Source of the DNA: Maricaulis sp.
Lineage (GTDB): Bacteria; Pseudomonadota; Alphaproteobacteria; Caulobacterales; Maricaulaceae
Reading direction: 5' to 3'
Length of the DNA stretch: 62,084 nt
Assembly (NCBI GenBank): GCA_017643585.1
Contig: JAEPND010000015.1
Location: 1-62,084, forward strand
Shown here piece after piece: positions 1 through 62,084 of the stretch. Under the pieces are notes generated by a model, which was given only the letters and a program-made list of their open reading frames with translations, did no database searches and was not told the origin of the DNA. A program made the position numbers and the translations under genes. Within the stretch, counting starts at the first letter, position 1. Each line of letters begins with the position of its first letter.

Positions 1-1
1 G

Positions 2-72
2 CTAAGAGGTGGAGTGTTGCAACCCCAATCTCTCAACCCAGCCCCGGGTGAACAACCTTCATAGCTTTGACA
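2..72. repeat. Left copy of 71-bp terminal inverted repeat
   Basis: Bases 2-72 are the exact reverse complement of 62014-62084. After one mismatch at 73 the match resumes for four bases that include the stop codon of the flanking gene. The repeat lies 1-2 bases past the stop codons of two unrelated genes, LOG here and a TPR/TonB-C protein at the other end. I see no coding capacity and no T-run terminator in it. It contains small palindromes (GTTGCAAC, CCCGGG). It could be a dispersed repeat at which an assembly stopped, or a true inverted repeat. Confidence 0.95.
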
Positions 73-73
73 A

Positions 74-655
74 CTAGGCGTCCTGCGCCTCCTTCATATT
101 GTTGAGCAGGAAGTCGATCGCCTTGGCCGGATCGGCTTCCAGCACCATGTGGTCAGCAATCGACTGCGGCGAGAACCCCTCGGTGACCGTGTGATTGATC
201 AGCTCGATCAGAGGCTGCCAGAAGCCGTCAATGTCGAGGAATGCGATCGGCTTGTCGTGTAGGCCAAGTTGTTGACGAGAGACGACGTCGAAGACTTCCT
301 CCAGCGTCCCCGTGCCGCCCGGCATGATCAGATAGGCATCCGATTCGGCGATCAGCTGGCTCTTGCGCTCGGACATGGTTTCCACGATCCGGACCTCGAC
401 ACCGTCGAGATGACCTTCGCGGGCAATGAGAAAACCGGGGATGATGCCCAGCACGTCGCCACCCAGTGCGGCAGCGCTCGATGCGGAAACGCCCATCAGG
501 CCAACATCGCCGCCGCCATAGACGAGCCGGGCGCCGGCCCTGGCGATGGCCTGTCCCACAGCTTCCGCTGCGATTTCATAACTGGCGCGCTCGCCAAGTC
601 GTGAACCGCAAAAGACACCAATCGACCTTACTTTTGCCATCGAAGCACCGTCCAT
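74..655 (-). CDS. LOG family protein (putative cytokinin riboside 5'-monophosphate phosphoribohydrolase)
   Basis: 193 aa, the usual size for the LOG/TIGR00730 family of cytosolic Rossmann-fold nucleosidases that split nucleoside 5'-monophosphates into base and ribose 5-phosphate. Visible motifs are the N-terminal GVFCGSR, the YGGGDVGLMG loop and the nucleotide-binding PGGTGTLEE signature, which carries the catalytic Glu. An internal Met (M6, MAKVRSIG, codon at 640) is an equally plausible start; neither start has a clear ribosome binding site. The gene reads out towards the left end and stops just before the terminal inverted repeat. It is divergent from the LysM gene, with about 120 bp between them. 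The true nucleotide substrate cannot be told from sequence. Confidence 0.9.
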   Translation of the reverse strand: MDGASMAKVRSIGVFCGSRLGERASYEIAAEAVGQAIARAGARLVYGGGDVGLMGVSASSAAALGGDVLGIIPGFLIAREGHLDGVEVRIVETMSERKSQLIAESDAYLIMPGGTGTLEEVFDVVSRQQLGLHDKPIAFLDIDGFWQPLIELINHTVTEGFSPQSIADHMVLEADPAKAIDFLLNNMKEAQDA

Positions 656-776
656 GTTTGCATTCTTCCGAGGGGATGGTATTCGCCGATAGTCGTCGGC
701 GCGAGGCTTGCATCAGATAATTTCCGATCTGATTGCAGTTCCCGCGATTTCCGACGGAAAAATTAGGAGGCCGAAC

Positions 777-1799
777 ATGACCGCCACGCGGTCGTTCATT
801 ATCGCCGCAGTCCTGGCAGTGCTGGCAGTCGTGTCAGCGCTGGCTTTCATCATGTATCGCCCCTCCGCAGACCCTGCCGAGGATCGTGCTCCTGTATCCG
901 AAGACGTCTCCGGAGACACCGCCGAGCTTGTGTCCGAAGCTGACACAGGTCTGCCGCTGGCGCCGCCCGTGTTCGACATTGTGCGTGTCGATCCGAGAGG
1001 CTCTGCCGTCATGGCGGGCCGCGGAGAGCCCGGGGCCATTATCCAGGTCCTCGCCGATGAAACGCCGATCAGTTTCCAGCATGACGGTCAGCGCACGACC
1101 GAGATGCCCGTCAATGAGCGCGGCGAATGGGTCATCATCGTCGACGAGCCCTTGCCGTCCGGTGCCATCCAGCTGGGCCTGCTGATGCGCACGGCCAATG
1201 GCCAGGAATTGCGCTCCGAGCAGGTTGTTGTCGTGTCCATTCCGGAAGTGCCGGGACCGACCCCGCTGGTGATTGTCGGTCGCCCGGGCGAGGCCAGCCG
1301 TGTCTGGCAATGCCCGTCTTGTGCCGATGCCGATATGGGCGCCCTGGTGCTGGAGACCATCGATTATGATGAGACCGGCGCGGTGATTTTCTCCGGCCGT
1401 GCGGAAACCGGCACGTCGGTACGCATCTTTGCCAATGGCGCCCTGGTTGGTGAGACAGCCGTGGGCGGCGATGGCCGCTGGACGCTGCAGGCCGGCGCTT
1501 TGCTGGCACCGGGCATCTATGATCTGCAGATCGACCAGGTGACCTCGGAAGGACTGGTCTCGGCCGTCATTGCCCTGCCGTTCGAGCGCGTGGCGCCCGA
1601 AGATCTCGACCTCGGCCCTGACAGCGTGGTTGTCCAGCCGGGTAACTCCCTCTGGCGCTTGGCGCGTCGCCTGTATGGCCAGGGTGTCCAGTACACGGTC
1701 ATCTACGAAGCCAATCGCGACCAGATCCGCGACCCCAACCTGATCTATCCGGGACAAGTTCTGGAAGCCCCGGCAGACGGGGGCTTTGAGGACGGGTAG
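777..1799 (+). CDS. Membrane-anchored LysM domain protein
   Basis: 340 aa from the ATG at 777, chosen because a strong AGGAGG lies at 765-770; a longer in-frame ORF has no such site. One N-terminal transmembrane segment (about residues 7-28) is followed by an acidic linker, two Ig-like or carboxypeptidase-regulatory-like beta segments, and a C-terminal LysM repeat (VVVQPGNSLWRLARRLYG to NLIYPGQVL). LysM domains bind GlcNAc polymers, so the protein probably sits in the inner membrane and contacts peptidoglycan. It resembles the LysM peptidoglycan-binding proteins common in Rhodobacterales and Hyphomonads, whose exact role is not established. The next gene starts 2 bases after the stop, so the two are probably co-transcribed. 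Confidence 0.85.
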   Translation: MTATRSFIIAAVLAVLAVVSALAFIMYRPSADPAEDRAPVSEDVSGDTAELVSEADTGLPLAPPVFDIVRVDPRGSAVMAGRGEPGAIIQVLADETPISFQHDGQRTTEMPVNERGEWVIIVDEPLPSGAIQLGLLMRTANGQELRSEQVVVVSIPEVPGPTPLVIVGRPGEASRVWQCPSCADADMGALVLETIDYDETGAVIFSGRAETGTSVRIFANGALVGETAVGGDGRWTLQAGALLAPGIYDLQIDQVTSEGLVSAVIALPFERVAPEDLDLGPDSVVVQPGNSLWRLARRLYGQGVQYTVIYEANRDQIRDPNLIYPGQVLEAPADGGFEDG

Positions 1800-1800
1800 A

Positions 1801-2973
1801 ATGCGAAGCCGGCTTGCTAGTCTCGTAGCATCCATCCTTGCCGCGTTGACTGAGCCCTCTGCGGCGCTGGCTCAGGACGACCCGCTCCTGAGGATGCTGA
1901 GATCCGGCGATGCGCTGGCCGCTGAGGCCGCCCCGATCGACGAAAGCGAGGCCGGCCAACAGAGTCGCGCGATGTTCCTGGCCATGACCGGCCGGGAGCT
2001 TGAAGCGATCGAGACCTTCTCACCCTTCGTGACGAGCACCCGGCCAGCGGGCATGGCTGTCGATCCGGCTGCCGAGTATCGCAACGCACTCGATGAGATC
2101 GCCCGGCGCGCAGTCGACCATCGCATAATCGTCATCAATGAAGGTCATCACCTCGAGCAGAACCGCTGGTTTCTCCATGCCCTCGTCGAGCGACTCTATC
2201 CACTGGGCTATACCGCACTGACGCTTGAAGCACTCTTCAGTATGGGCGACGGCTATCCCTTCACCGGTCCCGTCAACCATGATTCCGGTCCACTCATGAG
2301 CTCGCCCTCGCTCGCCGCCGCGAGCGATCGCATGATCAGCTTGGGCGGCAGAGTTTACCCGCATGAGAGCACCCGGGAGCAAATCGCCGCCGGTCTCGAC
2401 CGGGAGCAAGCCCAGGCCGAGAATGTCGCGGCCGTGTTTTACGGAAATCCCGACGCGAAGTTCATCGTTTTCGTCGGGTTCGACCATGTAGATGAGGCCG
2501 GACACATGATGGCCGGACGTCTCGAAGCGCTGACCGGCGAGGATCCACTCACCGTGGATCAGGTTGATAGCGCGGTTTTAAACCGGTCGTGCGAGCGTCC
2601 TGACTACCCGTATGCGACGATCGCGCTCCTGAGCGGCGAAACTTTGCCGCTGGGAACATCCAGGACTGTCGATCTTGTCGTCCAGCATCCACCGACTTGT
2701 GGCGTCGAAGGCCGGCCAGGGTGGTTGGAAACGCAATTCGGCAAAACGTGGATCTCGCTGGCTGGAGAGACGCTACCGGTTAATCGGCCGCTCCTGATAG
2801 AAGCCTGGACGGCGGACCCGGGCGCTCCGGCGACCGGCGTCCCGGCAGACCGCGTAGTTGTGACCGGCGAGTTTGTACCGGCTCTGGCCCTGTTCGGCGG
2901 TGCGTATCACATCACCCTTCGGACTGCAGCTGGGGAATCCGCGTTTCCGCTTGTCGTTTCGACATCGGATTGA
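1801..2973 (+). CDS. Secreted protein with ChaN/EreA-like motifs, function unknown
   Basis: 390 aa from the ATG at 1801, directly after the LysM stop; the start preserves a signal peptide (MRSRLASLVASILAAL to ALAQ). The middle carries IIVINEGHHLEQNRWFLHAL and a later FVGFDHVDEAGHMMA. A Glu-His pair early and a buried Gly-x-His later resemble the haem/iron ChaN, TraB/TIKI and erythromycin-esterase superfamily. That assignment is inference from motif spacing, not a family match I am certain of. The C-terminal 100 residues look like a separate beta-rich domain. I do not recognise an exact family. It overlaps nothing and precedes the ABC exporter by 46 bp. Confidence 0.6.
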   Translation: MRSRLASLVASILAALTEPSAALAQDDPLLRMLRSGDALAAEAAPIDESEAGQQSRAMFLAMTGRELEAIETFSPFVTSTRPAGMAVDPAAEYRNALDEIARRAVDHRIIVINEGHHLEQNRWFLHALVERLYPLGYTALTLEALFSMGDGYPFTGPVNHDSGPLMSSPSLAAASDRMISLGGRVYPHESTREQIAAGLDREQAQAENVAAVFYGNPDAKFIVFVGFDHVDEAGHMMAGRLEALTGEDPLTVDQVDSAVLNRSCERPDYPYATIALLSGETLPLGTSRTVDLVVQHPPTCGVEGRPGWLETQFGKTWISLAGETLPVNRPLLIEAWTADPGAPATGVPADRVVVTGEFVPALALFGGAYHITLRTAAGESAFPLVVSTSD

Positions 2974-3019
2974 GCCTTCCCCTAGCACTTTGTGTCATCG
3001 CGCCCTATCTCTGGGCGCG

Positions 3020-4885
3020 ATGAAAGCTTCTACTCCCGATAGCGAAGACGCGACCCAGACCGCCCCGACCGGCAGTCTGGGCATGGCCATGGCACGCCTG
3101 TTTGGCTTGCTGGCCTCTCCGGAAATGCAAAAATGGCGCTTGCGCATGGTGGTGGCGCTGGCGCTGACCATTGTCGCCAAGCTGTTTGCCGTCGCGGCGC
3201 CGGTCTATTTTGGTAATGGCATCAACCTGATTACCGAGCGCGGAGAGGGTGTTTCCGTGGCCGATGCCGGCTCGCTGTTTGTGGTCGCCTTTTTGGCCTA
3301 TGCGGGCGCCCGCTTCCTGTCGGTCGGCATGCCGCAATTGCGCGATGCCATGTTCGCGCCGGTCAGCCAGGACGCCCAGCGCCTGACCCAGGTGCGCACC
3401 TTCGGACATGTCCAGCGTCTCTCGCTGTCCTATCACCAGACCAAGCGGACGGGGGCGCTGAACCGGATCATCGATCGCGGTGCCCGGGCTGTTGATTTCC
3501 TGATGCGCTTCCTGGTCTTCAACATCGCGCCGACCCTGTTCGAACTGGTGCTCGCGGCCGGCGTGCTCAGCCTGAATTATGGCTGGGAATTTGCCGCCAT
3601 CGCCGTGGTCACGGTCATCACCTATATGGGGCTGACCTGGACGGTCACCGAGTGGCGGGTGAAGATCCGCCGAAAGATGAATGACGCGGACAATGAGGCC
3701 AATGCGCGGGCCGTCGACAGCCTGATCAATTTCGAGACGGTGAAGGCCTTTGCGGCGGAGCGTCGCGAGACGGATCTCTACGACAACGCGTTGCAACGCT
3801 ATGCGGGGGCCGCGGTACGCTCCCAGTCTTCCCTGGCGCTGCTCAATGGTGCCCAGGCCTTCATTATGAATGCGGGTCTGCTGGCGATGGCGCTGACCGC
3901 GGGCTGGAAGGCCTGGAACGGTGTCCTGCAGCCGGGCGATGTCGCTGCAGTGACCCTGATCCTGATGAATATCTACCAGCCGCTGAACATTCTCGGCTGG
4001 GCCTATCGCGAGATCAAACAGGGCGCGGTGGACATGGAGCGCCTGTTCGACACCCTGGCGATCAAGCCGGACGTGGATGACAAGCCGGGGGCGCCGGACA
4101 TGGCATTGACGGGTGGGGCGGTGCGTTTTGATGCCGTCAGCTTTGCCCATGAGGGCCGTGAGCGGTCTGTCGACGCGGTTTCGCTGGATGTCCCTGCCGG
4201 CAGCTTTGTCGGCCTGTGCGGGCCCTCAGGTGCCGGCAAATCGACCATGCTCAAACTTCTGTTCCGCTTTTACGATCCGGCCGGCGGTGCTGTGTCGATT
4301 GACGGCCAGGATCTGCGCGATGTCACCCAGGAGAGCCTGCGCTCGGCGCTGGGGCTGGTTCCCCAGGACGTCGTCCTGTTCAACGACACACTGCGCGCCA
4401 ATGTGCTTTACGGCCGTCCGGAAGCCAGCGAGGACGAGATCCTGCAGGCGCTGGATCGCGCCCAGCTCGGTCGGTTCGTGCGCGATCTGCCCGACGGGCT
4501 CGACACCAAGGTCGGCGAACGCGGGCTGAAACTCTCCGGCGGTGAGAAACAGCGGGTAGGCGTCGCCAGGGCCATTCTCAAGGAGCCGGCGGTGCTGGTC
4601 CTGGATGAAGCGACATCAGCGCTCGACAGCCAGACGGAAAAAGAGGTTCAGGCTGCCCTGACCGAAGCCGCTCGTGGCCGCACAACCATCGCTGTCGCCC
4701 ATCGCCTTTCCACCATCGCCAATGCAGACCGCATCGTGGTCATGAAGGATGGCGGCATTGCCGAGACGGGCATGCATAACGCGTTGTTGGAGCTCGGTGG
4801 CATTTATGCCGAAATGTGGGCGCGCCAGAGCGAGGCGGGTGAAGTGTCCGATCCCTCTTCCAGCCTCCAACAGTCCGCGCAATAG
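3020..4885 (+). CDS. atm1: ABC exporter of the Atm1/HMT1 family (permease fused to ATPase)
   Basis: 621 aa from the ATG at 3020. The first 330 residues form a six-helix exporter domain, and the C-terminal half is an ABC ATPase with Walker A GPSGAGKST, Q-loop LVPQDVVLF, signature LSGGEKQR and Walker B VLVLDEATSALDS. The sequence matches the Atm1/ABCB7 class, homodimeric inner-membrane half-transporters that export glutathione-linked sulphur or metal conjugates and support Fe-S homeostasis or heavy-metal tolerance. All catalytic motifs are intact. The ORF is open further upstream, but that part runs into the previous gene and lacks export-family sequence. The substrate is unproven. Confidence 0.93.
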   Translation: MKASTPDSEDATQTAPTGSLGMAMARLFGLLASPEMQKWRLRMVVALALTIVAKLFAVAAPVYFGNGINLITERGEGVSVADAGSLFVVAFLAYAGARFLSVGMPQLRDAMFAPVSQDAQRLTQVRTFGHVQRLSLSYHQTKRTGALNRIIDRGARAVDFLMRFLVFNIAPTLFELVLAAGVLSLNYGWEFAAIAVVTVITYMGLTWTVTEWRVKIRRKMNDADNEANARAVDSLINFETVKAFAAERRETDLYDNALQRYAGAAVRSQSSLALLNGAQAFIMNAGLLAMALTAGWKAWNGVLQPGDVAAVTLILMNIYQPLNILGWAYREIKQGAVDMERLFDTLAIKPDVDDKPGAPDMALTGGAVRFDAVSFAHEGRERSVDAVSLDVPAGSFVGLCGPSGAGKSTMLKLLFRFYDPAGGAVSIDGQDLRDVTQESLRSALGLVPQDVVLFNDTLRANVLYGRPEASEDEILQALDRAQLGRFVRDLPDGLDTKVGERGLKLSGGEKQRVGVARAILKEPAVLVLDEATSALDSQTEKEVQAALTEAARGRTTIAVAHRLSTIANADRIVVMKDGGIAETGMHNALLELGGIYAEMWARQSEAGEVSDPSSSLQQSAQ

Positions 4886-4919
4886 GCATTTCGGCCTCCC
4901 GCTTGCTTTGATTTTCTCG

Positions 4920-4951
4920 GCCCAAAACCCTTGTGCATCAACACTTTGGGC
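4920..4951. promoter_or_regulatory. Inverted repeat upstream of serine hydrolase
   Basis: GCCCAAA at 4920-4926 is repeated inverted as TTTGGGC at 4945-4951, in the 138-bp gap between the ABC exporter and the hydrolase gene. There is no T-run, so it is more likely an operator or leader hairpin than a terminator. Confidence 0.35.
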
Positions 4952-5023
4952 TATATTTGACGCAGAAGTGCAGTTTTCGCGTCTCACCGGGCAGACGCTT
5001 TTGCAGTTGAAGCGGGGAAAATC

Positions 5024-6703
5024 GTGGGAAACTGGATCAATTTGCGGTGTATCATCGCAAGCGTGGCCATTTGGCTTGTACCGGGAAACAGCGCAGCTCA
5101 AGCTGCGCCAGCACTCCAGGACGATGCCGTCCAGGCCATAAGCAGGCTAGTCGAGGAAATGGTCGAGCCCGGACAGCCTGGCGCCGGTGTCGGCATTGTG
5201 CTGGGTGGTGATGTCGTCTTCAGCCATTACGCAGGCTTGGCCAATCTCGATACGCCGACACCGATCGACGCAAGCACGCGCTTTAATATTGCGTCGGTCG
5301 CCAAGCAATACACGGCGCTGATGGTGCTGGAGCTCGCGCAATCCGGTCGCGTGGACCTGTCGCAGGACTTCAGGACCTATCTACCCGGTGTGATGGAGGG
5401 GATTGATCCGCCAATCTCGGTGGGTCAGTTGATCAATCACACCAGCGGAATTCGTGACGTCTATGACCTCTACTTCATCACCAATGCCACCTGGTATGAA
5501 ACCGATTTCGATAATCGCACAGCGCTGACATTACTCAACCGTCAGGTCGCGCTCAATTTTGAGCCGGGCACGGATTATCGGTACAGCAATTCCAATTATA
5601 TCCTGCTGGCCGAACTTGTCTCTGCGGTTGTCGATGAACCGTTTCACGTCTACGCAACCCGCTTCCTCTCCGAGCGTGGACTGGGGGATTCCAGTATTCG
5701 GCGGCGTTATGGCGTTGTCATTCCGCGGCTGGCGCGAGCCTATGGCAATTATGGCTCCGGCTGGCTGGAGGATGCGGATATAGCCAATACCCAGGGCGAC
5801 GGCTTCATGTATGCCTCGCTACCGGATCTGCTGCGCTGGGAAACCCAGATCTGGGGTGCAGACAGAAGCCTGCCTGATGACCTGATCGAGATGAGCCAGC
5901 GCCCGATCGAGGGATTGTCCAACCCGGCCTATGGTTACGGATTGGAGTTTGGTTTTTACCGCGGCGCCCGGACCGTCTTCCATGAGGGGGCAACGGGCAG
6001 TTACAATACCCATGTCTTGCGGTTTCCCGATTTTCAGGCGTCGATCGTGGTTGTAAGCAATAATCGCAATATCAGCGCGGTCGCGCTGGCCGTGCGCACA
6101 GCCGATCTTGCCTTTGACAATGTCTTCACCGATGCAGCGACCTATCCCGCTGGTCCTGACGTGATCAGCGATATCGGCTCCCTAGATGGCTTTCTCGGAC
6201 TGTACGAACTGGACAGCGGGACATTTGTCCGGCTGGTCTCACGCGATGGAGATCTGTTCCGGGAAATCGAATGGCGCGAGCCGGTCAGGTTGATCCCCGA
6301 AGCTGACAATCTTTATCACTACGAGACAAATCCGGATCTCCGGCTCACGCTGACACAGTCTGCCGAGGGGCGGCGAGGGTTCGCGCTCTATGCGCCCAGC
6401 CAGAGCCCGCAATTCGCACAGCAAGTCCCGCCAACTCCCGATGAAGAGACCTATCCCGCCAGCATCGAAGGACGTTACTTCAATGCCGAAACGGAAACGG
6501 AGATCATTCTTCAACACACGGCGGACGGTGAGTATGTCATGGTCAAGAATGATCGACCCAGAACGCTGCAGCTTGTGGGACGCGATTACCTGACCTGGAA
6601 TGACTACAGAATCCGGGTGGTGCGGGATGGGCGCGGCCTGTCAACCGGCCTCACCGTCGACCGAAATCGCGTCCGCAACCTCGATTTTCCACGACAGGAC
6701 TAG
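5024..6703 (+). CDS. Secreted serine hydrolase, beta-lactamase/PBP-like fold
   Basis: 559 aa starting at a GTG preceded by a purine-rich stretch (gcggggaaaa). A signal peptide (about residues 1-26) leads to a class C beta-lactamase-type domain with the SxxK nucleophile motif (SVAK in FNIASVAKQY) and the YxN motif (YSN in RYSNSNYI). It also has HTSG and a late HEG motif in place of KTG. The C-terminal 190 residues form a beta-rich domain seen in long serine hydrolases of this superfamily. Such proteins act in the periplasm as peptidases or esterases on unknown substrates; resistance activity should not be assumed. Codon use is less GC-biased than in the ABC exporter next to it. Confidence 0.85.
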   Translation: MGNWINLRCIIASVAIWLVPGNSAAQAAPALQDDAVQAISRLVEEMVEPGQPGAGVGIVLGGDVVFSHYAGLANLDTPTPIDASTRFNIASVAKQYTALMVLELAQSGRVDLSQDFRTYLPGVMEGIDPPISVGQLINHTSGIRDVYDLYFITNATWYETDFDNRTALTLLNRQVALNFEPGTDYRYSNSNYILLAELVSAVVDEPFHVYATRFLSERGLGDSSIRRRYGVVIPRLARAYGNYGSGWLEDADIANTQGDGFMYASLPDLLRWETQIWGADRSLPDDLIEMSQRPIEGLSNPAYGYGLEFGFYRGARTVFHEGATGSYNTHVLRFPDFQASIVVVSNNRNISAVALAVRTADLAFDNVFTDAATYPAGPDVISDIGSLDGFLGLYELDSGTFVRLVSRDGDLFREIEWREPVRLIPEADNLYHYETNPDLRLTLTQSAEGRRGFALYAPSQSPQFAQQVPPTPDEETYPASIEGRYFNAETETEIILQHTADGEYVMVKNDRPRTLQLVGRDYLTWNDYRIRVVRDGRGLSTGLTVDRNRVRNLDFPRQD

Positions 6704-6846
6704 GTGCTCGGAGATCGCCTATCGTCCAGCCGCTCTTGCACGCTGGCACAGGTTGCAAGGGCAAAGGACTGGACGGTCAGGGCAATGAGGCGAATGGAGG
6801 GCATGATGACCCGGTTTGCCTACGTTGAAGCCTGCCAGCGCGCGCG

Positions 6847-7965
6847 TCAGTTCGCTCCGGCGTGAAGGTGTTGGGCGATTTCCACGCTCAGACCTGCCAG
6901 CTCGCCGTAATCCACGCCATTATTGGAGATCACGATGACGATTTCCTGCGATTGCGGCAACAGGGTGAGCATCGAAACATGGCCGGCAATGCGTCCGTTA
7001 TAGGTGCGGACCGCGATCATCTCGCTGTCATCGAGTGTCGGAACCTCGGTCAGGATCCAGGTCATGGGCTGGTCTGGGTCGAGCATGACAGCCTGGCTCT
7101 CCTGGCTGAGGAAATCACCTCGCATCATGGCCTGCCCCCAGGCCAGTAGGTCGGTGGCTGTTACATGCAGGCTGCCCGTAGCTCGGAAGACCGCCGGGTT
7201 TTCTATCTCGACCTGGAAATATCCACCGTCTTCGTCGGGCATGTAGTTGCCTGCCAGGCGAAGCCTCTCGTCCTGTTGGTAAATCTGGCCGGTGGCCGTG
7301 AGGCCTGCAGGTTCAAGTAACTGGCTGATCAGCTGTTGTTCATAGGGCTGGTCGCCGACCCGGTCGAGAATCAGGCCGAGCAGATAGAAATTGGCGTTCG
7401 AGTAATAATACTCCGTGCCGGGGTCAAAGCGCAGCGGCATGCTGGCGAGCGTGTCCAGCAGGTGTTCGCGGGTATAAGGCAGTTTCCCGCCCGGCTCGAA
7501 CCAGCCCGGCAGGTCGATATAGTGCGGCAGGCCGCTGCGGTTCTGCAGCATCTGGCGCACCGTGACCGTGTTGGCCCAGGGCGCCACGAACTCCGGCAGG
7601 ACAGAGGCCAAGCTCGCATCAAGCTCCAGTCGCCCCGCCTCGACCGCTTGCAGGGTGAGCACGGTTGTGAAGGTCTTGGTCAGCGAGGCGACAACAAAGG
7701 ATGTGTCGGCATCGACAGGGATATTCGCCTCGCGGTTGGCCAAACCGAACGAGGTTTCGAAAATCTGCTCATTCTCCCGCACGACCAGGACATTGCCACT
7801 AAACTGAGTTCGCTCCGCCCAGCTGTCGACGATGGGCGCAAAGGCACTGGTTTGCGCCTCGACTTGCTCCACCTCTTCTGTTTGCGCCGTGATCTCAGCG
7901 GGCTGCCCACAGGCCACCAGTGCCAGGCACGAAAGAGGAAGGGCGATAAGTGCGGGGAAATTCAT
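6847..7965 (-). CDS. Lipoprotein serine hydrolase, beta-lactamase/PBP-like fold
   Basis: 372 aa with a lipoprotein signal ending in the lipobox LVAC-G, so it is predicted to be lipid-anchored. The catalytic core has SLTK (SxxK, in VASLTKTF), YSN (YYSNANF) and a C-terminal GHVSM that stands where KTG would be. This places it with the class C beta-lactamase-related hydrolases of unknown substrate. A ribosome binding site (gagatctcc) precedes the ATG on the minus strand. It converges with the larger hydrolase at 5024-6703; the two are only distantly similar, so this is not a recent duplication. The 143 bp between them hold no recognisable feature. Confidence 0.85.
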   Translation of the reverse strand: MNFPALIALPLSCLALVACGQPAEITAQTEEVEQVEAQTSAFAPIVDSWAERTQFSGNVLVVRENEQIFETSFGLANREANIPVDADTSFVVASLTKTFTTVLTLQAVEAGRLELDASLASVLPEFVAPWANTVTVRQMLQNRSGLPHYIDLPGWFEPGGKLPYTREHLLDTLASMPLRFDPGTEYYYSNANFYLLGLILDRVGDQPYEQQLISQLLEPAGLTATGQIYQQDERLRLAGNYMPDEDGGYFQVEIENPAVFRATGSLHVTATDLLAWGQAMMRGDFLSQESQAVMLDPDQPMTWILTEVPTLDDSEMIAVRTYNGRIAGHVSMLTLLPQSQEIVIVISNNGVDYGELAGLSVEIAQHLHAGAN

Positions 7966-8082
7966 GGAGATCTCGTGGTTTGGTCGTCAGGCGAGGCGCA
8001 AGGCGCATCGCGTTTCCACGCTGACATTACTACCGTCGGCGTTGAGTGCATCGTCTTGTTTTGAAAAACAATCGCTTGAGAG

Positions 8083-8158
8083 TGGCTCCCCCGGACGGGC
8101 TCGAACCGCCGACCCGGTGATTAACAGTCACCTGCTCTACCAACTGAGCTACAGGGGA
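8083..8158 (-). tRNA. tRNA-Asn (GTT)
   Basis: 76 nt on the minus strand. The acceptor stem TCCCCTG pairs with CGGGGGA, followed by G and an encoded CCA (8083-8085). The D-loop GTAGCTCAGTTGGTAGAGC, the anticodon loop CTGTTAA with anticodon GTT, and the T-loop GGTTCGAGCC are all present. The fold is canonical. Confidence 0.97.
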
Positions 8159-8186
8159 ATACCGTTCTCACAAGCGAGATCGGGCT

Positions 8187-8214
8187 TTTATCAGAGCGTT
8201 GGGCAAATGCGCAA
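8187..8214 (-). promoter_or_regulatory. Candidate promoter of tRNA-Asn
   Basis: Reading leftwards, TTGCGC (8214-8209) and GATAAA (8192-8187) are separated by 16 bp and lie about 30 bp upstream of the tRNA 5' end. The placement and spacing suit a sigma-70 promoter. Confidence 0.5.
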
Positions 8215-8247
8215 GCACCCAAATGCGGCAATCGCACCCGTTTGCTG

Positions 8248-8277
8248 AAAAAAAATCGGGAGCCACGGAGGCTCCCG
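8248..8277 (-). terminator. Rho-independent terminator with no gene upstream
   Basis: Read on the minus strand, an 8-bp perfect stem (CGGGAGCC / GGCTCCCG, loop of 5) at 8277-8257 is followed by one A and eight Ts (8255-8248). It is a textbook intrinsic terminator for leftward transcription, yet no protein gene on the minus strand lies between it and 8527. It therefore most likely ends a small RNA. Confidence 0.85.
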
Positions 8278-8322
8278 AAAAGGCATTGGGTGGATGGTGG
8301 GGTGTCTTCACGGGAAGACGGG
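8248..8322 (-). ncRNA. Candidate small RNA between tRNA-Asn and DUF962 gene
   Basis: Inferred leftward transcript of about 75 nt ending at the orphan terminator 8277-8248. It would contain a 5' hairpin (GTCTTC 8319-8314, loop 4, GAAGAC 8309-8304) and a C-rich single-stranded linker (about 8303-8280, with accccaccatccaccc) that could pair with purine-rich ribosome binding sites. The terminator hairpin follows. A CtrA-type box at 8344-8358 lies about 20-35 bp upstream of the proposed start. The 5' end is a guess. The rest of the 368-bp interval 8159-8526 holds an additional 10-bp dyad and GANTC sites but no plausible ORF apart from the start of the DUF962 gene. Confidence 0.55.
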
Positions 8323-8343
8323 TAGACCATCGCGTTGAATCTC

Positions 8344-8358
8344 TTAATGCGAGGTTAA
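8344..8358. promoter_or_regulatory. Candidate CtrA binding site
   Basis: TTAA-N7-TTAA, the full CtrA consensus of Caulobacter relatives, in an otherwise gene-free interval. It fits the -35 region of a leftward promoter for the proposed small RNA. Confidence 0.55.
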
Positions 8359-8371
8359 TTCGACCGCTAGA

Positions 8372-8410
8372 ATTAGGGATTTGGTTTATTGTCCTTGATG
8401 AATCCCTAAT
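8372..8410. repeat. 10-bp inverted repeat with 19-bp loop
   Basis: ATTAGGGATT at 8372-8381 is matched perfectly by AATCCCTAAT at 8401-8410. It may be a regulator binding site or an RNA hairpin. No T-run follows on either strand. Confidence 0.6.
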
Positions 8411-8526
8411 AGAATCATCAAAATACCGAAGACTCTGAAGACACGCTTTTTACCATGTGCGAGCGCTTCCTTGACCCCGAATCGCTATGCCATACTGATT
8501 CGGACAGCGAATCGGGGAGGTTCGAA

Positions 8527-8883
8527 ATGAGAGAATACAAGACGTTTGGCGAGTTCTGGCCGTTTTACCTGCGCGAGCATTCCGACCCGGCGACGCGCGG
8601 CTGGCACTATGTCGGATCGACGCTGGCCATTGGTGTGCTGCTCTACGCACTGTTCACCCAGACCTGGCTGTTATTGCTGGCGGTTCCGGTCTCTGGCTAT
8701 TTTTTCGCCTGGGTCAGCCATGCCTTTGTCGAGCGCAACAAGCCGGCGACCTTTACCTACCCGTTGTGGTCGCTGATCGCAGACTACAAGATGTTCGGCA
8801 TGTTCCTCATGGGCAAGCTCGGACCGGAACTCGAGCGGGCCGGTGTGACGGCCAAGTCCTCTGCCGCTGAAGCGGAAGGCTAG
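8527..8883 (+). CDS. DUF962 / Mpo1-like membrane protein
   Basis: 118 aa from the ATG at 8527, chosen over an earlier in-frame start because GGGAGG at 8515-8520 lies just upstream. The sequence matches the DUF962 family: an N-terminal FGEFWPFYLREHSDPATRGWH block, two hydrophobic segments (about residues 28-58), the conserved HAFVERNKPATF motif, then a third membrane-touching region. The yeast homologue Mpo1 is a dioxygenase that alpha-oxidises 2-hydroxy fatty acids, and the conserved His residues agree with that fold. The bacterial role is not established. The upstream region is unusually rich in GANTC sites. Confidence 0.85.
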   Translation: MREYKTFGEFWPFYLREHSDPATRGWHYVGSTLAIGVLLYALFTQTWLLLLAVPVSGYFFAWVSHAFVERNKPATFTYPLWSLIADYKMFGMFLMGKLGPELERAGVTAKSSAAEAEG

Positions 8884-8915
8884 ATCCTAATCCCGGGCGC
8901 GCTAGCTCATGCAGT

Positions 8916-10436
8916 ATGGCGAGCTCGGGTCCTGTTCAAATTGTCTGGTTCAAGCGCGACCTGCGGGTCAGCGATCACGCCGCGCTGAGTGCAGCGTCGG
9001 CGCTTGGGCCTGTCCTGCCGCTCTACATCATCGAGCCGACCTATTGGCGTCAGAATGATGTCTCTGGCCGCCAGTATGACTTCCTGGTGCAATGCCTTGA
9101 GGGGCTGAATACGGATCTGCCGGCGCTGGGCAGCCCGCTCTGTATTCGCGTCGGTGATGCCGTCGACATCCTCGCAGATCTCACCCGCCAGTTTCCCGGC
9201 TGCACGCTGTGGTCTCACGAGGAAACCGGCAATGCCTGGACCTATCAACGCGATCTTGCCGTGGCGCGGGCCTTGCGCGATGTATCGGTCGGGTGGAACG
9301 AACACAGCCAGGGCGGCGTGGTCCGGCGGCTGCCCTCGCGCGATGGCTGGGCTGGAAACTGGCAACGCCATGTCGCCGCGCCGGTCGCCGGTCGACCGGT
9401 CCTGCAGCCAGCGCCGGGTGTCCGACGTGACAGGGTGCCTGAACCGCAGGAGCTGGGCTTGCAGCCCGAGCGGGCCGGTCAAGCCGGAGGGCGCCGTGCC
9501 GCCGAGCACGTGCTCGAAGGGTTCCTGATTGAACGCGGTGAATTCTACCGGTCGGCCATGTCGAGCCCGCTGGACGGGGCTGCGGCCTGTTCGCGGCTCT
9601 CACCGCATCTGGCGCTCGGGGTGATGAGCGTCCGCGAGGTTTATCATCGTCTGCAGCATCGCCGCGAGGATGTCCCCGCGGGCGCGGCAGGACGCAATTG
9701 GCGCGGTTCGCTGCAGAGCTTTCGCTCCCGACTGCAATGGCGCGACCATTTCATGCAGAAGCTGGAAGATCAGCCCTCGATCGAATTCGAGAACCTGCAT
9801 CCGGGGCTATCAGGGCTCGAGCGCGACGCGGTTGATGACGCGCGCATGGCGGCGTGGCGCGAGGGGCAGACCGGTATTCCCTTTGTTGACGCCTGCATGC
9901 GTTCGCTCAACCGGACGGGCTGGCTGAACTTTCGCATGCGGGCCATGCTCGTCTCCTTCGCCAGTTACCACCTCTGGCAGCCCTGGCAGGCGTCAGGGCA
10001 GCACCTGGCGCGCATGTTCCTGGACTATGAGCCAGGCATCCACTGGTCCCAGGTCCAGATGCAGTCCGGTACGACGGGGATCAACACGATCCGCATCTAC
10101 AACCCGGTCAAACAGGGGCACGACCAGGACCCGGACGGTGTCTTCATCCGGCAATGGTGCCCGGAGCTGGCCGATATTCCCGACAGTTTCCTGCATGAGC
10201 CCTGGAAGTGGTCCGCGCGCGATGTCGGTGCTCGGGGGGCGTATCCGGCGCCAATTATCGATGTCGCTGCGGCGGCACGGGCGGCGCGTGACCGAATCCA
10301 CGCGGCGCGCAAGGCGCCGGGCTTTCGCGATGAGGCAGCCAGCATCGTGCGCAAGCATGCCAGCCGGTCCGGTCGCCGACGCTCGACGACACGATCCGGC
10401 GGAAAACCGTCCAATCAACTGACGCTGGGGCTTTGA
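8916..10436 (+). CDS. Cryptochrome/photolyase family flavoprotein
   Basis: 506 aa. The N-terminal half is an antenna-type Rossmann domain ([18 protein letters not shown]); the C-terminal half is the FAD-binding helical domain with [31 protein letters not shown], the [19 protein letters not shown] loop and RIYNPVKQ. The chain is of normal photolyase length. This C-terminal signature is that of the FAD-binding domain / cryptochrome-like subgroup often found beside DUF2256 genes, rather than a textbook class I CPD enzyme. It probably uses light to repair UV lesions in DNA. It starts a cluster with DUF2256, PhrB and an SDR. Confidence 0.85.
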
Positions 10437-10437
10437 G

Positions 10438-10578
10438 ATGGCCCGTCATTCCTCTCGCCAACCCAAGCCAACCAAGACCTGCCCGGTCTGCCAGCGGCCC
10501 TTCGAGTGGCGCAAGAAATGGGAGAAGGTCTGGGACAAGGTGAAATACTGCTCGGAGCGCTGTCGCCGCGCGCGTTAG
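10438..10578 (+). CDS. DUF2256 zinc-ribbon protein
   Basis: 46 aa, one base after the photolyase stop, so almost certainly co-translated with it. The sequence contains [18 protein letters not shown] and KYCSERC, giving a CxxC...CxxxC zinc ribbon rich in Lys/Arg, diagnostic of DUF2256. Such small proteins are commonly encoded next to, or fused with, photolyase/cryptochrome genes; their biochemical role is unknown, with nucleic acid binding a reasonable guess. Its stop codon overlaps the converging PhrB stop by a few bases. Confidence 0.88.
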
Positions 10579-12089
10579 AGCGAGGCGAGGAACGCTCCGG
10601 CACTGTTGCGCAGGGCTGACTGGCGGTCAGCGTCCATGCGGTCCCAGTTGCGATAGACGGGGCCAAGCCGCGGATTGCCGCGCAATGTCGCGTCGTGACG
10701 TGCGAGGAAGTCCCAGTAGAGCGCATTGAAAGGGCACGCTGTCGGCCCGGTTTTCTGTTTCACATCGTATTTGCAGTCGGAGCAGTAATCCGACATGCGA
10801 TCGATATAGGCACCGCTGGCCGCATAGGGTTTCGAGCCCAACAGCCCGCCATCGGCAAACTGGCTCATGCCGATCACATTGGGCGCTTCCACCCACTCAT
10901 AGGCATCGGTGTAGACGGCCAGGTACCACTCGTGCACCTCGAAGGGGTCGACGTCCGCCAGCATCGCGAACAGGCCGGTCACCATCAGCCGCTGGATGTG
11001 ATGCGCGTAACCCAGTTCCAGGGTTTGTCCGATGGCCTTGGACAGGCAGGTCATGTCCGTCTCGCCGGTCCAGTAGAAGTCGGGCAGGGGGCGGCGGGCA
11101 TCCAGCGCGTTGCGGCGGACATAATCCGGGCCTTCGCGCCAATAGATGCCGCGCACATATTCGCGCCAGCCGAGGATCTGGCGGATGAAGCCCTCGACGG
11201 CATTGAGCGGAGCGCGGCCTTCGCGATATTCGCGCTCTGCCCGCTGGCACAGATCGAGCGGATCGAGCAGGCCGGCATTGAGCGCTGTCGACAGGTTGGA
11301 GTGATAGAGCAGGGGCTCTGCGGCCAGCATGGCGTCCTGGTAATCCCCGAAACCCGGAAGGGCGTGTTGCATGAAATGATCACGCGATTGTTCGGCTTCG
11401 GCGCGGGTGACCGGAAGATCGAACCTGTCCAGGCTGCCGGGATGTTCCGCGAACCGGTCTGCGACGAGGTCGAGCACCTCCTGCGTCACCGCATCCACCG
11501 GTGTTGCATGACGCGGCGGCATGAACAGGCTGGCTTCGGCGGGCTTGCGATTATCCTTGTCGAAATTCCACTGACCGCCGACAGGTTTGTCGCCGTCCAT
11601 GAGCAGGCCGGTGCGCTTGCGCATCTCGCGGTAGAAATATTCCATGCGCAGCTGCTTGCGGCCCTCGGCCCAGCGCGCGAAGTCGTCATGGGATGCAAGG
11701 AAGCGCCCGTCCTCGGCGACAAGCACCGGCAGGCCGAGCGTGTCGGCCCAGCTGCGCATCTCCTGGTGCAGGCGCCATTCCCCCGCCTCGGTCACAAGAA
11801 CACGCTTGTAGGAACCGTCCTGCAGGGTGCGGGCAACGGCCTCGCGAAGGCTCGCAAGGCCAGCGTCCAGCGTGAAATAGGTAACGTTCCAGCCCGTTGC
11901 GCGCAGCGCGTCGCGGAAATGGCGCATGGCAGAAAAGGTGAAGGCCAGCTTGCGCTTGTGATGGCGAACATAGAACGCCTCATCCGTCACCTCGGCCATG
12001 ACGATGTGGGCCGTCTGGGGGCTGGCCTGTGACAGGCTGGAGATCTGGGGCGTCAGCTGGTCACCCAGAATGAGAACGAGATCGGTCAT
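10575..12089 (-). CDS. phrB: FeS-containing (6-4) photolyase of the PhrB/FeS-BCP class
   Basis: 504 aa. It begins with the family-typical [16 protein letters not shown]. The C-terminal region carries the four cysteines of the [4Fe-4S] cluster ([10 protein letters not shown]...CPFNALYW plus an upstream Cys in [10 protein letters not shown]), and the FAD-binding domain has [20 protein letters not shown]. The class repairs (6-4) photoproducts in Agrobacterium (PhrB), using FAD and a lumazine antenna. Its length matches the family. It converges on the DUF2256 gene, and the SDR gene upstream is divergent. The gene was probably selected together with the neighbouring photolyase for UV tolerance in surface water. 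Confidence 0.93.
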
Positions 12090-12156
12090 GCCTGCCCTTT
12101 TCGCTGTACCTGCATGATCTACGTCTGGTGAACGGGGTTGGACCTGTCAGCGGAGC

Positions 12157-12840
12157 ATGATCTTGACGAAAATAGTCATCGGGGCGAGCGGGGCGATTGG
12201 CGCGGCAATCGCCGACCGGCTGGAAGAGCAGGGCGATACGGTGTTGCGCGTGGCACGCACAACGACGCCTGCGCTGGACCTGACAGACGAGGCCAGTATC
12301 AAAGCCGTCGCCGACCATGTTCGCGAGGCCGGGCAGCCGGTGGAACTGGTGTTTGATGCCACCGGTTTCCTGCACGGTAACGGGTATATGCCCGAACGCA
12401 GCTGGCGCGCGCTGGACGCCGAACACATGCTGCTGGATTACCGGCTCAACACGGTTGGACCGGCCTTGTTGATGAAGCATTTCCTGCCCCTGCTGCAGCG
12501 TGGTTCGCGCGCGGTTTTCGCCACCTTGTCCGCCCGGGTCGGGTCGATTTCAGACAATCGGCTGGGCGGGTGGCACAGCTATCGCGCATCCAAGGCGGCA
12601 TTGAACCAGATGGTGCGGACCTGTTCGATCGAGCTGGCGCGCAAGAACCCCGAGGCGATCTGTGTCGCGATCCATCCCGGCACGGTTTCCAGTCGGCTGT
12701 CAGAGCCGTTCTCCAAATCCGGGCTGGATGTGCGTTCGCCCGAAGTCGCCGCAGCGGAGATACTGGACGTGCTGCAGGCGCTTGAGCCGGCCGATACGGG
12801 TAACCTGTTCGATCACAAGGGAAAGCGGGTGGAGTTCTGA
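12157..12840 (+). CDS. SDR family oxidoreductase, CsgA-like
   Basis: 227 aa with an N-terminal NAD(P)-binding GASGAIGAAI and the catalytic YRASKAALNQ (Tyr and Lys present). The family-specific patterns DATGFLHG, LNTVGPALL and FATLSARVGSISDNRLGGWHSY are typical of the C-factor/CsgA-like short-chain dehydrogenases. Members of this group are frequently encoded near photolyase genes, and it is divergent from phrB by 67 bp here. The substrate is unknown. A second, more distant SDR of the same broad type lies at 48484-49179. Confidence 0.85.
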   Translation: MILTKIVIGASGAIGAAIADRLEEQGDTVLRVARTTTPALDLTDEASIKAVADHVREAGQPVELVFDATGFLHGNGYMPERSWRALDAEHMLLDYRLNTVGPALLMKHFLPLLQRGSRAVFATLSARVGSISDNRLGGWHSYRASKAALNQMVRTCSIELARKNPEAICVAIHPGTVSSRLSEPFSKSGLDVRSPEVAAAEILDVLQALEPADTGNLFDHKGKRVEF

Positions 12841-12903
12841 CGGCGTGGGTACCAGGAGGGCTCCGAGGGGCACCTCTTCGCGCACTCGCTTCGCTCGTAT
12901 TCA

Positions 12904-12931
12904 CGCTTCAGGTGGCTCGCCACCCGAAGCG
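12904..12931. repeat. Two-part hairpin downstream of tRNA-Cys
   Basis: CGCTTC-A-GGTGGC / GCCACC-C-GAAGCG forms a 12-bp stem with one internal mismatch and a 2-nt loop. It lies between the SDR stop and the tRNA-Cys 3' end. There is no T-run; it may help terminate or process either transcript. Confidence 0.5.
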
Positions 12932-12945
12932 CGAAGCGCGAAGGG

Positions 12946-13019
12946 TGGAGGCACCGCCCGGAATCGAACCGGGGTTCACGGATTTGCAATCCGCTGCGTA
13001 GCCACTCCGCCACGGTGCC
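12946..13019 (-). tRNA. tRNA-Cys (GCA)
   Basis: 74 nt on the minus strand: acceptor GGCACCG / CGGTGCC, discriminator T followed by encoded CCA, anticodon loop ATTGCAAAT with anticodon GCA, and T-loop GGTTCGATTCC. The U73 discriminator is typical of tRNA-Cys. Confidence 0.97.
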
Positions 13020-13036
13020 GAAAATGCGAGGCGCGA

Positions 13037-13065
13037 TCTATAACCAACCCAGGCGGGTGGGGCAA
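13037..13065 (-). promoter_or_regulatory. Candidate promoter of tRNA-Cys
   Basis: On the minus strand TTGCCC (13065-13060) and TATAGA (13042-13037) are 17 bp apart and about 18 bp upstream of the tRNA. Good sigma-70 spacing. Confidence 0.55.
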
Positions 13066-13203
13066 TCGGCCACGACATTATCTACTGAAATTTGCGTCGT
13101 GTGCGATGATTTATAATGTCGCGCAGCGTGATGCTTGCCCGCAAGGCGCGGCACAGGATATATCACGCCGCAACTTGCCTTTCCTATCGCTGAGGAGATC
13201 TCC

Positions 13204-13857
13204 GTGAGCGACTTCGACCTGGCCCGACAGCAAATGGTGGATTGCCAGATCCGCCCGTCCGATATCACCGACCGTCGCCTGCTGGGCGCTTTCGAGACGG
13301 TTCCGCGTCACGTCTTCACGCCGCGCTCCAAGCTGGCCACGGCCTATGCCGATGGCGAGGTGGCGACCAGCGAAACCCGCCGCATGATGCGCCCGCGCGA
13401 CATGTCCAAGCTGATCCAGGCCGCCGATATCCAGGCTGATGAGATGGTACTCGATATCGCCTGTGGTCGAGGGTACTCGACGGCGATCCTGGCCAAACTG
13501 GCGGAAACGGTTGTCGGCCTGGATGATGACGAGGACGGCCAGGGCCGTGCCAGTGACCTGTTGTCCGAATGCGGTGCTGACAATGCCGTGGTGATCGCTG
13601 GCGACCCCAAGTCCGGCAAGGCGGACCAGGGTCCGTACAACGTGATTTTCGTCAATGGTGCTGTCGAAGAGGTCCCGCAGGCCTGGTTCGATCAGCTTGC
13701 TGACGGCGGTCGACTGGCTGTCGTCGTGCGCAAGGGCCCGGTGGGCAAGGCGACGATTTTCACGCGATCTGCTGCCGGTATCGGCGAGAAGGTGGTTTTT
13801 GACGCCTCTACATCGACCATCCCGGGTTTTGAGCGCGCTGCAACGTTCTCGCTGTAA
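13204..13857 (+). CDS. PCMT-like methyltransferase upstream of tolC
   Basis: 217 aa from the GTG at 13204, preferred because GAGGAG lies 9 bases upstream and the protein then begins like its relatives (SDFDLARQQMVDCQIRPSDI). Motif I of SAM-dependent methyltransferases is VLDIACGRGYSTAILAKL. The family is annotated as protein-L-isoaspartate O-methyltransferase, but in alphaproteobacteria this paralogue sits in front of tolC and its substrate is unproven. The bona fide Pcm is encoded separately at 39991-40632. A TATAAT at 13112-13117 may belong to its promoter. Confidence 0.82.
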   Translation: MSDFDLARQQMVDCQIRPSDITDRRLLGAFETVPRHVFTPRSKLATAYADGEVATSETRRMMRPRDMSKLIQAADIQADEMVLDIACGRGYSTAILAKLAETVVGLDDDEDGQGRASDLLSECGADNAVVIAGDPKSGKADQGPYNVIFVNGAVEEVPQAWFDQLADGGRLAVVVRKGPVGKATIFTRSAAGIGEKVVFDASTSTIPGFERAATFSL

Positions 13858-13934
13858 TTTGCAGCGCAGGGCGCGACGGATGGCCGCCGCGCCCTACGTT
13901 CAAGCCTGCGTTAGAAGAATTACCAAAATAAAAG

Positions 13935-13951
13935 AGTGAACGCTGTTCACT
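13935..13951. promoter_or_regulatory. Perfect dyad, candidate TetR-type operator of tolC
   Basis: AGTGAAC-GCT-GTTCACT, a perfect 17-bp palindrome 113 bp upstream of the tolC start. The size and half-site resemble operators bound by TetR/AcrR-type repressors of efflux genes. No regulator gene is adjacent. Confidence 0.5.
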
Positions 13952-14064
13952 TCTGCTATTGGGTACCCTATATGGGCGTAAGACACGCGCTGGTTTCTGG
14001 CGCGGGTCACGTTATGATGGGCGCAGACACTTGCTGAGTCTGATGCCGGAAAGAGGACAGAAGT

Positions 14065-15459
14065 ATGGTTCGCATGTCTCGATGGGTCGCGGCCCTGACT
14101 GCCGGAGTATCCCTGTTGGCTGTAGCGGCGAATGCCCAGGCCCAGTCGCTGGAAGAAGCGCTGGCTTATGCCTACAACTCCAATCCGACACTTCAGGCCG
14201 AGCGGGCACGATTGCGCGCAACCGACGAGAGCTGGGTCCAGGCGCGATCTGCGCGACTGCCTTCGATCTCTGCAGATGCCTCGATCTCCCGCAACAACAC
14301 CGAGAGCCGCAGTACTTTCGTGCTCGGTAATCAACAGGTGATCTCGGAATCCGAAACGGACTCCACCCCCAAGAATTATTCCATCACCGCGGTCCAATCG
14401 ATTTATCGCGGCGGCCGGACGTCCGGACAGATCAACCAGGCCAATGCCCAGGTTATGGCCGGCCGGGAAAGCCTGCGCGCGGTTGAGCAAAGCGTTCTCG
14501 TCGACGCTGTCACCGCCTTCATGGACGTTCGCCGTGACATGGAGGTTGTCTCCATCCGTCGCAATAATGTCGACGTTCTGACCCAGCACCTGCAGGCCGC
14601 GCAGGACCGTTTTGAAGTTGGCGAGATCACTCGTACCGACGTGGCTCAGGCCGAAGCGCGCCTGTCGGGCGCCCAGGCCCAGCTGGCCGGCGCCCAGTCG
14701 CAGCTGTCTGTCAGCCGCGCCGCCTATGAGCGTGTCACGGGTGAGCCGGCGGCTACGCTGGAGCAGCCGCCAGCGCTGCCGGATCTGCCTGACAACCTGG
14801 CGGACGCCGCGTCTGCAGCCTTCGACAACAGCCCGCAGCTGCGAGCCGCCCAGTATGGCGAAGAGGCTGCGCGCCACGGTATCGAGGTCGCGCGTGGTGC
14901 CATGCGTCCGGAGGTTTCCCTGCGCGCTTCGGCTTCGGCGGCGCGTGATAGCAGTTTCTCCGGCGATGAGCGCGACAGCACATCCATCACCGGTACGATC
15001 TCCATGCCGATCTTCACCGGTGGTCTGAACCGCTCTCGTGTTCGCGCCGCCGTCGCGTCGGAAGAGCAGGCGCGGTTCCAGGTCAATGAGGCCCGTCGCC
15101 AGGTGACCGAGGGCGTGACCAATGCCTGGACCGGCTATGTCGCCTCGCTGGCCGTGATCGAATCAAGCCGCCAGGCGGTGCTGGCCAATGAAATTGCACT
15201 CGATGGTGTGGAGCAAGAGGCCTATGTCGGCCTGCGCACGACCCTGGATGTGCTGGATGCCGAGCAGGAATTGCTGGAAAGCCGGCTGACGCTGGTCACA
15301 TCCGAGCGTGACAGCTATGTCGCCGGCTACCGCCTGTTGCAGGCCATGGGCCTGCTGTCGGCAGACAGTCTGGGGCTGGGTGTTGAACTGTATGATCCCG
15401 CAGCTGTGGAAAACTCCCGCTCGCGCTTCAATAACTTTGACTTAACGCCCTGGAATTAG
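14065..15459 (+). CDS. tolC: TolC-family outer membrane efflux/secretion protein
   Basis: 464 aa with a signal peptide (to AANAQAQS) followed by two OEP repeats rich in heptads (SLEEALAYAYNSNPTLQ at the start of the first, TLDVLDAEQELLESRL near the end of the second). It is the usual trimeric outer-membrane duct that serves type I secretion and RND pumps. ATGs at 14065 and 14074 are both possible; the first has a GAGGACAG ribosome binding site at good distance. In Caulobacter relatives the RsaF-type TolC shares this neighbourhood with a PCMT-like gene upstream and popZ downstream. A dyad at 13935-13951 suggests repression. Confidence 0.92.
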   Translation: MVRMSRWVAALTAGVSLLAVAANAQAQSLEEALAYAYNSNPTLQAERARLRATDESWVQARSARLPSISADASISRNNTESRSTFVLGNQQVISESETDSTPKNYSITAVQSIYRGGRTSGQINQANAQVMAGRESLRAVEQSVLVDAVTAFMDVRRDMEVVSIRRNNVDVLTQHLQAAQDRFEVGEITRTDVAQAEARLSGAQAQLAGAQSQLSVSRAAYERVTGEPAATLEQPPALPDLPDNLADAASAAFDNSPQLRAAQYGEEAARHGIEVARGAMRPEVSLRASASAARDSSFSGDERDSTSITGTISMPIFTGGLNRSRVRAAVASEEQARFQVNEARRQVTEGVTNAWTGYVASLAVIESSRQAVLANEIALDGVEQEAYVGLRTTLDVLDAEQELLESRLTLVTSERDSYVAGYRLLQAMGLLSADSLGLGVELYDPAAVENSRSRFNNFDLTPWN

Positions 15460-15549
15460 CCTTAAAGGCGAATCCCGGGGGTGGACATCCGCCGTCCGCC
15501 CCGGTTTATTCGCGCTAGACGAGAATTGCCGGACAAAGGATCCGCACAC

Positions 15550-16137
15550 ATGGCTGATGCTGCTGAAAACGAACCGTCAATGGAAGAAATCCTCTCCTCG
15601 ATCCGCCGGATCATAAATGAGGACGAGGACGAGGCTCCTGCTGCCGAAGCGGAAGCTGCCCCGGCGGAAGAAGAATCCAACTCCCAGGACGACATCGATT
15701 CGATGTTTGACGAGGCGCCCGCTGCTGAGGAAGAGCCGGGCCCCGAGGCGGAGGACGTGCTCGAGCTGACCGACATGGTCGACGAGCCGGATGCAGGCAC
15801 TGATCCCATGGCGATGGATGATGATCTGATGATCGTCGATCGCGAAGAGGAGGAGCCGGAAGTTGTTGCCGAGCCGGAGCCGGTGGTCGATTTCGACGCT
15901 GTCGAGGCCGAAGTTGCCGATGGCATCATGTCCGATGGCGCTGCTGCAGCGGCTATGGGCTCTTTCCACACGCTGGCTGACAGCATCCGCATTTCCGAAG
16001 AAGAGGGTCGCACGCTGGAAGGTGTCGTCCGCGCTCTGCTTCGCCCGATGCTAAAGGAATGGCTCGATGCCAACCTGCCGAGCATTGTGGATGAAAAGGT
16101 ACAGGCCGAGATCGACCGCGTCGCACGCCGTCGTTAA
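15550..16137 (+). CDS. popZ: Polar organizing protein PopZ (DUF2497)
   Basis: 195 aa from the ATG at 15550. Three PopZ parts are visible: the N-terminal client-binding helix EPSMEEILSSIRRIINED, a long acidic Glu/Asp/Pro/Ala-rich linker (about residues 30-130), and the C-terminal oligomerisation helices with ALLRPMLKEWLDANLPSIV. In Caulobacter PopZ condenses at cell poles, tethers ParB-parS and recruits cell-cycle regulators. The position between tolC and valS agrees with Caulobacterales gene order. The acidic linker is longer than the folded parts, as in other PopZ proteins. It is one of the best markers that this organism has a Caulobacter-like asymmetric cycle. Confidence 0.92.
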   Translation: MADAAENEPSMEEILSSIRRIINEDEDEAPAAEAEAAPAEEESNSQDDIDSMFDEAPAAEEEPGPEAEDVLELTDMVDEPDAGTDPMAMDDDLMIVDREEEEPEVVAEPEPVVDFDAVEAEVADGIMSDGAAAAAMGSFHTLADSIRISEEEGRTLEGVVRALLRPMLKEWLDANLPSIVDEKVQAEIDRVARRR

Positions 16138-16277
16138 TGCCAATGCGGCCTTGCCAGCCCGCGCCCCCGACCCAACCACCCGACAGGGTATCGTGGGGTT
16201 GGTTAGGCCGGGGGCGCCGGGCCGGAGCGATGCAGGTCAAACGACGCTAGTCCTTTCGTCGAACACTGAAATCATCT

Positions 16278-16310
16278 AAGGGCATCGACGAGACCGTCGG
16301 TGCCCTTTAT
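16278..16310 (+). terminator. Hairpin between popZ and valS (terminator or attenuator)
   Basis: A 13-bp stem (16278-16290 with 16295-16307, one G-U pair, 4-nt loop) is followed by TATT. It stands only about 16 bp before the valS start, so it could end the popZ transcript or act on valS expression. The T-tract is weak. Confidence 0.6.
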
Positions 16311-16323
16311 TCATGCGCGGATC

Positions 16324-19300
16324 ATGATGGAAAAGACATTCAACCCAGCCCAAGCCGAAACCCGTATCTATGATGCGTGGGAGCAGTCCGGAGCCTTCCA
16401 GCCCAAGGATGACCCGAACGCCAAGCCGTTCTGTATCGTCATCCCGCCGCCCAATGTGACGGGCCGTCTGCATATCGGTCACGCGCTGAACAACACGCTG
16501 CAGGACGTGCTGAGCCGCTACAAGCGCATGCTGGGTGACAGCGTGCTGTGGCAGCCGGGCACCGACCATGCGGGCATTGCCACGCAGATGGTGGTTGAGC
16601 GCCAGCTGGCCGCCAACCAGGATCCGTCCCGCCGCGATATGGGCCGCGAGAAATTCGTGGAACGTGTCTGGGAGTGGAAGGAAGAATCCGGCGGCATGAT
16701 CCTGCAACAGCTGCGCCGCCTGGGCGCCAGCTGTGACTGGTCGCGCGAGCGTTTCACCCTGGATGAGGGCCTGTCCGAGGCGGTGCTGAACGTCTTCGTC
16801 GAGCTCTACAAGCAGGGGCTGATGTATCGCGGCAAGCGCCTGGTGAACTGGGATCCCAAGTTCGAGACGGCGATTTCCGACCTCGAGGTCGAGAATATCG
16901 AAGTCGACGGCCACATGTGGCACTTCAAATACCCGCTCGCCGGCGGCAAGACCTATACGTATGTGGAAAAGGACGAGGACGGGAATGTCACGCTCACCGA
17001 AGAGCGCGACTATATCTCCATCGCGACGACCCGCCCGGAAACCATGCTCGGCGACGGCGCGGTTGCCGTTCACCCCGATGATGAGCGTTATGCGCCGATC
17101 GTCGGTGAGCTGTGCGAAATCCCGGTGGGCCCCAAGGAACACCGCCGCCTGATCCCGATCATCACGGACGAGTACCCGGACCCGGAATTTGGTTCCGGTG
17201 CGGTCAAGATCACCGGCGCCCATGATTTCAACGACTATGAAGTCGCCAAGCGCAACAACATCCCGCTCTATCGTCTGATGGACACCCAGGCCGCCATGCG
17301 CGCCGATGGGCCGTCCTATGACGAGTGTGCGACCAAGGCCCAGGCGATTGCCAGGGGCGCGGACCTGCCGTCCGAGGCCGAGGTTGATGCGATCAACCTG
17401 GTGCCGGATGACTATCGTGGTCTCGACCGGTTCGAGGCACGCGAGAAGATCATCGCCGATATCACGGCGGAAGGTCTCGCTGTCATGGTGACGCCGGAAG
17501 CCAAGGACGGGGACGAGGAAGCGCCTCAGCCCATCCCGCTGGTGGAAAACAAGAAAATCCAGCAGCCTTTCGGTGACCGCTCCAATGTCGTCATCGAGCC
17601 GATGCTGACAGACCAGTGGTTCGCCAATGCCGGTGAGCTGGCCAAGGAGGCCATTGCCGCCGTCGAGGATGGTCGCACGACCTTCCACCCGAAAAACTGG
17701 GAAAAGACCTATTTTGAGTGGATGCGCAACATCCAGCCCTGGTGTGTTTCGCGTCAGCTGTGGTGGGGGCATCGGATTCCCGTTTGGTCGGGTCCAAAAC
17801 GGCTCGCCTACCTCCTTGAGTCTGAGGAGGAAGGTGCCAGTCATGATTGGGATAGCTGGAAGACAAATCCGGATGAGCGTGTGGAATTCGCAGCGACAAG
17901 CCGTGATGACCTTCACCAACAATTGGCGGACTATTACTCAAAAGACCCGCTCGGTCAGAATATTAGCATCGACACTTCTCGTTGTTTCGCTGAAATCACC
18001 GGAGAAGAAGACCGGGCTGATGGAGACTTTGGATATCGTCTGGGCGGTGGGCTCCGTGACGAGTTCTTCCAGATTGATGTCAATTGTAATTGGCGAGGTG
18101 AAGAAGGTGTTGGTTTTTGCGTGTTGTCTGAGCGCGATACTGACGTCCTCGATACCTGGTTCTCCTCCGCCCTGTGGCCGTTCTCGACCCTGGGCTGGCC
18201 GGACAAGACGCCGGAAGTCGCAAAATTCTATCCCAACACCGTCCTTATCACGGCGTTCGACATCATCTTCTTCTGGGTCGCCCGGATGATGATGCAGGGG
18301 CTGCACTTCATGAAGGACGAAGACGGCAAGCCGCAGGTGCCGTTCAAGGATGTCTATATCCACGCCCTGGTCCGCGACGAGAAGGGCCAGAAAATGTCCA
18401 AGTCCAAGGGCAATGTGATTGACCCGCTGGAACTGGTCGATGAATACGGCGCGGACGCGGTGCGCTTTACCCTGGCGGCCCAGGCCGGGCAGGGGCGGGA
18501 CATTCGTATGTCCACGCAACGTGTTGAAGGTTATCGTAATTTCGGCACGAAGCTGTGGAATGCCGCGCGCTTCTGCGAGATGAATGAGTGTGCGGTCCCG
18601 ACCGGTTTCGAGCCGTCCTCCGTCACCCAGACCGTCAATAAATGGATCCTGGCCGAAGCCCAGTCGACCGTTGCTGCGGTCAACAAGGGGCTGGACGAAT
18701 ACCGCTTCAACGAGGCCGCAGCGGCAGCCTATCGTTTCGTCTGGAATATCTTCTGTGACTGGCACCTGGAATTCGCCAAACCGCTGTTTGGCGGCGAGGA
18801 TGCGGCGGCCAAGGCCGAGACCCAGGCGACGACCGCCTATGTGCTCGATGTCGCGCTGAAGATCCTGCACCCCTTCATGCCGTTCGTGACCGAGGCGCTG
18901 TGGGCGGAAACCGCCAAGCGCGACACCCAGCTGATCGTGGCCGACTGGCCGCAGCTGGATGGTCTGGCCAATGCGGATGCCGAGGCGGAGATGAGCTGGC
19001 TCATCGACGTCATCACCAATATCCGCAGCCTCAAGGCCGAGATGAATATCGCGCCGGGCAAGCCGCTGAACGCGGTACTGGTCGGCGCGTCGCAAGACAT
19101 TCTCGACCGCGTCGAGCGTAATCGCCCGCTGTTGGCCCGCATGGCCCGCCTCGAGGAGATCTCGGCTTCTGACAGCGTCCCGCCGGCCTCGGCGCAGACG
19201 GTGGTCGGTGAGACGGTCATCGCCCTGCCGCTGGACGGGGTGATCGATCTGGACGCCGAACGTGATCGCCTGGCCAAGGAGCTGAAAAAGCTCGATGGCG

Positions 19301-19452
19301 AGATCATGCGCCTGGAGAAAAAGCTCGGGAACGCCAAATTCGTCGCCAACGCCCCGGAAGAGGTCGTCGCAGGCGAGAAAACCAAGCTGGCCGACTACAC
19401 CGCCCAGAAAACCAAGGTCTCCGAGGCGCTTGGCCGGTTGGAGACGGCGTAG
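16324..19452 (+). CDS. valS: Valyl-tRNA synthetase with a large insertion in the catalytic domain
   Basis: 1042 aa from the first ATG of MMEKTFNP; an in-frame GTG at 16300 would lie inside the hairpin. Class I signatures are HIGH (residues 50-53) and KMSKS (about 690-694), with the editing domain between them (TTRPETMLGDGAVAVHP), and the C-terminal coiled coil (about 970-1042) is typical of ValRS. Between IPVW (485-488) and DVLDTWFSSALWPF (from 607) there are about 118 residues where most ValRS proteins have roughly 35-50. That stretch (nt 17788-18141) reads as lower GC with unbiased codons and has no family motif I recognise. The frame stays open, so the enzyme is probably functional. Confidence 0.93.
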   Translation: MMEKTFNPAQAETRIYDAWEQSGAFQPKDDPNAKPFCIVIPPPNVTGRLHIGHALNNTLQDVLSRYKRMLGDSVLWQPGTDHAGIATQMVVERQLAANQDPSRRDMGREKFVERVWEWKEESGGMILQQLRRLGASCDWSRERFTLDEGLSEAVLNVFVELYKQGLMYRGKRLVNWDPKFETAISDLEVENIEVDGHMWHFKYPLAGGKTYTYVEKDEDGNVTLTEERDYISIATTRPETMLGDGAVAVHPDDERYAPIVGELCEIPVGPKEHRRLIPIITDEYPDPEFGSGAVKITGAHDFNDYEVAKRNNIPLYRLMDTQAAMRADGPSYDECATKAQAIARGADLPSEAEVDAINLVPDDYRGLDRFEAREKIIADITAEGLAVMVTPEAKDGDEEAPQPIPLVENKKIQQPFGDRSNVVIEPMLTDQWFANAGELAKEAIAAVEDGRTTFHPKNWEKTYFEWMRNIQPWCVSRQLWWGHRIPVWSGPKRLAYLLESEEEGASHDWDSWKTNPDERVEFAATSRDDLHQQLADYYSKDPLGQNISIDTSRCFAEITGEEDRADGDFGYRLGGGLRDEFFQIDVNCNWRGEEGVGFCVLSERDTDVLDTWFSSALWPFSTLGWPDKTPEVAKFYPNTVLITAFDIIFFWVARMMMQGLHFMKDEDGKPQVPFKDVYIHALVRDEKGQKMSKSKGNVIDPLELVDEYGADAVRFTLAAQAGQGRDIRMSTQRVEGYRNFGTKLWNAARFCEMNECAVPTGFEPSSVTQTVNKWILAEAQSTVAAVNKGLDEYRFNEAAAAAYRFVWNIFCDWHLEFAKPLFGGEDAAAKAETQATTAYVLDVALKILHPFMPFVTEALWAETAKRDTQLIVADWPQLDGLANADAEAEMSWLIDVITNIRSLKAEMNIAPGKPLNAVLVGASQDILDRVERNRPLLARMARLEEISASDSVPPASAQTVVGETVIALPLDGVIDLDAERDRLAKELKKLDGEIMRLEKKLGNAKFVANAPEEVVAGEKTKLADYTAQKTKVSEALGRLETA

Positions 19453-19454
19453 AC

Positions 19455-20441
19455 GTGGACGCAAAGTTTCAGGAACTCTGGCAGGAACGCCTCCAGCCCT
19501 GGCTGGAAGGGCTGGAGAAGGAGCGCAAGCAGGCGACCGGATCCTTCTGGATCTGGTTGTTTGTGGCCATTGCGATCGTGGTTGTTGGACTGGTTGTCGT
19601 CGGCTCCATGAATGACGACAATTTCGGCTTTTTCTTTGTTTTTCTGGTGTTTGCCCTGTTCGCCATCGTGGCGGGCAACAGCAAGCTCAGCAAGCTGCGC
19701 AAGCGGGTCAAGGAAGAGCTCAACACCGCTATTGCCGAGGCCTGTGGCATGGCCTATTCGGTGCGGCCGTATTCGCCGGCGCGGTTTTCCACCTTCCGCC
19801 AGTATGACTTGCTGCCGGTCTTCAACCGCAAGCATTTCGAGGATCATTTTTCCGGCGAGATCGATGGCTGTGATTTCGAGCTTTACGAAGCGCATCTCGA
19901 ACAGCGTCGTCGCTCGAAGAACCGCACCTATTACGTCACGGTTTTTCGCGGTGTGCTGATGCGCATTACCTTCCCGCGCAAGGTGGAAGGGGTGACCGTC
20001 ATCACGCGTGACCAGGGCTGGCTGAACTCCCTGCAAAAGCTGTCGCGGTCCTTTGGCTCGACCAAGCTGGAACGTATCGGTCTCGTCGATCCAAAATTCG
20101 AGAAGGCGTTCGAGGTCTATGGCAATGACCAGGTGCTGGCGCGCTACATGCTGACACCCAGCTTCATGGAACGCCTGCTCGACCTGGAAAAGGCCCTGAA
20201 GGGCAAGCGTGTGCGGGCCATGTTCGACCAGGACAGCGGCAAGGGCGAGCTGTTGATCGCGGCGGAAACCGGCAATCTCTTCGAAGTGGGCTCCATGTGG
20301 AAACCGCTGGCAGACCAGGGCCGCATCAAGTCGATCATCGACGAGCTGAATCTGGTCACCGGCCTGGTAAAAATGCTGGTGGAAAGCAGCACTGAGACCG
20401 ACGACGTCAAGGCCATGCTGGAGCGAAATCCTGAGATGTAA
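19455..20441 (+). CDS. DUF3137 membrane protein
   Basis: 328 aa beginning with a GTG two bases after the valS stop, so probably co-transcribed. Two adjacent hydrophobic segments (about residues 30-50 and 56-75) follow a charged N-terminus. The cytosolic remainder carries the DUF3137 pattern, including FELYEAHLEQRRRSK, VFRGVLMRITFPRK and FEVYGNDQVLARYMLTPSFMERL. Members are found next to LemA and other envelope genes in many bacteria. Function is unknown. No catalytic motif is visible. Confidence 0.8.
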   Translation: MDAKFQELWQERLQPWLEGLEKERKQATGSFWIWLFVAIAIVVVGLVVVGSMNDDNFGFFFVFLVFALFAIVAGNSKLSKLRKRVKEELNTAIAEACGMAYSVRPYSPARFSTFRQYDLLPVFNRKHFEDHFSGEIDGCDFELYEAHLEQRRRSKNRTYYVTVFRGVLMRITFPRKVEGVTVITRDQGWLNSLQKLSRSFGSTKLERIGLVDPKFEKAFEVYGNDQVLARYMLTPSFMERLLDLEKALKGKRVRAMFDQDSGKGELLIAAETGNLFEVGSMWKPLADQGRIKSIIDELNLVTGLVKMLVESSTETDDVKAMLERNPEM

Positions 20442-20479
20442 GAGCATCATGGCGTGGCCCGTCGAAGGGCCCCACCCGC

Positions 20480-20593
20480 GTCATCCCTGCGAAGGCAGGG
20501 ACCCAGTTCATAAGGCTCGAGCGTGCTCCAGAACGCGCTTTCGCCTGATACACCTAGCTCGACGAACTGGGCCCTGACCTTCGTCAGGGTGAC
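20480..20593. repeat. Large imperfect palindromic intergenic element 1
   Basis: A 30-bp arm at 20480-20509 (starting GTCATCCCTGCGAAGG) is matched by an inverted arm at 20564-20593 with a few mismatches. Each arm also has its own internal hairpin (CCCTGC/GCAGGG type). It resembles the GTCATCC-type dispersed palindromes common in Caulobacterales and sphingomonads. It fills part of the 321-bp gene-free interval 20442-20762. Confidence 0.7.
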
Positions 20594-20624
20594 GATGTTT
20601 TTGCGTTGATTTCAGCATTCCATT

Positions 20625-20725
20625 TCCGTCATCCCGCGGTGGCTGCGGAGCAGACATCCGGGGGACCTCGACTATCCTGCCGACAGGTTAGCTGAGGTCA
20701 CCCGGATAAGCCGGGTGATGACGGA
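20625..20725. repeat. Large imperfect palindromic intergenic element 2
   Basis: Outer arms TCCGTCATC (20625-20633) and GATGACGGA (20717-20725) are perfect. Inner arms ATCCGGGGGACCTC and GAGGTCACCCGGAT match at 13 of 14 positions. It is similar in style to element 1. With that element it accounts for most of the interval between the DUF3137 gene and selU; nothing else is visible there. Confidence 0.7.
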
Positions 20726-20762
20726 GGTTATTGGGGTATTGTGAAGCCGTGACGGGAAAGGT

Positions 20763-21821
20763 CTAAACAGCCTCTTCTGCGCACACCCGATCCGCCAACT
20801 CGCTCAGCGCGGTGTCATCCAGGGAAGCGGTTTCCAGTACCCGCTCGGTCCACTCGGCACCGTCACGTTTGCGCGCGCGGTCATAGGCCGGGTCGTAGTG
20901 CGCCTCCACAAGCGCGACGGCGAGCGGATGGAAGTCACCGGCCTCGGCCAGGGCGAGCCATCCCGTGATTGTCTCGCCTGACTGGAATTGTCTGAGGCCT
21001 TCAATGGCCTGGATCAGCTTGTCGCGATTGGTGGCAAGGTCGGGATAGGCGTGCATGAGATAGCGGGCCCGCTCTTCAACCGGTGCCTGGATGACGAGGC
21101 GATCTGCCGCCTGCATGGCCGTCCACAGGCCAATTGGGACACGCCTGCGCCCCACCAGCTTGCTTTCCGCCTCGATATAGGTCGGGCGGGCCGGGTTGAG
21201 ATCGCGGAGCCGGGTCCAGATCCGGGTTTCGAAGGCTTTCTGACTGGGTTGTGCCTCACCGGCGAAATCGCCGAAGATCGAACCGCGATGATGCGCGAGG
21301 CCTTCCAGGTCGATGACCTGTTCACCGCGCTCGGCCAGCACGTGCAAAAGGCGGGTCTTGGCCGTTCCGGTCTGGCCGTCGATCAGGGTGATCCGGTGCG
21401 TCTGTTCCGCTTCCAGCGCTTCGCGCACCTGGTCGCGCCAGCGGCGATAACCGCCATGGACGAGCGTCACCTTCCAGCCGACGGCCGAAAGTACAGTCGC
21501 CATGGAGGAAGACCGCATGCCCCCGCGCCAGCAATAGATCAGCGGCCGGAAAGCCTTGGGCTTGTCAGCCAGCACCGTCTCGATATGCCGGGCAATATTG
21601 CGCGAGGTGAGGGCGGCGCCCATGCGGCGGGCCTCGAAGACCGAGACCTGCTTGTAATGCGTGCCGACGCGCGCGCGTTCCCCATCGTCCAGCACAGGCA
21701 GATTGATGGCGCCGGGCAGGTGATCCTCGGCAAACTCGCCCGGCGAACGCACATCGATAATGGCGTCATACTGCACCAGCGCATCGCTGGAGAGGTCTTT
21801 TGTGGTGGCGAAGGATTGCAT
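20763..21821 (-). CDS. selU: tRNA 2-selenouridine synthase
   Basis: 352 aa. The N-terminal rhodanese domain has its catalytic Cys in YCWRGGMRS (IDVRSPGEF at the start), followed by a P-loop domain with the GQTGTAKT nucleotide-binding loop. This combination is diagnostic of SelU/MnmH, which replaces sulphur by selenium at position 34 of certain tRNAs using selenophosphate. The gene is divergent from selD with a 55-bp gap, as is common. It is of full family length with no missing motif. The C-terminal region beyond the P-loop domain is also conserved in the family. Confidence 0.95.
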   Translation of the reverse strand: MQSFATTKDLSSDALVQYDAIIDVRSPGEFAEDHLPGAINLPVLDDGERARVGTHYKQVSVFEARRMGAALTSRNIARHIETVLADKPKAFRPLIYCWRGGMRSSSMATVLSAVGWKVTLVHGGYRRWRDQVREALEAEQTHRITLIDGQTGTAKTRLLHVLAERGEQVIDLEGLAHHRGSIFGDFAGEAQPSQKAFETRIWTRLRDLNPARPTYIEAESKLVGRRRVPIGLWTAMQAADRLVIQAPVEERARYLMHAYPDLATNRDKLIQAIEGLRQFQSGETITGWLALAEAGDFHPLAVALVEAHYDPAYDRARKRDGAEWTERVLETASLDDTALSELADRVCAEEAV

Positions 21822-21876
21822 CGGCGATTATGTCTCCTGAAACGACATTAGCCGATCAGACAAGGGTTTGTGGATC

Positions 21877-22926
21877 ATGGATGACACTCAAGCAGTTCGC
21901 CTCAGCGCTCTGGCCCATGGCGGCGGCTGTGGCTGCAAGCTCGATCCGGCTGTGCTGAGCGACATTCTCGGCGGTGCACCCGCCATGCCAATGCCGTCGG
22001 AACTGCTGGTGGATGCGGCCACGCGCGATGACGCGGCGGTCTGGCGCATCAATGATGAAACGGTTCTTGTCGCCACCACCGACTTTTTTACGCCCATCGT
22101 CGATGACCCGGAAGTCTTCGGAAAGATCGCCGCGACCAATGCGCTGTCGGATGTCTACGCCATGGGCGCGACGCCGATCTTCTGCCTCGCCATTGTCGGC
22201 ATGCCGGTCAACAAGCTGCCGCGCGAGATGGTGCGCGCCATCCTGGCGGGCGGACGTTCTGTCGCAGAGGCTGCAGGCGCACCCATTGCGGGCGGTCACT
22301 CGATTGATGCTGCCGAGCCCATCTATGGCCTGGTGGCCCTGGGCACGGCCCATCCCGATTGTCTGAAGACCAATGCCGGCGCCAAGGCCGGCGATGTGCT
22401 GGTGCTGGGCAAGTCCATTGGTGTCGGGGTGTTCAGTGCGGCGCTGAAACGCGGCGAGCTCTCGCCGGAGGCCTATGACGCCATGGTCGCTTCCACCACC
22501 CTGCTCAACACGCCCGGCGCAGCTTTGAGCCAGCTGGAGGGCGTCCATGCCATCACCGATGTCACCGGCTTCGGCCTGCTGGGCCATCTCTCCGAAATGT
22601 GCGAGGGCGCGGGCCTGACCGGTATTGTCGAACGCGCAAAACTCCCGGTCTTTTCCGAAGCGCGCCGCCTGGCCGAGGCCGGGATCAAGACGGGCGCGTC
22701 CGGCCGCAACTGGGCGGCTGTCGGTGACAAGGTCACCACGCCCGCCGACTGGTCGGAACTGGACGAAATCCTCTGGTGCGACCCGCAAACCTCTGGCGGC
22801 CTGATGGTCTCCTGCAGCGCGGACGCGGTGGACGACGTGCTCGCCTGTTTCCACGCGGCAGGCCACAGCGCCGCCACCGTCATCGGTCGCATGCAAGCCG
22901 GCGAACCGGGCGTTCGGGTGGAGTAG
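21877..22926 (+). CDS. selD: Selenophosphate synthetase
   Basis: 349 aa from the ATG at 21877; an in-frame TTG nine bases earlier is less likely. The catalytic loop GGGCGCKLDP has Cys, not selenocysteine, at the active position, with the Lys next to it. Later motifs include ATTDFFTPIVDDP, AATNALSDVYAMGA and GFGLLGHLSEM. It makes selenophosphate from selenide and ATP. No selA, selB or selC is in the window, so here it probably feeds SelU, which lies divergently upstream. Confidence 0.96.
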   Translation: MDDTQAVRLSALAHGGGCGCKLDPAVLSDILGGAPAMPMPSELLVDAATRDDAAVWRINDETVLVATTDFFTPIVDDPEVFGKIAATNALSDVYAMGATPIFCLAIVGMPVNKLPREMVRAILAGGRSVAEAAGAPIAGGHSIDAAEPIYGLVALGTAHPDCLKTNAGAKAGDVLVLGKSIGVGVFSAALKRGELSPEAYDAMVASTTLLNTPGAALSQLEGVHAITDVTGFGLLGHLSEMCEGAGLTGIVERAKLPVFSEARRLAEAGIKTGASGRNWAAVGDKVTTPADWSELDEILWCDPQTSGGLMVSCSADAVDDVLACFHAAGHSAATVIGRMQAGEPGVRVE

Positions 22927-22934
22927 AGGAGCGC

Positions 22935-23747
22935 TCAGCTCCCCCCGTCCTCCGTTTCCGTCAGGAAATCCGCTTCCAGCTCATAGACCGCGCTGGCCAG
23001 GTTGAACTCGGTCATGAAATCGCCCATCGAGGCGAAGGTTGCGGTGCGGATGGGGCCGCGGTGATCGTTGAGCCGGACGCGCTCGTCCACGGACGGGCCA
23101 AACATGCGCTCCAGCAAGCTGGTCTGGACGCGCGCAGGTTCGTACCAGGCTGACAGATTGGTTTTCAGCGTGTCTCGGTCTGTCGTCTCCCAGGCCGCTG
23201 CCGCCAGCACGTCCAGCATGAATTCATTGCAGTTCTGGAAGCGCAGATCGTGCGGGTTGGAGATCAGAGAGTATTCCGGCTGGTGCAGGGTGTTGATGTC
23301 GCCGCTGGCAAACAGGCCGAGCAAGCGGCGCTGCATCTCCGGTGAGGGTACGATGATGCCGACCTCTCCGATCACATCGCCCTGGGTGAAGTTGAGCGGC
23401 CAGTCCTGGGCGAGGTGCGAGCGGCGACGGTTTTCCTCGCCGTGATAGAGATTGTGCACGGAATAACCGCGAATACGTTCGCCGGTTTCTGTCTGCATCT
23501 CCGAATAGACCCAGAAGGCGCCGTGCGTATAGCGAATGCCGTCGGGCAGGTCCTCGCGTGCGCGGCCGGTCCGGAAGACCAGGGCGATACGCGCGCCCTG
23601 GCCGGCAAGTTCCCGCTCGATCTGTTTGGCAAAATCAGCGCTGTCCTCGACCGGGAAGGGCGAGATCGGTGTCGCCCCGGAACCGGCTTCCGCCTCTCCC
23701 AGGACAAGGGCCAGAGCAGTGGCCGCGAGCAGTTTAGTCGTTGTCAT
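22935..23747 (-). CDS. DUF2145 family secreted protein, copy 1
   Basis: 270 aa from the ATG at 23747, chosen because it opens a signal peptide (MTTTKLLAATALALVLGEAEA). The sequence fits DUF2145: VFRTGRAREDLPDGIRYTHG, with conserved His75 in YTHGAFWVY and Cys173 in FQNCNEFMLDV. The His-before-Cys order recalls permuted NlpC/P60 papain-like proteins, which is my inference. Its start overlaps the upstream small-protein gene by 14 bp, indicating translational coupling. A paralogue with the same two residues lies at 25644-26495. Substrate and role are unknown. Confidence 0.75.
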   Translation of the reverse strand: MTTTKLLAATALALVLGEAEAGSGATPISPFPVEDSADFAKQIERELAGQGARIALVFRTGRAREDLPDGIRYTHGAFWVYSEMQTETGERIRGYSVHNLYHGEENRRRSHLAQDWPLNFTQGDVIGEVGIIVPSPEMQRRLLGLFASGDINTLHQPEYSLISNPHDLRFQNCNEFMLDVLAAAAWETTDRDTLKTNLSAWYEPARVQTSLLERMFGPSVDERVRLNDHRGPIRTATFASMGDFMTEFNLASAVYELEADFLTETEDGGS

Positions 23748-24108
23748 GACGCTGAGCCTCGTAAGGCACGTCCGGCGGCGGGGCGACGACAACTTCATCA
23801 CTGACGTCGAGCGGTTCCATGCCAAACCCCCAGGCCAGTATGTGCTCGGCGTACTCCGCGCCTTCCTCGATGAAGGCCGGGTCGCCGGTGACCAGGGTTG
23901 CGCCGGTGCTCATCACGATGACGGCAGCGCTGGGGGCAATGACGACCGCGCCCGAGGCGAGTGTCGCCGTGACCTCGACAGAGGCTCCGGCGCTCTCGCC
24001 CGAGGCGCGGGCAGCGGGTGTCCCGGATTGGGTGGCAAAGGCACCCGGTGTGAGGACGAGAACACTCGCAAGGGTGCTGATGCAGAGTGTTGAGAGAGAC
24101 CGTTTCAT
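23734..24108 (-). CDS. Small secreted hydrophobic protein paired with DUF2145 copy 1
   Basis: 124 aa from the ATG at 24108, selected because AAGGAGG stands just upstream; a longer GTG start would overlap that site. It has a signal peptide (to GAFATQS), then a hydrophobic Ala/Val/Ser-rich stretch (VIAPSAAVIVMSTGATLV), then an acidic tail. I do not recognise the family. Overlap with the DUF2145 start implies a two-gene operon. A small secreted protein of different sequence precedes the second DUF2145 copy in the same order. Confidence 0.7.
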   Translation of the reverse strand: MKRSLSTLCISTLASVLVLTPGAFATQSGTPAARASGESAGASVEVTATLASGAVVIAPSAAVIVMSTGATLVTGDPAFIEEGAEYAEHILAWGFGMEPLDVSDEVVVAPPPDVPYEAQRHDND

Positions 24109-24220
24109 GTCCGCCTCCTTGTTCACGTGGTTTAACCATGTGGGCCCGGATCAGAAGGCTGGCGGTGAATCAAATTCAAACAAGGGGGAAATTTCGATTC
24201 ACCGCGAAACGCTCTTTGCG

Positions 24221-24745
24221 TCAGTTGCGCGCATCCATGATGGCCGTGTGCTCGACCTTCCACATGCCGTCCGAGCGGCTGAGCACCAGGTGGAAATGCG
24301 TCCGGCGGGCGGTCTCGCCCGCATTGCGGGATTGGCCGCGATTGCCGTCTGTGTAGAGGTGCAGGACGGCGACATCATCGCCGATCAGACGCGTGGAAAC
24401 ACGCCGCATATTGGCGACTTCGGTTCGGGAAACCTGGGCAGCGAAGGCTGGAAACAGGCGTTCTTCCAGGAAGACCGCCAGGCTCTCGTCTGACTGGAAC
24501 ATGCGGGCATAGGCATTGATCCACTCCGTGTCTTCGTGATGGAGCGCGATGAAGCTGTCGGTATCCTGTGCGCCCCAGGCGGCGGTATAGGCGGCGAGGA
24601 AATCGTCCAGCTCGGCACTGAGCGCGGCGTTCTGTTCAAAACCGGTTTCGCGGTAGTCGGGGATCTCGCGACGCTCCTGTGCATCGGCAGGGGCGATGTG
24701 GCTGATGGCGAGGAAGGCGAGGGGGAGGAGTTTGGTCAGTTTCAC
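24221..24745 (-). CDS. Secreted SnoaL/NTF2-like protein
   Basis: 174 aa from a GTG. It has a signal peptide (to PADAQ) and then a cone-shaped SnoaL/DUF4440 pattern: LDDFLAAYTAAWGAQDTDSF, HHEDTEWINAY, and a C-terminal strand pair RTHFHLVLSRSDGMWKVEHT. Secreted members of this family are usually annotated as nuclear transport factor 2-like or ketosteroid isomerase-like, with no fixed function. It is divergent from the LytTR regulator and could be one of its targets. Confidence 0.75.
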   Translation of the reverse strand: MKLTKLLPLAFLAISHIAPADAQERREIPDYRETGFEQNAALSAELDDFLAAYTAAWGAQDTDSFIALHHEDTEWINAYARMFQSDESLAVFLEERLFPAFAAQVSRTEVANMRRVSTRLIGDDVAVLHLYTDGNRGQSRNAGETARRTHFHLVLSRSDGMWKVEHTAIMDARN

Positions 24746-24849
24746 GAGGATGGTCCTTTCAGGTTTCGTGTGGCGCCGCGATCTGCAAGCGCTTGATGAG
24801 CCAATCGAATTGCGCGAAATCTGATGTGGAACCAGCGGAGTGTCGCCAA

Positions 24850-25647
24850 ATGTCCGAACCTGTCGTGAGTGGTCACAGTCCGTCCGGGCGCTATCGCGCG
24901 CCCTGGCACCACAACTGGCGTTTACTGGGCGGGCTTATCCTGTTCATGGGTTTGAACTATGCCTTCTCTGATGCCTTTTCGACCGGGGATCTGCCGCTCT
25001 GGCACCGGCTGGGGCTCTGGTGGCTGGTCGCTGCGCTGATGGTCGTCCAGCCCGTCCTCATTGACTGGCAGCTGGCCCGGTTTCTGCCGCGCACGCGGCT
25101 GGGCGAGGTCAGCGGGCTGGTCATCGCAGCGACCGTAAGCATCCCCGTCATGGCGTTGGAGTTGGAAGCGCTCAAACGCACGCCGATCCTGCCGAAAGAC
25201 CCGGATCCCTGGCTTCCATTCCTGGGCTTTCTGACACTCCCGGTCCTGACGGTTGCGGGCTTCGTGCTGTTCTTGCGGCTGGCCTGGGAGGAATTGTATC
25301 TCGAGCCGGAGAGCACGGATGCAACGCATGAGGCTTCATCGGACAGCTCGACCGCAAGCGCGTTGGAGCAGGTCCTCTATGTGCGCGCCCAGGACCATTA
25401 TCTGGAAATCGTCGGGGAGAATCGCCGGCGTTTTGTTCGCGGGCGGTTGGGTGAATTCATCGGTGAAAACGGGGCGCGGATCGGTGCGCGTTGCCATCGA
25501 TCCTGGTGGGTCTCTGACCGCGCGATCGAGACGGCGACAAGAGACGGGCGAGACTGGAAACTGGTCCTGTCAGACGGCCAGCAAGTGCCCGTCGCGCGGT
25601 CGCGTGTTGAAGAGGTTCGTGTGCGGGGCTGGCTGCAGACCGCCTAG
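24850..25647 (+). CDS. Membrane-bound LytTR transcriptional regulator
   Basis: 265 aa from the ATG at 24850, preceded by GGAG; an ATG at 24796 is also in frame but has no ribosome binding site. Four predicted transmembrane helices (about residues 25-160) are joined to a C-terminal LytTR DNA-binding domain (VLYVRAQDHYLEIVG, RVEEVRVRGW). There is no receiver domain, so signalling must come through the membrane part, as in LytTR regulatory systems with membrane partners. It lies between two DUF2145 modules and overlaps the end of the second by 4 bp in convergent orientation. Regulation of the flanking genes is inference. Confidence 0.85.
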   Translation: MSEPVVSGHSPSGRYRAPWHHNWRLLGGLILFMGLNYAFSDAFSTGDLPLWHRLGLWWLVAALMVVQPVLIDWQLARFLPRTRLGEVSGLVIAATVSIPVMALELEALKRTPILPKDPDPWLPFLGFLTLPVLTVAGFVLFLRLAWEELYLEPESTDATHEASSDSSTASALEQVLYVRAQDHYLEIVGENRRRFVRGRLGEFIGENGARIGARCHRSWWVSDRAIETATRDGRDWKLVLSDGQQVPVARSRVEEVRVRGWLQTA

Positions 25648-26495
25648 TCGGCGGCCGTCGCGGCGGCCTCTCCGCCGAGATAGACGATATCTTCGGCCTG
25701 CGAATAGGGCGCGTCGATCTCGAAGATCTGGTCTTCGTCCGCAAGGTCGAACGCCAGCATGAAATCGGCGAGGGAGGAGAAGGTCGCCGTCCGGATGCCA
25801 TTGCGCTGGTCATCGAAGCGCAGGCGCGGGTCGGCCAGGGGGGCGAAGAAACGCTGGAACGGGTTCAGCTGGACGCGTGTGGGACGGAAATAGGCCTCGA
25901 TATTGACCTTGATCTGTTCCCGGCTCGCGGTTTGCCAGATGGCCGAGGAGACCACGTCGAGCATGAACTCCGTGCAGTTCTGGAAGCGTCCGTCGGCCGG
26001 ATTGGACAACAGGGAATAGTCGGGATTGTGCAGGGCCTCGAAATAGGGTGAGGCAATCACGTCGAGGATACGGTTCTGCATTTCCCGGTTGGGAATGATC
26101 ACGCCAACCTGGCCGACTGTGTCACCGCGCGTGAAATCCAGCGGCCAGTCCTGGTACAGCCCGGACAGGGTGACCGGATCGATCTCGTGGTAGAGATTGT
26201 AGACGGCATAGCCATACTGGGTGCCGCCGCCCAGGGTCGGCACCGGCGCATAAACCCAGAACGCCCCGTGGGTGTAGCGAATGTCGCCGGGCAGTTCGGA
26301 GCGATCCCGACCTGTCCGGAAGACCATGGCCACATAGGCACCGCGCGAGGCGAGTTCCTGCTCGATCTGTTTGGAGAAATCCGCCATCTCCCGCAGGGAG
26401 AAGGCGTCAACGGGCTCGCTGTTACTGTCCGCAAGGACAGGCGCAGGCAGGGCCAGCCCGCCGATCAGGGCCAGACAGACGAGCACAATACGCAT
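25644..26495 (-). CDS. DUF2145 family secreted protein, copy 2
   Basis: 283 aa with a signal peptide (to PVLADS). It aligns along its length with copy 1: VFRTGRDRSELP, His76 in YTHGAFWVY, QDWPLDFTRGDTVGQVGVIIP and Cys174 in FQNCTEFMLDV. It begins 3 bases after the stop of the small-protein gene at 26498-26782, so the two form an operon. Divergence from copy 1 is substantial, so the duplication is old or the second copy was acquired. It ends with a 4-bp convergent overlap of the LytTR gene. Confidence 0.75.
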   Translation of the reverse strand: MRIVLVCLALIGGLALPAPVLADSNSEPVDAFSLREMADFSKQIEQELASRGAYVAMVFRTGRDRSELPGDIRYTHGAFWVYAPVPTLGGGTQYGYAVYNLYHEIDPVTLSGLYQDWPLDFTRGDTVGQVGVIIPNREMQNRILDVIASPYFEALHNPDYSLLSNPADGRFQNCTEFMLDVVSSAIWQTASREQIKVNIEAYFRPTRVQLNPFQRFFAPLADPRLRFDDQRNGIRTATFSSLADFMLAFDLADEDQIFEIDAPYSQAEDIVYLGGEAAATAAD

Positions 26496-26497
26496 GA

Positions 26498-26782
26498 TTA
26501 GTTATCCGGGCCGGAGCGACGATTATTATCGACGATGACGGCTTCGCCGAGCGGCAGGGGCGCGTCTTCTTCCTCACCCTGGTCCTGTCGACGCCGGGCG
26601 ATGCGCTGGGCGTCACGAGCGTAATTACGCGCGCGATCCTGGGTCGAATCATCACGGGCGTAGTTGACGCCGCGCTCGGACAATTCCTCTTCCATCGCAT
26701 TGGCGGGTTGTTGTTGGTCCTGGGCCAGTGCAGCGCCGCCATAAACGGCGAATGTGCAGGCAGAAACGAGTAGCAGGCGCAT
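26498..26782 (-). CDS. Small secreted charged protein paired with DUF2145 copy 2
   Basis: 94 aa with a signal peptide (to GGAALAQ) and a mature part rich in Arg, Asp, Gln and Asn (RARNYARDAQRIARRRQDQ). I know no family for it. It immediately precedes DUF2145 copy 2 on the same strand. It is not clearly homologous to the small protein before copy 1, although size, export signal and gene order are the same. A CtrA-type box lies 24 bp upstream of its start. Confidence 0.65.
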   Translation of the reverse strand: MRLLLVSACTFAVYGGAALAQDQQQPANAMEEELSERGVNYARDDSTQDRARNYARDAQRIARRRQDQGEEEDAPLPLGEAVIVDNNRRSGPDN

Positions 26783-26805
26783 GGATTTCCTGTCCCCTTG
26801 GTTCG

Positions 26806-26820
26806 TTAAAAGGACATTAA
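26806..26820. promoter_or_regulatory. Candidate CtrA binding site before the DUF2145 copy 2 operon
   Basis: TTAA-AAGGACA-TTAA, a complete TTAA-N7-TTAA box, 24-38 bp upstream of the small-protein start on the minus strand. Such a close position would suit a -35 or leader position. Confidence 0.5.
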
Positions 26821-26884
26821 CACACTTCTTGCGTGAACCCAGTGTGAATTTTGCCCGCCGCGGGGGAGCAGGAGCCCGTCTGCT

Positions 26885-27673
26885 CTAGAGCGAGAACGTG
26901 CCCACGATCGGGATATGATCCGAGGCTTTCGGCTCGCCGCGGGTCTTGCGGTGGATGTCGATGGACTCCAGCGCATCTGACGCCTGCGGGGAACAGAGCA
27001 GGTGGTCAATGCGAATGCCATTCCCCTTCTGCCAGGCGCCGCCCTGATAGTCGTAGAACGTGTACTGATGCCCACGCCCGTCGAGCTGTTCGAAGGCCTC
27101 GGTCAGACCCAGCCAGCGCAGTTTCTTGAAGGCAGCGCGTGTGGCGGGAAGCGCAAGAGCGTCATCGGCCCAGACCGCCATGTCCCAGCAATCGCTGTCG
27201 CGCGGAATACAGTTATAGTCGCCTGCCAGGATCAGTGGTTCCTCCAGTTCCAGGAGGCCTTTGGCGTGGCTGTAGAGCCGTTCCATCCAGGCCAGCTTGT
27301 AGTCGTATTTGGGGCCGGGCGCCGGATTGCCGTTGGGCAGATAGATGGACGCCACACGCACGGGGCCGGTCTCGGCTGCAATCACCGCCTCGATGTAACG
27401 GGCCTGCTCGTCCTCGTCATCGCCAGGCAGGCGGGAGGTGCATTCCTCGATCGGATAACGCGAGAGGATGGCCACGCCATTGTAGGATTTCTGGCCGTGG
27501 GTCTCGACATTATAACCGAGATCCTCGATCTCCATGCGCGGGAAACCCTCGTCCACCGTTTTGATTTCCTGCAGGCAGACCACATCCGGCTTGGCCTCGC
27601 GCAGCCAGTCCAGCACGTTGGGCAGGCGGGCCTTTACGGAATTGACGTTCCAGGAAGCGACGGTCAGGGTCAT
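26885..27673 (-). CDS. xthA: Exodeoxyribonuclease III
   Basis: 262 aa from the ATG at 27673, where the protein begins MTLTVASWNVNSVKARL, as expected for the family; the longer open frame upstream is not conserved-looking. Catalytic elements are visible: CLQEIKT (Glu), SYNGVAILSR, AGDYNCIPRDSD (Asp/Asn) and the final PKASDHIPI (Asp-His). It is an AP endonuclease and 3'-5' exonuclease for base-excision repair. In Rhizobiales it also lies near erpA and dgt, so the position is conserved. Between it and the small-protein operon there are about 100 bp with no gene. Confidence 0.95.
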   Translation of the reverse strand: MTLTVASWNVNSVKARLPNVLDWLREAKPDVVCLQEIKTVDEGFPRMEIEDLGYNVETHGQKSYNGVAILSRYPIEECTSRLPGDDEDEQARYIEAVIAAETGPVRVASIYLPNGNPAPGPKYDYKLAWMERLYSHAKGLLELEEPLILAGDYNCIPRDSDCWDMAVWADDALALPATRAAFKKLRWLGLTEAFEQLDGRGHQYTFYDYQGGAWQKGNGIRIDHLLCSPQASDALESIDIHRKTRGEPKASDHIPIVGTFSL

Positions 27674-27774
27674 GGAAGAATCTCGAGCGGCTGTTGGCCT
27701 CAGTGTATGGCGTTCGTCGCGCGAGGAAAGCGGGGGATGTAGATGGGTCTCGTGCTGTTGAAACGGATACCGGA

Positions 27775-28146
27775 ATGCTGAAGCTGCTCCAACTGCTTGC
27801 CTGGCTGCTGGCTCTGGTCTGGTTAGGGATCCTCTCGCTCGGTTTGCTGAATCCCCTGCTGTTGTTGGACGTACCTGCCGAGGCCGCGGACAGGCTTTGG
27901 GGCCTCCAGCTGCTCTGGATACCGCTGGCCGTGGCGGTTTTGGTCCTGGCGGCAGCACTCACGATCAGGCAGAGGTCTGAGATTGCCTTTGCCTTGGTCG
28001 TTTTTGCCCCACTGCTTTGGTATCTTTTCGTTGTGAACCCACAGATCCGGGACGCGGAATATCAGCAATACTTGATTGATTGTGGTGACGTTCGGGGGGG
28101 GATGAACGTTAAAACCCGTCAAACACCGCAAACTCCTCCACTTTGA
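27775..28146 (+). CDS. Small membrane protein, function unknown
   Basis: 123 aa from the ATG at 27775, which begins the first hydrophobic segment. Three hydrophobic stretches are visible (about residues 2-28, 44-66 and 72-90), followed by a short hydrophilic tail. No family is recognised. The gene is divergent from xthA and its last 38 bp overlap the converging nitroreductase gene, which is unusual; the true 3' part may not matter functionally. Confidence 0.5.
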   Translation: MLKLLQLLAWLLALVWLGILSLGLLNPLLLLDVPAEAADRLWGLQLLWIPLAVAVLVLAAALTIRQRSEIAFALVVFAPLLWYLFVVNPQIRDAEYQQYLIDCGDVRGGMNVKTRQTPQTPPL

Positions 28147-28792
28147 CCCGTTCGGAACGCAGTGAATTCACCGGCGCTTCCGGATCGGCGTGGCCTAAAG
28201 CAAGGCCGCACCAGATGCGCTGGTCATCGGCCAGGCTCAGGGTGGTGGCGATGGTTTTGTGACGGGTCATCCAGGCCTCCTGGGCACAGGTCGCCAGGCC
28301 CTTCTCTTCGGCGGCCAGCATTAAGGCCATGATGAACATGCCCAGATGGCCCCACTGATTGGGGTTCATCTCCTTGTCGAGGCTGAAGAAGATCCCGACC
28401 GGCGCCCCGAAGAATTCGAAATTCGACAACAGGTGATTGAGGCGTCCGGCCTTGTCCTCACGCGGGATGCCGATCGTTTTGTACATCTGTTCGCCCAGCT
28501 CGAAGCGGCGGGTGCGATAAGGTTCCCAGAGCTTGTTGGGATAGGCGCCGAACTCGTTTTCATCCTCGAAGGGCGCCGCCTGCAGGCGTGCCCGTACGGC
28601 GTCGATGACACGCTGGCGCGCTTCACCGGCTACGACGTGCACATTCCATGGCTGAAGATTACCACCGGACGCCGCCCAGCGGGCCGTGTCGAGCAAATCC
28701 CGGATCTCGGCCTCGCTGACAGGCGTGTCCAGAAAGGCGCGGGTCGAGATGCGACGACGCATCACGGCGGAAAGGGAGGTGTCAGTGGTCAT
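28109..28792 (-). CDS. Nitroreductase family protein
   Basis: 227 aa. It has the FMN-binding N-terminal signature RRRISTRAFLD, the WAASGGNLQPW block and a C-terminal LALGHADPEAPVN, typical of NfsA/NfnB-like NAD(P)H-dependent flavin reductases that work as dimers. It begins 5 bases after the DUF1428 gene stop, so the two form an operon. The physiological substrate is unknown. Confidence 0.9.
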   Translation of the reverse strand: MTTDTSLSAVMRRRISTRAFLDTPVSEAEIRDLLDTARWAASGGNLQPWNVHVVAGEARQRVIDAVRARLQAAPFEDENEFGAYPNKLWEPYRTRRFELGEQMYKTIGIPREDKAGRLNHLLSNFEFFGAPVGIFFSLDKEMNPNQWGHLGMFIMALMLAAEEKGLATCAQEAWMTRHKTIATTLSLADDQRIWCGLALGHADPEAPVNSLRSERVKVEEFAVFDGF

Positions 28793-28797
28793 CAGGC

Positions 28798-29157
28798 TCA
28801 GCTCTGGCGAAGGACGATGGTTTCGAAGCTTCCAAAGATAAGGCGCTGGCCGTCAAAGGGCATGTTATCGGGTGTCATGGCGGACTGCATTTCGTCGGAA
28901 AGCGCTGGCATGGCCTTGTCGCGCGCCTCCTTGGAGGGCCATTCCACCCAGGAGAAGACGACCGTTTCGCCGTCCTTGAGCTTTACAGCTGCGGGAAAGG
29001 ATGTGGTTTCACCCGGTGGGACATCCACGCCCCAGCATTCACGGACCGTGCTGGCGCCATGCTTGATGAAGAGCTCGGCCATGTTATTGGCGACCTTGAC
29101 GTAATCTTCCTTGTTCGCAGTGGCGACCGGAATGACAAATCCGTCGACATAACTCAT
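28798..29157 (-). CDS. DUF1428 family protein
   Basis: 119 aa starting MSYVDGFVIPVATANKEDY, the typical opening of DUF1428 (YbaA-like) dimeric ferredoxin-fold proteins. Further family patterns are HGASTVRECWGVDVPPG and FSWVEWPSKEARD. A GGGAGG ribosome binding site precedes the ATG. It is co-oriented with the nitroreductase and probably co-transcribed. Function is unknown. Confidence 0.88.
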   Translation of the reverse strand: MSYVDGFVIPVATANKEDYVKVANNMAELFIKHGASTVRECWGVDVPPGETTSFPAAVKLKDGETVVFSWVEWPSKEARDKAMPALSDEMQSAMTPDNMPFDGQRLIFGSFETIVLRQS

Positions 29158-29216
29158 GGCATCCTCCCGAGGTTTTTCAGGAGTTTGGACCAGAGCGATT
29201 CAACCGTCGAGTGAAA

Positions 29217-29546
29217 TCAGACGGAAAAACTCGTTCCACAGCCACAGGCCGCAGTGGCGTTGGGATTGTTGATCTTGAACGCCGCGCCGATCAGCTCGTC
29301 GACATAGTCGATTTCCGAGCCTTCCAGGAAGGGCAGGGAGGCTTCGTCGATCAGCACGCTGGCGCCATCGCGCTCGATGACCAGGTCGTCACCGGCTTTT
29401 TCATCCGCCAGGTCGAACGTGTAGGAGAAACCAGAACATCCACCACCGACCACGCCGATGCGCAGGAATTGTGCGCCGGCCTGGGCCGCCATGATGGTAT
29501 TGATCTGTTTTGCCGCTGAGGCGGAGAGGGTAACGCTGAGGCTCAT
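29217..29546 (-). CDS. erpA: Iron-sulfur cluster insertion protein ErpA (A-type carrier)
   Basis: 109 aa with the three conserved cysteines of A-type carriers: one in GGGCSGFSY and two in ACGCGTSFSV at the C-terminus. It delivers [2Fe-2S] or [4Fe-4S] clusters to apo-proteins. Location next to dgt is the standard alphaproteobacterial order. IscA cannot be ruled out, but this neighbourhood is that of ErpA. Divergent from dgt with an 82-bp gap. Confidence 0.9.
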   Translation of the reverse strand: MSLSVTLSASAAKQINTIMAAQAGAQFLRIGVVGGGCSGFSYTFDLADEKAGDDLVIERDGASVLIDEASLPFLEGSEIDYVDELIGAAFKINNPNATAACGCGTSFSV

Positions 29547-29628
29547 CGTTTTTGAAAACTGGCTATTTCCGATCGTGTGTCTATAGGTATATGGACCTCT
29601 CTGATGCCTTTAGGAAGGCCCCCATCTG

Positions 29629-30819
29629 ATGACAATTGCGGCAACCGACAGGTCACGCGCGTACTATGCCTCTCACCCCTCGCGTTCTCGGGGGCGGTTT
29701 CATGGCGAAGCGGACAGTGCCATGCGCAATGCGTTCCAACGTGATCGGGACCGTATCATCCACTCGGCCGCCTTCCGCCGCCTGAAGGAAAAGACCCAGG
29801 TTTTTGTCGCGCACGAGGGCGATCAGTACCGCACGCGCCTGACCCATTCGCTCGAAGTCTCGCAGATTGCCCGCACCATGGCGCGCGCGCTCGGGGCGGA
29901 TGAGGATCTCGCCGAGGCGCTTGCGCTGGCCCATGATCTCGGACACCCACCCTTTGGTCATGAGGGCGAACGCGTTCTGGCCGAGCGCATGAAGGCGTTT
30001 GGCGGGTTTGATCACAACGCTCAGACCCTGCGCGTCATCACCAAGCTGGAAGTGCGTTATCCCGAATTTGAGGGGCTCAATCTGACCTGGGAGAGCCTGG
30101 AGGGAATCGTCAAGCATAACGGCCCGCTGATCGGTCCCGGTCGAGAGGTGGAAGATCTGGCCTGGGCGTTTACCGACTATCCCCATTGGCGCGAGCTGGA
30201 ACTGGACACGCATGCGGGGCTGGAGGCCCAGATCGCCGCGATTTCCGATGATATTGCGTACAATAATCACGACATTGATGATGGTATTCGGTCAGGCATT
30301 CTTGAGGTTGAGCCGCTGCGCGAAATTCCGCTGATCGGCGGCATATTTGATCGCGTGGAGAAACGCTGGCCCGCCATCGACAAGACCGTGAAGACCCATG
30401 AGGTCGTGCGCGAGCTGATCGGGATCATGGTCGGCGATGTGCTGGAGGAAACGCGCCGCCGTCTCGCCGTGCACAAGCCGGACAGCGAAGATGCCTTGCG
30501 CCGGCTGCCCGAGCCGGTCGTCACCTTCTCCGAAGACATGATGGAAACGCTGGCCGTATTGCGTCGCCATTTATTTGCCCACATGTACACGCACTACAAG
30601 GTGAATCGCATGATGAGCCAGGCGGGTCGCGTTACGCGCGACCTGTTCGATCTCTATCTGTCAGACCCCGGCGTGCTGCCGACCGACGTCCAGGCGCGCA
30701 TTGACGGACAGGCAGAAGATACGGCCGCCCGGGTGATCTGCGACCACATCGCGGCGATGACCGACCGGTTTGCGATGGAAGAGCATCGCCGTTTGTTTAC
30801 CGTGCAGGGATATTTTTAG
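29629..30819 (+). CDS. dgt: dGTP triphosphohydrolase-like protein
   Basis: 396 aa. The HD-domain metal-binding residues appear in RTRLTHSLEVSQIART and ALAHDLGHPPFGHEGE, followed by FDHNAQTLR and a later ISDDIAYNNHDIDDG. It matches the type 2 deoxyguanosinetriphosphate triphosphohydrolase-like family, which removes tripolyphosphate from dNTPs and helps to control dNTP pools. In most relatives argS follows; here the next gene is ftsN after 89 bp, with no remnant of argS in the gap. Confidence 0.94.
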   Translation: MTIAATDRSRAYYASHPSRSRGRFHGEADSAMRNAFQRDRDRIIHSAAFRRLKEKTQVFVAHEGDQYRTRLTHSLEVSQIARTMARALGADEDLAEALALAHDLGHPPFGHEGERVLAERMKAFGGFDHNAQTLRVITKLEVRYPEFEGLNLTWESLEGIVKHNGPLIGPGREVEDLAWAFTDYPHWRELELDTHAGLEAQIAAISDDIAYNNHDIDDGIRSGILEVEPLREIPLIGGIFDRVEKRWPAIDKTVKTHEVVRELIGIMVGDVLEETRRRLAVHKPDSEDALRRLPEPVVTFSEDMMETLAVLRRHLFAHMYTHYKVNRMMSQAGRVTRDLFDLYLSDPGVLPTDVQARIDGQAEDTAARVICDHIAAMTDRFAMEEHRRLFTVQGYF

Positions 30820-30908
30820 ACAGCGCGAGACACGGGCATGCCAGATTTCAAATGCTATCTTCAGGCATCCTTTCCGATTCGCGAAAGCACTGAACAGGCC
30901 AGACGAGT

Positions 30909-31772
30909 ATGACGGACGACGACGGATCCCGAATTGGCGCCTATGCGCCCCCGACGGATGAATTCGAGACCTTTGATGCGCGCGACGAGGAAAACCGGCG
31001 CGGAACGCTGTTGCTTACTACAGCGGTCGCGGTGCTCGTCCTGTTCGTTGGTGTTGTCTGGAGCGCCTTCAACCAGGGGGTCCGCGAGCGCGATGAGGCG
31101 CCGCGCTTGCTGGCCGAGGTCGAGCCCTACCGCGAACGCCCGGCTGACCCGGGCGGCGAAGAGACGCCGGACACCAATCTGGATGTCTACAACCGGCTGA
31201 CCGGCGACAATGACGATGCCGAGGATGTATCGCCACGCCCGGCCGCTGAAGAACCGCTGGAGGATACTCGACCGTCCCTGCGTATCGAGACCGTTGATGC
31301 CGATGCCACGGGGACTTCCCAGCCTGATCCCGGTCAGCAGATCGAGGAAACCCCGCTTGAAGAACCGACTACGGATGTGACACCGCGCCAGGCGCCGGAC
31401 CGTCCACAGCGTCAACCCGATCCCGAGCCGGAAACGCGTCAGCCCGAACCGCAGGCACGTGAACCGGAGGTCCGTCAGCCGGACCCCGAGCCGGAGCCCG
31501 TCCTCCCGGCTGCTGCGCCGGCCGGTGACTGGGTCGTCCAGATTGCCTCCTTCCGATCCGTTGCGGATGCCGAGGGCGCGTGGCTGGCATTCCAGGGGCG
31601 TTTTTCGGACATTTCCAGCGGGTTGGGGCCGGATATCGCTTCTGTCGAGATCGCCAATCGCGGCACGTATCACCGGCTTCGGATCGCCGCTTTTGCGACA
31701 CGCGATGATGCGGTGAGCTTCTGTTCGACCCTGCAAGGGCGCGGACAGGACTGTCTGGTGGCGCGTCGATGA
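30909..31772 (+). CDS. ftsN: SPOR-domain cell division protein, FtsN-like
   Basis: 287 aa with a short cytosolic N-terminus, one transmembrane helix (about residues 33-54), a long Pro/Glu/Arg-rich periplasmic linker with repeated QPEP/RQPDPEPE motifs, and a C-terminal SPOR domain (GDWVVQIASFRSVADAEGAWLAF to TYHRLRIAAFA) that binds denuded glycan at the septum. Caulobacter FtsN is the SPOR gene at the same locus, before nagZ, which supports the name. The gene end overlaps nagZ by 4 bp (ATGA), indicating coupled translation. Confidence 0.87.
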   Translation: MTDDDGSRIGAYAPPTDEFETFDARDEENRRGTLLLTTAVAVLVLFVGVVWSAFNQGVRERDEAPRLLAEVEPYRERPADPGGEETPDTNLDVYNRLTGDNDDAEDVSPRPAAEEPLEDTRPSLRIETVDADATGTSQPDPGQQIEETPLEEPTTDVTPRQAPDRPQRQPDPEPETRQPEPQAREPEVRQPDPEPEPVLPAAAPAGDWVVQIASFRSVADAEGAWLAFQGRFSDISSGLGPDIASVEIANRGTYHRLRIAAFATRDDAVSFCSTLQGRGQDCLVARR

Positions 31773-32785
31773 CCGCCCGCGCGATGATTTACGGGCTCGC
31801 CGGAACCGAGCTCACCAAGGACGAACACGATTTTTTCCGCGATGCTGACCCCTGGGGCTTCATCGTCTTTGCGCGCAATATCGACACACCGAAACAGCTG
31901 GCTCGCCTGACCATGAGCCTGCGCGACTGTGTCGGGCGTGATGCTCCGGTCCTGGTTGACCAGGAAGGCGGGCGCGTGCGTCGCCTGCGCCCGCCGAACT
32001 GGCGCGAGATGGCGGCGGCGGAAGTCTATGCCAACCTGTTCAAGCGCGAACCGGAAGCCGCCATCGAGGCGGTCTGGCTGAACCATCGCCTGATGGCAGA
32101 GGAGATGCGCGCGGTCGGGATTGATGTGGACTGTGTGCCCTGCCTGGATCTGCGCATTCCGGGCGCGGACGCCATTATCGGTGACCGGGCCTTTGGCGAT
32201 ACGCCCGAGCCGATCATCCATCTGGGCCGCGCTGCGATCGAGGGCGTGCAGGCCGGTGGCGTGGCACCGATCATCAAGCATATCCCCGGTCACGGACGGG
32301 CGGACGCGGACAGCCATCTCGAACTACCCGTTGTCGAAGAGGAGCATGAGCTGCTCTCGCAAACCGACTTTGAGCCCTTCAGGGCCCTCAACGATGCTGT
32401 CATGGCGATGACGGCCCATATCGTCTATCGCGATATCGACCCGGAACGTCCGGCGACGACGTCCGACGTGTTGGTCAACCAGGTCATCCGCGAGGAAATC
32501 GGTTTCGACGGTTTGCTGATGACTGATGATCTTTCCATGAAGGCCCTGACGGGCACGTTCAGGGAACGCGGAGAAGCGTCGATCAAGGCCGGATGCGACC
32601 TGCTTCTTCACTGCAATGGCGATCCGGAAGAGATGCGGGGCGTCGCCGAGGCCGCGCCGGAGTTTGCCGGAAAGGCGCTCGAACGAGCACTTGCTGCAGA
32701 AGCAGTGCGTGAGGAAATCGAGAGTTTTGACGCGTCCGAGGGCGAATCACGGCTGAATAGCCTGCTGGAACTGGTTTCCGCATGA
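31769..32785 (+). CDS. nagZ: Beta-N-acetylhexosaminidase NagZ (GH3)
   Basis: 338 aa with the GH3 NagZ signature KHIPGHGRADADSH (mobile His loop) and the catalytic Asp in LLMTDDLSMKAL. LVDQEGGRVRRL is also present. It is a cytosolic enzyme that removes GlcNAc from anhydromuropeptides during peptidoglycan recycling. The start overlaps ftsN by 4 bp, and scpA follows after 7 bp, so all are in one operon. Confidence 0.95.
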   Translation: MTARAMIYGLAGTELTKDEHDFFRDADPWGFIVFARNIDTPKQLARLTMSLRDCVGRDAPVLVDQEGGRVRRLRPPNWREMAAAEVYANLFKREPEAAIEAVWLNHRLMAEEMRAVGIDVDCVPCLDLRIPGADAIIGDRAFGDTPEPIIHLGRAAIEGVQAGGVAPIIKHIPGHGRADADSHLELPVVEEEHELLSQTDFEPFRALNDAVMAMTAHIVYRDIDPERPATTSDVLVNQVIREEIGFDGLLMTDDLSMKALTGTFRERGEASIKAGCDLLLHCNGDPEEMRGVAEAAPEFAGKALERALAAEAVREEIESFDASEGESRLNSLLELVSA

Positions 32786-32792
32786 GCAGGAT

Positions 32793-33605
32793 GTGAGCGA
32801 CGACTTCGAGGAAGACCTCCGCTTTGAGGCGGCAGAAGAGGCCGAGACCGAGTCTCTGGTCGTGGATGTGGACGGATTTGAAGGCCCTCTGCACCTCTTG
32901 CTGGCGCTTGCGCGCAAAAAGAAAATCGACCTCGCGAAAATCTCCATTCTTGAACTGGCTGAGCAATATCTGGCCTTCATGGCCGAGGCTCGACGTCTTC
33001 GACTGGACCTCGCAGCAGACTATCTGGTGATGGCCGCCTGGCTGGCCTTCCTGAAGTCCAAGCTGCTTCTGCCCAAGCCCAAGAAAGATGACGAGGAGGC
33101 CCCGGCCGAGGTGATGGCGGCGGCCCTGGCGTTTCGCCTGCGCCGTCTCGAAGCGATGCGGGCCGCTGGCGAGGCACTCTATGCTCGTCCCATTGCGCAA
33201 CGCGATGTGATGATGCGGGGCATGCCGGAAGGTGTGCGGTCCACCCGCTCGGTCGTGTATGAGGCAGAGCTCTACGACCTTCTGAAAGCCTATGCGCACC
33301 GTCGTTGGCTTCAGGCGCGATCAACCTATCGGCCTTTCGTGCCCAAGGTTTATGGCCTGGAAACTGCAAGAGGACGGCTGGAGGGGCTGATCCCGCAAGT
33401 GCGTGATTGGCAGGACTTGGACAGCCTTCTGCCGGAGGCGCAGGAGCTGGGCGAGGACCCGCCGCCGCGCAGGTCGGTGCGGGCGAGCTCAATGCTTGCT
33501 GCTCTGGAAATAACAAAAGAAGGTCGCGCGCGTTTGCGACAGCGCGAGGCCTACGCACCGCTCTTTGTCCGGAGCGAGAAGCGGGATGAGGCGAAAGATG
33601 AGTGA
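32793..33605 (+). CDS. scpA: Segregation and condensation protein A
   Basis: 270 aa with a GTG start at 32793. After an acidic N-terminus, the ScpA (kleisin) signature appears: DGFEGPLHLLLALARKKKID and LEQYLAFMAEARRLRLDLAADYLVMAAWLAFLKSKLLLP in part. ScpA bridges the heads of SMC and binds ScpB for chromosome compaction. scpB starts 8 bp inside its 3' end. Confidence 0.94.
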   Translation: MSDDFEEDLRFEAAEEAETESLVVDVDGFEGPLHLLLALARKKKIDLAKISILELAEQYLAFMAEARRLRLDLAADYLVMAAWLAFLKSKLLLPKPKKDDEEAPAEVMAAALAFRLRRLEAMRAAGEALYARPIAQRDVMMRGMPEGVRSTRSVVYEAELYDLLKAYAHRRWLQARSTYRPFVPKVYGLETARGRLEGLIPQVRDWQDLDSLLPEAQELGEDPPPRRSVRASSMLAALEITKEGRARLRQREAYAPLFVRSEKRDEAKDE

Positions 33606-34404
33606 CGACGAGCCGGGCGCACCGGAAGATCCGATTTCCCAGGCGATCGAGGCACTCCGCGAACAGGCGGCTCGCCAGGGACCGGTCGAGAGTGATGAGG
33701 AGGTTGCTCAGACACTCGGACTGCGTCTCGCTGTCGATACCGAGCGCAAATACATGCGCATTCTCGAGGCTTTGTTGTTTGCTGCGGCTGAGCCACTGGA
33801 CGAGGAAACGCTGATCGGTCGCTTGCCGATGGAAGCCAATATCCCGTCCCTGCTGAAAATGCTGCAGGAAGACTATGCCGAACGCGGGGTGCGCTTGGTT
33901 GAAGTTGGCGGACGCTGGCGCTTTGAAACCGCTCCGGACCTGGCGGACGTGCTCAACGAGGTGCGCCAGGAGCCGCGCAAGCTGTCACAAGCGGCCCTGG
34001 AGACGCTCTCCATCATTGCCTATCACCAGCCTGTGACGCGCGCCGAGATCGAGGAGATTCGCGGCGTTGCCGTGTCCAAGGGCACGCTGGATCTTTTGTT
34101 CGAGCTGCGCTGGGTGCGTCCGCGTGGCCGCCGTCGTTCACCGGGGCGCCCGGTCACCTATGGTACGACACCGCTTTTCCTGGAGTATTTCGGGCTCAAG
34201 ACGATCGGCGACCTGCCGGGGCAGACCGATCTCAAGGCGGCGGGACTGCTGGACCCGCGTGTGCCACCGGACTTCACCGTGCCGGATCCGGAGCGTCATA
34301 TCGAGGAATCCCTGCTGGAAGACCCGATGGATGAAGAGGAAGCGCATGCCTTCCACATCGACTTCATGGCCGAAGACGAGCCCGTCGAGACAGAAACACC
34401 CTGA
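33598..34404 (+). CDS. scpB: Segregation and condensation protein B
   Basis: 268 aa from the ATG at 33598, which has a GGATGAGG-type site upstream and overlaps scpA by 8 bp; an earlier in-frame start is deeper inside scpA. The paired winged-helix core is visible (ILEALLFAAAEPLDEETL; LSIIAYHQPVTRAEIEEIRG; FLEYFGLKTIGDLP). It partners ScpA in the SMC complex. The acidic C-terminal tail is unremarkable. tatA follows after 67 bp. Confidence 0.94.
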   Translation: MSDDEPGAPEDPISQAIEALREQAARQGPVESDEEVAQTLGLRLAVDTERKYMRILEALLFAAAEPLDEETLIGRLPMEANIPSLLKMLQEDYAERGVRLVEVGGRWRFETAPDLADVLNEVRQEPRKLSQAALETLSIIAYHQPVTRAEIEEIRGVAVSKGTLDLLFELRWVRPRGRRRSPGRPVTYGTTPLFLEYFGLKTIGDLPGQTDLKAAGLLDPRVPPDFTVPDPERHIEESLLEDPMDEEEAHAFHIDFMAEDEPVETETP

Positions 34405-34471
34405 TTGAGGGGTTGGACGCCGCGCCACAACTGCTTTAGACCTGTGTGAAATGGTTTAGACGGAGGGCTTT

Positions 34472-34690
34472 ATGGCTCCGGGTATGTGGCAAATCCTGCT
34501 TGTTGTTCTTCTTGCTGCCGTCCTGTTCGGCGGGCGCGGGAAGATCGCTGCCGTGATGGGCGATTTCGCCAAGGGCATCACCAGTTTCCGCAAGGGGCTG
34601 AAGGATGATGAGGACGAAACGGCAAGTGACGCCGAAGACACCTCTGCCATTCGCGACGAAAGCCGCGACGACGAAAAAACCGGGAGCTAA
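34472..34690 (+). CDS. tatA: Twin-arginine translocase subunit TatA
   Basis: 72 aa: N-terminal membrane helix (about residues 5-20, WQILLVVLLAAVLFGG), the hinge FGGRGKIAAVMGDFAKGI, an amphipathic helix and a polar, acidic tail. TatA oligomers form the pore for folded Tat substrates. The gene leads the tatABC operon; tatB begins 3 bases after its stop. Confidence 0.95.
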   Translation: MAPGMWQILLVVLLAAVLFGGRGKIAAVMGDFAKGITSFRKGLKDDEDETASDAEDTSAIRDESRDDEKTGS

Positions 34691-34693
34691 GCC

Positions 34694-35098
34694 ATGAGCC
34701 CCGGCATCGGCATGCCGGAAATGCTGGTGGTGCTGGTCCTCGCTCTAGTCGTGGTCGGCCCGCAGCAGCTTCCCGTTCTCATGCGCCGTGTGGGTCGCAT
34801 GGTCGCGCAGGCGCGTAGCATGGCCAAGGAATTCCAGGCCAGTTTTGACGAGATCGGTCGCCAGACCGAGCTCAACGAGCTGCGCAAAGAGATCGAGGCG
34901 CTGAAGCAGGCCAACCCGATTGAGGAAATCAGGGGCGAGATCGACCAGGTCGCGCTGGAAGCCCAGAATGACGAGATCCGCAAGCTGAAAATGGCCAAGG
35001 CGGATCCATTTCCGCCAGCGCATCCGCGCAAGCCAATGACCAAGCCCGTGTCCAAGCCGGCGTCCAAGCCGCAAATCGCTCCGGAAGACGAAGAATAG
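34694..35098 (+). CDS. tatB: Twin-arginine translocase subunit TatB
   Basis: 134 aa with an N-terminal helix containing the TatB-type Glu (GMPEMLVVLVLALVVVGPQQLP), then an extended amphipathic coiled region and a Lys/Pro-rich tail. TatB with TatC forms the receptor for RR signal peptides. It starts 3 bases after tatA, and tatC starts 2 bases after its stop. Confidence 0.95.
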   Translation: MSPGIGMPEMLVVLVLALVVVGPQQLPVLMRRVGRMVAQARSMAKEFQASFDEIGRQTELNELRKEIEALKQANPIEEIRGEIDQVALEAQNDEIRKLKMAKADPFPPAHPRKPMTKPVSKPASKPQIAPEDEE

Positions 35099-35100
35099 CC

Positions 35101-35919
35101 ATGTCCCATATCGAAGAGGACGAGGTTGAGGCCAGCCGCGCGCCGTTGATGGAGCATCTCGTGGAGCTGCGCCAGCGCCTGTTGCTGGTCATCGCCTTTC
35201 TGGTCGTCGGCTTTATCGGCTGTTTTGCCTTCTCCACGACCCTGTATGAATGGCTGCTGGTTCCATACCAGGAGGCCGCTGCGGTTACCCGTGGTGTTCC
35301 GGTCGAAGAGCTCGATCTGACGGCCAACTTCTTCGCCCCCCTGGAATTCTTCTTCGTCCGGCTCAAGCTGTCACTTGTCGGTGCGATCATGGTCATCTTC
35401 CCGATCATCGCCTGGCAGATCTACGAGTTCGTGGCACCGGGGCTGTACAAGAATGAAAAGGGCGCCTTTGCGCCTTTCCTGGTGCTGTCGCCGATCCTGT
35501 TCGGTCTGGGCGTCGCCTTTGTCTATTTCATCGTCCTGCCGATGGTTATGCGCTTCTCGCTGGGCCAGGAGCAGGTGGGGGGCGATAGCGGGCTCTCGAT
35601 CGAGCTTCTGTTGAATGTCTCGGACTATATGAACCTGATCACCACGCTGATGCTGGTGTTCGGGATCTCCTTCCAGATGCCGATCCTGATGATGTTGTTG
35701 GCCAAGGCAGGGATTGTTCGTTCCACCACGATGCTCAATGGCTGGCGTTTCGCGGTTGTTGGTATCGCGCTGTTCGCCGCCTTCGCGACGCCGCCCGATC
35801 CGATCTCCCAGATCCTGCTCGGCAGCGCTCTCCTGGCGCTTTACTTCCTCTCGATCGGGGCCATGAAATTCATGGAACCCAAGCTCGAGGACGAAGAAGA
35901 GACCTCATCCGACAGCTGA
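35101..35919 (+). CDS. tatC: Twin-arginine translocase subunit TatC
   Basis: 272 aa with six predicted membrane helices. Family motifs are APLMEHLVELRQRLL at the N-terminus, EFFFVRLKLSLVGAIMV, YEFVAPGLYKNEK and FGISFQMPILM. It recognises the twin-arginine signal peptide. The C-terminal tail is acidic and cytosolic. All residues of the signal-binding first loop are present. Confidence 0.96.
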   Translation: MSHIEEDEVEASRAPLMEHLVELRQRLLLVIAFLVVGFIGCFAFSTTLYEWLLVPYQEAAAVTRGVPVEELDLTANFFAPLEFFFVRLKLSLVGAIMVIFPIIAWQIYEFVAPGLYKNEKGAFAPFLVLSPILFGLGVAFVYFIVLPMVMRFSLGQEQVGGDSGLSIELLLNVSDYMNLITTLMLVFGISFQMPILMMLLAKAGIVRSTTMLNGWRFAVVGIALFAAFATPPDPISQILLGSALLALYFLSIGAMKFMEPKLEDEEETSSDS

Positions 35920-35987
35920 TCGGTTTACCTGCCCGCCGGGCAGGGTTATAGCCGCCTCACTATTTTCCTCCGTCCGGACCTGAACCC

Positions 35988-37265
35988 ATGCATGATATCA
36001 AGCTGATCCGTGAAGAACCTGCCCAATTCGATGCTGGCCTGGCGAAACGCTCGCTTGAGGCCCAGTCCGGTCGCCTGATCGATCTGGACAAGAAGGTGCG
36101 CGAGGCCAAGACGCGCCAGCAGGAAGCCGAGACCGAGCGCAATACCCTGTCCAAACAGATCGGCCGTGCGAAAGCCCAGGGCGATGAGGACGAGTTCAAT
36201 CGTCTGCGCGGCGAGGTCGACCGTCTGAAAACGGTGCTGGAAGAAGCCAGCGAGGAAGCGCGCCATTATGGCGAAGCGCTCAATCAACACCTGGCAGCCC
36301 TGCCAAACCTGCCCGAAGACGGTGTGCCGCAAGGCGCGGACGAGGCGAACAACGCCGAGGTGCGTCGCTGGGGCGAGCCGAAGTCCTATGACTTCAAGCC
36401 GCGCGATCACGTCGATCTGGGCGAGGGCCTGGGCCAGATGGATTTTGAAAAGGCGGCCGAACTGTCCGGTTCGCGTTTTGTTGCCCTGAAAGGTCCGCTG
36501 GCCCGCCTGGAACGTGCGCTCGCGCAATTCATGCTCGATGTGCACACGACCCAGCACGACTATACCGAGGTCAGCCCGCCTTTCCTGGTGCGTGACGAAG
36601 CCATGTTCGGTACCGGGCAATTGCCCAAGTTCGCCGAGGACCTCTTCCGCACGACGGATGATCGCTGGCTGATCCCGACGGCAGAAGTGCCGCTGACCAA
36701 TCTGGCGCGCGACACCATCCATGACGAGACCGCTCTGCCCATGCGCATGACGGCCTTCACGCCGTGTTTCCGCGCTGAGGCCGGTTCGGCGGGCCGCGAT
36801 ACGCGCGGCATGATCCGCATGCACCAGTTCCAGAAGGTCGAGATGGTCTCCATCGTCGCTCCGGAAGAGAGTGAGACGGAGCTCGATCGCATGACTGGCT
36901 GTGCGGAGAAGATCCTGCAGCTGCTGGACCTGCCGTATCGCGTCATGCTGCTGTGCACCGGTGATATGGGCTTCTCGGCCAAGCGCACCTACGACCTCGA
37001 GGTCTGGCTGCCAAGCCAGGACACTTATCGCGAGATTTCGTCCTGTTCCAACTGCGGGGACTTCCAGGCACGCCGCATGAATGCGCGTTACCGCAAGGAG
37101 GGCGAGAAACGTCCGGCCTTCCTGCACACGCTCAACGGCTCCGGTGTCGCTGTCGGCCGGGCCATGCTGGCGGTGATGGAAAACCACCAGAACGCGGATG
37201 GCTCGATCACCATCCCTCAAGCCCTGCGCCCCTATATGGGCGGGCTGGACAAGATCGAAGTCTGA
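35988..37265 (+). CDS. serS: Seryl-tRNA synthetase
   Basis: 425 aa, the normal bacterial length. The N-terminal coiled-coil arm (residues about 27-100) binds the tRNA-Ser long variable arm. Class II motifs are present: motif 2 in [23 protein letters not shown] and motif 3 in [18 protein letters not shown]. Location after tatC and before surE is the standard alphaproteobacterial order, here interrupted by several small genes before surE. Confidence 0.97.
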
Positions 37266-37267
37266 TC

Positions 37268-37660
37268 ATGGTGGCGGGGCTGGATAACCGGGACAATATT
37301 GTTTCGTCCCTGACCCGCTTCATCCTCGAACTCGTCGTCTGGATTGCCGGGCCCTGGGCCGTATTTGCAGTCTATGGCTGGCCGGGCGCCGCGATCGCGC
37401 TCGTCTGCCTCGTGGCTCTGCCAGCGGTGTTTTCCACCCCGGGCGACAAGAAACATGTCATCATCCCGACTCCGGGCCCGATCCGCCTGCTGATCGAATT
37501 CTTCCTGTTTGCCGTTGCCGGCTATGCCGCCTGGCAGGTCTGGCCAATCGAGGCTGCCTGGGCAGTCTGGGGCGCGATCGGCGTGGGTGTGCTTGCCGGG
37601 ATGCCGCGCTCGATCTGGTTGCTGCGTGGGGCGCCGGGTGAGTATGAGGGAAGGTCCTGA
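37268..37660 (+). CDS. YrdB-like (DUF2568) membrane protein
   Basis: 130 aa with four hydrophobic helices. PWAVFAVYGWPGAAIAL, VFSTPGDK and a final GMPRSIWLLRGAPGE are in keeping with the YrdB/DUF2568 group of small integral membrane proteins. Function is unknown. The start is 2 bases after the serS stop, so the gene is in its operon. Confidence 0.65.
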   Translation: MVAGLDNRDNIVSSLTRFILELVVWIAGPWAVFAVYGWPGAAIALVCLVALPAVFSTPGDKKHVIIPTPGPIRLLIEFFLFAVAGYAAWQVWPIEAAWAVWGAIGVGVLAGMPRSIWLLRGAPGEYEGRS

Positions 37661-37953
37661 TGGTTATGATTGTCGGGTGGGGCGTGGTTGCTCTGGGTTG
37701 CACCTATTATCTGATCGTTTCTCTCTGGTACGAAAAGTTGTTGAGGAGCCAGTTTCCCGAGCACGGAGTCGATATTGGTAGCGGGAGAGTTCGCTATTTT
37801 CACCCGCTGCAAATAGGACGTTGGAAGCTGGATGAGTTTACAGAAGAAGAGCGGGAATTCTTGAACACGGCCAGGGGGGCAACCGGACCCGCCATCAATC
37901 TCGTCTGGGCAGGAGCTGTCCTGATCGTTTTGGGCGCTTTCCTACCGTTCTAG
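37660..37953 (+). CDS. Small two-helix membrane protein, function unknown
   Basis: 97 aa overlapping the preceding stop by one base (TGATG). One membrane helix at each end (about residues 2-22 and 77-95) encloses a charged middle with GRWKLDEFTEEEREFL. No family is recognised. Codon use is closer to neutral than that of serS. Confidence 0.5.
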   Translation: MVMIVGWGVVALGCTYYLIVSLWYEKLLRSQFPEHGVDIGSGRVRYFHPLQIGRWKLDEFTEEEREFLNTARGATGPAINLVWAGAVLIVLGAFLPF

Positions 37954-38358
37954 GAAATCTCGGTCTCACGTTCTTGTCCGACTTCGGGACCGATTGCGAA
38001 ACGCGCCAATCCACCACCATCGCCACAGCCACGACCTCCACCAGGTCAGTCCCTGCCAGTTGCGTGCCCAGACAGGCCCGTTGAGGCCAGTTCTCCGGGC
38101 CGCCGATCCAGTCTCGCCAGACTGCGTCGAAGACCGGCTTGTGGCTCATGTCGGAGAGGTAGACGGTGACCTGCAGGAGCCCTGAGCGATTAGTGCCCGC
38201 TTCGTGCAGATGTTTGTCCAGATAGGCCAGACACAGCCGGGTCTGTTCGGCGATGTCCTCGCTGTCCGAGGCGGCCGTGGCCCGGTGTAGACGAGGCCGT
38301 TATGGACGACGATGCGAGACCGTCCCGGCGCTGAACCGGGGAAACGCTGGATAGTCAT
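37895..38358 (-). pseudogene. RidA/YjgF-family gene broken by a frameshift
   Basis: The ATG at 38358 opens a normal RidA-type N-terminus (MTIQRFPGSAPGRSRIVVHN then GLVYT). The frame then fails near 38280, and the remainder of the family continues in another frame (ATAASDSEDIAEQTRLCLAYL, LLQVTVYLSDMSHKPVFDAV, ending at LVEVVAVAMV near 38012). The second frame runs on past the expected end to 37895, overlapping the gene opposite. One base missing or two extra would explain the shift. It is either a real pseudogene or a sequencing error. RidA proteins deaminate reactive enamine/imine intermediates. No other feature is seen in the rest of 37954-38426. Confidence 0.75.
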
Positions 38359-38426
38359 GATCTTTTTCCTCACCTGCCGCCATGGGCGCAGGAGGGGGCG
38401 CGTTCACAAGTTAATGTGCGGACAGC

Positions 38427-38810
38427 TTATTCATACAGAAGAGCCACGTGTACGCGCAGCCAGGGTTCAAGTTTCTCGAAGCTGAATGTGCCGGTTTCGT
38501 AGAGGTCGAGAATGAAGGCAATCGTTTCCGACTGACTGGGCTCGAAGCGAGCATCGTTGATACGAAGGATGGTCACCATGCAGGCGAAGCCTGCACGTTT
38601 GTTTCCGTCGATAAACGGGTGGTTTTGAGCCAGGCTTTCCCACAACGCTGCTGCTTCGGCGATCAGGTCGGTATAATACCCGCTTTTCAGGCGGGCGACG
38701 GCCGCCTCAAGGGCACCAAGATCCCGGATGTCGTGGGCGCCGCCATAAATCTCGATCTGGTTGGCATGGATCGCCAGCACTTCGTCGAGGGTGAGATAGT
38801 CAAACCTCAT
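38427..38810 (-). CDS. doc: Doc-type (Fic fold) toxin of a toxin-antitoxin pair
   Basis: 127 aa. The Fic/Doc active-site motif appears as HPFIDGNKRAGF, and the N-terminus (LDEVLAIHANQIEIYGGAHDIRDLGALEAAV) is the death-on-curing pattern. Doc kinases phosphorylate EF-Tu and stop translation. The gene overlaps the antitoxin stop by 4 bp (ATGA), as usual for such pairs. It interrupts the conserved serS-surE order, which suggests insertion. Confidence 0.9.
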   Translation of the reverse strand: MRFDYLTLDEVLAIHANQIEIYGGAHDIRDLGALEAAVARLKSGYYTDLIAEAAALWESLAQNHPFIDGNKRAGFACMVTILRINDARFEPSQSETIAFILDLYETGTFSFEKLEPWLRVHVALLYE

Positions 38811-39034
38811 TCGGCGAGCTTTTTATAGACCTTGTCGAAATCCTTGTGGGTGGCCTCATAGGTCGCCATCACGTGATCGCGCACGTTTGGATTTTTCTGC
38901 GTCGCAATGAAGGCGGCAATGGCCTCGTCGATGAGGAGTTGTACGTCGCGCCCTTCCGCTTCCGCCAAAGAGCGCAGCTCTGCCAGCAGATTCGCGCTTA
39001 TCTCACCGGTAAAGCGTTGTCGGGCATCACCCAT
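38807..39034 (-). CDS. Antitoxin of the Doc toxin, ribbon-helix-helix plus Phd-like tail
   Basis: 75 aa. The N-terminal half (RQRFTGEISANLLAELRSLA) looks like a ribbon-helix-helix DNA-binding domain, and the C-terminal amphipathic stretch (HVMATYEATHKDFDKVYKKL) could wrap the toxin. This differs from the Phd/YefM-type antitoxins usually paired with Doc. It precedes the toxin and probably represses the operon through the dyads at 39065-39085. The antitoxin role rests on gene order and size. Confidence 0.8.
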   Translation of the reverse strand: MGDARQRFTGEISANLLAELRSLAEAEGRDVQLLIDEAIAAFIATQKNPNVRDHVMATYEATHKDFDKVYKKLAE

Positions 39035-39064
39035 TGCAGTCTCCTAATTCGCGATATCAGATCT

Positions 39065-39085
39065 AACACGTAAAAGTGTTCGTGT
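39065..39085. promoter_or_regulatory. Overlapping dyads, candidate operator of the toxin-antitoxin operon
   Basis: AACAC-N6-GTGTT (39065-39080) and ACACG-N10-CGTGT (39066-39085) overlap, 31-51 bp upstream of the antitoxin start. The arrangement suits cooperative binding by a dimeric antitoxin. Confidence 0.5.
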
Positions 39086-39177
39086 AATGTTCTATTTTCA
39101 GCTGTGGGCTGAAATCTTGGGATGGCGGAGCGGCCGAACTCGACTAGAACCAGTGCCAGACAATCGACGAGGCCGCC

Positions 39178-39972
39178 ATGATCCCTGAAAATCCCCGCAT
39201 CCTGCTGACCAATGATGATGGTATCCGCGCCCATGGCCTGAAATCGCTGGAAAAGATCGCACGCGAACTTTCCGATGATATCTGGATCGTGGCACCGCAT
39301 GAGGAGCAGTCCGGGGCAGGGCGCTCGCTGACGCTGCACGACCCGCTGCGAGTGCGCCAGTGGGATGAGAAGCGCTTTTCTGTCACCGGTACTCCGACGG
39401 ACTGTGTGCTAATGGGTGTCCAGGATATTATCCCTGACCGACAGCCGGACCTGGTCCTGTCAGGCGTTAATCGCGGTCAGAATATTGCCGAGGATGTGAC
39501 GTTTTCGGGCACGGTGGCCGGGGCCATGCAGGGCATGCAGTTGGGTATTCCCTCGGTAGCCATGAGTCAGGCCTATGGCTTCCAGGTCGATTCAACCATC
39601 CACTGGGAAACCGCTGAAACCTATGGTGCGCCAATCCTGCGCCGCCTGTTCGATCTGAAATGGCCGGACGATGTCCTTATCAACGTGAACTTCCCCGACT
39701 GCCCGCCCGACGCGGTCAGCGAGATTGAGGTGACGCGGCAGGGACGTCGGGACCAGCACATCCTGCATGCCCAGAAGCGCACCGACCCGCGCGGTGTGGA
39801 TTATTACTGGCTCGGCTTTCACGGCAAGCTGTCCAACCCGCCGCAGGGGGTGGACCTGAAAGCCATCTATGACGGCAAGATCTCGGTCACGCCGCTTCAC
39901 ATGGACCTGACACACGGCGAGACTCTCGGCAATCTGAAACGCATGCTGGGTGGTGTGCCGCCCAAATCCTGA
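39178..39972 (+). CDS. surE: 5'/3'-nucleotidase SurE
   Basis: 264 aa. The metal site [12 protein letters not shown] at the N-terminus, [16 protein letters not shown]-like [13 protein letters not shown], and [13 protein letters not shown] are all SurE signatures. It dephosphorylates nucleoside monophosphates under stress. It heads the conserved surE-pcm-nlpD group; pcm starts 18 bases after its stop. Confidence 0.96.
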
Positions 39973-39990
39973 TGCTGAGAAGGCGGGTTG

Positions 39991-40632
39991 ATGTCATTTC
40001 CTGATCCCCGGATGATCCAGCTGGTCATGTCGCTGCGCGGAGGCGGGGTGACGGATATGGCTGTGCTGGCGGCGATGGAGCGAACACCGCGCGAGGTCTT
40101 CGTTCCTGATCGCTTTGCCGACCAGGCCTTTGATGACCGGGCGCTGCCGATCGATTGCGGCCAGACCATCTCCCAGCCGCTGATCGTTGGTCTGATGACC
40201 CAGGCGCTCAAGATCGGTGACCGGGACAAGGTGCTCGAGATCGGCACCGGGTCAGGCTATCAGGCGGCGATCCTCTCCAAGCTGGCGCGCCGCGTGTATT
40301 CGGTGGAGCGCTATCGCACGCTCTCCAAGATTGCCGAGGAGCGTTTTCACGGGCAGGGCATCAACAACATTGTCACGCGTATTGGCGATGGCTCGCTGGG
40401 GTGGCCGGAACAGGCGCCCTTCGATCGGGTTATCTTGACCGCGTCCGCGCCCAAACGCCCGGATGCGATCCTGGACCAGCTCAAGGATGGCGGCATTGCT
40501 GTCGCGCCCGTTGATCGCGGTCACGGGCAAATCCTGGTGCGCTATGACAAACAGGACGGGCAGATCACTGAAACAGACCTGATGACAGTGCGCTTCGTGC
40601 CGTTGGTGAAGGGTGTCGCCAAGGCTATGTGA
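39991..40632 (+). CDS. pcm: Protein-L-isoaspartate O-methyltransferase
   Basis: 213 aa from the ATG at 39991. Motif I is VLEIGTGSGYQAAILSKLA, preceded by the substrate-loop PIDCGQTISQPLIV, which is the mark of true PCMTs. It repairs isoaspartyl residues in aged proteins. Its position right after surE agrees with other Proteobacteria. A second PCMT-like gene at 13204 lacks the GQTISQP loop and probably does something else. Confidence 0.96.
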   Translation: MSFPDPRMIQLVMSLRGGGVTDMAVLAAMERTPREVFVPDRFADQAFDDRALPIDCGQTISQPLIVGLMTQALKIGDRDKVLEIGTGSGYQAAILSKLARRVYSVERYRTLSKIAEERFHGQGINNIVTRIGDGSLGWPEQAPFDRVILTASAPKRPDAILDQLKDGGIAVAPVDRGHGQILVRYDKQDGQITETDLMTVRFVPLVKGVAKAM

Positions 40633-40749
40633 GCGCGGGTGATTCATTATTCGAATCACAGCGCGTTTTCGTGCCTATGGATAACCGCTGGTTAAAACTT
40701 CTCTGGCTTGATGGGCGGTAGCTGTTCAAGCGGAGATCCGTCCGAAGCC

Positions 40750-41670
40750 ATGCGTCTGCCTGTTGTCATAAGCCTTTTTGCTGCGCTGAGCGCCAGCTTG
40801 TCGGCCTGTGCCTCCTCTGGCATTCGTGAGCCTGCGCGGGTCGAGTATCGCAATGCCTCTCCCTATACGACGGCGCCTGGCGCCGTCATTCGCCGGGATT
40901 GCCGCAATGGCTATGAGGTGCGGAACGGCGATACCCTTTCCGAAGTGGCAGAACACTGCGGCATCCCGATGCGCGAACTTGCCGAGGCCAATGGTCTGAA
41001 CCGTCCCTATACCTTGCGGGTCGGCCAGCGCCTGACCATGCCGCGGCCCCCGGTGCACGTGGTTCAGCGTGGTGAAAATCTCTACCGCATTGGCTTGCGC
41101 TACAATATCCCGTTCCAGCAACTGGCGGCGCACAATGGAATTGGCGCCCCCTATGAACTGGAAGTGGGCCAGCAGATCCGTCTGCCCATCGGGGCGCGGG
41201 CCTCCACCAATAACAGTGCGAGCGATCGCTCGACCCGCAATACCTCGCGCAATACCCGAAACGCCCGTGTCGAACGGACCGAGCCCGCAGCAAATGCACC
41301 GCGGTTCGACTGGCCGGTGCGTGGCCGGGTCCTGACCAGTTTTGGTCGGACGTCCGAAGGCGGTCGCAATGATGGTATCAATATCGAGGTGCGTCACGGT
41401 GCCGATATCCGCGCGGCGGCAGCCGGGCAGGTGGTCTATGCCGGCGGCGAGCTGGACGGCTATGGCCAACTGGTGCTGATCCGTCATTCCAATGGCTATG
41501 TGACCGCCTATGCGCACAACAGCCAGCTTCTTGTCCGTGAAAGCGACCAGGTCGAGCGCGGCCAGGTCATCGCCCGAGCCGGTTCCACCGGTACCGTAGA
41601 CAGTCCGCAACTGCATTTCGAGATCCGCCGCGGCGTGAATCCGGAAGACCCGATGGCGCATTTGCGCTGA
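40750..41670 (+). CDS. nlpD: NlpD-like lipoprotein with two LysM repeats and a degenerate LytM domain
   Basis: 306 aa from the ATG at 40750. The lipoprotein signal ends LSAC-A. Two LysM repeats follow (YEVRNGDTLSEVAEHCG; HVVQRGENLYRIGLRYN), then a low-complexity Asn/Arg/Thr linker and a LytM (M23) domain. The first Zn ligand His is replaced (GINIEV where HxGxD is expected) and the last motif reads QLHFE rather than HLHFE. The domain is therefore probably catalytically dead and acts like E. coli NlpD, which activates amidases. It lies in the conserved surE-pcm-nlpD order. Confidence 0.9.
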   Translation: MRLPVVISLFAALSASLSACASSGIREPARVEYRNASPYTTAPGAVIRRDCRNGYEVRNGDTLSEVAEHCGIPMRELAEANGLNRPYTLRVGQRLTMPRPPVHVVQRGENLYRIGLRYNIPFQQLAAHNGIGAPYELEVGQQIRLPIGARASTNNSASDRSTRNTSRNTRNARVERTEPAANAPRFDWPVRGRVLTSFGRTSEGGRNDGINIEVRHGADIRAAAAGQVVYAGGELDGYGQLVLIRHSNGYVTAYAHNSQLLVRESDQVERGQVIARAGSTGTVDSPQLHFEIRRGVNPEDPMAHLR

Positions 41671-41700
41671 TGAAGGAAAATCAATAACCGCTTGGCCTTG

Positions 41701-41728
41701 TTGCAAGTGTCCGGGACACCGATATAGT
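41701..41728 (+). promoter_or_regulatory. Candidate promoter of yajC-secDF with a palindrome in its spacer
   Basis: TTGCAA (41701-41706) and TATAGT (41723-41728) are 16 bp apart. The spacer is largely the perfect palindrome GTGTCC-G-GGACAC (41707-41719), a plausible operator. A second dyad (CCGGAT-TCT-ATCCGG, 41749-41763) lies in the leader and includes a GANTC site. Confidence 0.5.
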
Positions 41729-41793
41729 CCCGGCCAACTTCTTTTGGGCCGGATTCTATCCGGTCCCAGGTAAAAGCGGAGATATACGCGCCA

Positions 41794-42096
41794 ATGACAC
41801 CGGAAATGACGCAAACAATCATCATGTTCGGCCTGATGATTGCGGTCCTGTACTTCTTCATGATCCGTCCGCAGCAGAAGCGCCAGAAGGAACATCAGTC
41901 CCTGCTGGAAAGCCTCAAGAAGGGCGATGAAGTCGTCACCCAGGGCGGCATGATCGGCAAGGTCACCAAGGTCGCTGAAGGCGAAGTCACGCTGGATGTT
42001 GGCGAAGGCGTCAAGATCAAGGTGGTCAAGCAGACCATTCTCGACGTCCGCAATCGCACCGCTCCGGCTCCTGCGAACGACGCTGCAAAGTCCTGA
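41794..42096 (+). CDS. yajC: Preprotein translocase subunit YajC
   Basis: 100 aa with one N-terminal membrane helix (IIMFGLMIAVLYFFMIRPQQKRQKEH, about residues 8-26) and the family pattern SLLESLKKGDEVVTQGGMIG. YajC associates with SecDF and SecYEG. secD follows 26 bp after its stop. Confidence 0.96.
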   Translation: MTPEMTQTIIMFGLMIAVLYFFMIRPQQKRQKEHQSLLESLKKGDEVVTQGGMIGKVTKVAEGEVTLDVGEGVKIKVVKQTILDVRNRTAPAPANDAAKS

Positions 42097-42122
42097 TTTC
42101 CCACAATATTGGATAGTCCGCC

Positions 42123-43781
42123 ATGATGCATTTTGGGCGCACGAAACTCATCACGATCTTCATGGTCGTCCTGCTGGGCGTCATGTATTCCGTGCCGAAC
42201 ATGGTCCCGTTTGAACAGCGTTATCAGCTGAACGAAGCGGGGGAATACGAAGCCCAGGGCATCTGGCAGTCTATTCCAAGCCGCACGATCAATCTCGGTC
42301 TCGACCTTCAGGGCGGTTCGCACATCGTCTTCCAGGTCGATATGGACGACGTCCGTGAACAGCAATTGCAATCGATCCGGGCCGATGTCGAACAGGCCCT
42401 GTCTGTTGATGGTCGCCGGATCCACCGGTCCGTTTCCGTCGTTGGCGAAGAGGTCGTAGCGATCACCGTTCAGGCCGAGGATCGCGAGACCGCGCTTGAA
42501 CGTATCCAGGACCTGTCCGTCCCGGTTGATCAACAGCCTGGCGATTTCACCATTGCGGAAACCCTGGTGGTAACCAGCGGCGGTACGGACGAGCCGAATG
42601 TGGTTCGCGTGCGAGTTTCTGATGAACAGCTGGCCGCCATCGAGACGCGCACGGTTCAGCAATCCATCGAGGTTATTCGCCGCCGTCTCGACGGTATGGG
42701 CACAACCGATCCGACTATCGTCCGCCAAGGTGATAGCCGGGTTTTGGTGCAGGTGCCCGGAGCGGACGATCCGGAAGTCATCATCGGACTTGTCGGCGCG
42801 TCCGCGGCGATGAGCTTCCACATGGTCGATGAAAGCATTGACCCCGGCATTGACGGCCAGGCGCGCGTGCCCCCGGGACGCGCCATCTTCCCGATGGCAT
42901 CCAGCGAGGGCGGTGGCTATATCGTCGTTGAAAGCCGGGCCCGCCTGACGGGTGAAAATCTGACCAATGCATCGGTCTCAACCCACCCGAATTATGTCGG
43001 TCCGGTCGTCGCCTTCCGCATGGATACACAGGGCTCGCTCATCTTTGGTGAACTGACCAGGGAAAACCGCGGGCGTCGTTTTGCCATCGTCCTGGACGGT
43101 GAGGTGATTTCCGCGCCGCGCATCAACGAGCCGATCCTGTCCGGGTCCGGCGTGATTGGTGGCAGCTACACCTACGAGACAGCGACCAACCTGGTCATCC
43201 TGCTTAATGCTGGTGCACTGCCGGCCTCGCTGACGCCGGTCGAGCAACGCAATGTGACGCCCAGCCTGGGTTCGGACCAGATCGAGAGCGGCCGCCTGGC
43301 GGTTCTGATCGGTTTCGGTCTCGTCATCGTCTTCATGGTCGCGTCCTATGGCGTGCTGGGCATCTTCTCTACCCTGGCTTTGCTGCTCAACGTGGTCCTG
43401 ATCCTGGGCGGTCTGTCCGGCCTCGGGGCGACACTGACGCTGCCGGGTATTGCCGGTATCATCCTGACCATTGGTATGGCCGTGGACGCCAACGTCCTGA
43501 TCTATGAGCGTATCCGCGAGGAGGCGCGCCGAGACAAGGTCAAACCGACCATGGCCATCCAGGCCGGCTACGAGCGGGCGCTGGCGGCGATCCTCGATGC
43601 CAACATCACCACGCTGATCGCGGCGGCTGTCCTGTTCATGCTGGGCGCCGGTCCGGTACGCGGCTTCGCGGTCACGCTGGGTATCGGCATTATCACCTCG
43701 GTCTTCACCGCCTTTGTATTCTCCCGCCTGCTGGCGGTTCTCTGGCTGCGCGCGACCAAGCCGCAAAAACTGCCGCTTTAA
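42123..43781 (+). CDS. secD: Protein translocase subunit SecD
   Basis: 552 aa; a second ATG three bases downstream is an equal choice. An N-terminal helix is followed by the periplasmic P1 domain (LGLDLQGGSHIVFQVD) and six-helix RND-like membrane region with NAGALPASLTPVEQRNVTPSLG and VDANVLIYERIREE. With SecF it uses the proton gradient to pull exported proteins out of the translocon. secF starts 15 bp after its stop. Confidence 0.96.
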   Translation: MMHFGRTKLITIFMVVLLGVMYSVPNMVPFEQRYQLNEAGEYEAQGIWQSIPSRTINLGLDLQGGSHIVFQVDMDDVREQQLQSIRADVEQALSVDGRRIHRSVSVVGEEVVAITVQAEDRETALERIQDLSVPVDQQPGDFTIAETLVVTSGGTDEPNVVRVRVSDEQLAAIETRTVQQSIEVIRRRLDGMGTTDPTIVRQGDSRVLVQVPGADDPEVIIGLVGASAAMSFHMVDESIDPGIDGQARVPPGRAIFPMASSEGGGYIVVESRARLTGENLTNASVSTHPNYVGPVVAFRMDTQGSLIFGELTRENRGRRFAIVLDGEVISAPRINEPILSGSGVIGGSYTYETATNLVILLNAGALPASLTPVEQRNVTPSLGSDQIESGRLAVLIGFGLVIVFMVASYGVLGIFSTLALLLNVVLILGGLSGLGATLTLPGIAGIILTIGMAVDANVLIYERIREEARRDKVKPTMAIQAGYERALAAILDANITTLIAAAVLFMLGAGPVRGFAVTLGIGIITSVFTAFVFSRLLAVLWLRATKPQKLPL

Positions 43782-43796
43782 GGGGAGGGGTACGAC

Positions 43797-44753
43797 ATGT
43801 CTTTTGCTCTCGTTAAATACCTGCCGTCCGGAACGACCATTCCCTTCATTCGCGCCCGCATGGCGGCGATGGGGGTCTCCCTGCTGATCGTGCTGGGATC
43901 GCTCGGCGTGTTCGGCGTTGTCGGCATCAATTTCGGTATCGACTTCCGTGGCGGCATCCAGGCGGATGTTGAAACCGCCGCGCCGGTGGATGAAGTCCGT
44001 GCCCTGGCCAACGGCCTCGGCCTGGGCGAAGCCAAGATCCAGGCCTCGGTCGCGGCGCCGGGGGAAACCCGCTCTGTCCTGGTCACCATGCCCCTGCAAG
44101 AGGGAGAGGGGCTGGAAGGCGAGGAGCTGCAGAACGAAGCCCGTCGTGCGCTCGTTGCGGGGCTGGAAGCCGGGCTTGATGATGCCCAGATCCTCGGTAC
44201 GGCCGTGGTCGGTGGCGCGGTTTCCGGTGAGCTGGTGGTCAAGGGGATTACCGCGATCGTGGTCGCGCTCTTCCTGATGCTGATCTACATCTGGTTCCGC
44301 TTTGAGTGGCAGTATTCGGTCGGTGCCATTGTCGCCCTGACCCACGACGTCATCGCCACTATCGGTTTCTTCTCGATCACCCAGATGACTTTCGACCTGG
44401 CGACTGTGGCCGCGATCCTGACCATTGTCGGCTATTCGATGAACGATACCGTCGTCGTGTATGACCGCATCCGTGAAAACCTGCGCAAGTACAAGAAGCT
44501 GTCGGTCGAGGAAGTGCTCAACCTCTCGATCAATGACACGCTCTCGCGCACGATCCTGACTTCTGTCACCACGCTGCTTGCACTGCTCGCGCTCTACTTC
44601 ATCGGTGGCTCGACCCTGCAGGGCTTCTCGGCCGCCATGATCTGGGGTGTCCTGATCGGTACCTATTCGTCCATTTTTGTTGCTGCCCCGCTGCTGCTCT
44701 TCACCAATGTGAACCGCTCCAGCGAGGAAGACGTCGAAGTGGTCGATTTCTAG
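43797..44753 (+). CDS. secF: Protein translocase subunit SecF
   Basis: 318 aa. The signature GINFGIDFRGGIQ near the N-terminus, then VALTHDVIATIGFFSI, SMNDTVVVYDRIRENLR and the C-terminal NDTLSRTILTSVTTLLALLAL belong to SecF. It is the partner of SecD. It ends the yajC-secD-secF unit; the next gene has its own leader. Confidence 0.96.
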   Translation: MSFALVKYLPSGTTIPFIRARMAAMGVSLLIVLGSLGVFGVVGINFGIDFRGGIQADVETAAPVDEVRALANGLGLGEAKIQASVAAPGETRSVLVTMPLQEGEGLEGEELQNEARRALVAGLEAGLDDAQILGTAVVGGAVSGELVVKGITAIVVALFLMLIYIWFRFEWQYSVGAIVALTHDVIATIGFFSITQMTFDLATVAAILTIVGYSMNDTVVVYDRIRENLRKYKKLSVEEVLNLSINDTLSRTILTSVTTLLALLALYFIGGSTLQGFSAAMIWGVLIGTYSSIFVAAPLLLFTNVNRSSEEDVEVVDF

Positions 44754-44829
44754 GCGATTAGCGTTTCACGCGAATTGTTGTAATTTCCCCTCCTCTTGCA
44801 ATCGGTTGATTCTCGGGGAGGGGAATTTC

Positions 44830-45429
44830 ATGGCCGCTATTCTGACTAATCTTCGCACAACGGTGCATGTCTCACTGGCGCTGGCGATCCTGTATTATGT
44901 TGGCTATGTGCTGGCCGGCGGTGCTGCGCTGAACTACGAGGCGATCGCGCGCTGGACCCATGTTGTGTCCGGCATCATGTGGATCGGCCTGCTGTGGTAT
45001 TTCAACTTCGTGCAGATCCCCAACATGCCCAATATCCCGGACGAGCAAAAACCGGCGATCGGCAAGGTGATCGCGCCGGCGGCCCTGTTCTGGTTCCGCT
45101 GGGGTGCCGCAGCAACCGTGCTGACCGGCCTCATCGTTGCGGCCCTGCGCGGCTATCTGGTTGAAGTCATGAGCCTGGGTCTGCTGGGCGCGGGCTATAC
45201 GCCGCAATATTCCTTCATCGGTATCGGCATGTGGCTGGCCCTGATCATGGCCTTCAATGTCTGGTTCGTGATCTGGCCGAACCAGAAGATTGCCCTGGGT
45301 ATTGTCGAGGCTGATGCCGATGCCAAACCGGCGGCAGCTCGCACGGCGATGCTGTTCTCGCGCACCAATACGCTGCTCAGCTTCCCGATGCTGATCGCCA
45401 TGTCGATGGCCCAGACCCTGTTCGGCTGA
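44830..45429 (+). CDS. Membrane protein of the PuuD-like urate hydroxylase type
   Basis: 199 aa from the ATG at 44830. Five or so hydrophobic helices are present, with IARWTHVVSGIMWIGLLWYFNFVQIP, FWFRWGAAATVLTGLI and NVWFVIWPNQKIALG. This matches the N-terminal domain of membrane-bound urate hydroxylase PuuD, without the cytochrome c domain. The His in the first motif may bind haem. The catalytic role is unproven. A strong terminator follows at 45453-45480. Confidence 0.7.
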   Translation: MAAILTNLRTTVHVSLALAILYYVGYVLAGGAALNYEAIARWTHVVSGIMWIGLLWYFNFVQIPNMPNIPDEQKPAIGKVIAPAALFWFRWGAAATVLTGLIVAALRGYLVEVMSLGLLGAGYTPQYSFIGIGMWLALIMAFNVWFVIWPNQKIALGIVEADADAKPAAARTAMLFSRTNTLLSFPMLIAMSMAQTLFG

Positions 45430-45452
45430 TCCGACGGACCGCACAAAAGAAG

Positions 45453-45480
45453 AAGGCCCGCCGGTTGGCGGGCCTTTTTT
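45453..45480 (+). terminator. Rho-independent terminator
   Basis: AAGGCCCGCC-GGTT-GGCGGGCCTT followed by TTTT, a perfect 10-bp stem ending the transcript of the PuuD-like gene. Confidence 0.9.
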
Positions 45481-45501
45481 GTATTCTGCGTTGAAGGCCT
45501 A

Positions 45502-46761
45502 CTAGTCCTCAAACACCATCGAGCCATAGACCATCGGCCGGAAGACGTCCGAGGAGCGCGGCTCCGGACGGTGCGGGCCCGGCTGGATCTGGGTCATCAG
45601 GACCGCAGATACGCCGGTTGCCGGGCTGGCAAAGAAGTCTGTATCGAACATGCCACCCCAGGAGATGTCGCCAGGCACGCCCTGTGGCTCCTGGCCTTCG
45701 AGCGGGGGCAGTACAACGGCGAGGCCAAAGCCATAGGACGCTGCGCCCCAGCCGCCGCCCAGCTGCTCGGTCGTGACCTGGGGACTGCCCATCTGCATCA
45801 GGGTTTCCGGCTGAACCAGGCGGACATCACCCAGTGCACCGCCATTGGCCAGCATCATGGCAAAGCGGATGTAGTCGGTGCCGGTGGAGACCAGGCCACC
45901 GCCGCCGGACGCCCAGTCCGGATTGCCCTGTTCGAACTCGACCATCTCACCGGTCTCGGTGTGGATGTAGAGCGGGGACATGTCCTCTTCGCTCAGATCC
46001 GTATCTTCAAAGAAGAAGCCGGTGGAGTGCATGCCGAGCGGCTCGAAGATCCGCTCTTCCATGAAGTCCTCGAACGGGGTCTCCGATGCCACTTCGACGA
46101 CGCGCCCGAGCACGTCGTTCGAATAGGAATAGAACCAGCGCTCACCCGGGTCGGAATAGAGGATCAGGCCGGACAATTGCTCCATGCGTGCTTCCAGATT
46201 GCCTTCGCCAACATAGAGCGAATTTTCCAGATAGAGTCGGCCCAGATCGCTTTCCGCTTCGAAGAGATAACCCAGACCGGCCGTGTGGGTCATCAGGTGG
46301 CGGACCGTCATCTGCGTGCTGGCCGGACGGGTTTCGATCTGCCCGTCTGCATTGGCCATCGGGGAGACGGCGACCTGCATGTCGGCAAAGGACGGGATGT
46401 AGTCGCTGACCGGGTCATCCAGCCCGAGCTCGCCGTTCTCCACCAGCATCATCGCCGCCAGAACGGTGACCGGCTTGGTCATCGAAGCAATGCGGACCGG
46501 TGTGTCGATGGTGAAGGGGGTCGCATTTTCCAGGTCAGAGAACCCGGCCTCGGCCGTGAACACGATCTCTTCGCCCCGGGCGATAATCGCGGCATAGCCC
46601 GGGCGGTGACCCTGGGCCGCCAGCGCATCCAGCTGGGCGTCCAGCGCGGCAAGTGCGGCGGGATTGAAACCGTCCTCGGACAGCTGCGGTTGCAGCGCCA
46701 AGACGGGTGAAACAGACGACAGTGCCAGCGCGGCGGCTGTCACGACTGTACGAGCAAACAT
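45502..46761 (-). CDS. Secreted serine hydrolase, beta-lactamase/EstB-like
   Basis: 419 aa with a signal peptide (to SPVLALQ). The SxxK motif is SMTK ([14 protein letters not shown]), the YxN motif is YSN ([10 protein letters not shown]), and HTAG and a C-terminal [10 protein letters not shown] block are typical of EstB-like class C serine hydrolases. The protein is probably periplasmic and acts as an esterase or peptidase. It is the third member of the superfamily in this window. Confidence 0.87.
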
Positions 46762-46813
46762 GAACTCCCCCTCGGGATATTTTTATCGACCGAGGGGGAG
46801 AGTAGGGCGGCGA

Positions 46814-46832
46814 GCCGCTCTTGGCGAGCGGC
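46814..46832 (-). terminator. Hairpin after sodB, possible terminator
   Basis: GCCGCTC / GAGCGGC with a 5-nt loop, a few bases downstream of the sodB stop. There is no T-run, so termination is uncertain. Confidence 0.4.
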
Positions 46833-46840
46833 TTGTTGCC

Positions 46841-47458
46841 TTATGCGGCGTCGGCGAGCGCCGCTTGCAGGTTCTGGGCGGCGAAGTCCCAGTTGATAAG
46901 CTTGTCGAGGAAGGTGTCGATATAGCTCGGGCGCGCATTGCGGAAATCGATGTAATAGGCGTGTTCCCACACATCCATGGTCAGCAGCGGCGTGACACCA
47001 TCTTCGGTCAGCGGCGTTTCAGCGTTCAGCGTCTTACGCACTTCCAGCTTGCCATTGGCCAGCACCAGCCAGGCCCAGCCAGACCCGAATTGCGTCGCGC
47101 CAGCATCGGCAAAGGCCGTCTTGAACGCGTCCAGGGAACCGAAATCGCGGTCGATCAGCTCGGCCAGCTCACCACTTGGCGCGCCGCCGCCATTCGGCGC
47201 CATGGAGTGCCAGTAGAAGGTGTGGTTCCAGATCTGGGCGGCATTGTTGAAAATGCCGGCCTGTGCGGCATCGCCCGCAGAGATCTTGATGATGTCTTCC
47301 AGGGATTTATCTGCCAGCTCAGAACTTTCGATCAGGCCGTTGAGCTTGCCGACATAGGCGTTGTGGTGCTTGCCATGGTGGAAATCCAGCGTCTCGGCGG
47401 AAATGTGCGGTGCCAGGGCGTCTTTGGCGTACGGCAGGTCGGGGAGGGTGAAAGCCAT
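46841..47458 (-). CDS. sodB: Superoxide dismutase, Fe/Mn type
   Basis: 205 aa. The metal ligands appear in HHGKHHNAYV, the second helix His in WNHTFYW, and DVWEHAYYIDF at the C-terminus. AGATQFGSGWAWLV with the Gln in that position is usual for iron SODs. It dismutates superoxide in the cytosol. It is divergent from the squalene/phytoene synthase-like gene by 117 bp. Confidence 0.96.
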   Translation of the reverse strand: MAFTLPDLPYAKDALAPHISAETLDFHHGKHHNAYVGKLNGLIESSELADKSLEDIIKISAGDAAQAGIFNNAAQIWNHTFYWHSMAPNGGGAPSGELAELIDRDFGSLDAFKTAFADAGATQFGSGWAWLVLANGKLEVRKTLNAETPLTEDGVTPLLTMDVWEHAYYIDFRNARPSYIDTFLDKLINWDFAAQNLQAALADAA

Positions 47459-47575
47459 GAAGGACCTCGTTTCAAGCTTGGGGACTGATATGCGAAGAAA
47501 GCCGCAGCGGTGTGCTGCGAAACATTGCTGGTGTGCATATGGGGTGTAACAAGGTTCTGTCCAGCAGGAGCACGC

Positions 47576-48391
47576 ATGTCGGCTGAAGATTTCAACACGC
47601 TGTTACAAAAATCCGACCCGGACCGTCGGTTATCCGCGCTTTTTGCCCCGGAGAATGTCCGGGAGGGGTTGTTTGCGCTGTATGCCTTCAACCAGGAAGT
47701 CGCGCGTATCGCCGAAGCGACATCGGAAAGCCTGATCGGTGAAATGAAACTGACCTGGTGGCGCGACGCGGTCGAGGATCTCTATCTGGCAACGCCGAAA
47801 GTGCGCCGCCACGCAGTGCCGGAGGCGCTCGCCGTGTTGACCGACCGCATCCAGCGTGACGCCTTGCTGGGGCTCGTGGAGGCGCGCTTTGATGATGTGT
47901 CGGCACGTCCGTATGCGGATCTGGCCGAGGTAATCGCTTATGTCGACCAGACAGCCGGTGCGCTCATGCAAATGGCGCTCGAAGTCTGTGAAGCGGATCT
48001 GCCGGACGACTGGGCCAGGCAGGGGGGGCGCGCCTGGGGGCTGTGTGGCCTTCAGCGGGCCTTTGCTCATCGGGCCAGCATTGGCCGCGCACCGGTGGCG
48101 AGCGATGAGCTGGTCAGCGAGGGCGGCAGTGCGGCGATGCTGGCGCAGGGGCTGGGTGAGGACAAGGCTGCGCGTCTGGTCGCGCCCGTTCGGGCTGCCT
48201 GCGAGGGCGCTCTCGAGGCCTTCAACGCGCTGGGCCCGATCCCGGCTGACGCCGTGCCGGCGCTGGGCTATGTGCGGCTGGTCCCCGCCTACCTTAAACG
48301 CCTGCCGACGAACCCCTACGAGATGGCACCGGAGCCGGCCCTGCTCGGGCGTCAATTGAGGCTGAACTGGCTCGCCCTGACCGGCCGCTAG
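47576..48391 (+). CDS. Squalene/phytoene synthase family protein
   Basis: 271 aa from the ATG at 47576, with AGGAG upstream. The N-terminal half retains LFALYAFNQEVARIAEATSE and MKLTWWRDAVEDL, which resemble the NDUFAF6-like branch. The second Asp-rich motif of catalytic synthases is not evident. In this branch the protein helps respiratory complex I assembly in eukaryotes and is often found near secDF in alphaproteobacteria. A terpenoid role therefore seems less likely, though not excluded. Confidence 0.8.
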   Translation: MSAEDFNTLLQKSDPDRRLSALFAPENVREGLFALYAFNQEVARIAEATSESLIGEMKLTWWRDAVEDLYLATPKVRRHAVPEALAVLTDRIQRDALLGLVEARFDDVSARPYADLAEVIAYVDQTAGALMQMALEVCEADLPDDWARQGGRAWGLCGLQRAFAHRASIGRAPVASDELVSEGGSAAMLAQGLGEDKAARLVAPVRAACEGALEAFNALGPIPADAVPALGYVRLVPAYLKRLPTNPYEMAPEPALLGRQLRLNWLALTGR

Positions 48392-48483
48392 CTGGACCGC
48401 TACAGCAGAAGTCATATTTCAAGGCTGACAGCGCGACGTTTTCGACTAACTTTCGTGACAGATTCGATACAGGAGAGATTTTC

Positions 48484-49179
48484 ATGCCGCACGCTTTGAT
48501 CACTGGTGCCAATCGCGGATTGGGCCTGGAGCATTGCCGGCAGCTGCTCGAGCGCGGCTGGACGATCTCGGCGGCAGTTCGCGATCCGTCTGCGGCCAGC
48601 GAGCTCAAGGCGCTGGATCCCGGCGAGGGGCGCCTCAACCTGTATGCCTATGATGCCAGCGATGTCTCGGCCGCCGTGAAACTGGCCGAACAGGTCACCG
48701 GGCCGATCGACCTCCTGTTCGCCAATGCCGGCATGATGTCCCGCGAGACCCGCAATTTCGGCGCCGCCGGCAGCGAGCATTTCATCAGCGAAATGCGCGT
48801 CAATGCGCTTGCGCCCCTGGTCCTAGTCGAAGCTTTCGCCGACCAGGTCGCTCAGTCGGAAATGAAAGTCATCGCCCTGCAGTCCAGCCGCATGGGTTCA
48901 ATCAGCGATAATGACAGCGGCGGTGGCTATGGCTATCGCGCGTCCAAGGCGGCGCTCAATGCCATCGGCAAGTCCCTGAGCCTCGACCTGCAGGATCGCG
49001 GTATCGTCACGCTGGTCCTGCATCCGGGGTGGGTGCGCACCGACATGGGTGGTCCCGGTGGTCTGCTGACGGTTGAGGAATCGGTTTCCGGCCAGCTCGA
49101 TCTGATCGCCCGTGCCTATGACAACCCGGCCATGAATGGCCGTTTCTTCCACGTCAGTGGCGAAGATCTGAGCTGGTAA
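48484..49179 (+). CDS. SDR family oxidoreductase
   Basis: 231 aa with ITGANRGLGLEHCRQLLERG at the N-terminus (NAD(P) loop), the NAG-like LFANAGMM and the catalytic YRASKAALNAIGKSL. The final LHPGWVRTDMGGPGG is typical of CsgA-like SDRs. The substrate is unknown. A bidirectional-looking terminator follows at 49203-49243. Confidence 0.88.
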   Translation: MPHALITGANRGLGLEHCRQLLERGWTISAAVRDPSAASELKALDPGEGRLNLYAYDASDVSAAVKLAEQVTGPIDLLFANAGMMSRETRNFGAAGSEHFISEMRVNALAPLVLVEAFADQVAQSEMKVIALQSSRMGSISDNDSGGGYGYRASKAALNAIGKSLSLDLQDRGIVTLVLHPGWVRTDMGGPGGLLTVEESVSGQLDLIARAYDNPAMNGRFFHVSGEDLSW

Positions 49180-49202
49180 GGCGACGTTTCCAGACAAGAA
49201 TA

Positions 49203-49243
49203 AACGGGCGCGCCGAGAATATCGGGGCGCCCGTTTTCTTTTT
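49203..49243 (+). terminator. Rho-independent terminator between the converging SDR and S9 peptidase genes
   Basis: ACGGGCG (49204-49210) and CGCCCGT (49228-49234) form the stem base, with further inner pairs, followed by TTTTCTTTTTC. On the opposite strand the tail is TTTATTC, so it may serve both. Confidence 0.85.
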
Positions 49244-49250
49244 CTGTCGG

Positions 49251-51170
49251 CTATTCGCCGATATGCTCGGCGAGGAAGGTTTCGACGGCCTGGAACCAGG
49301 CCATGCGGCTTTCATTGATACGCAGCCAGTGATCGCCCAGTTCCAGTTCGATCAGCTCGACATCCACACCGGCACGGCTCGCTTCGCGTTCAAAGCGGCG
49401 GCTCTGGTCAATCGGAACGACCGTATCATGCTCGCCGTGGACCAGAAGCAGAGGAATGGTGATCTGGTCGACATGTTCCATCGGAGAGAGGTCTTCCAGC
49501 ATGCGTGAACCCGCGCGATTATCCTGGTCAGCCAGGACCCGGTTCCATTGGGTGATCACCCAATGGTGGCGTCCGTAGTTATCCAGGGCATAGCGGTACT
49601 GCCGGCGCAGGTCGGCTACCGGCGCAAAGGCCGCTGCACACTGGAATTCGTCAGGCGTGTACACCGAAGCGGCCAGCGCGGCATAGCCGCCATAACTGGC
49701 ACCGACGACGCACGTCCGGTCCGCGCTGGCGATGCCGGCGTCGATCAGATGGCGGCGAGAGTCGGTCACATCGTGCTGCATGATGCCACGGCCCCAGCCG
49801 CCCCGACCCGCGCTTTCCCAGTTCAGACCATAGCCACGACTGCCGCGGAAATTGGGTTGGTAGACGGCGTAACCGCGCGATGCGAGAAAATGCGCCATCG
49901 CGTCGAAACCGCCATAATCCCGGCTTGCAGGACCACCATGTGGCATGATCACGGTCGGGAAGGGGCCGTCTCCCGCGGGCGTGGTGAGATAACCCGGGAT
50001 CGCCGTGCCATCGCGCGCCGTAATGGCATAGGGGCGGCGATTGGGCAGCTCGACGCCGTCCAGGGCCACATATCCGCTGCCCAGCGGAACGAGTTCGGAA
50101 TGTACCCGGTCATAGATCACATATTGCCGGGGCGCGTTTTCGCTCTCGGTCGTGAACAGAATCCGCTGACGGTCGCGTGACCAGCTTTCGATCACCGGGA
50201 AGGTGCCAGCCAGCTCGGCGATCTCGTCGTGGAGCGCCAGTAGGTCCGCATCCAGCCAGTCAATTGCACGGCGTTCATCGCGATACATCACGCCTGCCGG
50301 TGCGTTATTCCAAGGGTCACGAATGACCTCATACAGGTCCAGCTCGGAACTTCCGGACAGCAGGGCGGTGAACTGACCATCCTCCATGGACATGGCGTAC
50401 AAGGACGCACGCGCGTCGGTCTCCGGGTTTTGCAGGCGGGTCTGGACCGCCAGATCGCCATCCGGCAGCAGGCCGACAATGCGATAGCTGAGCACCTGGG
50501 CATCCTCGATCTCATCAATGATCGGCCAGGTGTTCTCACCGGTATTGCGACGCAGGCGGGTCCGGTTTCGGGTCTGGGAATAATCGAGGCGGGCGACAGC
50601 GCGGCCCTCGGTGTCAATGGCCCAATCCACCGTGTCCTCGCCGCCGAATCCCAGGCGCCGGAAACTCCGGGTGCGCGGATTGATGGCCCTCAATTCGATC
50701 TGACCGCTATCCAGTCGGACGGGCGTGATCACATAGCCTGTATCCGGTTCGATCCCCAGCATCTGGCCCGCATTGGGATTGTTGAGTGTCGGCTGGCGGA
50801 CAAATTCCGGTGCGAGGCCGTTTTCGACGTCGAAGGAGAGGCGGCCGGAGATGTCCACGATACCGACACCGCGGATGTCCGAGTGGAACATGGCTTCCAT
50901 CATGACAATGGTGTTGGTCGACCACTCGATACCGACCGTGCGCCAGGCATTGGTTCCACGCAATTGAAGCTCGCCGGTCGCCAGGTTGTGCACGACCAGC
51001 GCTTCGGCTCCGTTTTCATCCGATGACAGATAGGCCAGATATGTGCCGTCAGGCGACAGGGCAGAGTATTGCCTGTCCTCTCTCTGGGCGAAGGCCTCCA
51101 GCGGAGGTTGGGCAAGCGCACTCGTCGGAACAGCGACGGCCAGGCCGATCGCAGCAAACAGTTTGAACAC
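49251..51170 (-). CDS. S9 family prolyl oligopeptidase-like peptidase A
   Basis: 639 aa with a signal peptide (to SALAQPP), an N-terminal beta-propeller-like region (about residues 25-370) and a C-terminal alpha/beta-hydrolase. The triad is complete: Ser492 in GASYGGYAALA, Asp in HGEHDTVVP, His in LGDHWL. The C-terminus AEHIGE is shared with the two genes upstream. It probably cleaves peptides in the periplasm. Last of three tandem copies; 21 bp separate it from copy B. Confidence 0.9.
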   Translation of the reverse strand: MFKLFAAIGLAVAVPTSALAQPPLEAFAQREDRQYSALSPDGTYLAYLSSDENGAEALVVHNLATGELQLRGTNAWRTVGIEWSTNTIVMMEAMFHSDIRGVGIVDISGRLSFDVENGLAPEFVRQPTLNNPNAGQMLGIEPDTGYVITPVRLDSGQIELRAINPRTRSFRRLGFGGEDTVDWAIDTEGRAVARLDYSQTRNRTRLRRNTGENTWPIIDEIEDAQVLSYRIVGLLPDGDLAVQTRLQNPETDARASLYAMSMEDGQFTALLSGSSELDLYEVIRDPWNNAPAGVMYRDERRAIDWLDADLLALHDEIAELAGTFPVIESWSRDRQRILFTTESENAPRQYVIYDRVHSELVPLGSGYVALDGVELPNRRPYAITARDGTAIPGYLTTPAGDGPFPTVIMPHGGPASRDYGGFDAMAHFLASRGYAVYQPNFRGSRGYGLNWESAGRGGWGRGIMQHDVTDSRRHLIDAGIASADRTCVVGASYGGYAALAASVYTPDEFQCAAAFAPVADLRRQYRYALDNYGRHHWVITQWNRVLADQDNRAGSRMLEDLSPMEHVDQITIPLLLVHGEHDTVVPIDQSRRFEREASRAGVDVELIELELGDHWLRINESRMAWFQAVETFLAEHIGE

Positions 51171-51191
51171 GGTGATACTCCGTTCGGTCAG

Positions 51192-53123
51192 TTATTCGCC
51201 GATGTGTTCGGCAAGGAAGGTTTCCAGGGCCCGCAAGAGGGTGATCTGCATGGTCACGTCATCAAGCGAGTGATCGCCCTCATCCAGTTCGATATATTCC
51301 ACGTCTCCACCGGCGCGGCGCAGGGCGCGCGCCATGCCCGAGCTCTGGTTGGCATCGACGACATTGTCGTTCTCTCCATGAAGCAGGAGTACGGGGATCT
51401 GTATGTTTTCGGCGTGGTGAATGGGAGACAAGGCGCGCAGGGCATCATTGCCGTCCAGATCTGCATCCCCCTGCATCAACTCGCTCCAGTATTCGTAACT
51501 CCAGTGGTCGCGGCCGTAGCGCTGTCGCACATAGCTGATGAAGGAAGGCAGGTTGGAGACAGGCGCGATGGCCACCGCGCAGTCGTACAGCTCCGGTGTA
51601 AAACTCGCGCCTGCGAGCGCCGCGTAACCGCCATAGCTCCATCCCACGATGCAAACACGGTCAGCATCGACAATGCCCGCCTCGATCATCGCCTGGACGC
51701 CGTCGGTCACGTCGTCCTGCATCACGCCGGTACCCCATTCGCCAAACCCAGCACTGCGCCACTCATAGCCATATCCGTCCGAACCCCGGAAATTGGGCTG
51801 CAGCACGGCATAGCCGCGGGAGGCAAGGAAGTGGGCCATGGCGTGATATCCACCGGTCTCGCGAAGTGCGGGGCCGCCATGCGGCAGGATCACCGACGGG
51901 AAGGGACCGTCACCTTCCGGCGTGGTCAGATAGGCGGGAACAACCGTGCCGTCGCGCGCGGTATATTCGATGTGCCGTCGTGCGGGCAGTTCCGCCATGC
52001 CCAGTTCGCCATGGACCGTGCCGATGAAATCGACCCGGCCTGCATTGACGTCGAACAGGTAAAGCGCGGGCGACTGGCGTTCGTTCTCGACATTTATGAT
52101 AAGCTTGTCGCGCGCCCGTGACCAGCTCGTGATCCGCACAATCTGGTCGGGGAAGGCTGTGTCCAGGGCAGATTGCCAGTCGGCCAGTTGTTCGTCGAAC
52201 CAGACATGCTGGGTAAATTGGTCCTCATAGGTCACACCGACGACCCCATTGGTATAGGGGTCTGTGATGACGGCCTCCAGATCATAGGTCGGATGGAGAA
52301 ACACCGTCTCCTCGATGTCTCCGGTTTCAATCGACAGCGCATACAGGCCCCGCAGCGACCGCCCAGCGTCAGTCGTGAATGTTGCGGTTACGCCGATATC
52401 GCCACTGGGCAGCAAGCCCCATGCCGTGAAAACGGGCCGCGCTGCGTCTTCGGCCGTGTAAAGCGGTTCCCAGTTTTCCTCGCCCAGTGTTCGCAAAACC
52501 TGGCGCCGGTCGTCCGAGGAGTAGTCATTGCGCGCGATCGGCAGACCGCGGGCGTCAATGACCCAGTCCCGGGTCTCCTCCTGTCCCTGTCCCGCGCGGC
52601 GCACGCCCCGGCCCATCGGATCGACGGCAAAGAGATCAAACCGCTCATTGCGATCATAGGCCGGAATGAGGGCGTGGCCGGTTTCAGCCTCGATGCCGAT
52701 AATGTTCCCGAGGTAGAAATTGACGCCCAGCATTCTGTTGTCCTGCAGCAATTGTCGGGCTGCGAGATTGTTCTGGGTGTCGATGGAGAACGTGGCGGAC
52801 ACATCCACGCTGCCTCTCACGCCCACAAAGTTGCGGTTCACCGTGGCCGAAACGAGCAGCATGCGGTCATCGGCCCAGCGCAGGAAGGCGGGCGCGACCG
52901 CCGTCATGTCCACGATCTGGACTTCGCCGGTGATCAGCGACCGAACCGCGAGCGCGCGGCCACCTTCGAAATTGGTGAAGAACGCGATCTGATTGCCATC
53001 AGGCGACAAGGTTGCCAGTTCGATCGCCGGACGTTCGGCAAATTGCTCCAGCGGCGGCTGGGTATAGCTGGCGGGTGCAGCCACAAGGATGGCAACGGCG
53101 ACAAGAATGGAACGAATAATCAC
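51192..53123 (-). CDS. S9 family prolyl oligopeptidase-like peptidase B
   Basis: 643 aa with a signal peptide (to ASYTQPP), beta-propeller-like N-terminus and catalytic C-terminus. The triad is present: Ser496 in GWSYGGYAAL, Asp in HGENDNVVD, His in EGDHSL. It shares the C-terminal LETFLAEHIGE with A and C. Its 5' flank is the 151-bp repeat (53111-53261) that also precedes copy C. It is about as different from C as from A by eye. Confidence 0.9.
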   Translation of the reverse strand: MIIRSILVAVAILVAAPASYTQPPLEQFAERPAIELATLSPDGNQIAFFTNFEGGRALAVRSLITGEVQIVDMTAVAPAFLRWADDRMLLVSATVNRNFVGVRGSVDVSATFSIDTQNNLAARQLLQDNRMLGVNFYLGNIIGIEAETGHALIPAYDRNERFDLFAVDPMGRGVRRAGQGQEETRDWVIDARGLPIARNDYSSDDRRQVLRTLGEENWEPLYTAEDAARPVFTAWGLLPSGDIGVTATFTTDAGRSLRGLYALSIETGDIEETVFLHPTYDLEAVITDPYTNGVVGVTYEDQFTQHVWFDEQLADWQSALDTAFPDQIVRITSWSRARDKLIINVENERQSPALYLFDVNAGRVDFIGTVHGELGMAELPARRHIEYTARDGTVVPAYLTTPEGDGPFPSVILPHGGPALRETGGYHAMAHFLASRGYAVLQPNFRGSDGYGYEWRSAGFGEWGTGVMQDDVTDGVQAMIEAGIVDADRVCIVGWSYGGYAALAGASFTPELYDCAVAIAPVSNLPSFISYVRQRYGRDHWSYEYWSELMQGDADLDGNDALRALSPIHHAENIQIPVLLLHGENDNVVDANQSSGMARALRRAGGDVEYIELDEGDHSLDDVTMQITLLRALETFLAEHIGE

Positions 53124-53261
53124 AATATCCCCCGGTACTCTGACCGGGTGAATTCAGCAGAGTGGTGTCGCCAAATCAATGCAACTTTTGCTGAAGTTGT
53201 GAACAATCATAATCAGCTGGCGTCGCGCCAGCTGACGATATCCTCCAGCGCGCGCTTGGCC
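53111..53261. repeat. 151-bp direct repeat, copy 1 (contains a trmFO 3' remnant)
   Basis: Identical to 55200-55350 except for 5 substitutions. It covers the first 4 codons of an S9 gene, its leader (CCCCGGTACTCTGACCGGG hairpin included) and the last 16 or so codons of trmFO. Here the trmFO piece has no gene attached, so this copy is a duplication scar. Confidence 0.93.
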
Positions 53262-53277
53262 TGCCAAGGCCAAGGAA

Positions 53278-55212
53278 CTATTCGCCGATGTGTTCGGCGA
53301 GGAAGGTTTCCAGGGCCTCGAACCAGGCCAGGGTCGCATCTGCCGACTCGTGACCAGCCCCGACATCATCGAGGATCTCGAGCTGGACACGCGCATTTCT
53401 TCGCTGGGCGTGTCTGACGAAATGCCTTGTGTGCACGAAATTGAACCCTTCATCGTCTGTGCCGTGCATGACGAATATCGGTGCAGTTTCAGCGTTTATA
53501 TATTCCATCGGGGAGAGGCGGCGGATCGCCTCGCGCGAGAAACGGGTATCGGGGCCCAGGAGCTGAAGTTTACGCTGGTGCAAGCCTGCCGAGTCGCGAC
53601 CCACATAGTCCTCGATCTGACGATACCAACGCTCGGTATCGAGAATGGCCCCGAATACCGCGGCGCAGGCGATTTGATCGGGATGCAAGATTGCTCCCAT
53701 CACAGATGCATATCCACCGTACCCGCCGCCAACCATGCACACCTTGCCCGGTTCGGCGATGCCGGCCCGGATAAGCGCCTCCGCACTGTCGAGAAGGTCG
53801 GTTTGCCTGACGCCGAAACCCCACTCACCATATCCGGCCTCCAGCCATTCAAGACCATATCCCGTACTACCGCGCGCGTTGGGTTGGTAGACGGCGTAAC
53901 CAAGGCTGGCCAGAAATTGCGCCAGCGGGTCGAAGCCGCCGTTGAAAACGCCATTAGTCCAGGAGTGGGACAGGATAACGGTCGGATGCGGTCCGGGGCT
54001 GTCCGGCAGGGTCAGATAGCCGGGAATACTCTGGGTATCGCGGGCCGAGATGTCGTACGGTTCGCGAGCGGGGATACTCCGCTGAGTCAATGCCGGGTGG
54101 GTAGAGCCCAGAGGAGTTATCTGGTCGGTGTTCAGGTTCAGAGCAAAATACTCCACCGGCGCCGAACCTTCACGGCGTTCGGCGACTATGACATCGCGAT
54201 CAATTGACCAGTTCAGCAGAGTGACTGTTGTGTCTGGATAGCGCGCGTCGAGCGTCCGCTGAATTTCGGCGAGGCCTTCATCGAACCAGTCAACATAGGG
54301 AGTTTCGTCCTGATAAAACGCACCGACAGGCGTGTTGCCGTGCGTCTCGTAAACAACGCGAGCTATGTCGAGTTCCGGGTGAGTGGAAAGCGTGTCTTGA
54401 AGAGAGCCGTCTGTTGGCGAGAGTGCATAAAGTGACTCGGTTCGCAGGCCGGTCTCCGGCATGTTTCGGGTTGCCACAACCAGCCGCCCATCGGGCAGTG
54501 TGCCATGACTTTCCAAGTCAAGAAGGGGCCGGTCAGCGAATTCCCGCAAGGTGGGCCAGATGTCATCATCTGTGCGGAGGACAATGCGGTATCGGTTATG
54601 CCGGTTGGAATAATCCAGCCGGGCCACAATGTCGCCTTCCGCATCCAGAAACCAGTTTTCGGTGTCCCGGTCACCATAATTGCGCCGACCACAGCCATGT
54701 TCGGAATTCGGCGCGCAGCCCAGTAATTCGGCCTGATCCCATCCGCCGTATATGAACCGGATCAAACCGACGCCATCCTCCGGATCAAACCCGGTGAATC
54801 GGCCTGAGATTTCGTAATCATAGACCTCCAGCCCAGTCAGCGTCTCGGTCTCGTCGCGGATCAGATTGACCTGAGAGTAAAAAGTGCCTCGTGCCTGTCC
54901 CAGGCGCCAAAGGCGTAGCCAATCTGCTCGCTCGACCAGGATGGTCGAGTTGTCAGTCCAGTAGATTCCATCGATGACACTGTCTTCGATTTCCCCGTCA
55001 AATCTTTCGCCTGATGCGATATGCAGGACAATGACGCGTGATGCGCCGTCTCTGTCAGAGGCGTAGGCGATGAAATCACCGTTCGGTGAAACTACGGGCT
55101 TGGAGATCTCCGGCCGCTGGGCGAACAGCTGAGCGAGCGGCGCATCCTGAGCGACGACAGCAGCTGGTCCGAAAGCAGCCCAACAGGCGGCATACATCAA
55201 ACGAATGATCAC
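53278..55212 (-). CDS. S9 peptidase homologue C with the catalytic Ser replaced by Gly
   Basis: 644 aa with a signal peptide (to AAVVAQD), propeller-like N-terminus and alpha/beta-hydrolase C-terminus. The nucleophile elbow reads GGGYGGYASV: residue 497, a GGG codon at 53722-53724, stands where copies A and B have Ser. The HGTDD and GAGHESAD regions remain, so only the nucleophile is clearly lost. The protein is probably a non-catalytic binder or pseudoenzyme. Codon use seems less GC-biased than in A and B. Its end AEHIGE is nearly identical in DNA to that of B. Confidence 0.9.
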   Translation of the reverse strand: MIIRLMYAACWAAFGPAAVVAQDAPLAQLFAQRPEISKPVVSPNGDFIAYASDRDGASRVIVLHIASGERFDGEIEDSVIDGIYWTDNSTILVERADWLRLWRLGQARGTFYSQVNLIRDETETLTGLEVYDYEISGRFTGFDPEDGVGLIRFIYGGWDQAELLGCAPNSEHGCGRRNYGDRDTENWFLDAEGDIVARLDYSNRHNRYRIVLRTDDDIWPTLREFADRPLLDLESHGTLPDGRLVVATRNMPETGLRTESLYALSPTDGSLQDTLSTHPELDIARVVYETHGNTPVGAFYQDETPYVDWFDEGLAEIQRTLDARYPDTTVTLLNWSIDRDVIVAERREGSAPVEYFALNLNTDQITPLGSTHPALTQRSIPAREPYDISARDTQSIPGYLTLPDSPGPHPTVILSHSWTNGVFNGGFDPLAQFLASLGYAVYQPNARGSTGYGLEWLEAGYGEWGFGVRQTDLLDSAEALIRAGIAEPGKVCMVGGGYGGYASVMGAILHPDQIACAAVFGAILDTERWYRQIEDYVGRDSAGLHQRKLQLLGPDTRFSREAIRRLSPMEYINAETAPIFVMHGTDDEGFNFVHTRHFVRHAQRRNARVQLEILDDVGAGHESADATLAWFEALETFLAEHIGE

Positions 55213-55350
55213 AATATCCCCCGGTACTCTGACCGGGTGAATTCAGCAGAGTGGTGTCGTCAAATCAATGCAACTTTTGCTGAAGTTGTGAATAATCACA
55301 ATCAGCTGGCGTCGCGCCAGCTGACGATATCCTCCAGCGCACGCTTGGCC
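55200..55350. repeat. 151-bp direct repeat, copy 2 (overlaps the trmFO 3' end)
   Basis: The in-place copy: it includes the true 3' end of trmFO (55302-55350), the intergenic leader and the start of S9 copy C. Offset from copy 1 is 2089 bp. A perfect hairpin CAGCTGGCG-TCG-CGCCAGCTG (55303-55323; 53214-53234 in copy 1) overlaps the last trmFO codons. Confidence 0.93.
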
Positions 55351-56693
55351 ATCAGCTTCTTGCGAGCCACGCCCTTGGCCTTGCCACGCAAGCGATTGCC
55401 GTCTTCGTCGCGGGACGGTGCAACCATTTCCGGGAACAGGCCGAAATTGACATTCATCGGCTGGAAACTGCCCTTGCCGGCGTCCAGATGGCCGCCCGTG
55501 ACATGTTCGATCAACGCGCCCATGGCGGTGGTTTCCGGTGGCTGGGCGAGGTCCTGGCCAAGGCGTTCGGCGGCGGCGAAGCGACCGGCCATCAGGCCCA
55601 TTGCCGCACTCTCGACATAGCCCTCGACCCCGATCAGCTGGCCGGCAAAGCGCAGGCGCGGCTGTGATTTCAGACGCAATTGCTTGTCGAGCAAGCGCGG
55701 GGAATTCATGAAAGTGTTGCGGTGAATGCCGCCCAGGCGCGCAAACTGTGCGTCTTCCAGGCCGGGGATCATGCGGAAGACCTCGGTCTGGGCGCCGTAT
55801 TTCATCTTGGTCTGGAAGCCGACCATGTTGAACAGCGTGCCCAGCGCATTGTCCTGGCGCAGCTGAACGATGGCATGGGCCTTGATGTCCGGCTGATGCG
55901 GATTGGTCAGGCCAACCGGTTTCATGGGGCCGTGGCGCAGGGTCTCGCGGCCTCGCTCGGCCATCACCTCGATGGGCAGGCAGCCGTCGAAATAGGGCGT
56001 GTCCTCCCACTCCTTGAACTCGGTTTTGGGGGCCGCGATCAGCGCATCGATGAAGGCATTGTACTGGTCTTCATCCATCGGACAGTTGAGATAGGCCGTG
56101 CGGTCGGCTTCCGTCTCACCCTTGTCATATCGCGACTGGAACCAGGCCTTGTCCATGTTGATGCTGTCGCGGTGGATGACGGGGGCGATGGCGTCGAAGA
56201 AAGCCAACTCGCCTTCGCCGGTCTGGTCTAGGATGGAGGCCGACAGGCTTTCCGAAGTCAGAGGGCCGGTGGCGATGATCGCGCTGTCCCAGTCTTTCGG
56301 GGGCAGGGCCGGAATCTCCTCGCGCACGATGGTGACCAGCGGATGCGCTTCCAGGCGAGCGGTGACGGCTTGGGAGAAGGCGTCGCGGTCCACGGCCAGC
56401 GCCCCGCCGGCCGGCAGGCGGTTGGCATCGCCTTCCGACATGATGATCGAGTCCAGCAGGCGCATCTCCTGGTGCAGGACGCCGACGGCATTGGTCTCGT
56501 GATCGTCCGAGCGGAAGGAGTTCGAGCAAACCAGCTCGGCCAGCCCGTCCGTGCTGTGGGCATCGGTTTCCACCACGCCACGCATTTCATGCAGGATGAC
56601 AGGCACGCCCAGGCGAGCCATTTGCCAGGTCGCTTCGGAGCCGGCCATGCCGCCGCCGACCACGTGTACGGGTTTGATCGCTGTCTCAGTCAT
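55302..56693 (-). CDS. trmFO: Methylenetetrahydrofolate-tRNA-(uracil-5-)-methyltransferase TrmFO
   Basis: 463 aa. The N-terminal FAD-binding loop [19 protein letters not shown], the [23 protein letters not shown] block and C-terminal [10 protein letters not shown] and ALEDIVSW are TrmFO features. It makes m5U54 in tRNA using methylenetetrahydrofolate and FAD. Its last 49 bp are duplicated at 53213-53261. Upstream it is divergent from the TPR/TonB-C gene, with 174 bp between them in which I see nothing certain. Confidence 0.96.
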
Positions 56694-56867
56694 GGGCGCT
56701 ATTTAGTCCGCCCAGCGCGCTCAGGAAAGAGGCCGCAGCTGTTGCAATAGCGCGTGATCCAGCCCGGCAACACCGCCAGCGCGATTTTGGACAGGGAAAT
56801 ATGATTGCGCTATCATTCTTCGGCCGCGGGGCAGGCGGGTGCGCGGCGAGGGTGAGAGGAGTTCAAG

Positions 56868-58220
56868 ATGCGCCAATTTTCCGTTTTTGGGCTGGTCGTG
56901 GCCAGCGTGCTTCTTCTGTCAGCGCCAGGCCAGTCCCAGGGGCTGCCGCCGGCCGTGGCGGAACCCTACCTGCGCTATCAGCAGGCCCAGGAAGCCGGTG
57001 ATCTGCGCGCGGCCCAGGCTGCGGCGGGCGAGGCCTATAACGCGGCGATGGCGAACGGACTGGACCGCGCCACCCAGGGCGTGCTGGCAGAGGTATACGG
57101 CTATCTCGCGGGTCAGAACGGTGATCTTGGCATTGCCTTTGACGTTTTGAGGACAGCTGCGCGCATCGCTGTGGATACCGGCGCACCGGCCTCGGACCGG
57201 GCGTGGCGGTGGAGTCTGGCAGCCGATGCAGCCGAAGCGTTCGGGCAGGGCGACAGCGCACTGTCGAGCGCGGACGCGGCCCTTAGCGCACTCGCCGAAC
57301 GGCCGCAAATCGCCCCGCAGGACCGGCCGATCGCAGCAGACATGCAATATCTTCGCATGCGGATCCTGCGCGGACGCGGAAGTGTTGCGGCTGCCGGCGA
57401 AGCGGCAGACAGGGCGGTGATGGCGTTCCGGGCGGATCAACGCGAGCTTGATGGCCGTTATGGCCTGATGTTCTACAGCCTGGGTGAAGCCGATTATGCC
57501 GCTGGCCGCTGGGCCCGGGCAGAGGCGCATTATCGCATGGCGCTGGCGCTTCTGACGGTGGCCGATGCCTCCGAGGATACCCTGTGGACCGCCTGGTCCT
57601 ATGCCGAGATTTCCGGCCTGCTGGCCGCCAGCACCGGCGATGAGCTGCTCGAACATCCTCAGCCGGATATTCATGCCGAACTGGCGTCTCACTACACTGC
57701 TGCCGCCAATCGCCTGGAGCGCCGCGATCTCGTTCAGCAACCCGGTTTTCAGGATGTCGAGCTGGTGTCCGCACCGGCGGTCATTTTTCCGGCTGCTGCG
57801 GGCGAAGCGGGCGGAATGGTGGTGGTTCGGTTCGATGTCGACCGTTCGGGACAACCAGACAATCTCGATATCGTCTTTGAACAGCCTGGCGGCTTGTTCG
57901 CTGTTTCGGCGCGCGAAGCCATTGCCCAGCGCGAGTACGCGCCAGCCCGGTTTGACGGCCAGGCGGTCGCGCGGCCGGGACTTGTTCAGCTGATCATGTT
58001 CGCGGATGGCGTCGCCACCGCTGCGGGCGAGACCCAGGCAGGTGACGCCTCAAGCGGTGCCTGCAGGTTGTTGCAGTCGGACTGGCGTTCCAGTGCCGAG
58101 CTGGCCCAGGGTGGGGACCAGTCCTGCCTGCGTGGCCAGGGCGACACGTTCCAACGCGGGTATCGCGGCGAGGATGCCTCTAACCAGTGTCCGGACCCCT
58201 CGAGCTGTGGCGGACAGTAA
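56868..58220 (+). CDS. Secreted TPR protein with TonB-like C-terminal domain, copy 1
   Basis: 450 aa with a signal peptide (to PGQSQG). The N-terminal 260 residues are Ala-rich helical repeats of TPR type. Then a TonB-C-like beta-alpha-beta stretch (VVRFDVDRSGQPDNLDIVFEQ, SAREAIAQREYAPARFDG) and a Cys-containing tail follow. No transmembrane anchor or Pro-rich spanner is present, so it is not a classic TonB energy transducer. A paralogue lies at 60831-62012, beginning alike (MRQ; VAELY.AYQQAEQSGDL against VAEPYLRYQQAQEAGDL). Role unknown. Confidence 0.75.
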   Translation: MRQFSVFGLVVASVLLLSAPGQSQGLPPAVAEPYLRYQQAQEAGDLRAAQAAAGEAYNAAMANGLDRATQGVLAEVYGYLAGQNGDLGIAFDVLRTAARIAVDTGAPASDRAWRWSLAADAAEAFGQGDSALSSADAALSALAERPQIAPQDRPIAADMQYLRMRILRGRGSVAAAGEAADRAVMAFRADQRELDGRYGLMFYSLGEADYAAGRWARAEAHYRMALALLTVADASEDTLWTAWSYAEISGLLAASTGDELLEHPQPDIHAELASHYTAAANRLERRDLVQQPGFQDVELVSAPAVIFPAAAGEAGGMVVVRFDVDRSGQPDNLDIVFEQPGGLFAVSAREAIAQREYAPARFDGQAVARPGLVQLIMFADGVATAAGETQAGDASSGACRLLQSDWRSSAELAQGGDQSCLRGQGDTFQRGYRGEDASNQCPDPSSCGGQ

Positions 58221-58284
58221 GGCGTCTGCGGACGGTTGCGGCAGGCTTCGGGTAGACCCGCGGCGGATCTGTTCCATTCCTGCC

Positions 58285-59544
58285 CTATTCAGAAGTTTTG
58301 TCGTCAGTTGGTGTCAAAATCTCGCCGATGCGTTCGATGACGTTGGCGGACGTTTCGGTTCGCGCTTCGGACTCGGCTCTGCAGACATCTCGTACGGCGA
58401 GCCAGGCGGTCTCGCTCATCACAGGCTGTCCGGACCAGCTGAGCGTCTGCGCCGCTGTACGTGCGCGATCGGCGCGGTCTCGGGTGTCCGGGTGCGTGCT
58501 GAGGACGGCGTCGAGCCAGGTTGCGTCTGCCTTGTTGCTGGACTGGGGCGTTGTTGTCTCGTCATCGCCAGCCGTGTTCTCGCCGGAGCTCGTCTCATGC
58601 GATGCCGCGGACTGGGTTTCGATATAGGCGTTGAGAGTTTCGAAAAAGGACGCCAGCCCTTCAGGGTCAAAATCCAGCTCGTCGAGATAGGCCAGTGCCA
58701 GTTCGTCGGCCTCCAGCTCGGCATCGCGCGAGTGGCGGAGGCTTTCAAGTGATGCACCGGCGCGTGCCAATTCCTGTCCTGCTCCGGTACTTCCGCCCAG
58801 CAGGAAGTCGAGCATCATGCCGAAGCCCATCTCCCGGAGCTGTGCGGCCATGACATGACGTTGTGCGACATGGGCGCTCTCATGCGCCAGGACGCCGGCC
58901 AATTCCTCTGGGGAGCGCATCAATTCGATCAGATCATCAGTGATGACAATCTGTCCGCCCGGCATGGCAAAGGCATTTGGGAAATCGGCATCGATCACGC
59001 GCATATCCAGCTCGAACTCCGACCCGGACACCTCGCCAAATGCGGTGGAGAGCGCTGCAAGGGCGGCACGCGCCTCTTCACTGGCCTCACATTCATGAGA
59101 GAACATGCCGACAAACGCGTTGGAGCGCTCGCCCAGGCGCGTTTCCACCTCCAGCGGCACCTGCTCGGCAAGCGGGCCGGACAGTGCAGGCAGGCCGATG
59201 AACATGAAGCCGACCAGGCTCGCGGCCATGGCCGTCAGGCTGGAGCCAAGCATCCAGGTGCCCCGGCGCCGTCGGCGGCCATCCAGCAGCCCTGGCAACC
59301 AGCGCGTCAGGGCCGCGCGATCTTCTGGCGCGATCATGATACGCGCATCCTGCTTGCGCTGGCCGATGATCAGCGGGGAATCGCCACCCTCCGACCAGAT
59401 GCGCAGCGAACGCACGCGCCAGGTTTCCCGTATACCTTCGCCGGAAATCCGCAGGCTTTTGCCGTCCAGGCTGAGATGTACCGCTGTCAGGCGGGCACTC
59501 TGGCCGTCCATGTACTGGGCCGGGATGAGCTGACTATATGACAT
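58285..59544 (-). CDS. M48 family metalloprotease with one membrane helix
   Basis: 419 aa from the ATG at 59544, which overlaps the yjgN-like stop by 11 bp. An N-terminal soluble domain (about 95 residues) and one helix (GTWMLGSSLTAMAASLVGFMF) precede an M48 peptidase with the zinc motif HESAHVAQRH and the third ligand in DAELEADELAL. The arrangement YjgN (DUF898) followed by an M48 protease is a recurring pair in Proteobacteria. The substrate is unknown. Confidence 0.88.
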   Translation of the reverse strand: MSYSQLIPAQYMDGQSARLTAVHLSLDGKSLRISGEGIRETWRVRSLRIWSEGGDSPLIIGQRKQDARIMIAPEDRAALTRWLPGLLDGRRRRRGTWMLGSSLTAMAASLVGFMFIGLPALSGPLAEQVPLEVETRLGERSNAFVGMFSHECEASEEARAALAALSTAFGEVSGSEFELDMRVIDADFPNAFAMPGGQIVITDDLIELMRSPEELAGVLAHESAHVAQRHVMAAQLREMGFGMMLDFLLGGSTGAGQELARAGASLESLRHSRDAELEADELALAYLDELDFDPEGLASFFETLNAYIETQSAASHETSSGENTAGDDETTTPQSSNKADATWLDAVLSTHPDTRDRADRARTAAQTLSWSGQPVMSETAWLAVRDVCRAESEARTETSANVIERIGEILTPTDDKTSE

Positions 59545-60688
59545 TGCCGATATCAAACGCGTCCGCGAGGCCCTCGCCGGAGCCGGGACCTTTGTTGGGG
59601 TTCTGGTGAACAGCATCGAGGTCGAGCTCGCCAAGCACCTCCATCTTGCTGAAAATATAGCGCCACATGCGCATCTGGGCGATGGGAAGCGCGAGGCCCA
59701 GGCTGAACACGATGATCAGCGTATTGCCGGCGACAACCCAGAAATAGCCGAGCAGGCCGGCATGAATGCGAAAGCGCACATCGTCCAGGCCGACCATGGC
59801 TGCCTTGCGACGCAGCAGCGCGACCTGATAGGGCAGACCCAGAAGTCCCCAGACCAGCATGCCGACAAAAGCGGCGAAATAGATGCTGAACATCATTCGC
59901 AGCGTGATTTCAGCAGGCGCAGTACCGCCTTCGGCCTGCATCAGCGGCATGAGCAGGGAAACGTACACCACGGCAAAGACGATGTAGGCGATAATCCCGC
60001 CAAACCAGTAGATCGCGTAGGGACCGAAGAGTGAGCCTGCCAGGTTCTGATTGCTCGCAGGGACATTGAACTTTGTGTCGCCGAACCAGGTATAACGCCA
60101 CAGCATTTTGGTCAGGCGCATTTCCTTGACTGGTTCAAACCATCCCAAGGTGATCACGCTGAGCAGGCTGTAGCCAATGGTGGCCCAGGCGAATTGAGAC
60201 ATCGAGCCGGTCTGGACAAAGCGGATACCGCGCCAGGAGGTTCGGGAGAACCGATATCGCCGGGCAATCCAGGTCGCCGCCCCCAGCAACCAGGTGAACA
60301 AGAGCAGGACCGGGAGATAGGCCAGCCCGAGATACAGCATGAATTCCTCCGGCGGCAGCAACAGCTGACCCGCGAAGAAGCCCAGGTAGAGCGGCAGAAA
60401 GAAGCCCAGCATGACAAACAGGAAGGAACGGAAGAGCTCGAACCCGGTCCCGGTATATTCCAGGGGGATGCCATTGATCTGGGTGGTCGACCAGAGATAG
60501 CGCCTCACCCGTGTTCTTCCCCAAAAGCGCCACAAGGACAGGGTCAGGATATTGAGCACGGCATTGAGCAGGGTGATGGGCATAATCTCGCGCCACTTGG
60601 CCGATTGCAGGACCGTGAATCCGGTCCGGCCATCCGTCGCAGCGACACGCGGTCCTGGAGCAGGACCTTCAACCAACTCATCTGACAT
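59534..60688 (-). CDS. yjgN: YjgN-like (DUF898) membrane protein
   Basis: 384 aa with about seven to eight hydrophobic segments. Family features are WREIMPITLLNAVLNILTLSLWRFWGRTRVRRYLW at the start (also split as LWRFWGRTRVRRYLW), FRKTSWRG-like RFSRTSWRGIRF and LTKMLWRYTWFGDTKF. DUF898 proteins are inner-membrane proteins of unknown function. The gene precedes the M48 protease with an 11-bp overlap, so they are made together. Confidence 0.88.
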   Translation of the reverse strand: MSDELVEGPAPGPRVAATDGRTGFTVLQSAKWREIMPITLLNAVLNILTLSLWRFWGRTRVRRYLWSTTQINGIPLEYTGTGFELFRSFLFVMLGFFLPLYLGFFAGQLLLPPEEFMLYLGLAYLPVLLLFTWLLGAATWIARRYRFSRTSWRGIRFVQTGSMSQFAWATIGYSLLSVITLGWFEPVKEMRLTKMLWRYTWFGDTKFNVPASNQNLAGSLFGPYAIYWFGGIIAYIVFAVVYVSLLMPLMQAEGGTAPAEITLRMMFSIYFAAFVGMLVWGLLGLPYQVALLRRKAAMVGLDDVRFRIHAGLLGYFWVVAGNTLIIVFSLGLALPIAQMRMWRYIFSKMEVLGELDLDAVHQNPNKGPGSGEGLADAFDIGNVI

Positions 60689-60830
60689 GTGTTTCCCCGG
60701 GAATAGGCCCCGCTGAAATCGTTAACAAACGCTTGCTTGCGGTCAACCTGAAACGTCCCGGTCCGCCCTGTGATTGACTTGTGCAATCAGGGGTTACATA
60801 CTTGGGGCATGCGCTGTTTCGGGGGGAGTT

Positions 60831-62012
60831 ATGCGTCAATCACTCGTTTCACTGGCTGTTTGGGTCCTGTTTCCGTTAGTCGCTACTGCAGCCCAGGATC
60901 CCTTGCCTGACGAGGTGGCCGAGCTCTATGTCGCCTATCAACAGGCCGAGCAAAGCGGTGACCTGGCCGCGACACTGGAGGCGGCAGACGCTGTCTATCG
61001 CGCGGCGCGACGCGCGCGGGTGGATGATGTGACGTTGGGAGCGCTGGCGGAAAACCTTGGTTATTACGCGTCCGCATCCCAGGATTTCGAGCGCGCCTAT
61101 GACGCATGGCGGGAGGCGGCGGAGCGGGCGGACGATAATGCGATGACGGCGGGCTATCGCTGGCAAAATGCGTCAGTCGCAGCCTACCGGCTGGGCGATC
61201 ATAATGATGCCCGACGATGCGCGATGAATGCGAGCGAGGATTTCGCCGATGTAGAAGCCCTGCCAGCTGAGGCGATGAATATAGCCATCCAGGCACATGT
61301 GTTCGCGGCGCAGCTAAATGCTGAGCGCGGCAGCATCTCAGCGAGCGGTCGTGCTGCACAACGCGCGCTGGACTTGTTCGCTCAAGTCGATCGCCCCTAC
61401 GACCGTTTTACCGCGCTGAGCTATTTTTATGTCGGGTTGGATGACCTCACGGATGAGGACTTCCTCGAGGCGGCGGTCAAGCTGCATATCGCCCATGATC
61501 TGTTCCGCGCTCTGGAGTCCGGTGAAGATGAAATTGGGACGGCTGCAGCCTTGTCCAGCTATTCGCGTCGACGCTTGCTCCGCCAAATCAGTATGAATTC
61601 CGAGAATCGTCGATATCAGGCGCGTGCCGAAGAATTTGATGATGAAATGGAAGCCGCACTGGCGGCCAATCCTCTGCATGAGCAGCTGGCGCACTTGAAC
61701 CCCGATGAGGAAGAGGACGAGATCTTGCCCGATGGTGCAATCGATGCGGTGCCGGCGCGGAGGAATCCACCGCGATACCCGAGCGATGCAGCAAATCGTG
61801 GCATCGAGGGTTTTATTGCCCTGCGCTACACCGTTGAAGCGGATGGTAGCACATCCGGTGTCGAGGTGATTTATTCCGCACCGAGTGGGTATTTCGATGA
61901 GGCGGCCATCGGTGCGATCACAAACTGGCGCTACGAGCCCGCTACGATTGACGGCGTTGCGGTTCGACGTGAGGGCGTCGAGACACAATTCAACTTCGAA
62001 CTGGCGAACTAG
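60831..62012 (+). CDS. Secreted TPR protein with TonB-like C-terminal domain, copy 2
   Basis: 393 aa from the ATG at 60831, with GGGGGGAG upstream. Signal peptide (to ATAAQD), helical TPR-like repeats, an acidic stretch (NPDEEEDEILPDG) and a clear TonB-C domain with PPRYPSDAANRGIEGFIALRY and AIGAITNWRYEPATIDG. As in copy 1 there is no membrane anchor. It flanks the M48/YjgN pair on the other side. A possible promoter (TTGACT at 60774, CATACT at 60797) is 17 bp spaced. It ends just before the right terminal repeat. Confidence 0.78.
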   Translation: MRQSLVSLAVWVLFPLVATAAQDPLPDEVAELYVAYQQAEQSGDLAATLEAADAVYRAARRARVDDVTLGALAENLGYYASASQDFERAYDAWREAAERADDNAMTAGYRWQNASVAAYRLGDHNDARRCAMNASEDFADVEALPAEAMNIAIQAHVFAAQLNAERGSISASGRAAQRALDLFAQVDRPYDRFTALSYFYVGLDDLTDEDFLEAAVKLHIAHDLFRALESGEDEIGTAAALSSYSRRRLLRQISMNSENRRYQARAEEFDDEMEAALAANPLHEQLAHLNPDEEEDEILPDGAIDAVPARRNPPRYPSDAANRGIEGFIALRYTVEADGSTSGVEVIYSAPSGYFDEAAIGAITNWRYEPATIDGVAVRREGVETQFNFELAN

Positions 62013-62013
62013 C

Positions 62014-62084
62014 TGTCAAAGCTATGAAGGTTGTTCACCCGGGGCTGGGTTGAGAGATTGGGGTTGCAACACTCCACCTCTTAG
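62014..62084. repeat. Right copy of 71-bp terminal inverted repeat
   Basis: Perfect reverse complement of bases 2-72. It begins 2 bases after the stop codon of the TPR/TonB-C gene. See the left copy for content. Confidence 0.95.

Follow-up and report, generated by a model that had tools for sequence, protein, structure and literature searches.

A putative CtrA-activated small RNA gene beside tRNA-Asn in Maricaulis and its relatives

Introduction

Does the interval between a tRNA-Asn gene and a divergent Mpo1-like gene of a Maricaulis sp. contig contain a separate transcription unit and, if so, what drives it and what does its product do? The initial annotation of the window (the whole stretch of 62,084 nucleotides that was analysed) had pointed here to a leftward terminator, a second hairpin, a C-rich linker and a TTAA-N7-TTAA box, and had suggested a CtrA-regulated small RNA (sRNA) that is not annotated. 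The comparative analysis described below favours, with a probability of roughly 0.75, the reading that 8319-8248 on the minus strand is a non-coding sRNA gene that has a terminator and a promoter of its own, that phosphorylated CtrA activates this promoter and that the linker of the RNA pairs with mRNAs. The features concerned are as follows.

8083..8158, minus strand: tRNA-Asn (GTT), syntenic downstream neighbour, outside the RNA
8248..8319, minus strand: small RNA gene, about 72 nt, with +1 inferred at 8319; match span of the covariance model
8248..8278, minus strand: intrinsic terminator (stem-loop, 8278-8256; U tract, 8255-8248)
8279..8303, minus strand: C-rich single-stranded linker, putative pairing region
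8304..8319, minus strand: 5' hairpin GUCUUC-CCGU-GAAGAC, 6 bp
8326..8331, minus strand: -10-like element GATGGT, with A(-11)/T(-7) conservation
8344..8358, minus strand: CtrA-type box TTAA-N7-TTAA, perfect, -39 to -25
8455-8883, opposite strand to the RNA: Mpo1-like gene, nearest upstream gene, divergent
12946..13019, minus strand: tRNA-Cys (GCA), separated from the RNA by three genes here

Structure of the RNA

The leftward terminator was confirmed. It is a stem-loop at 8278-8256 whose nine pairs include seven G-C, and on the minus strand a run of eight T comes directly after it. Terminator-like sites number three in 6500-10500 compared with 2.7 in shuffled sequences, a pattern count that is not significant alone, and the present site has the most pairs of the three. 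The nearest upstream gene, the Mpo1-like one, lies on the other strand, and tRNA-Asn follows the terminator on the same strand at 8158-8083. The 72-nt unit folds with -26.2 kcal/mol (z -6.2), a value equalled by none of 200 shuffles, and the same fold shape is obtained for homologues from Caulobacter (L173; z -4.7), from genome G214 (L284; z -4.5) and from a family outside the order (L131; z -8.1). In G214 the RNA is placed at 1,726,381. The Caulobacter RNA at L173 is 68 nt long. The second hairpin proposed initially stands as the 5' hairpin at 8319-8304, whereas the larger outer stem GAUGGU/ACCAUC obtained by folding 8335-8248, which begins upstream of the inferred +1, is not conserved in an alignment of 30 loci and was rejected.

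The unpaired linker reads ACCCCACCAUCCACCCAAUGCCUUU (5' to 3', minus strand), and the CCUCC motif is absent from it (8279-8303). It is invariant within the genus in the 30-locus alignment and is the best-kept part of the RNA among the homologue rows, with CACCA present in the linker of 108 of 109 rows and CACCAT in 105.

Covariation, which had been proposed as a check, also supports a structured RNA. Alignment A4, with 53 distinct rows, was fitted to the model, so that its structure counts lean towards structure; standard pairs occupy 98.8% of its cells, and in nine of the 15 pairs both partners have changed. None of 500 shuffles reached any of the five measures, and the signal was lost when the partners were slid. 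Eight of the nine terminator-stem pairs have changed on both sides, while the 5' stem is nearly invariant (99.7% of cells paired, one pair changed on both sides), and the compensatory changes support the predicted structure mainly for the terminator stem. Two of the features by which an intergenic bacterial sRNA gene is recognized, its own terminator and a conserved secondary structure, are present. In two loci of family f5 (L028 and L030, at about 1283-1395) the core and box are kept and the usual terminator is replaced by a different, longer 3' part (GACAGTGAG...CTCGC).

Distribution

The initial DNA search (query 8083-8420; 61 genomes) gave many matches to the tRNA only. Conservation of the hairpins in relatives had been set beforehand as a test, and all 30 loci fetched from this search carry the core GTCTTC...GAAG..ACCCCACCAT; in their alignment the RNA and both TTAA half-sites stay, and outside the genus the rest of the upstream region is no longer conserved. 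Thirteen of these loci served to build a covariance model (R1), which was applied to 299 genomes sampled within the order; at E<=0.001 it matched 187 of them, with a single match in 183, and had no match in 112. The RNA is normally single-copy. In the window's own family (f1) 56 genomes had a match and four misses were found among those listed; a further 92 misses seem to come from other families. A second model (R2) was built from 56 sequences and applied to a selection of 40 genomes, half of them R1-positive and half R1-negative. It matched 31 of the 40 at E<=0.001, and these include 11 R1-negatives and two of the four listed f1 misses. Nine of the 40 had no match at this threshold, and two f1 genomes (G023 and G279) were negative with both models.

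A genus judged to be Caulobacter (g28) had matches in 56 of 75 at E<=0.01, and the Caulobacter loci L173, L174 and L179 have one common core sequence. Each of the weak members L126-L130 has tRNA-Asn as a neighbour. A scan of genome contigs returned 21 stretches, including those of Caulobacter, Phenylobacterium and uncultured relatives, with C. crescentus not among them. At the level of the class, 24 of 385 sampled genomes matched at E<=0.001, four of them from the order, and 14 genomes from six families outside the order have matches at E<1e-9 together with the core. Weak class-level matches (L145-L150, E>5e-6, comprising five of six such matches and an extra weak place in G526) look false, with differing cores and a 7-of-8 box in one of the six; the sixth weak match is in G504 (E 8.1e-4).

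Most non-coding RNAs of C. crescentus are reported not to be conserved outside Caulobacteraceae (PMC4117421, excerpt). An sRNA with sequence, structure, neighbourhood and a CtrA-type promoter kept across several families would be an unusual fixed point.

Possible function and targets

According to the favoured reading, phosphorylated CtrA would bind 8344-8358 and activate the RNA promoter, and the RNA level would peak while CtrA is active. The 5' hairpin may protect the RNA end, leaving the exposed linker, ACCCCACCAUYCACCC, to pair in trans with short G-rich sites in a single mRNA or in several. Such pairing would mostly repress the mRNAs and would give CtrA a post-transcriptional arm, the RNA probably being a cell-cycle-timed regulator. 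Such an arm could be a conserved output of CtrA at the RNA level.

The linker had also been credited with the ability to pair with ribosome-binding sites; the C-rich stretch itself is present at 8303-8279, but pairing with such sites in general was not borne out. Against 309 heuristically called translation starts in 398 kb of a relative (G009), the mean duplex energy was -12.4 kcal/mol compared with -13.0 (s.d. 0.86) for 30 shuffled linkers, and the best real duplex (-26.8) was no better than the mean best of the shuffles (-27.7). A general anti-Shine-Dalgarno role was thus rejected, and the list of top duplexes, in which a glycerol-kinase-like start was recognized by eye, is not evidence because shuffles score equally well.

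Genes for ctrA and gcrA were found in 25 and 24 of 25 relatives, respectively. With the starts of ctrA (25 of 25) 33 of 40 shuffled linkers were at least as low as the real one, as were 20 of 40 with the starts of gcrA (20 of 24); single ctrA/gcrA starts reach -19.0 (L255) and -17.2 (L279). A 12-nt complement of the linker outside its own gene was found in only two of 19 genus genomes. Three 10-nt complements occur at 109 places in five genomes of the genus; in a comparison of 85 of these places, no site other than the gene itself is common to all five genomes. Beyond the gene, one site is common to three genomes and six clusters consist of two loci (in one of them both from G009); in the two-genome pair L340/L363 a common open frame begins 25 nt upstream of the 10-nt site.

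This outcome of the target searches leaves the alternative that the RNA is a conserved sRNA under CtrA whose linker titrates another small RNA or a protein, as a sponge or decoy, and not mRNAs. The result that no long conserved mRNA complement and no affinity for the ctrA and gcrA starts were found would be in keeping with such a role, and Caulobacter has a known RNA sponge, CrfA (PMC12559287, excerpt). However, no candidate partner emerged from the analysis, and short or imperfect mRNA seeds would escape searches of this kind; titration is a possible but unlikely function.

Promoter

The perfect box described initially is present at 8344-8358 as TTAATGCGAGGTTAA, which reads TTAACCTCGCATTAA on the minus strand (8358-8344), and is one of two perfect TTAA-N7-TTAA sites in the 62-kb window, where 0.05 would be expected. 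The other, TTAAAAGGACATTAA at 26806-26820, is a second candidate CtrA site. Conservation of the box was assessed in 115 promoter rows gathered by hand, in which the genus itself is represented by three loci; removal of four exact repeats and six weak matches left 105 rows, 104 of them usable (L137 ends at the contig end) and with the locus of G040 counted twice (L030 and L130). The box retains seven or eight of its eight bases in 103 of the 104 homologues (perfect in 54, 7-of-8 in 49), with L120, at six bases, the sole homologue below this level. It starts between -40 and -38 from the G of GUCUUC in 101 cases and at -19 in two, and shuffled upstream sequences contain a box in 3.8 of 105.

In 80% of the 105 rows position -11 is an A, and in 68% position -7 is a T. 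A -10 element has its key bases at these two positions, and the +1 was therefore placed at the G of GUCUUC, position 8319. The fixed box and the -10-like bases argue that the RNA has its own promoter. A scan with the consensus of E. coli found no sigma-70 promoters, which is the outcome to be expected if the promoter has no -35 hexamer and is activated by CtrA. Sequence comparison establishes where the predicted gene begins and ends, its two stems, its invariant linker and a fixed box-to-start geometry.

Full CtrA boxes in C. crescentus lie near -35 of activated promoters, and at -39 in the CtrA-activated ctrA P2, the geometry of which is that observed here (PMC4287350, excerpt). The motif is likewise that found by CtrA ChIP-seq in H. 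neptunium, TTAA-N7-TTAAC (PMC7200025, excerpt). A full box near -39 to -35 marks the site as a putative CtrA-regulon promoter, and its conservation at the activator position beyond the genus lends weight to the CtrA-regulated layout proposed at the outset. The box could instead serve another regulator, or CtrA acting as a repressor, so that the conserved sRNA would not be timed by the cell cycle. Binding of CtrA is predicted here from the sequence, and in C. crescentus half sites of CtrA are able to mediate repression, but a full box starting near -39 occupies the position of an activator and full boxes follow CtrA levels (PMC4287350, excerpt); we regard this explanation as improbable.

Genomic context

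tRNA-Asn lies downstream of the RNA in the same orientation in 37 of 41, 24 of 30, nine of 14 and 12 of 12 loci, a few of which recur between sets. It is on the opposite strand in three loci (L112, L119 and L121) and is absent from the fetched stretch in further loci, the core and box being kept in both cases. tRNA-Cys is directly upstream of the RNA in ten of 41 and four of 14 loci and in two of two short stretches (including L284), which suggests the ancestral order tRNA-Cys, sRNA, tRNA-Asn. The window differs in that tRNA-Cys is separated from the sRNA by three genes (8455-13019), namely the Mpo1-like gene, a DNA photolyase gene and, convergent, a photolyase-related gene (DPRP); since tRNA-Cys is directly upstream in several other lineages, these genes seem to have split the old cluster.

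In the window and L019 the upstream gene is Mpo1-like and divergent. L173 has a GST gene in its place and L126 and L128 an RND transporter gene, all on the same strand as the RNA, and in L284 the position is taken by tRNA-Cys. The box and RNA stay together despite these changes of identity and strand. A wider survey of upstream open reading frames gave a call in 30 of 32 loci, by a heuristic in which some picks may be on the wrong strand. The neighbours in L173 are genes for GST, PCMT and an outer-membrane efflux protein; we take this locus to be the rsaFb/popZ region.

The downstream position of tRNA-Asn in most loci, and the divergent Mpo1-like gene in the window, could be explained by a leader or attenuator of tRNA-Asn, or by a box belonging to the Mpo1-like gene, with no independent RNA. 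Retention of the core and box where tRNA-Asn is opposite (L112, L119 and L121) or missing from the stretch, and the other identity and strand of the upstream gene in other families, make this very improbable. A small protein-coding unit, for which a 69-codon open frame from 8330 on the minus strand might be invoked, can be dismissed almost entirely, as its ATG is upstream of the inferred +1 and the loop and linker differ in length by 1-2 nt among homologues, changes that break any frame and argue against coding.

Between the box and the Mpo1-like gene, a stretch at 8360-8420 (ATTAGG...GGCAAGGACGATAAACCAAAT, minus strand) is conserved within the genus and not beyond, and in the window contains the inverted repeat TTAGGGATT/AATCCCTAA; it may be an operator, or it may hold the promoter from which the Mpo1-like gene is transcribed. 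On the other side, two convergent serine beta-lactamase-like genes (PF00144; 5024-7965) adjoin tRNA-Asn.

Comparison with known RNAs

A search of Rfam 15 at the gathering threshold produced matches to tRNA only and no family for this RNA, in agreement with its initial description as unannotated. A weak match of the linker and terminator to RF02866, ncS16 of Burkholderia (21.8 bits, E 0.048), falls below the cut-off of 48 bits. Among the matches listed from open-licence PMC papers, neither a description of the RNA nor the linker string was found.

The known CtrA-related RNA CcnA (CCNA_R0094) of C. crescentus is 182 nt long, lies at the replication origin and has its box at -23, and its homologues are too gappy for multiple alignment (PMC8959179, excerpt). 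The present RNA, in contrast, is about 72 nt long, lies beside tRNA-Asn with its box at -39 and is easily aligned. The alpha-r8 RNAs (SisA-D) resemble it in combining a hairpin, a pyrimidine-rich single-stranded core and an intrinsic terminator, but they have the core UUUCCUCCCU, four copies and unrelated promoters (PMC12559287, excerpt), whereas UUUCCUCCCU is absent from the unit in the window and the core given above occurs in one copy with a single type of promoter. Two C. crescentus RNAs, ChvR and RusT, are also short intergenic sRNAs of the same order. ChvR has 84 nt, lies beside recF and is specific to C. crescentus (PMC6237742, excerpt), and RusT has 118 nt and four stem-loops and occupies the lolA/xth interval (PMC11005374, excerpt); the RNA in L173, by contrast, has 68 nt and GST and tRNA-Asn as neighbours.

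In its broadest form, the favoured reading would make this an ancient single-copy CtrA-activated sRNA that is distinct from CcnA and belongs to the core CtrA regulon of the Caulobacter order and neighbouring families, with a linker that silences a small shared set of mRNAs in the cell type in which CtrA is active. We give this extended proposal an even chance. Six non-coding RNAs are reported among the CtrA-motif promoters of C. crescentus (PMC4287350, excerpt), and the orthologue from C. crescentus may belong to this group, or may already appear without a name in published RNA-seq tables. Its start would lie at GTCTTCTTTGAAGGC, upstream of a tandem tRNA-Asn.
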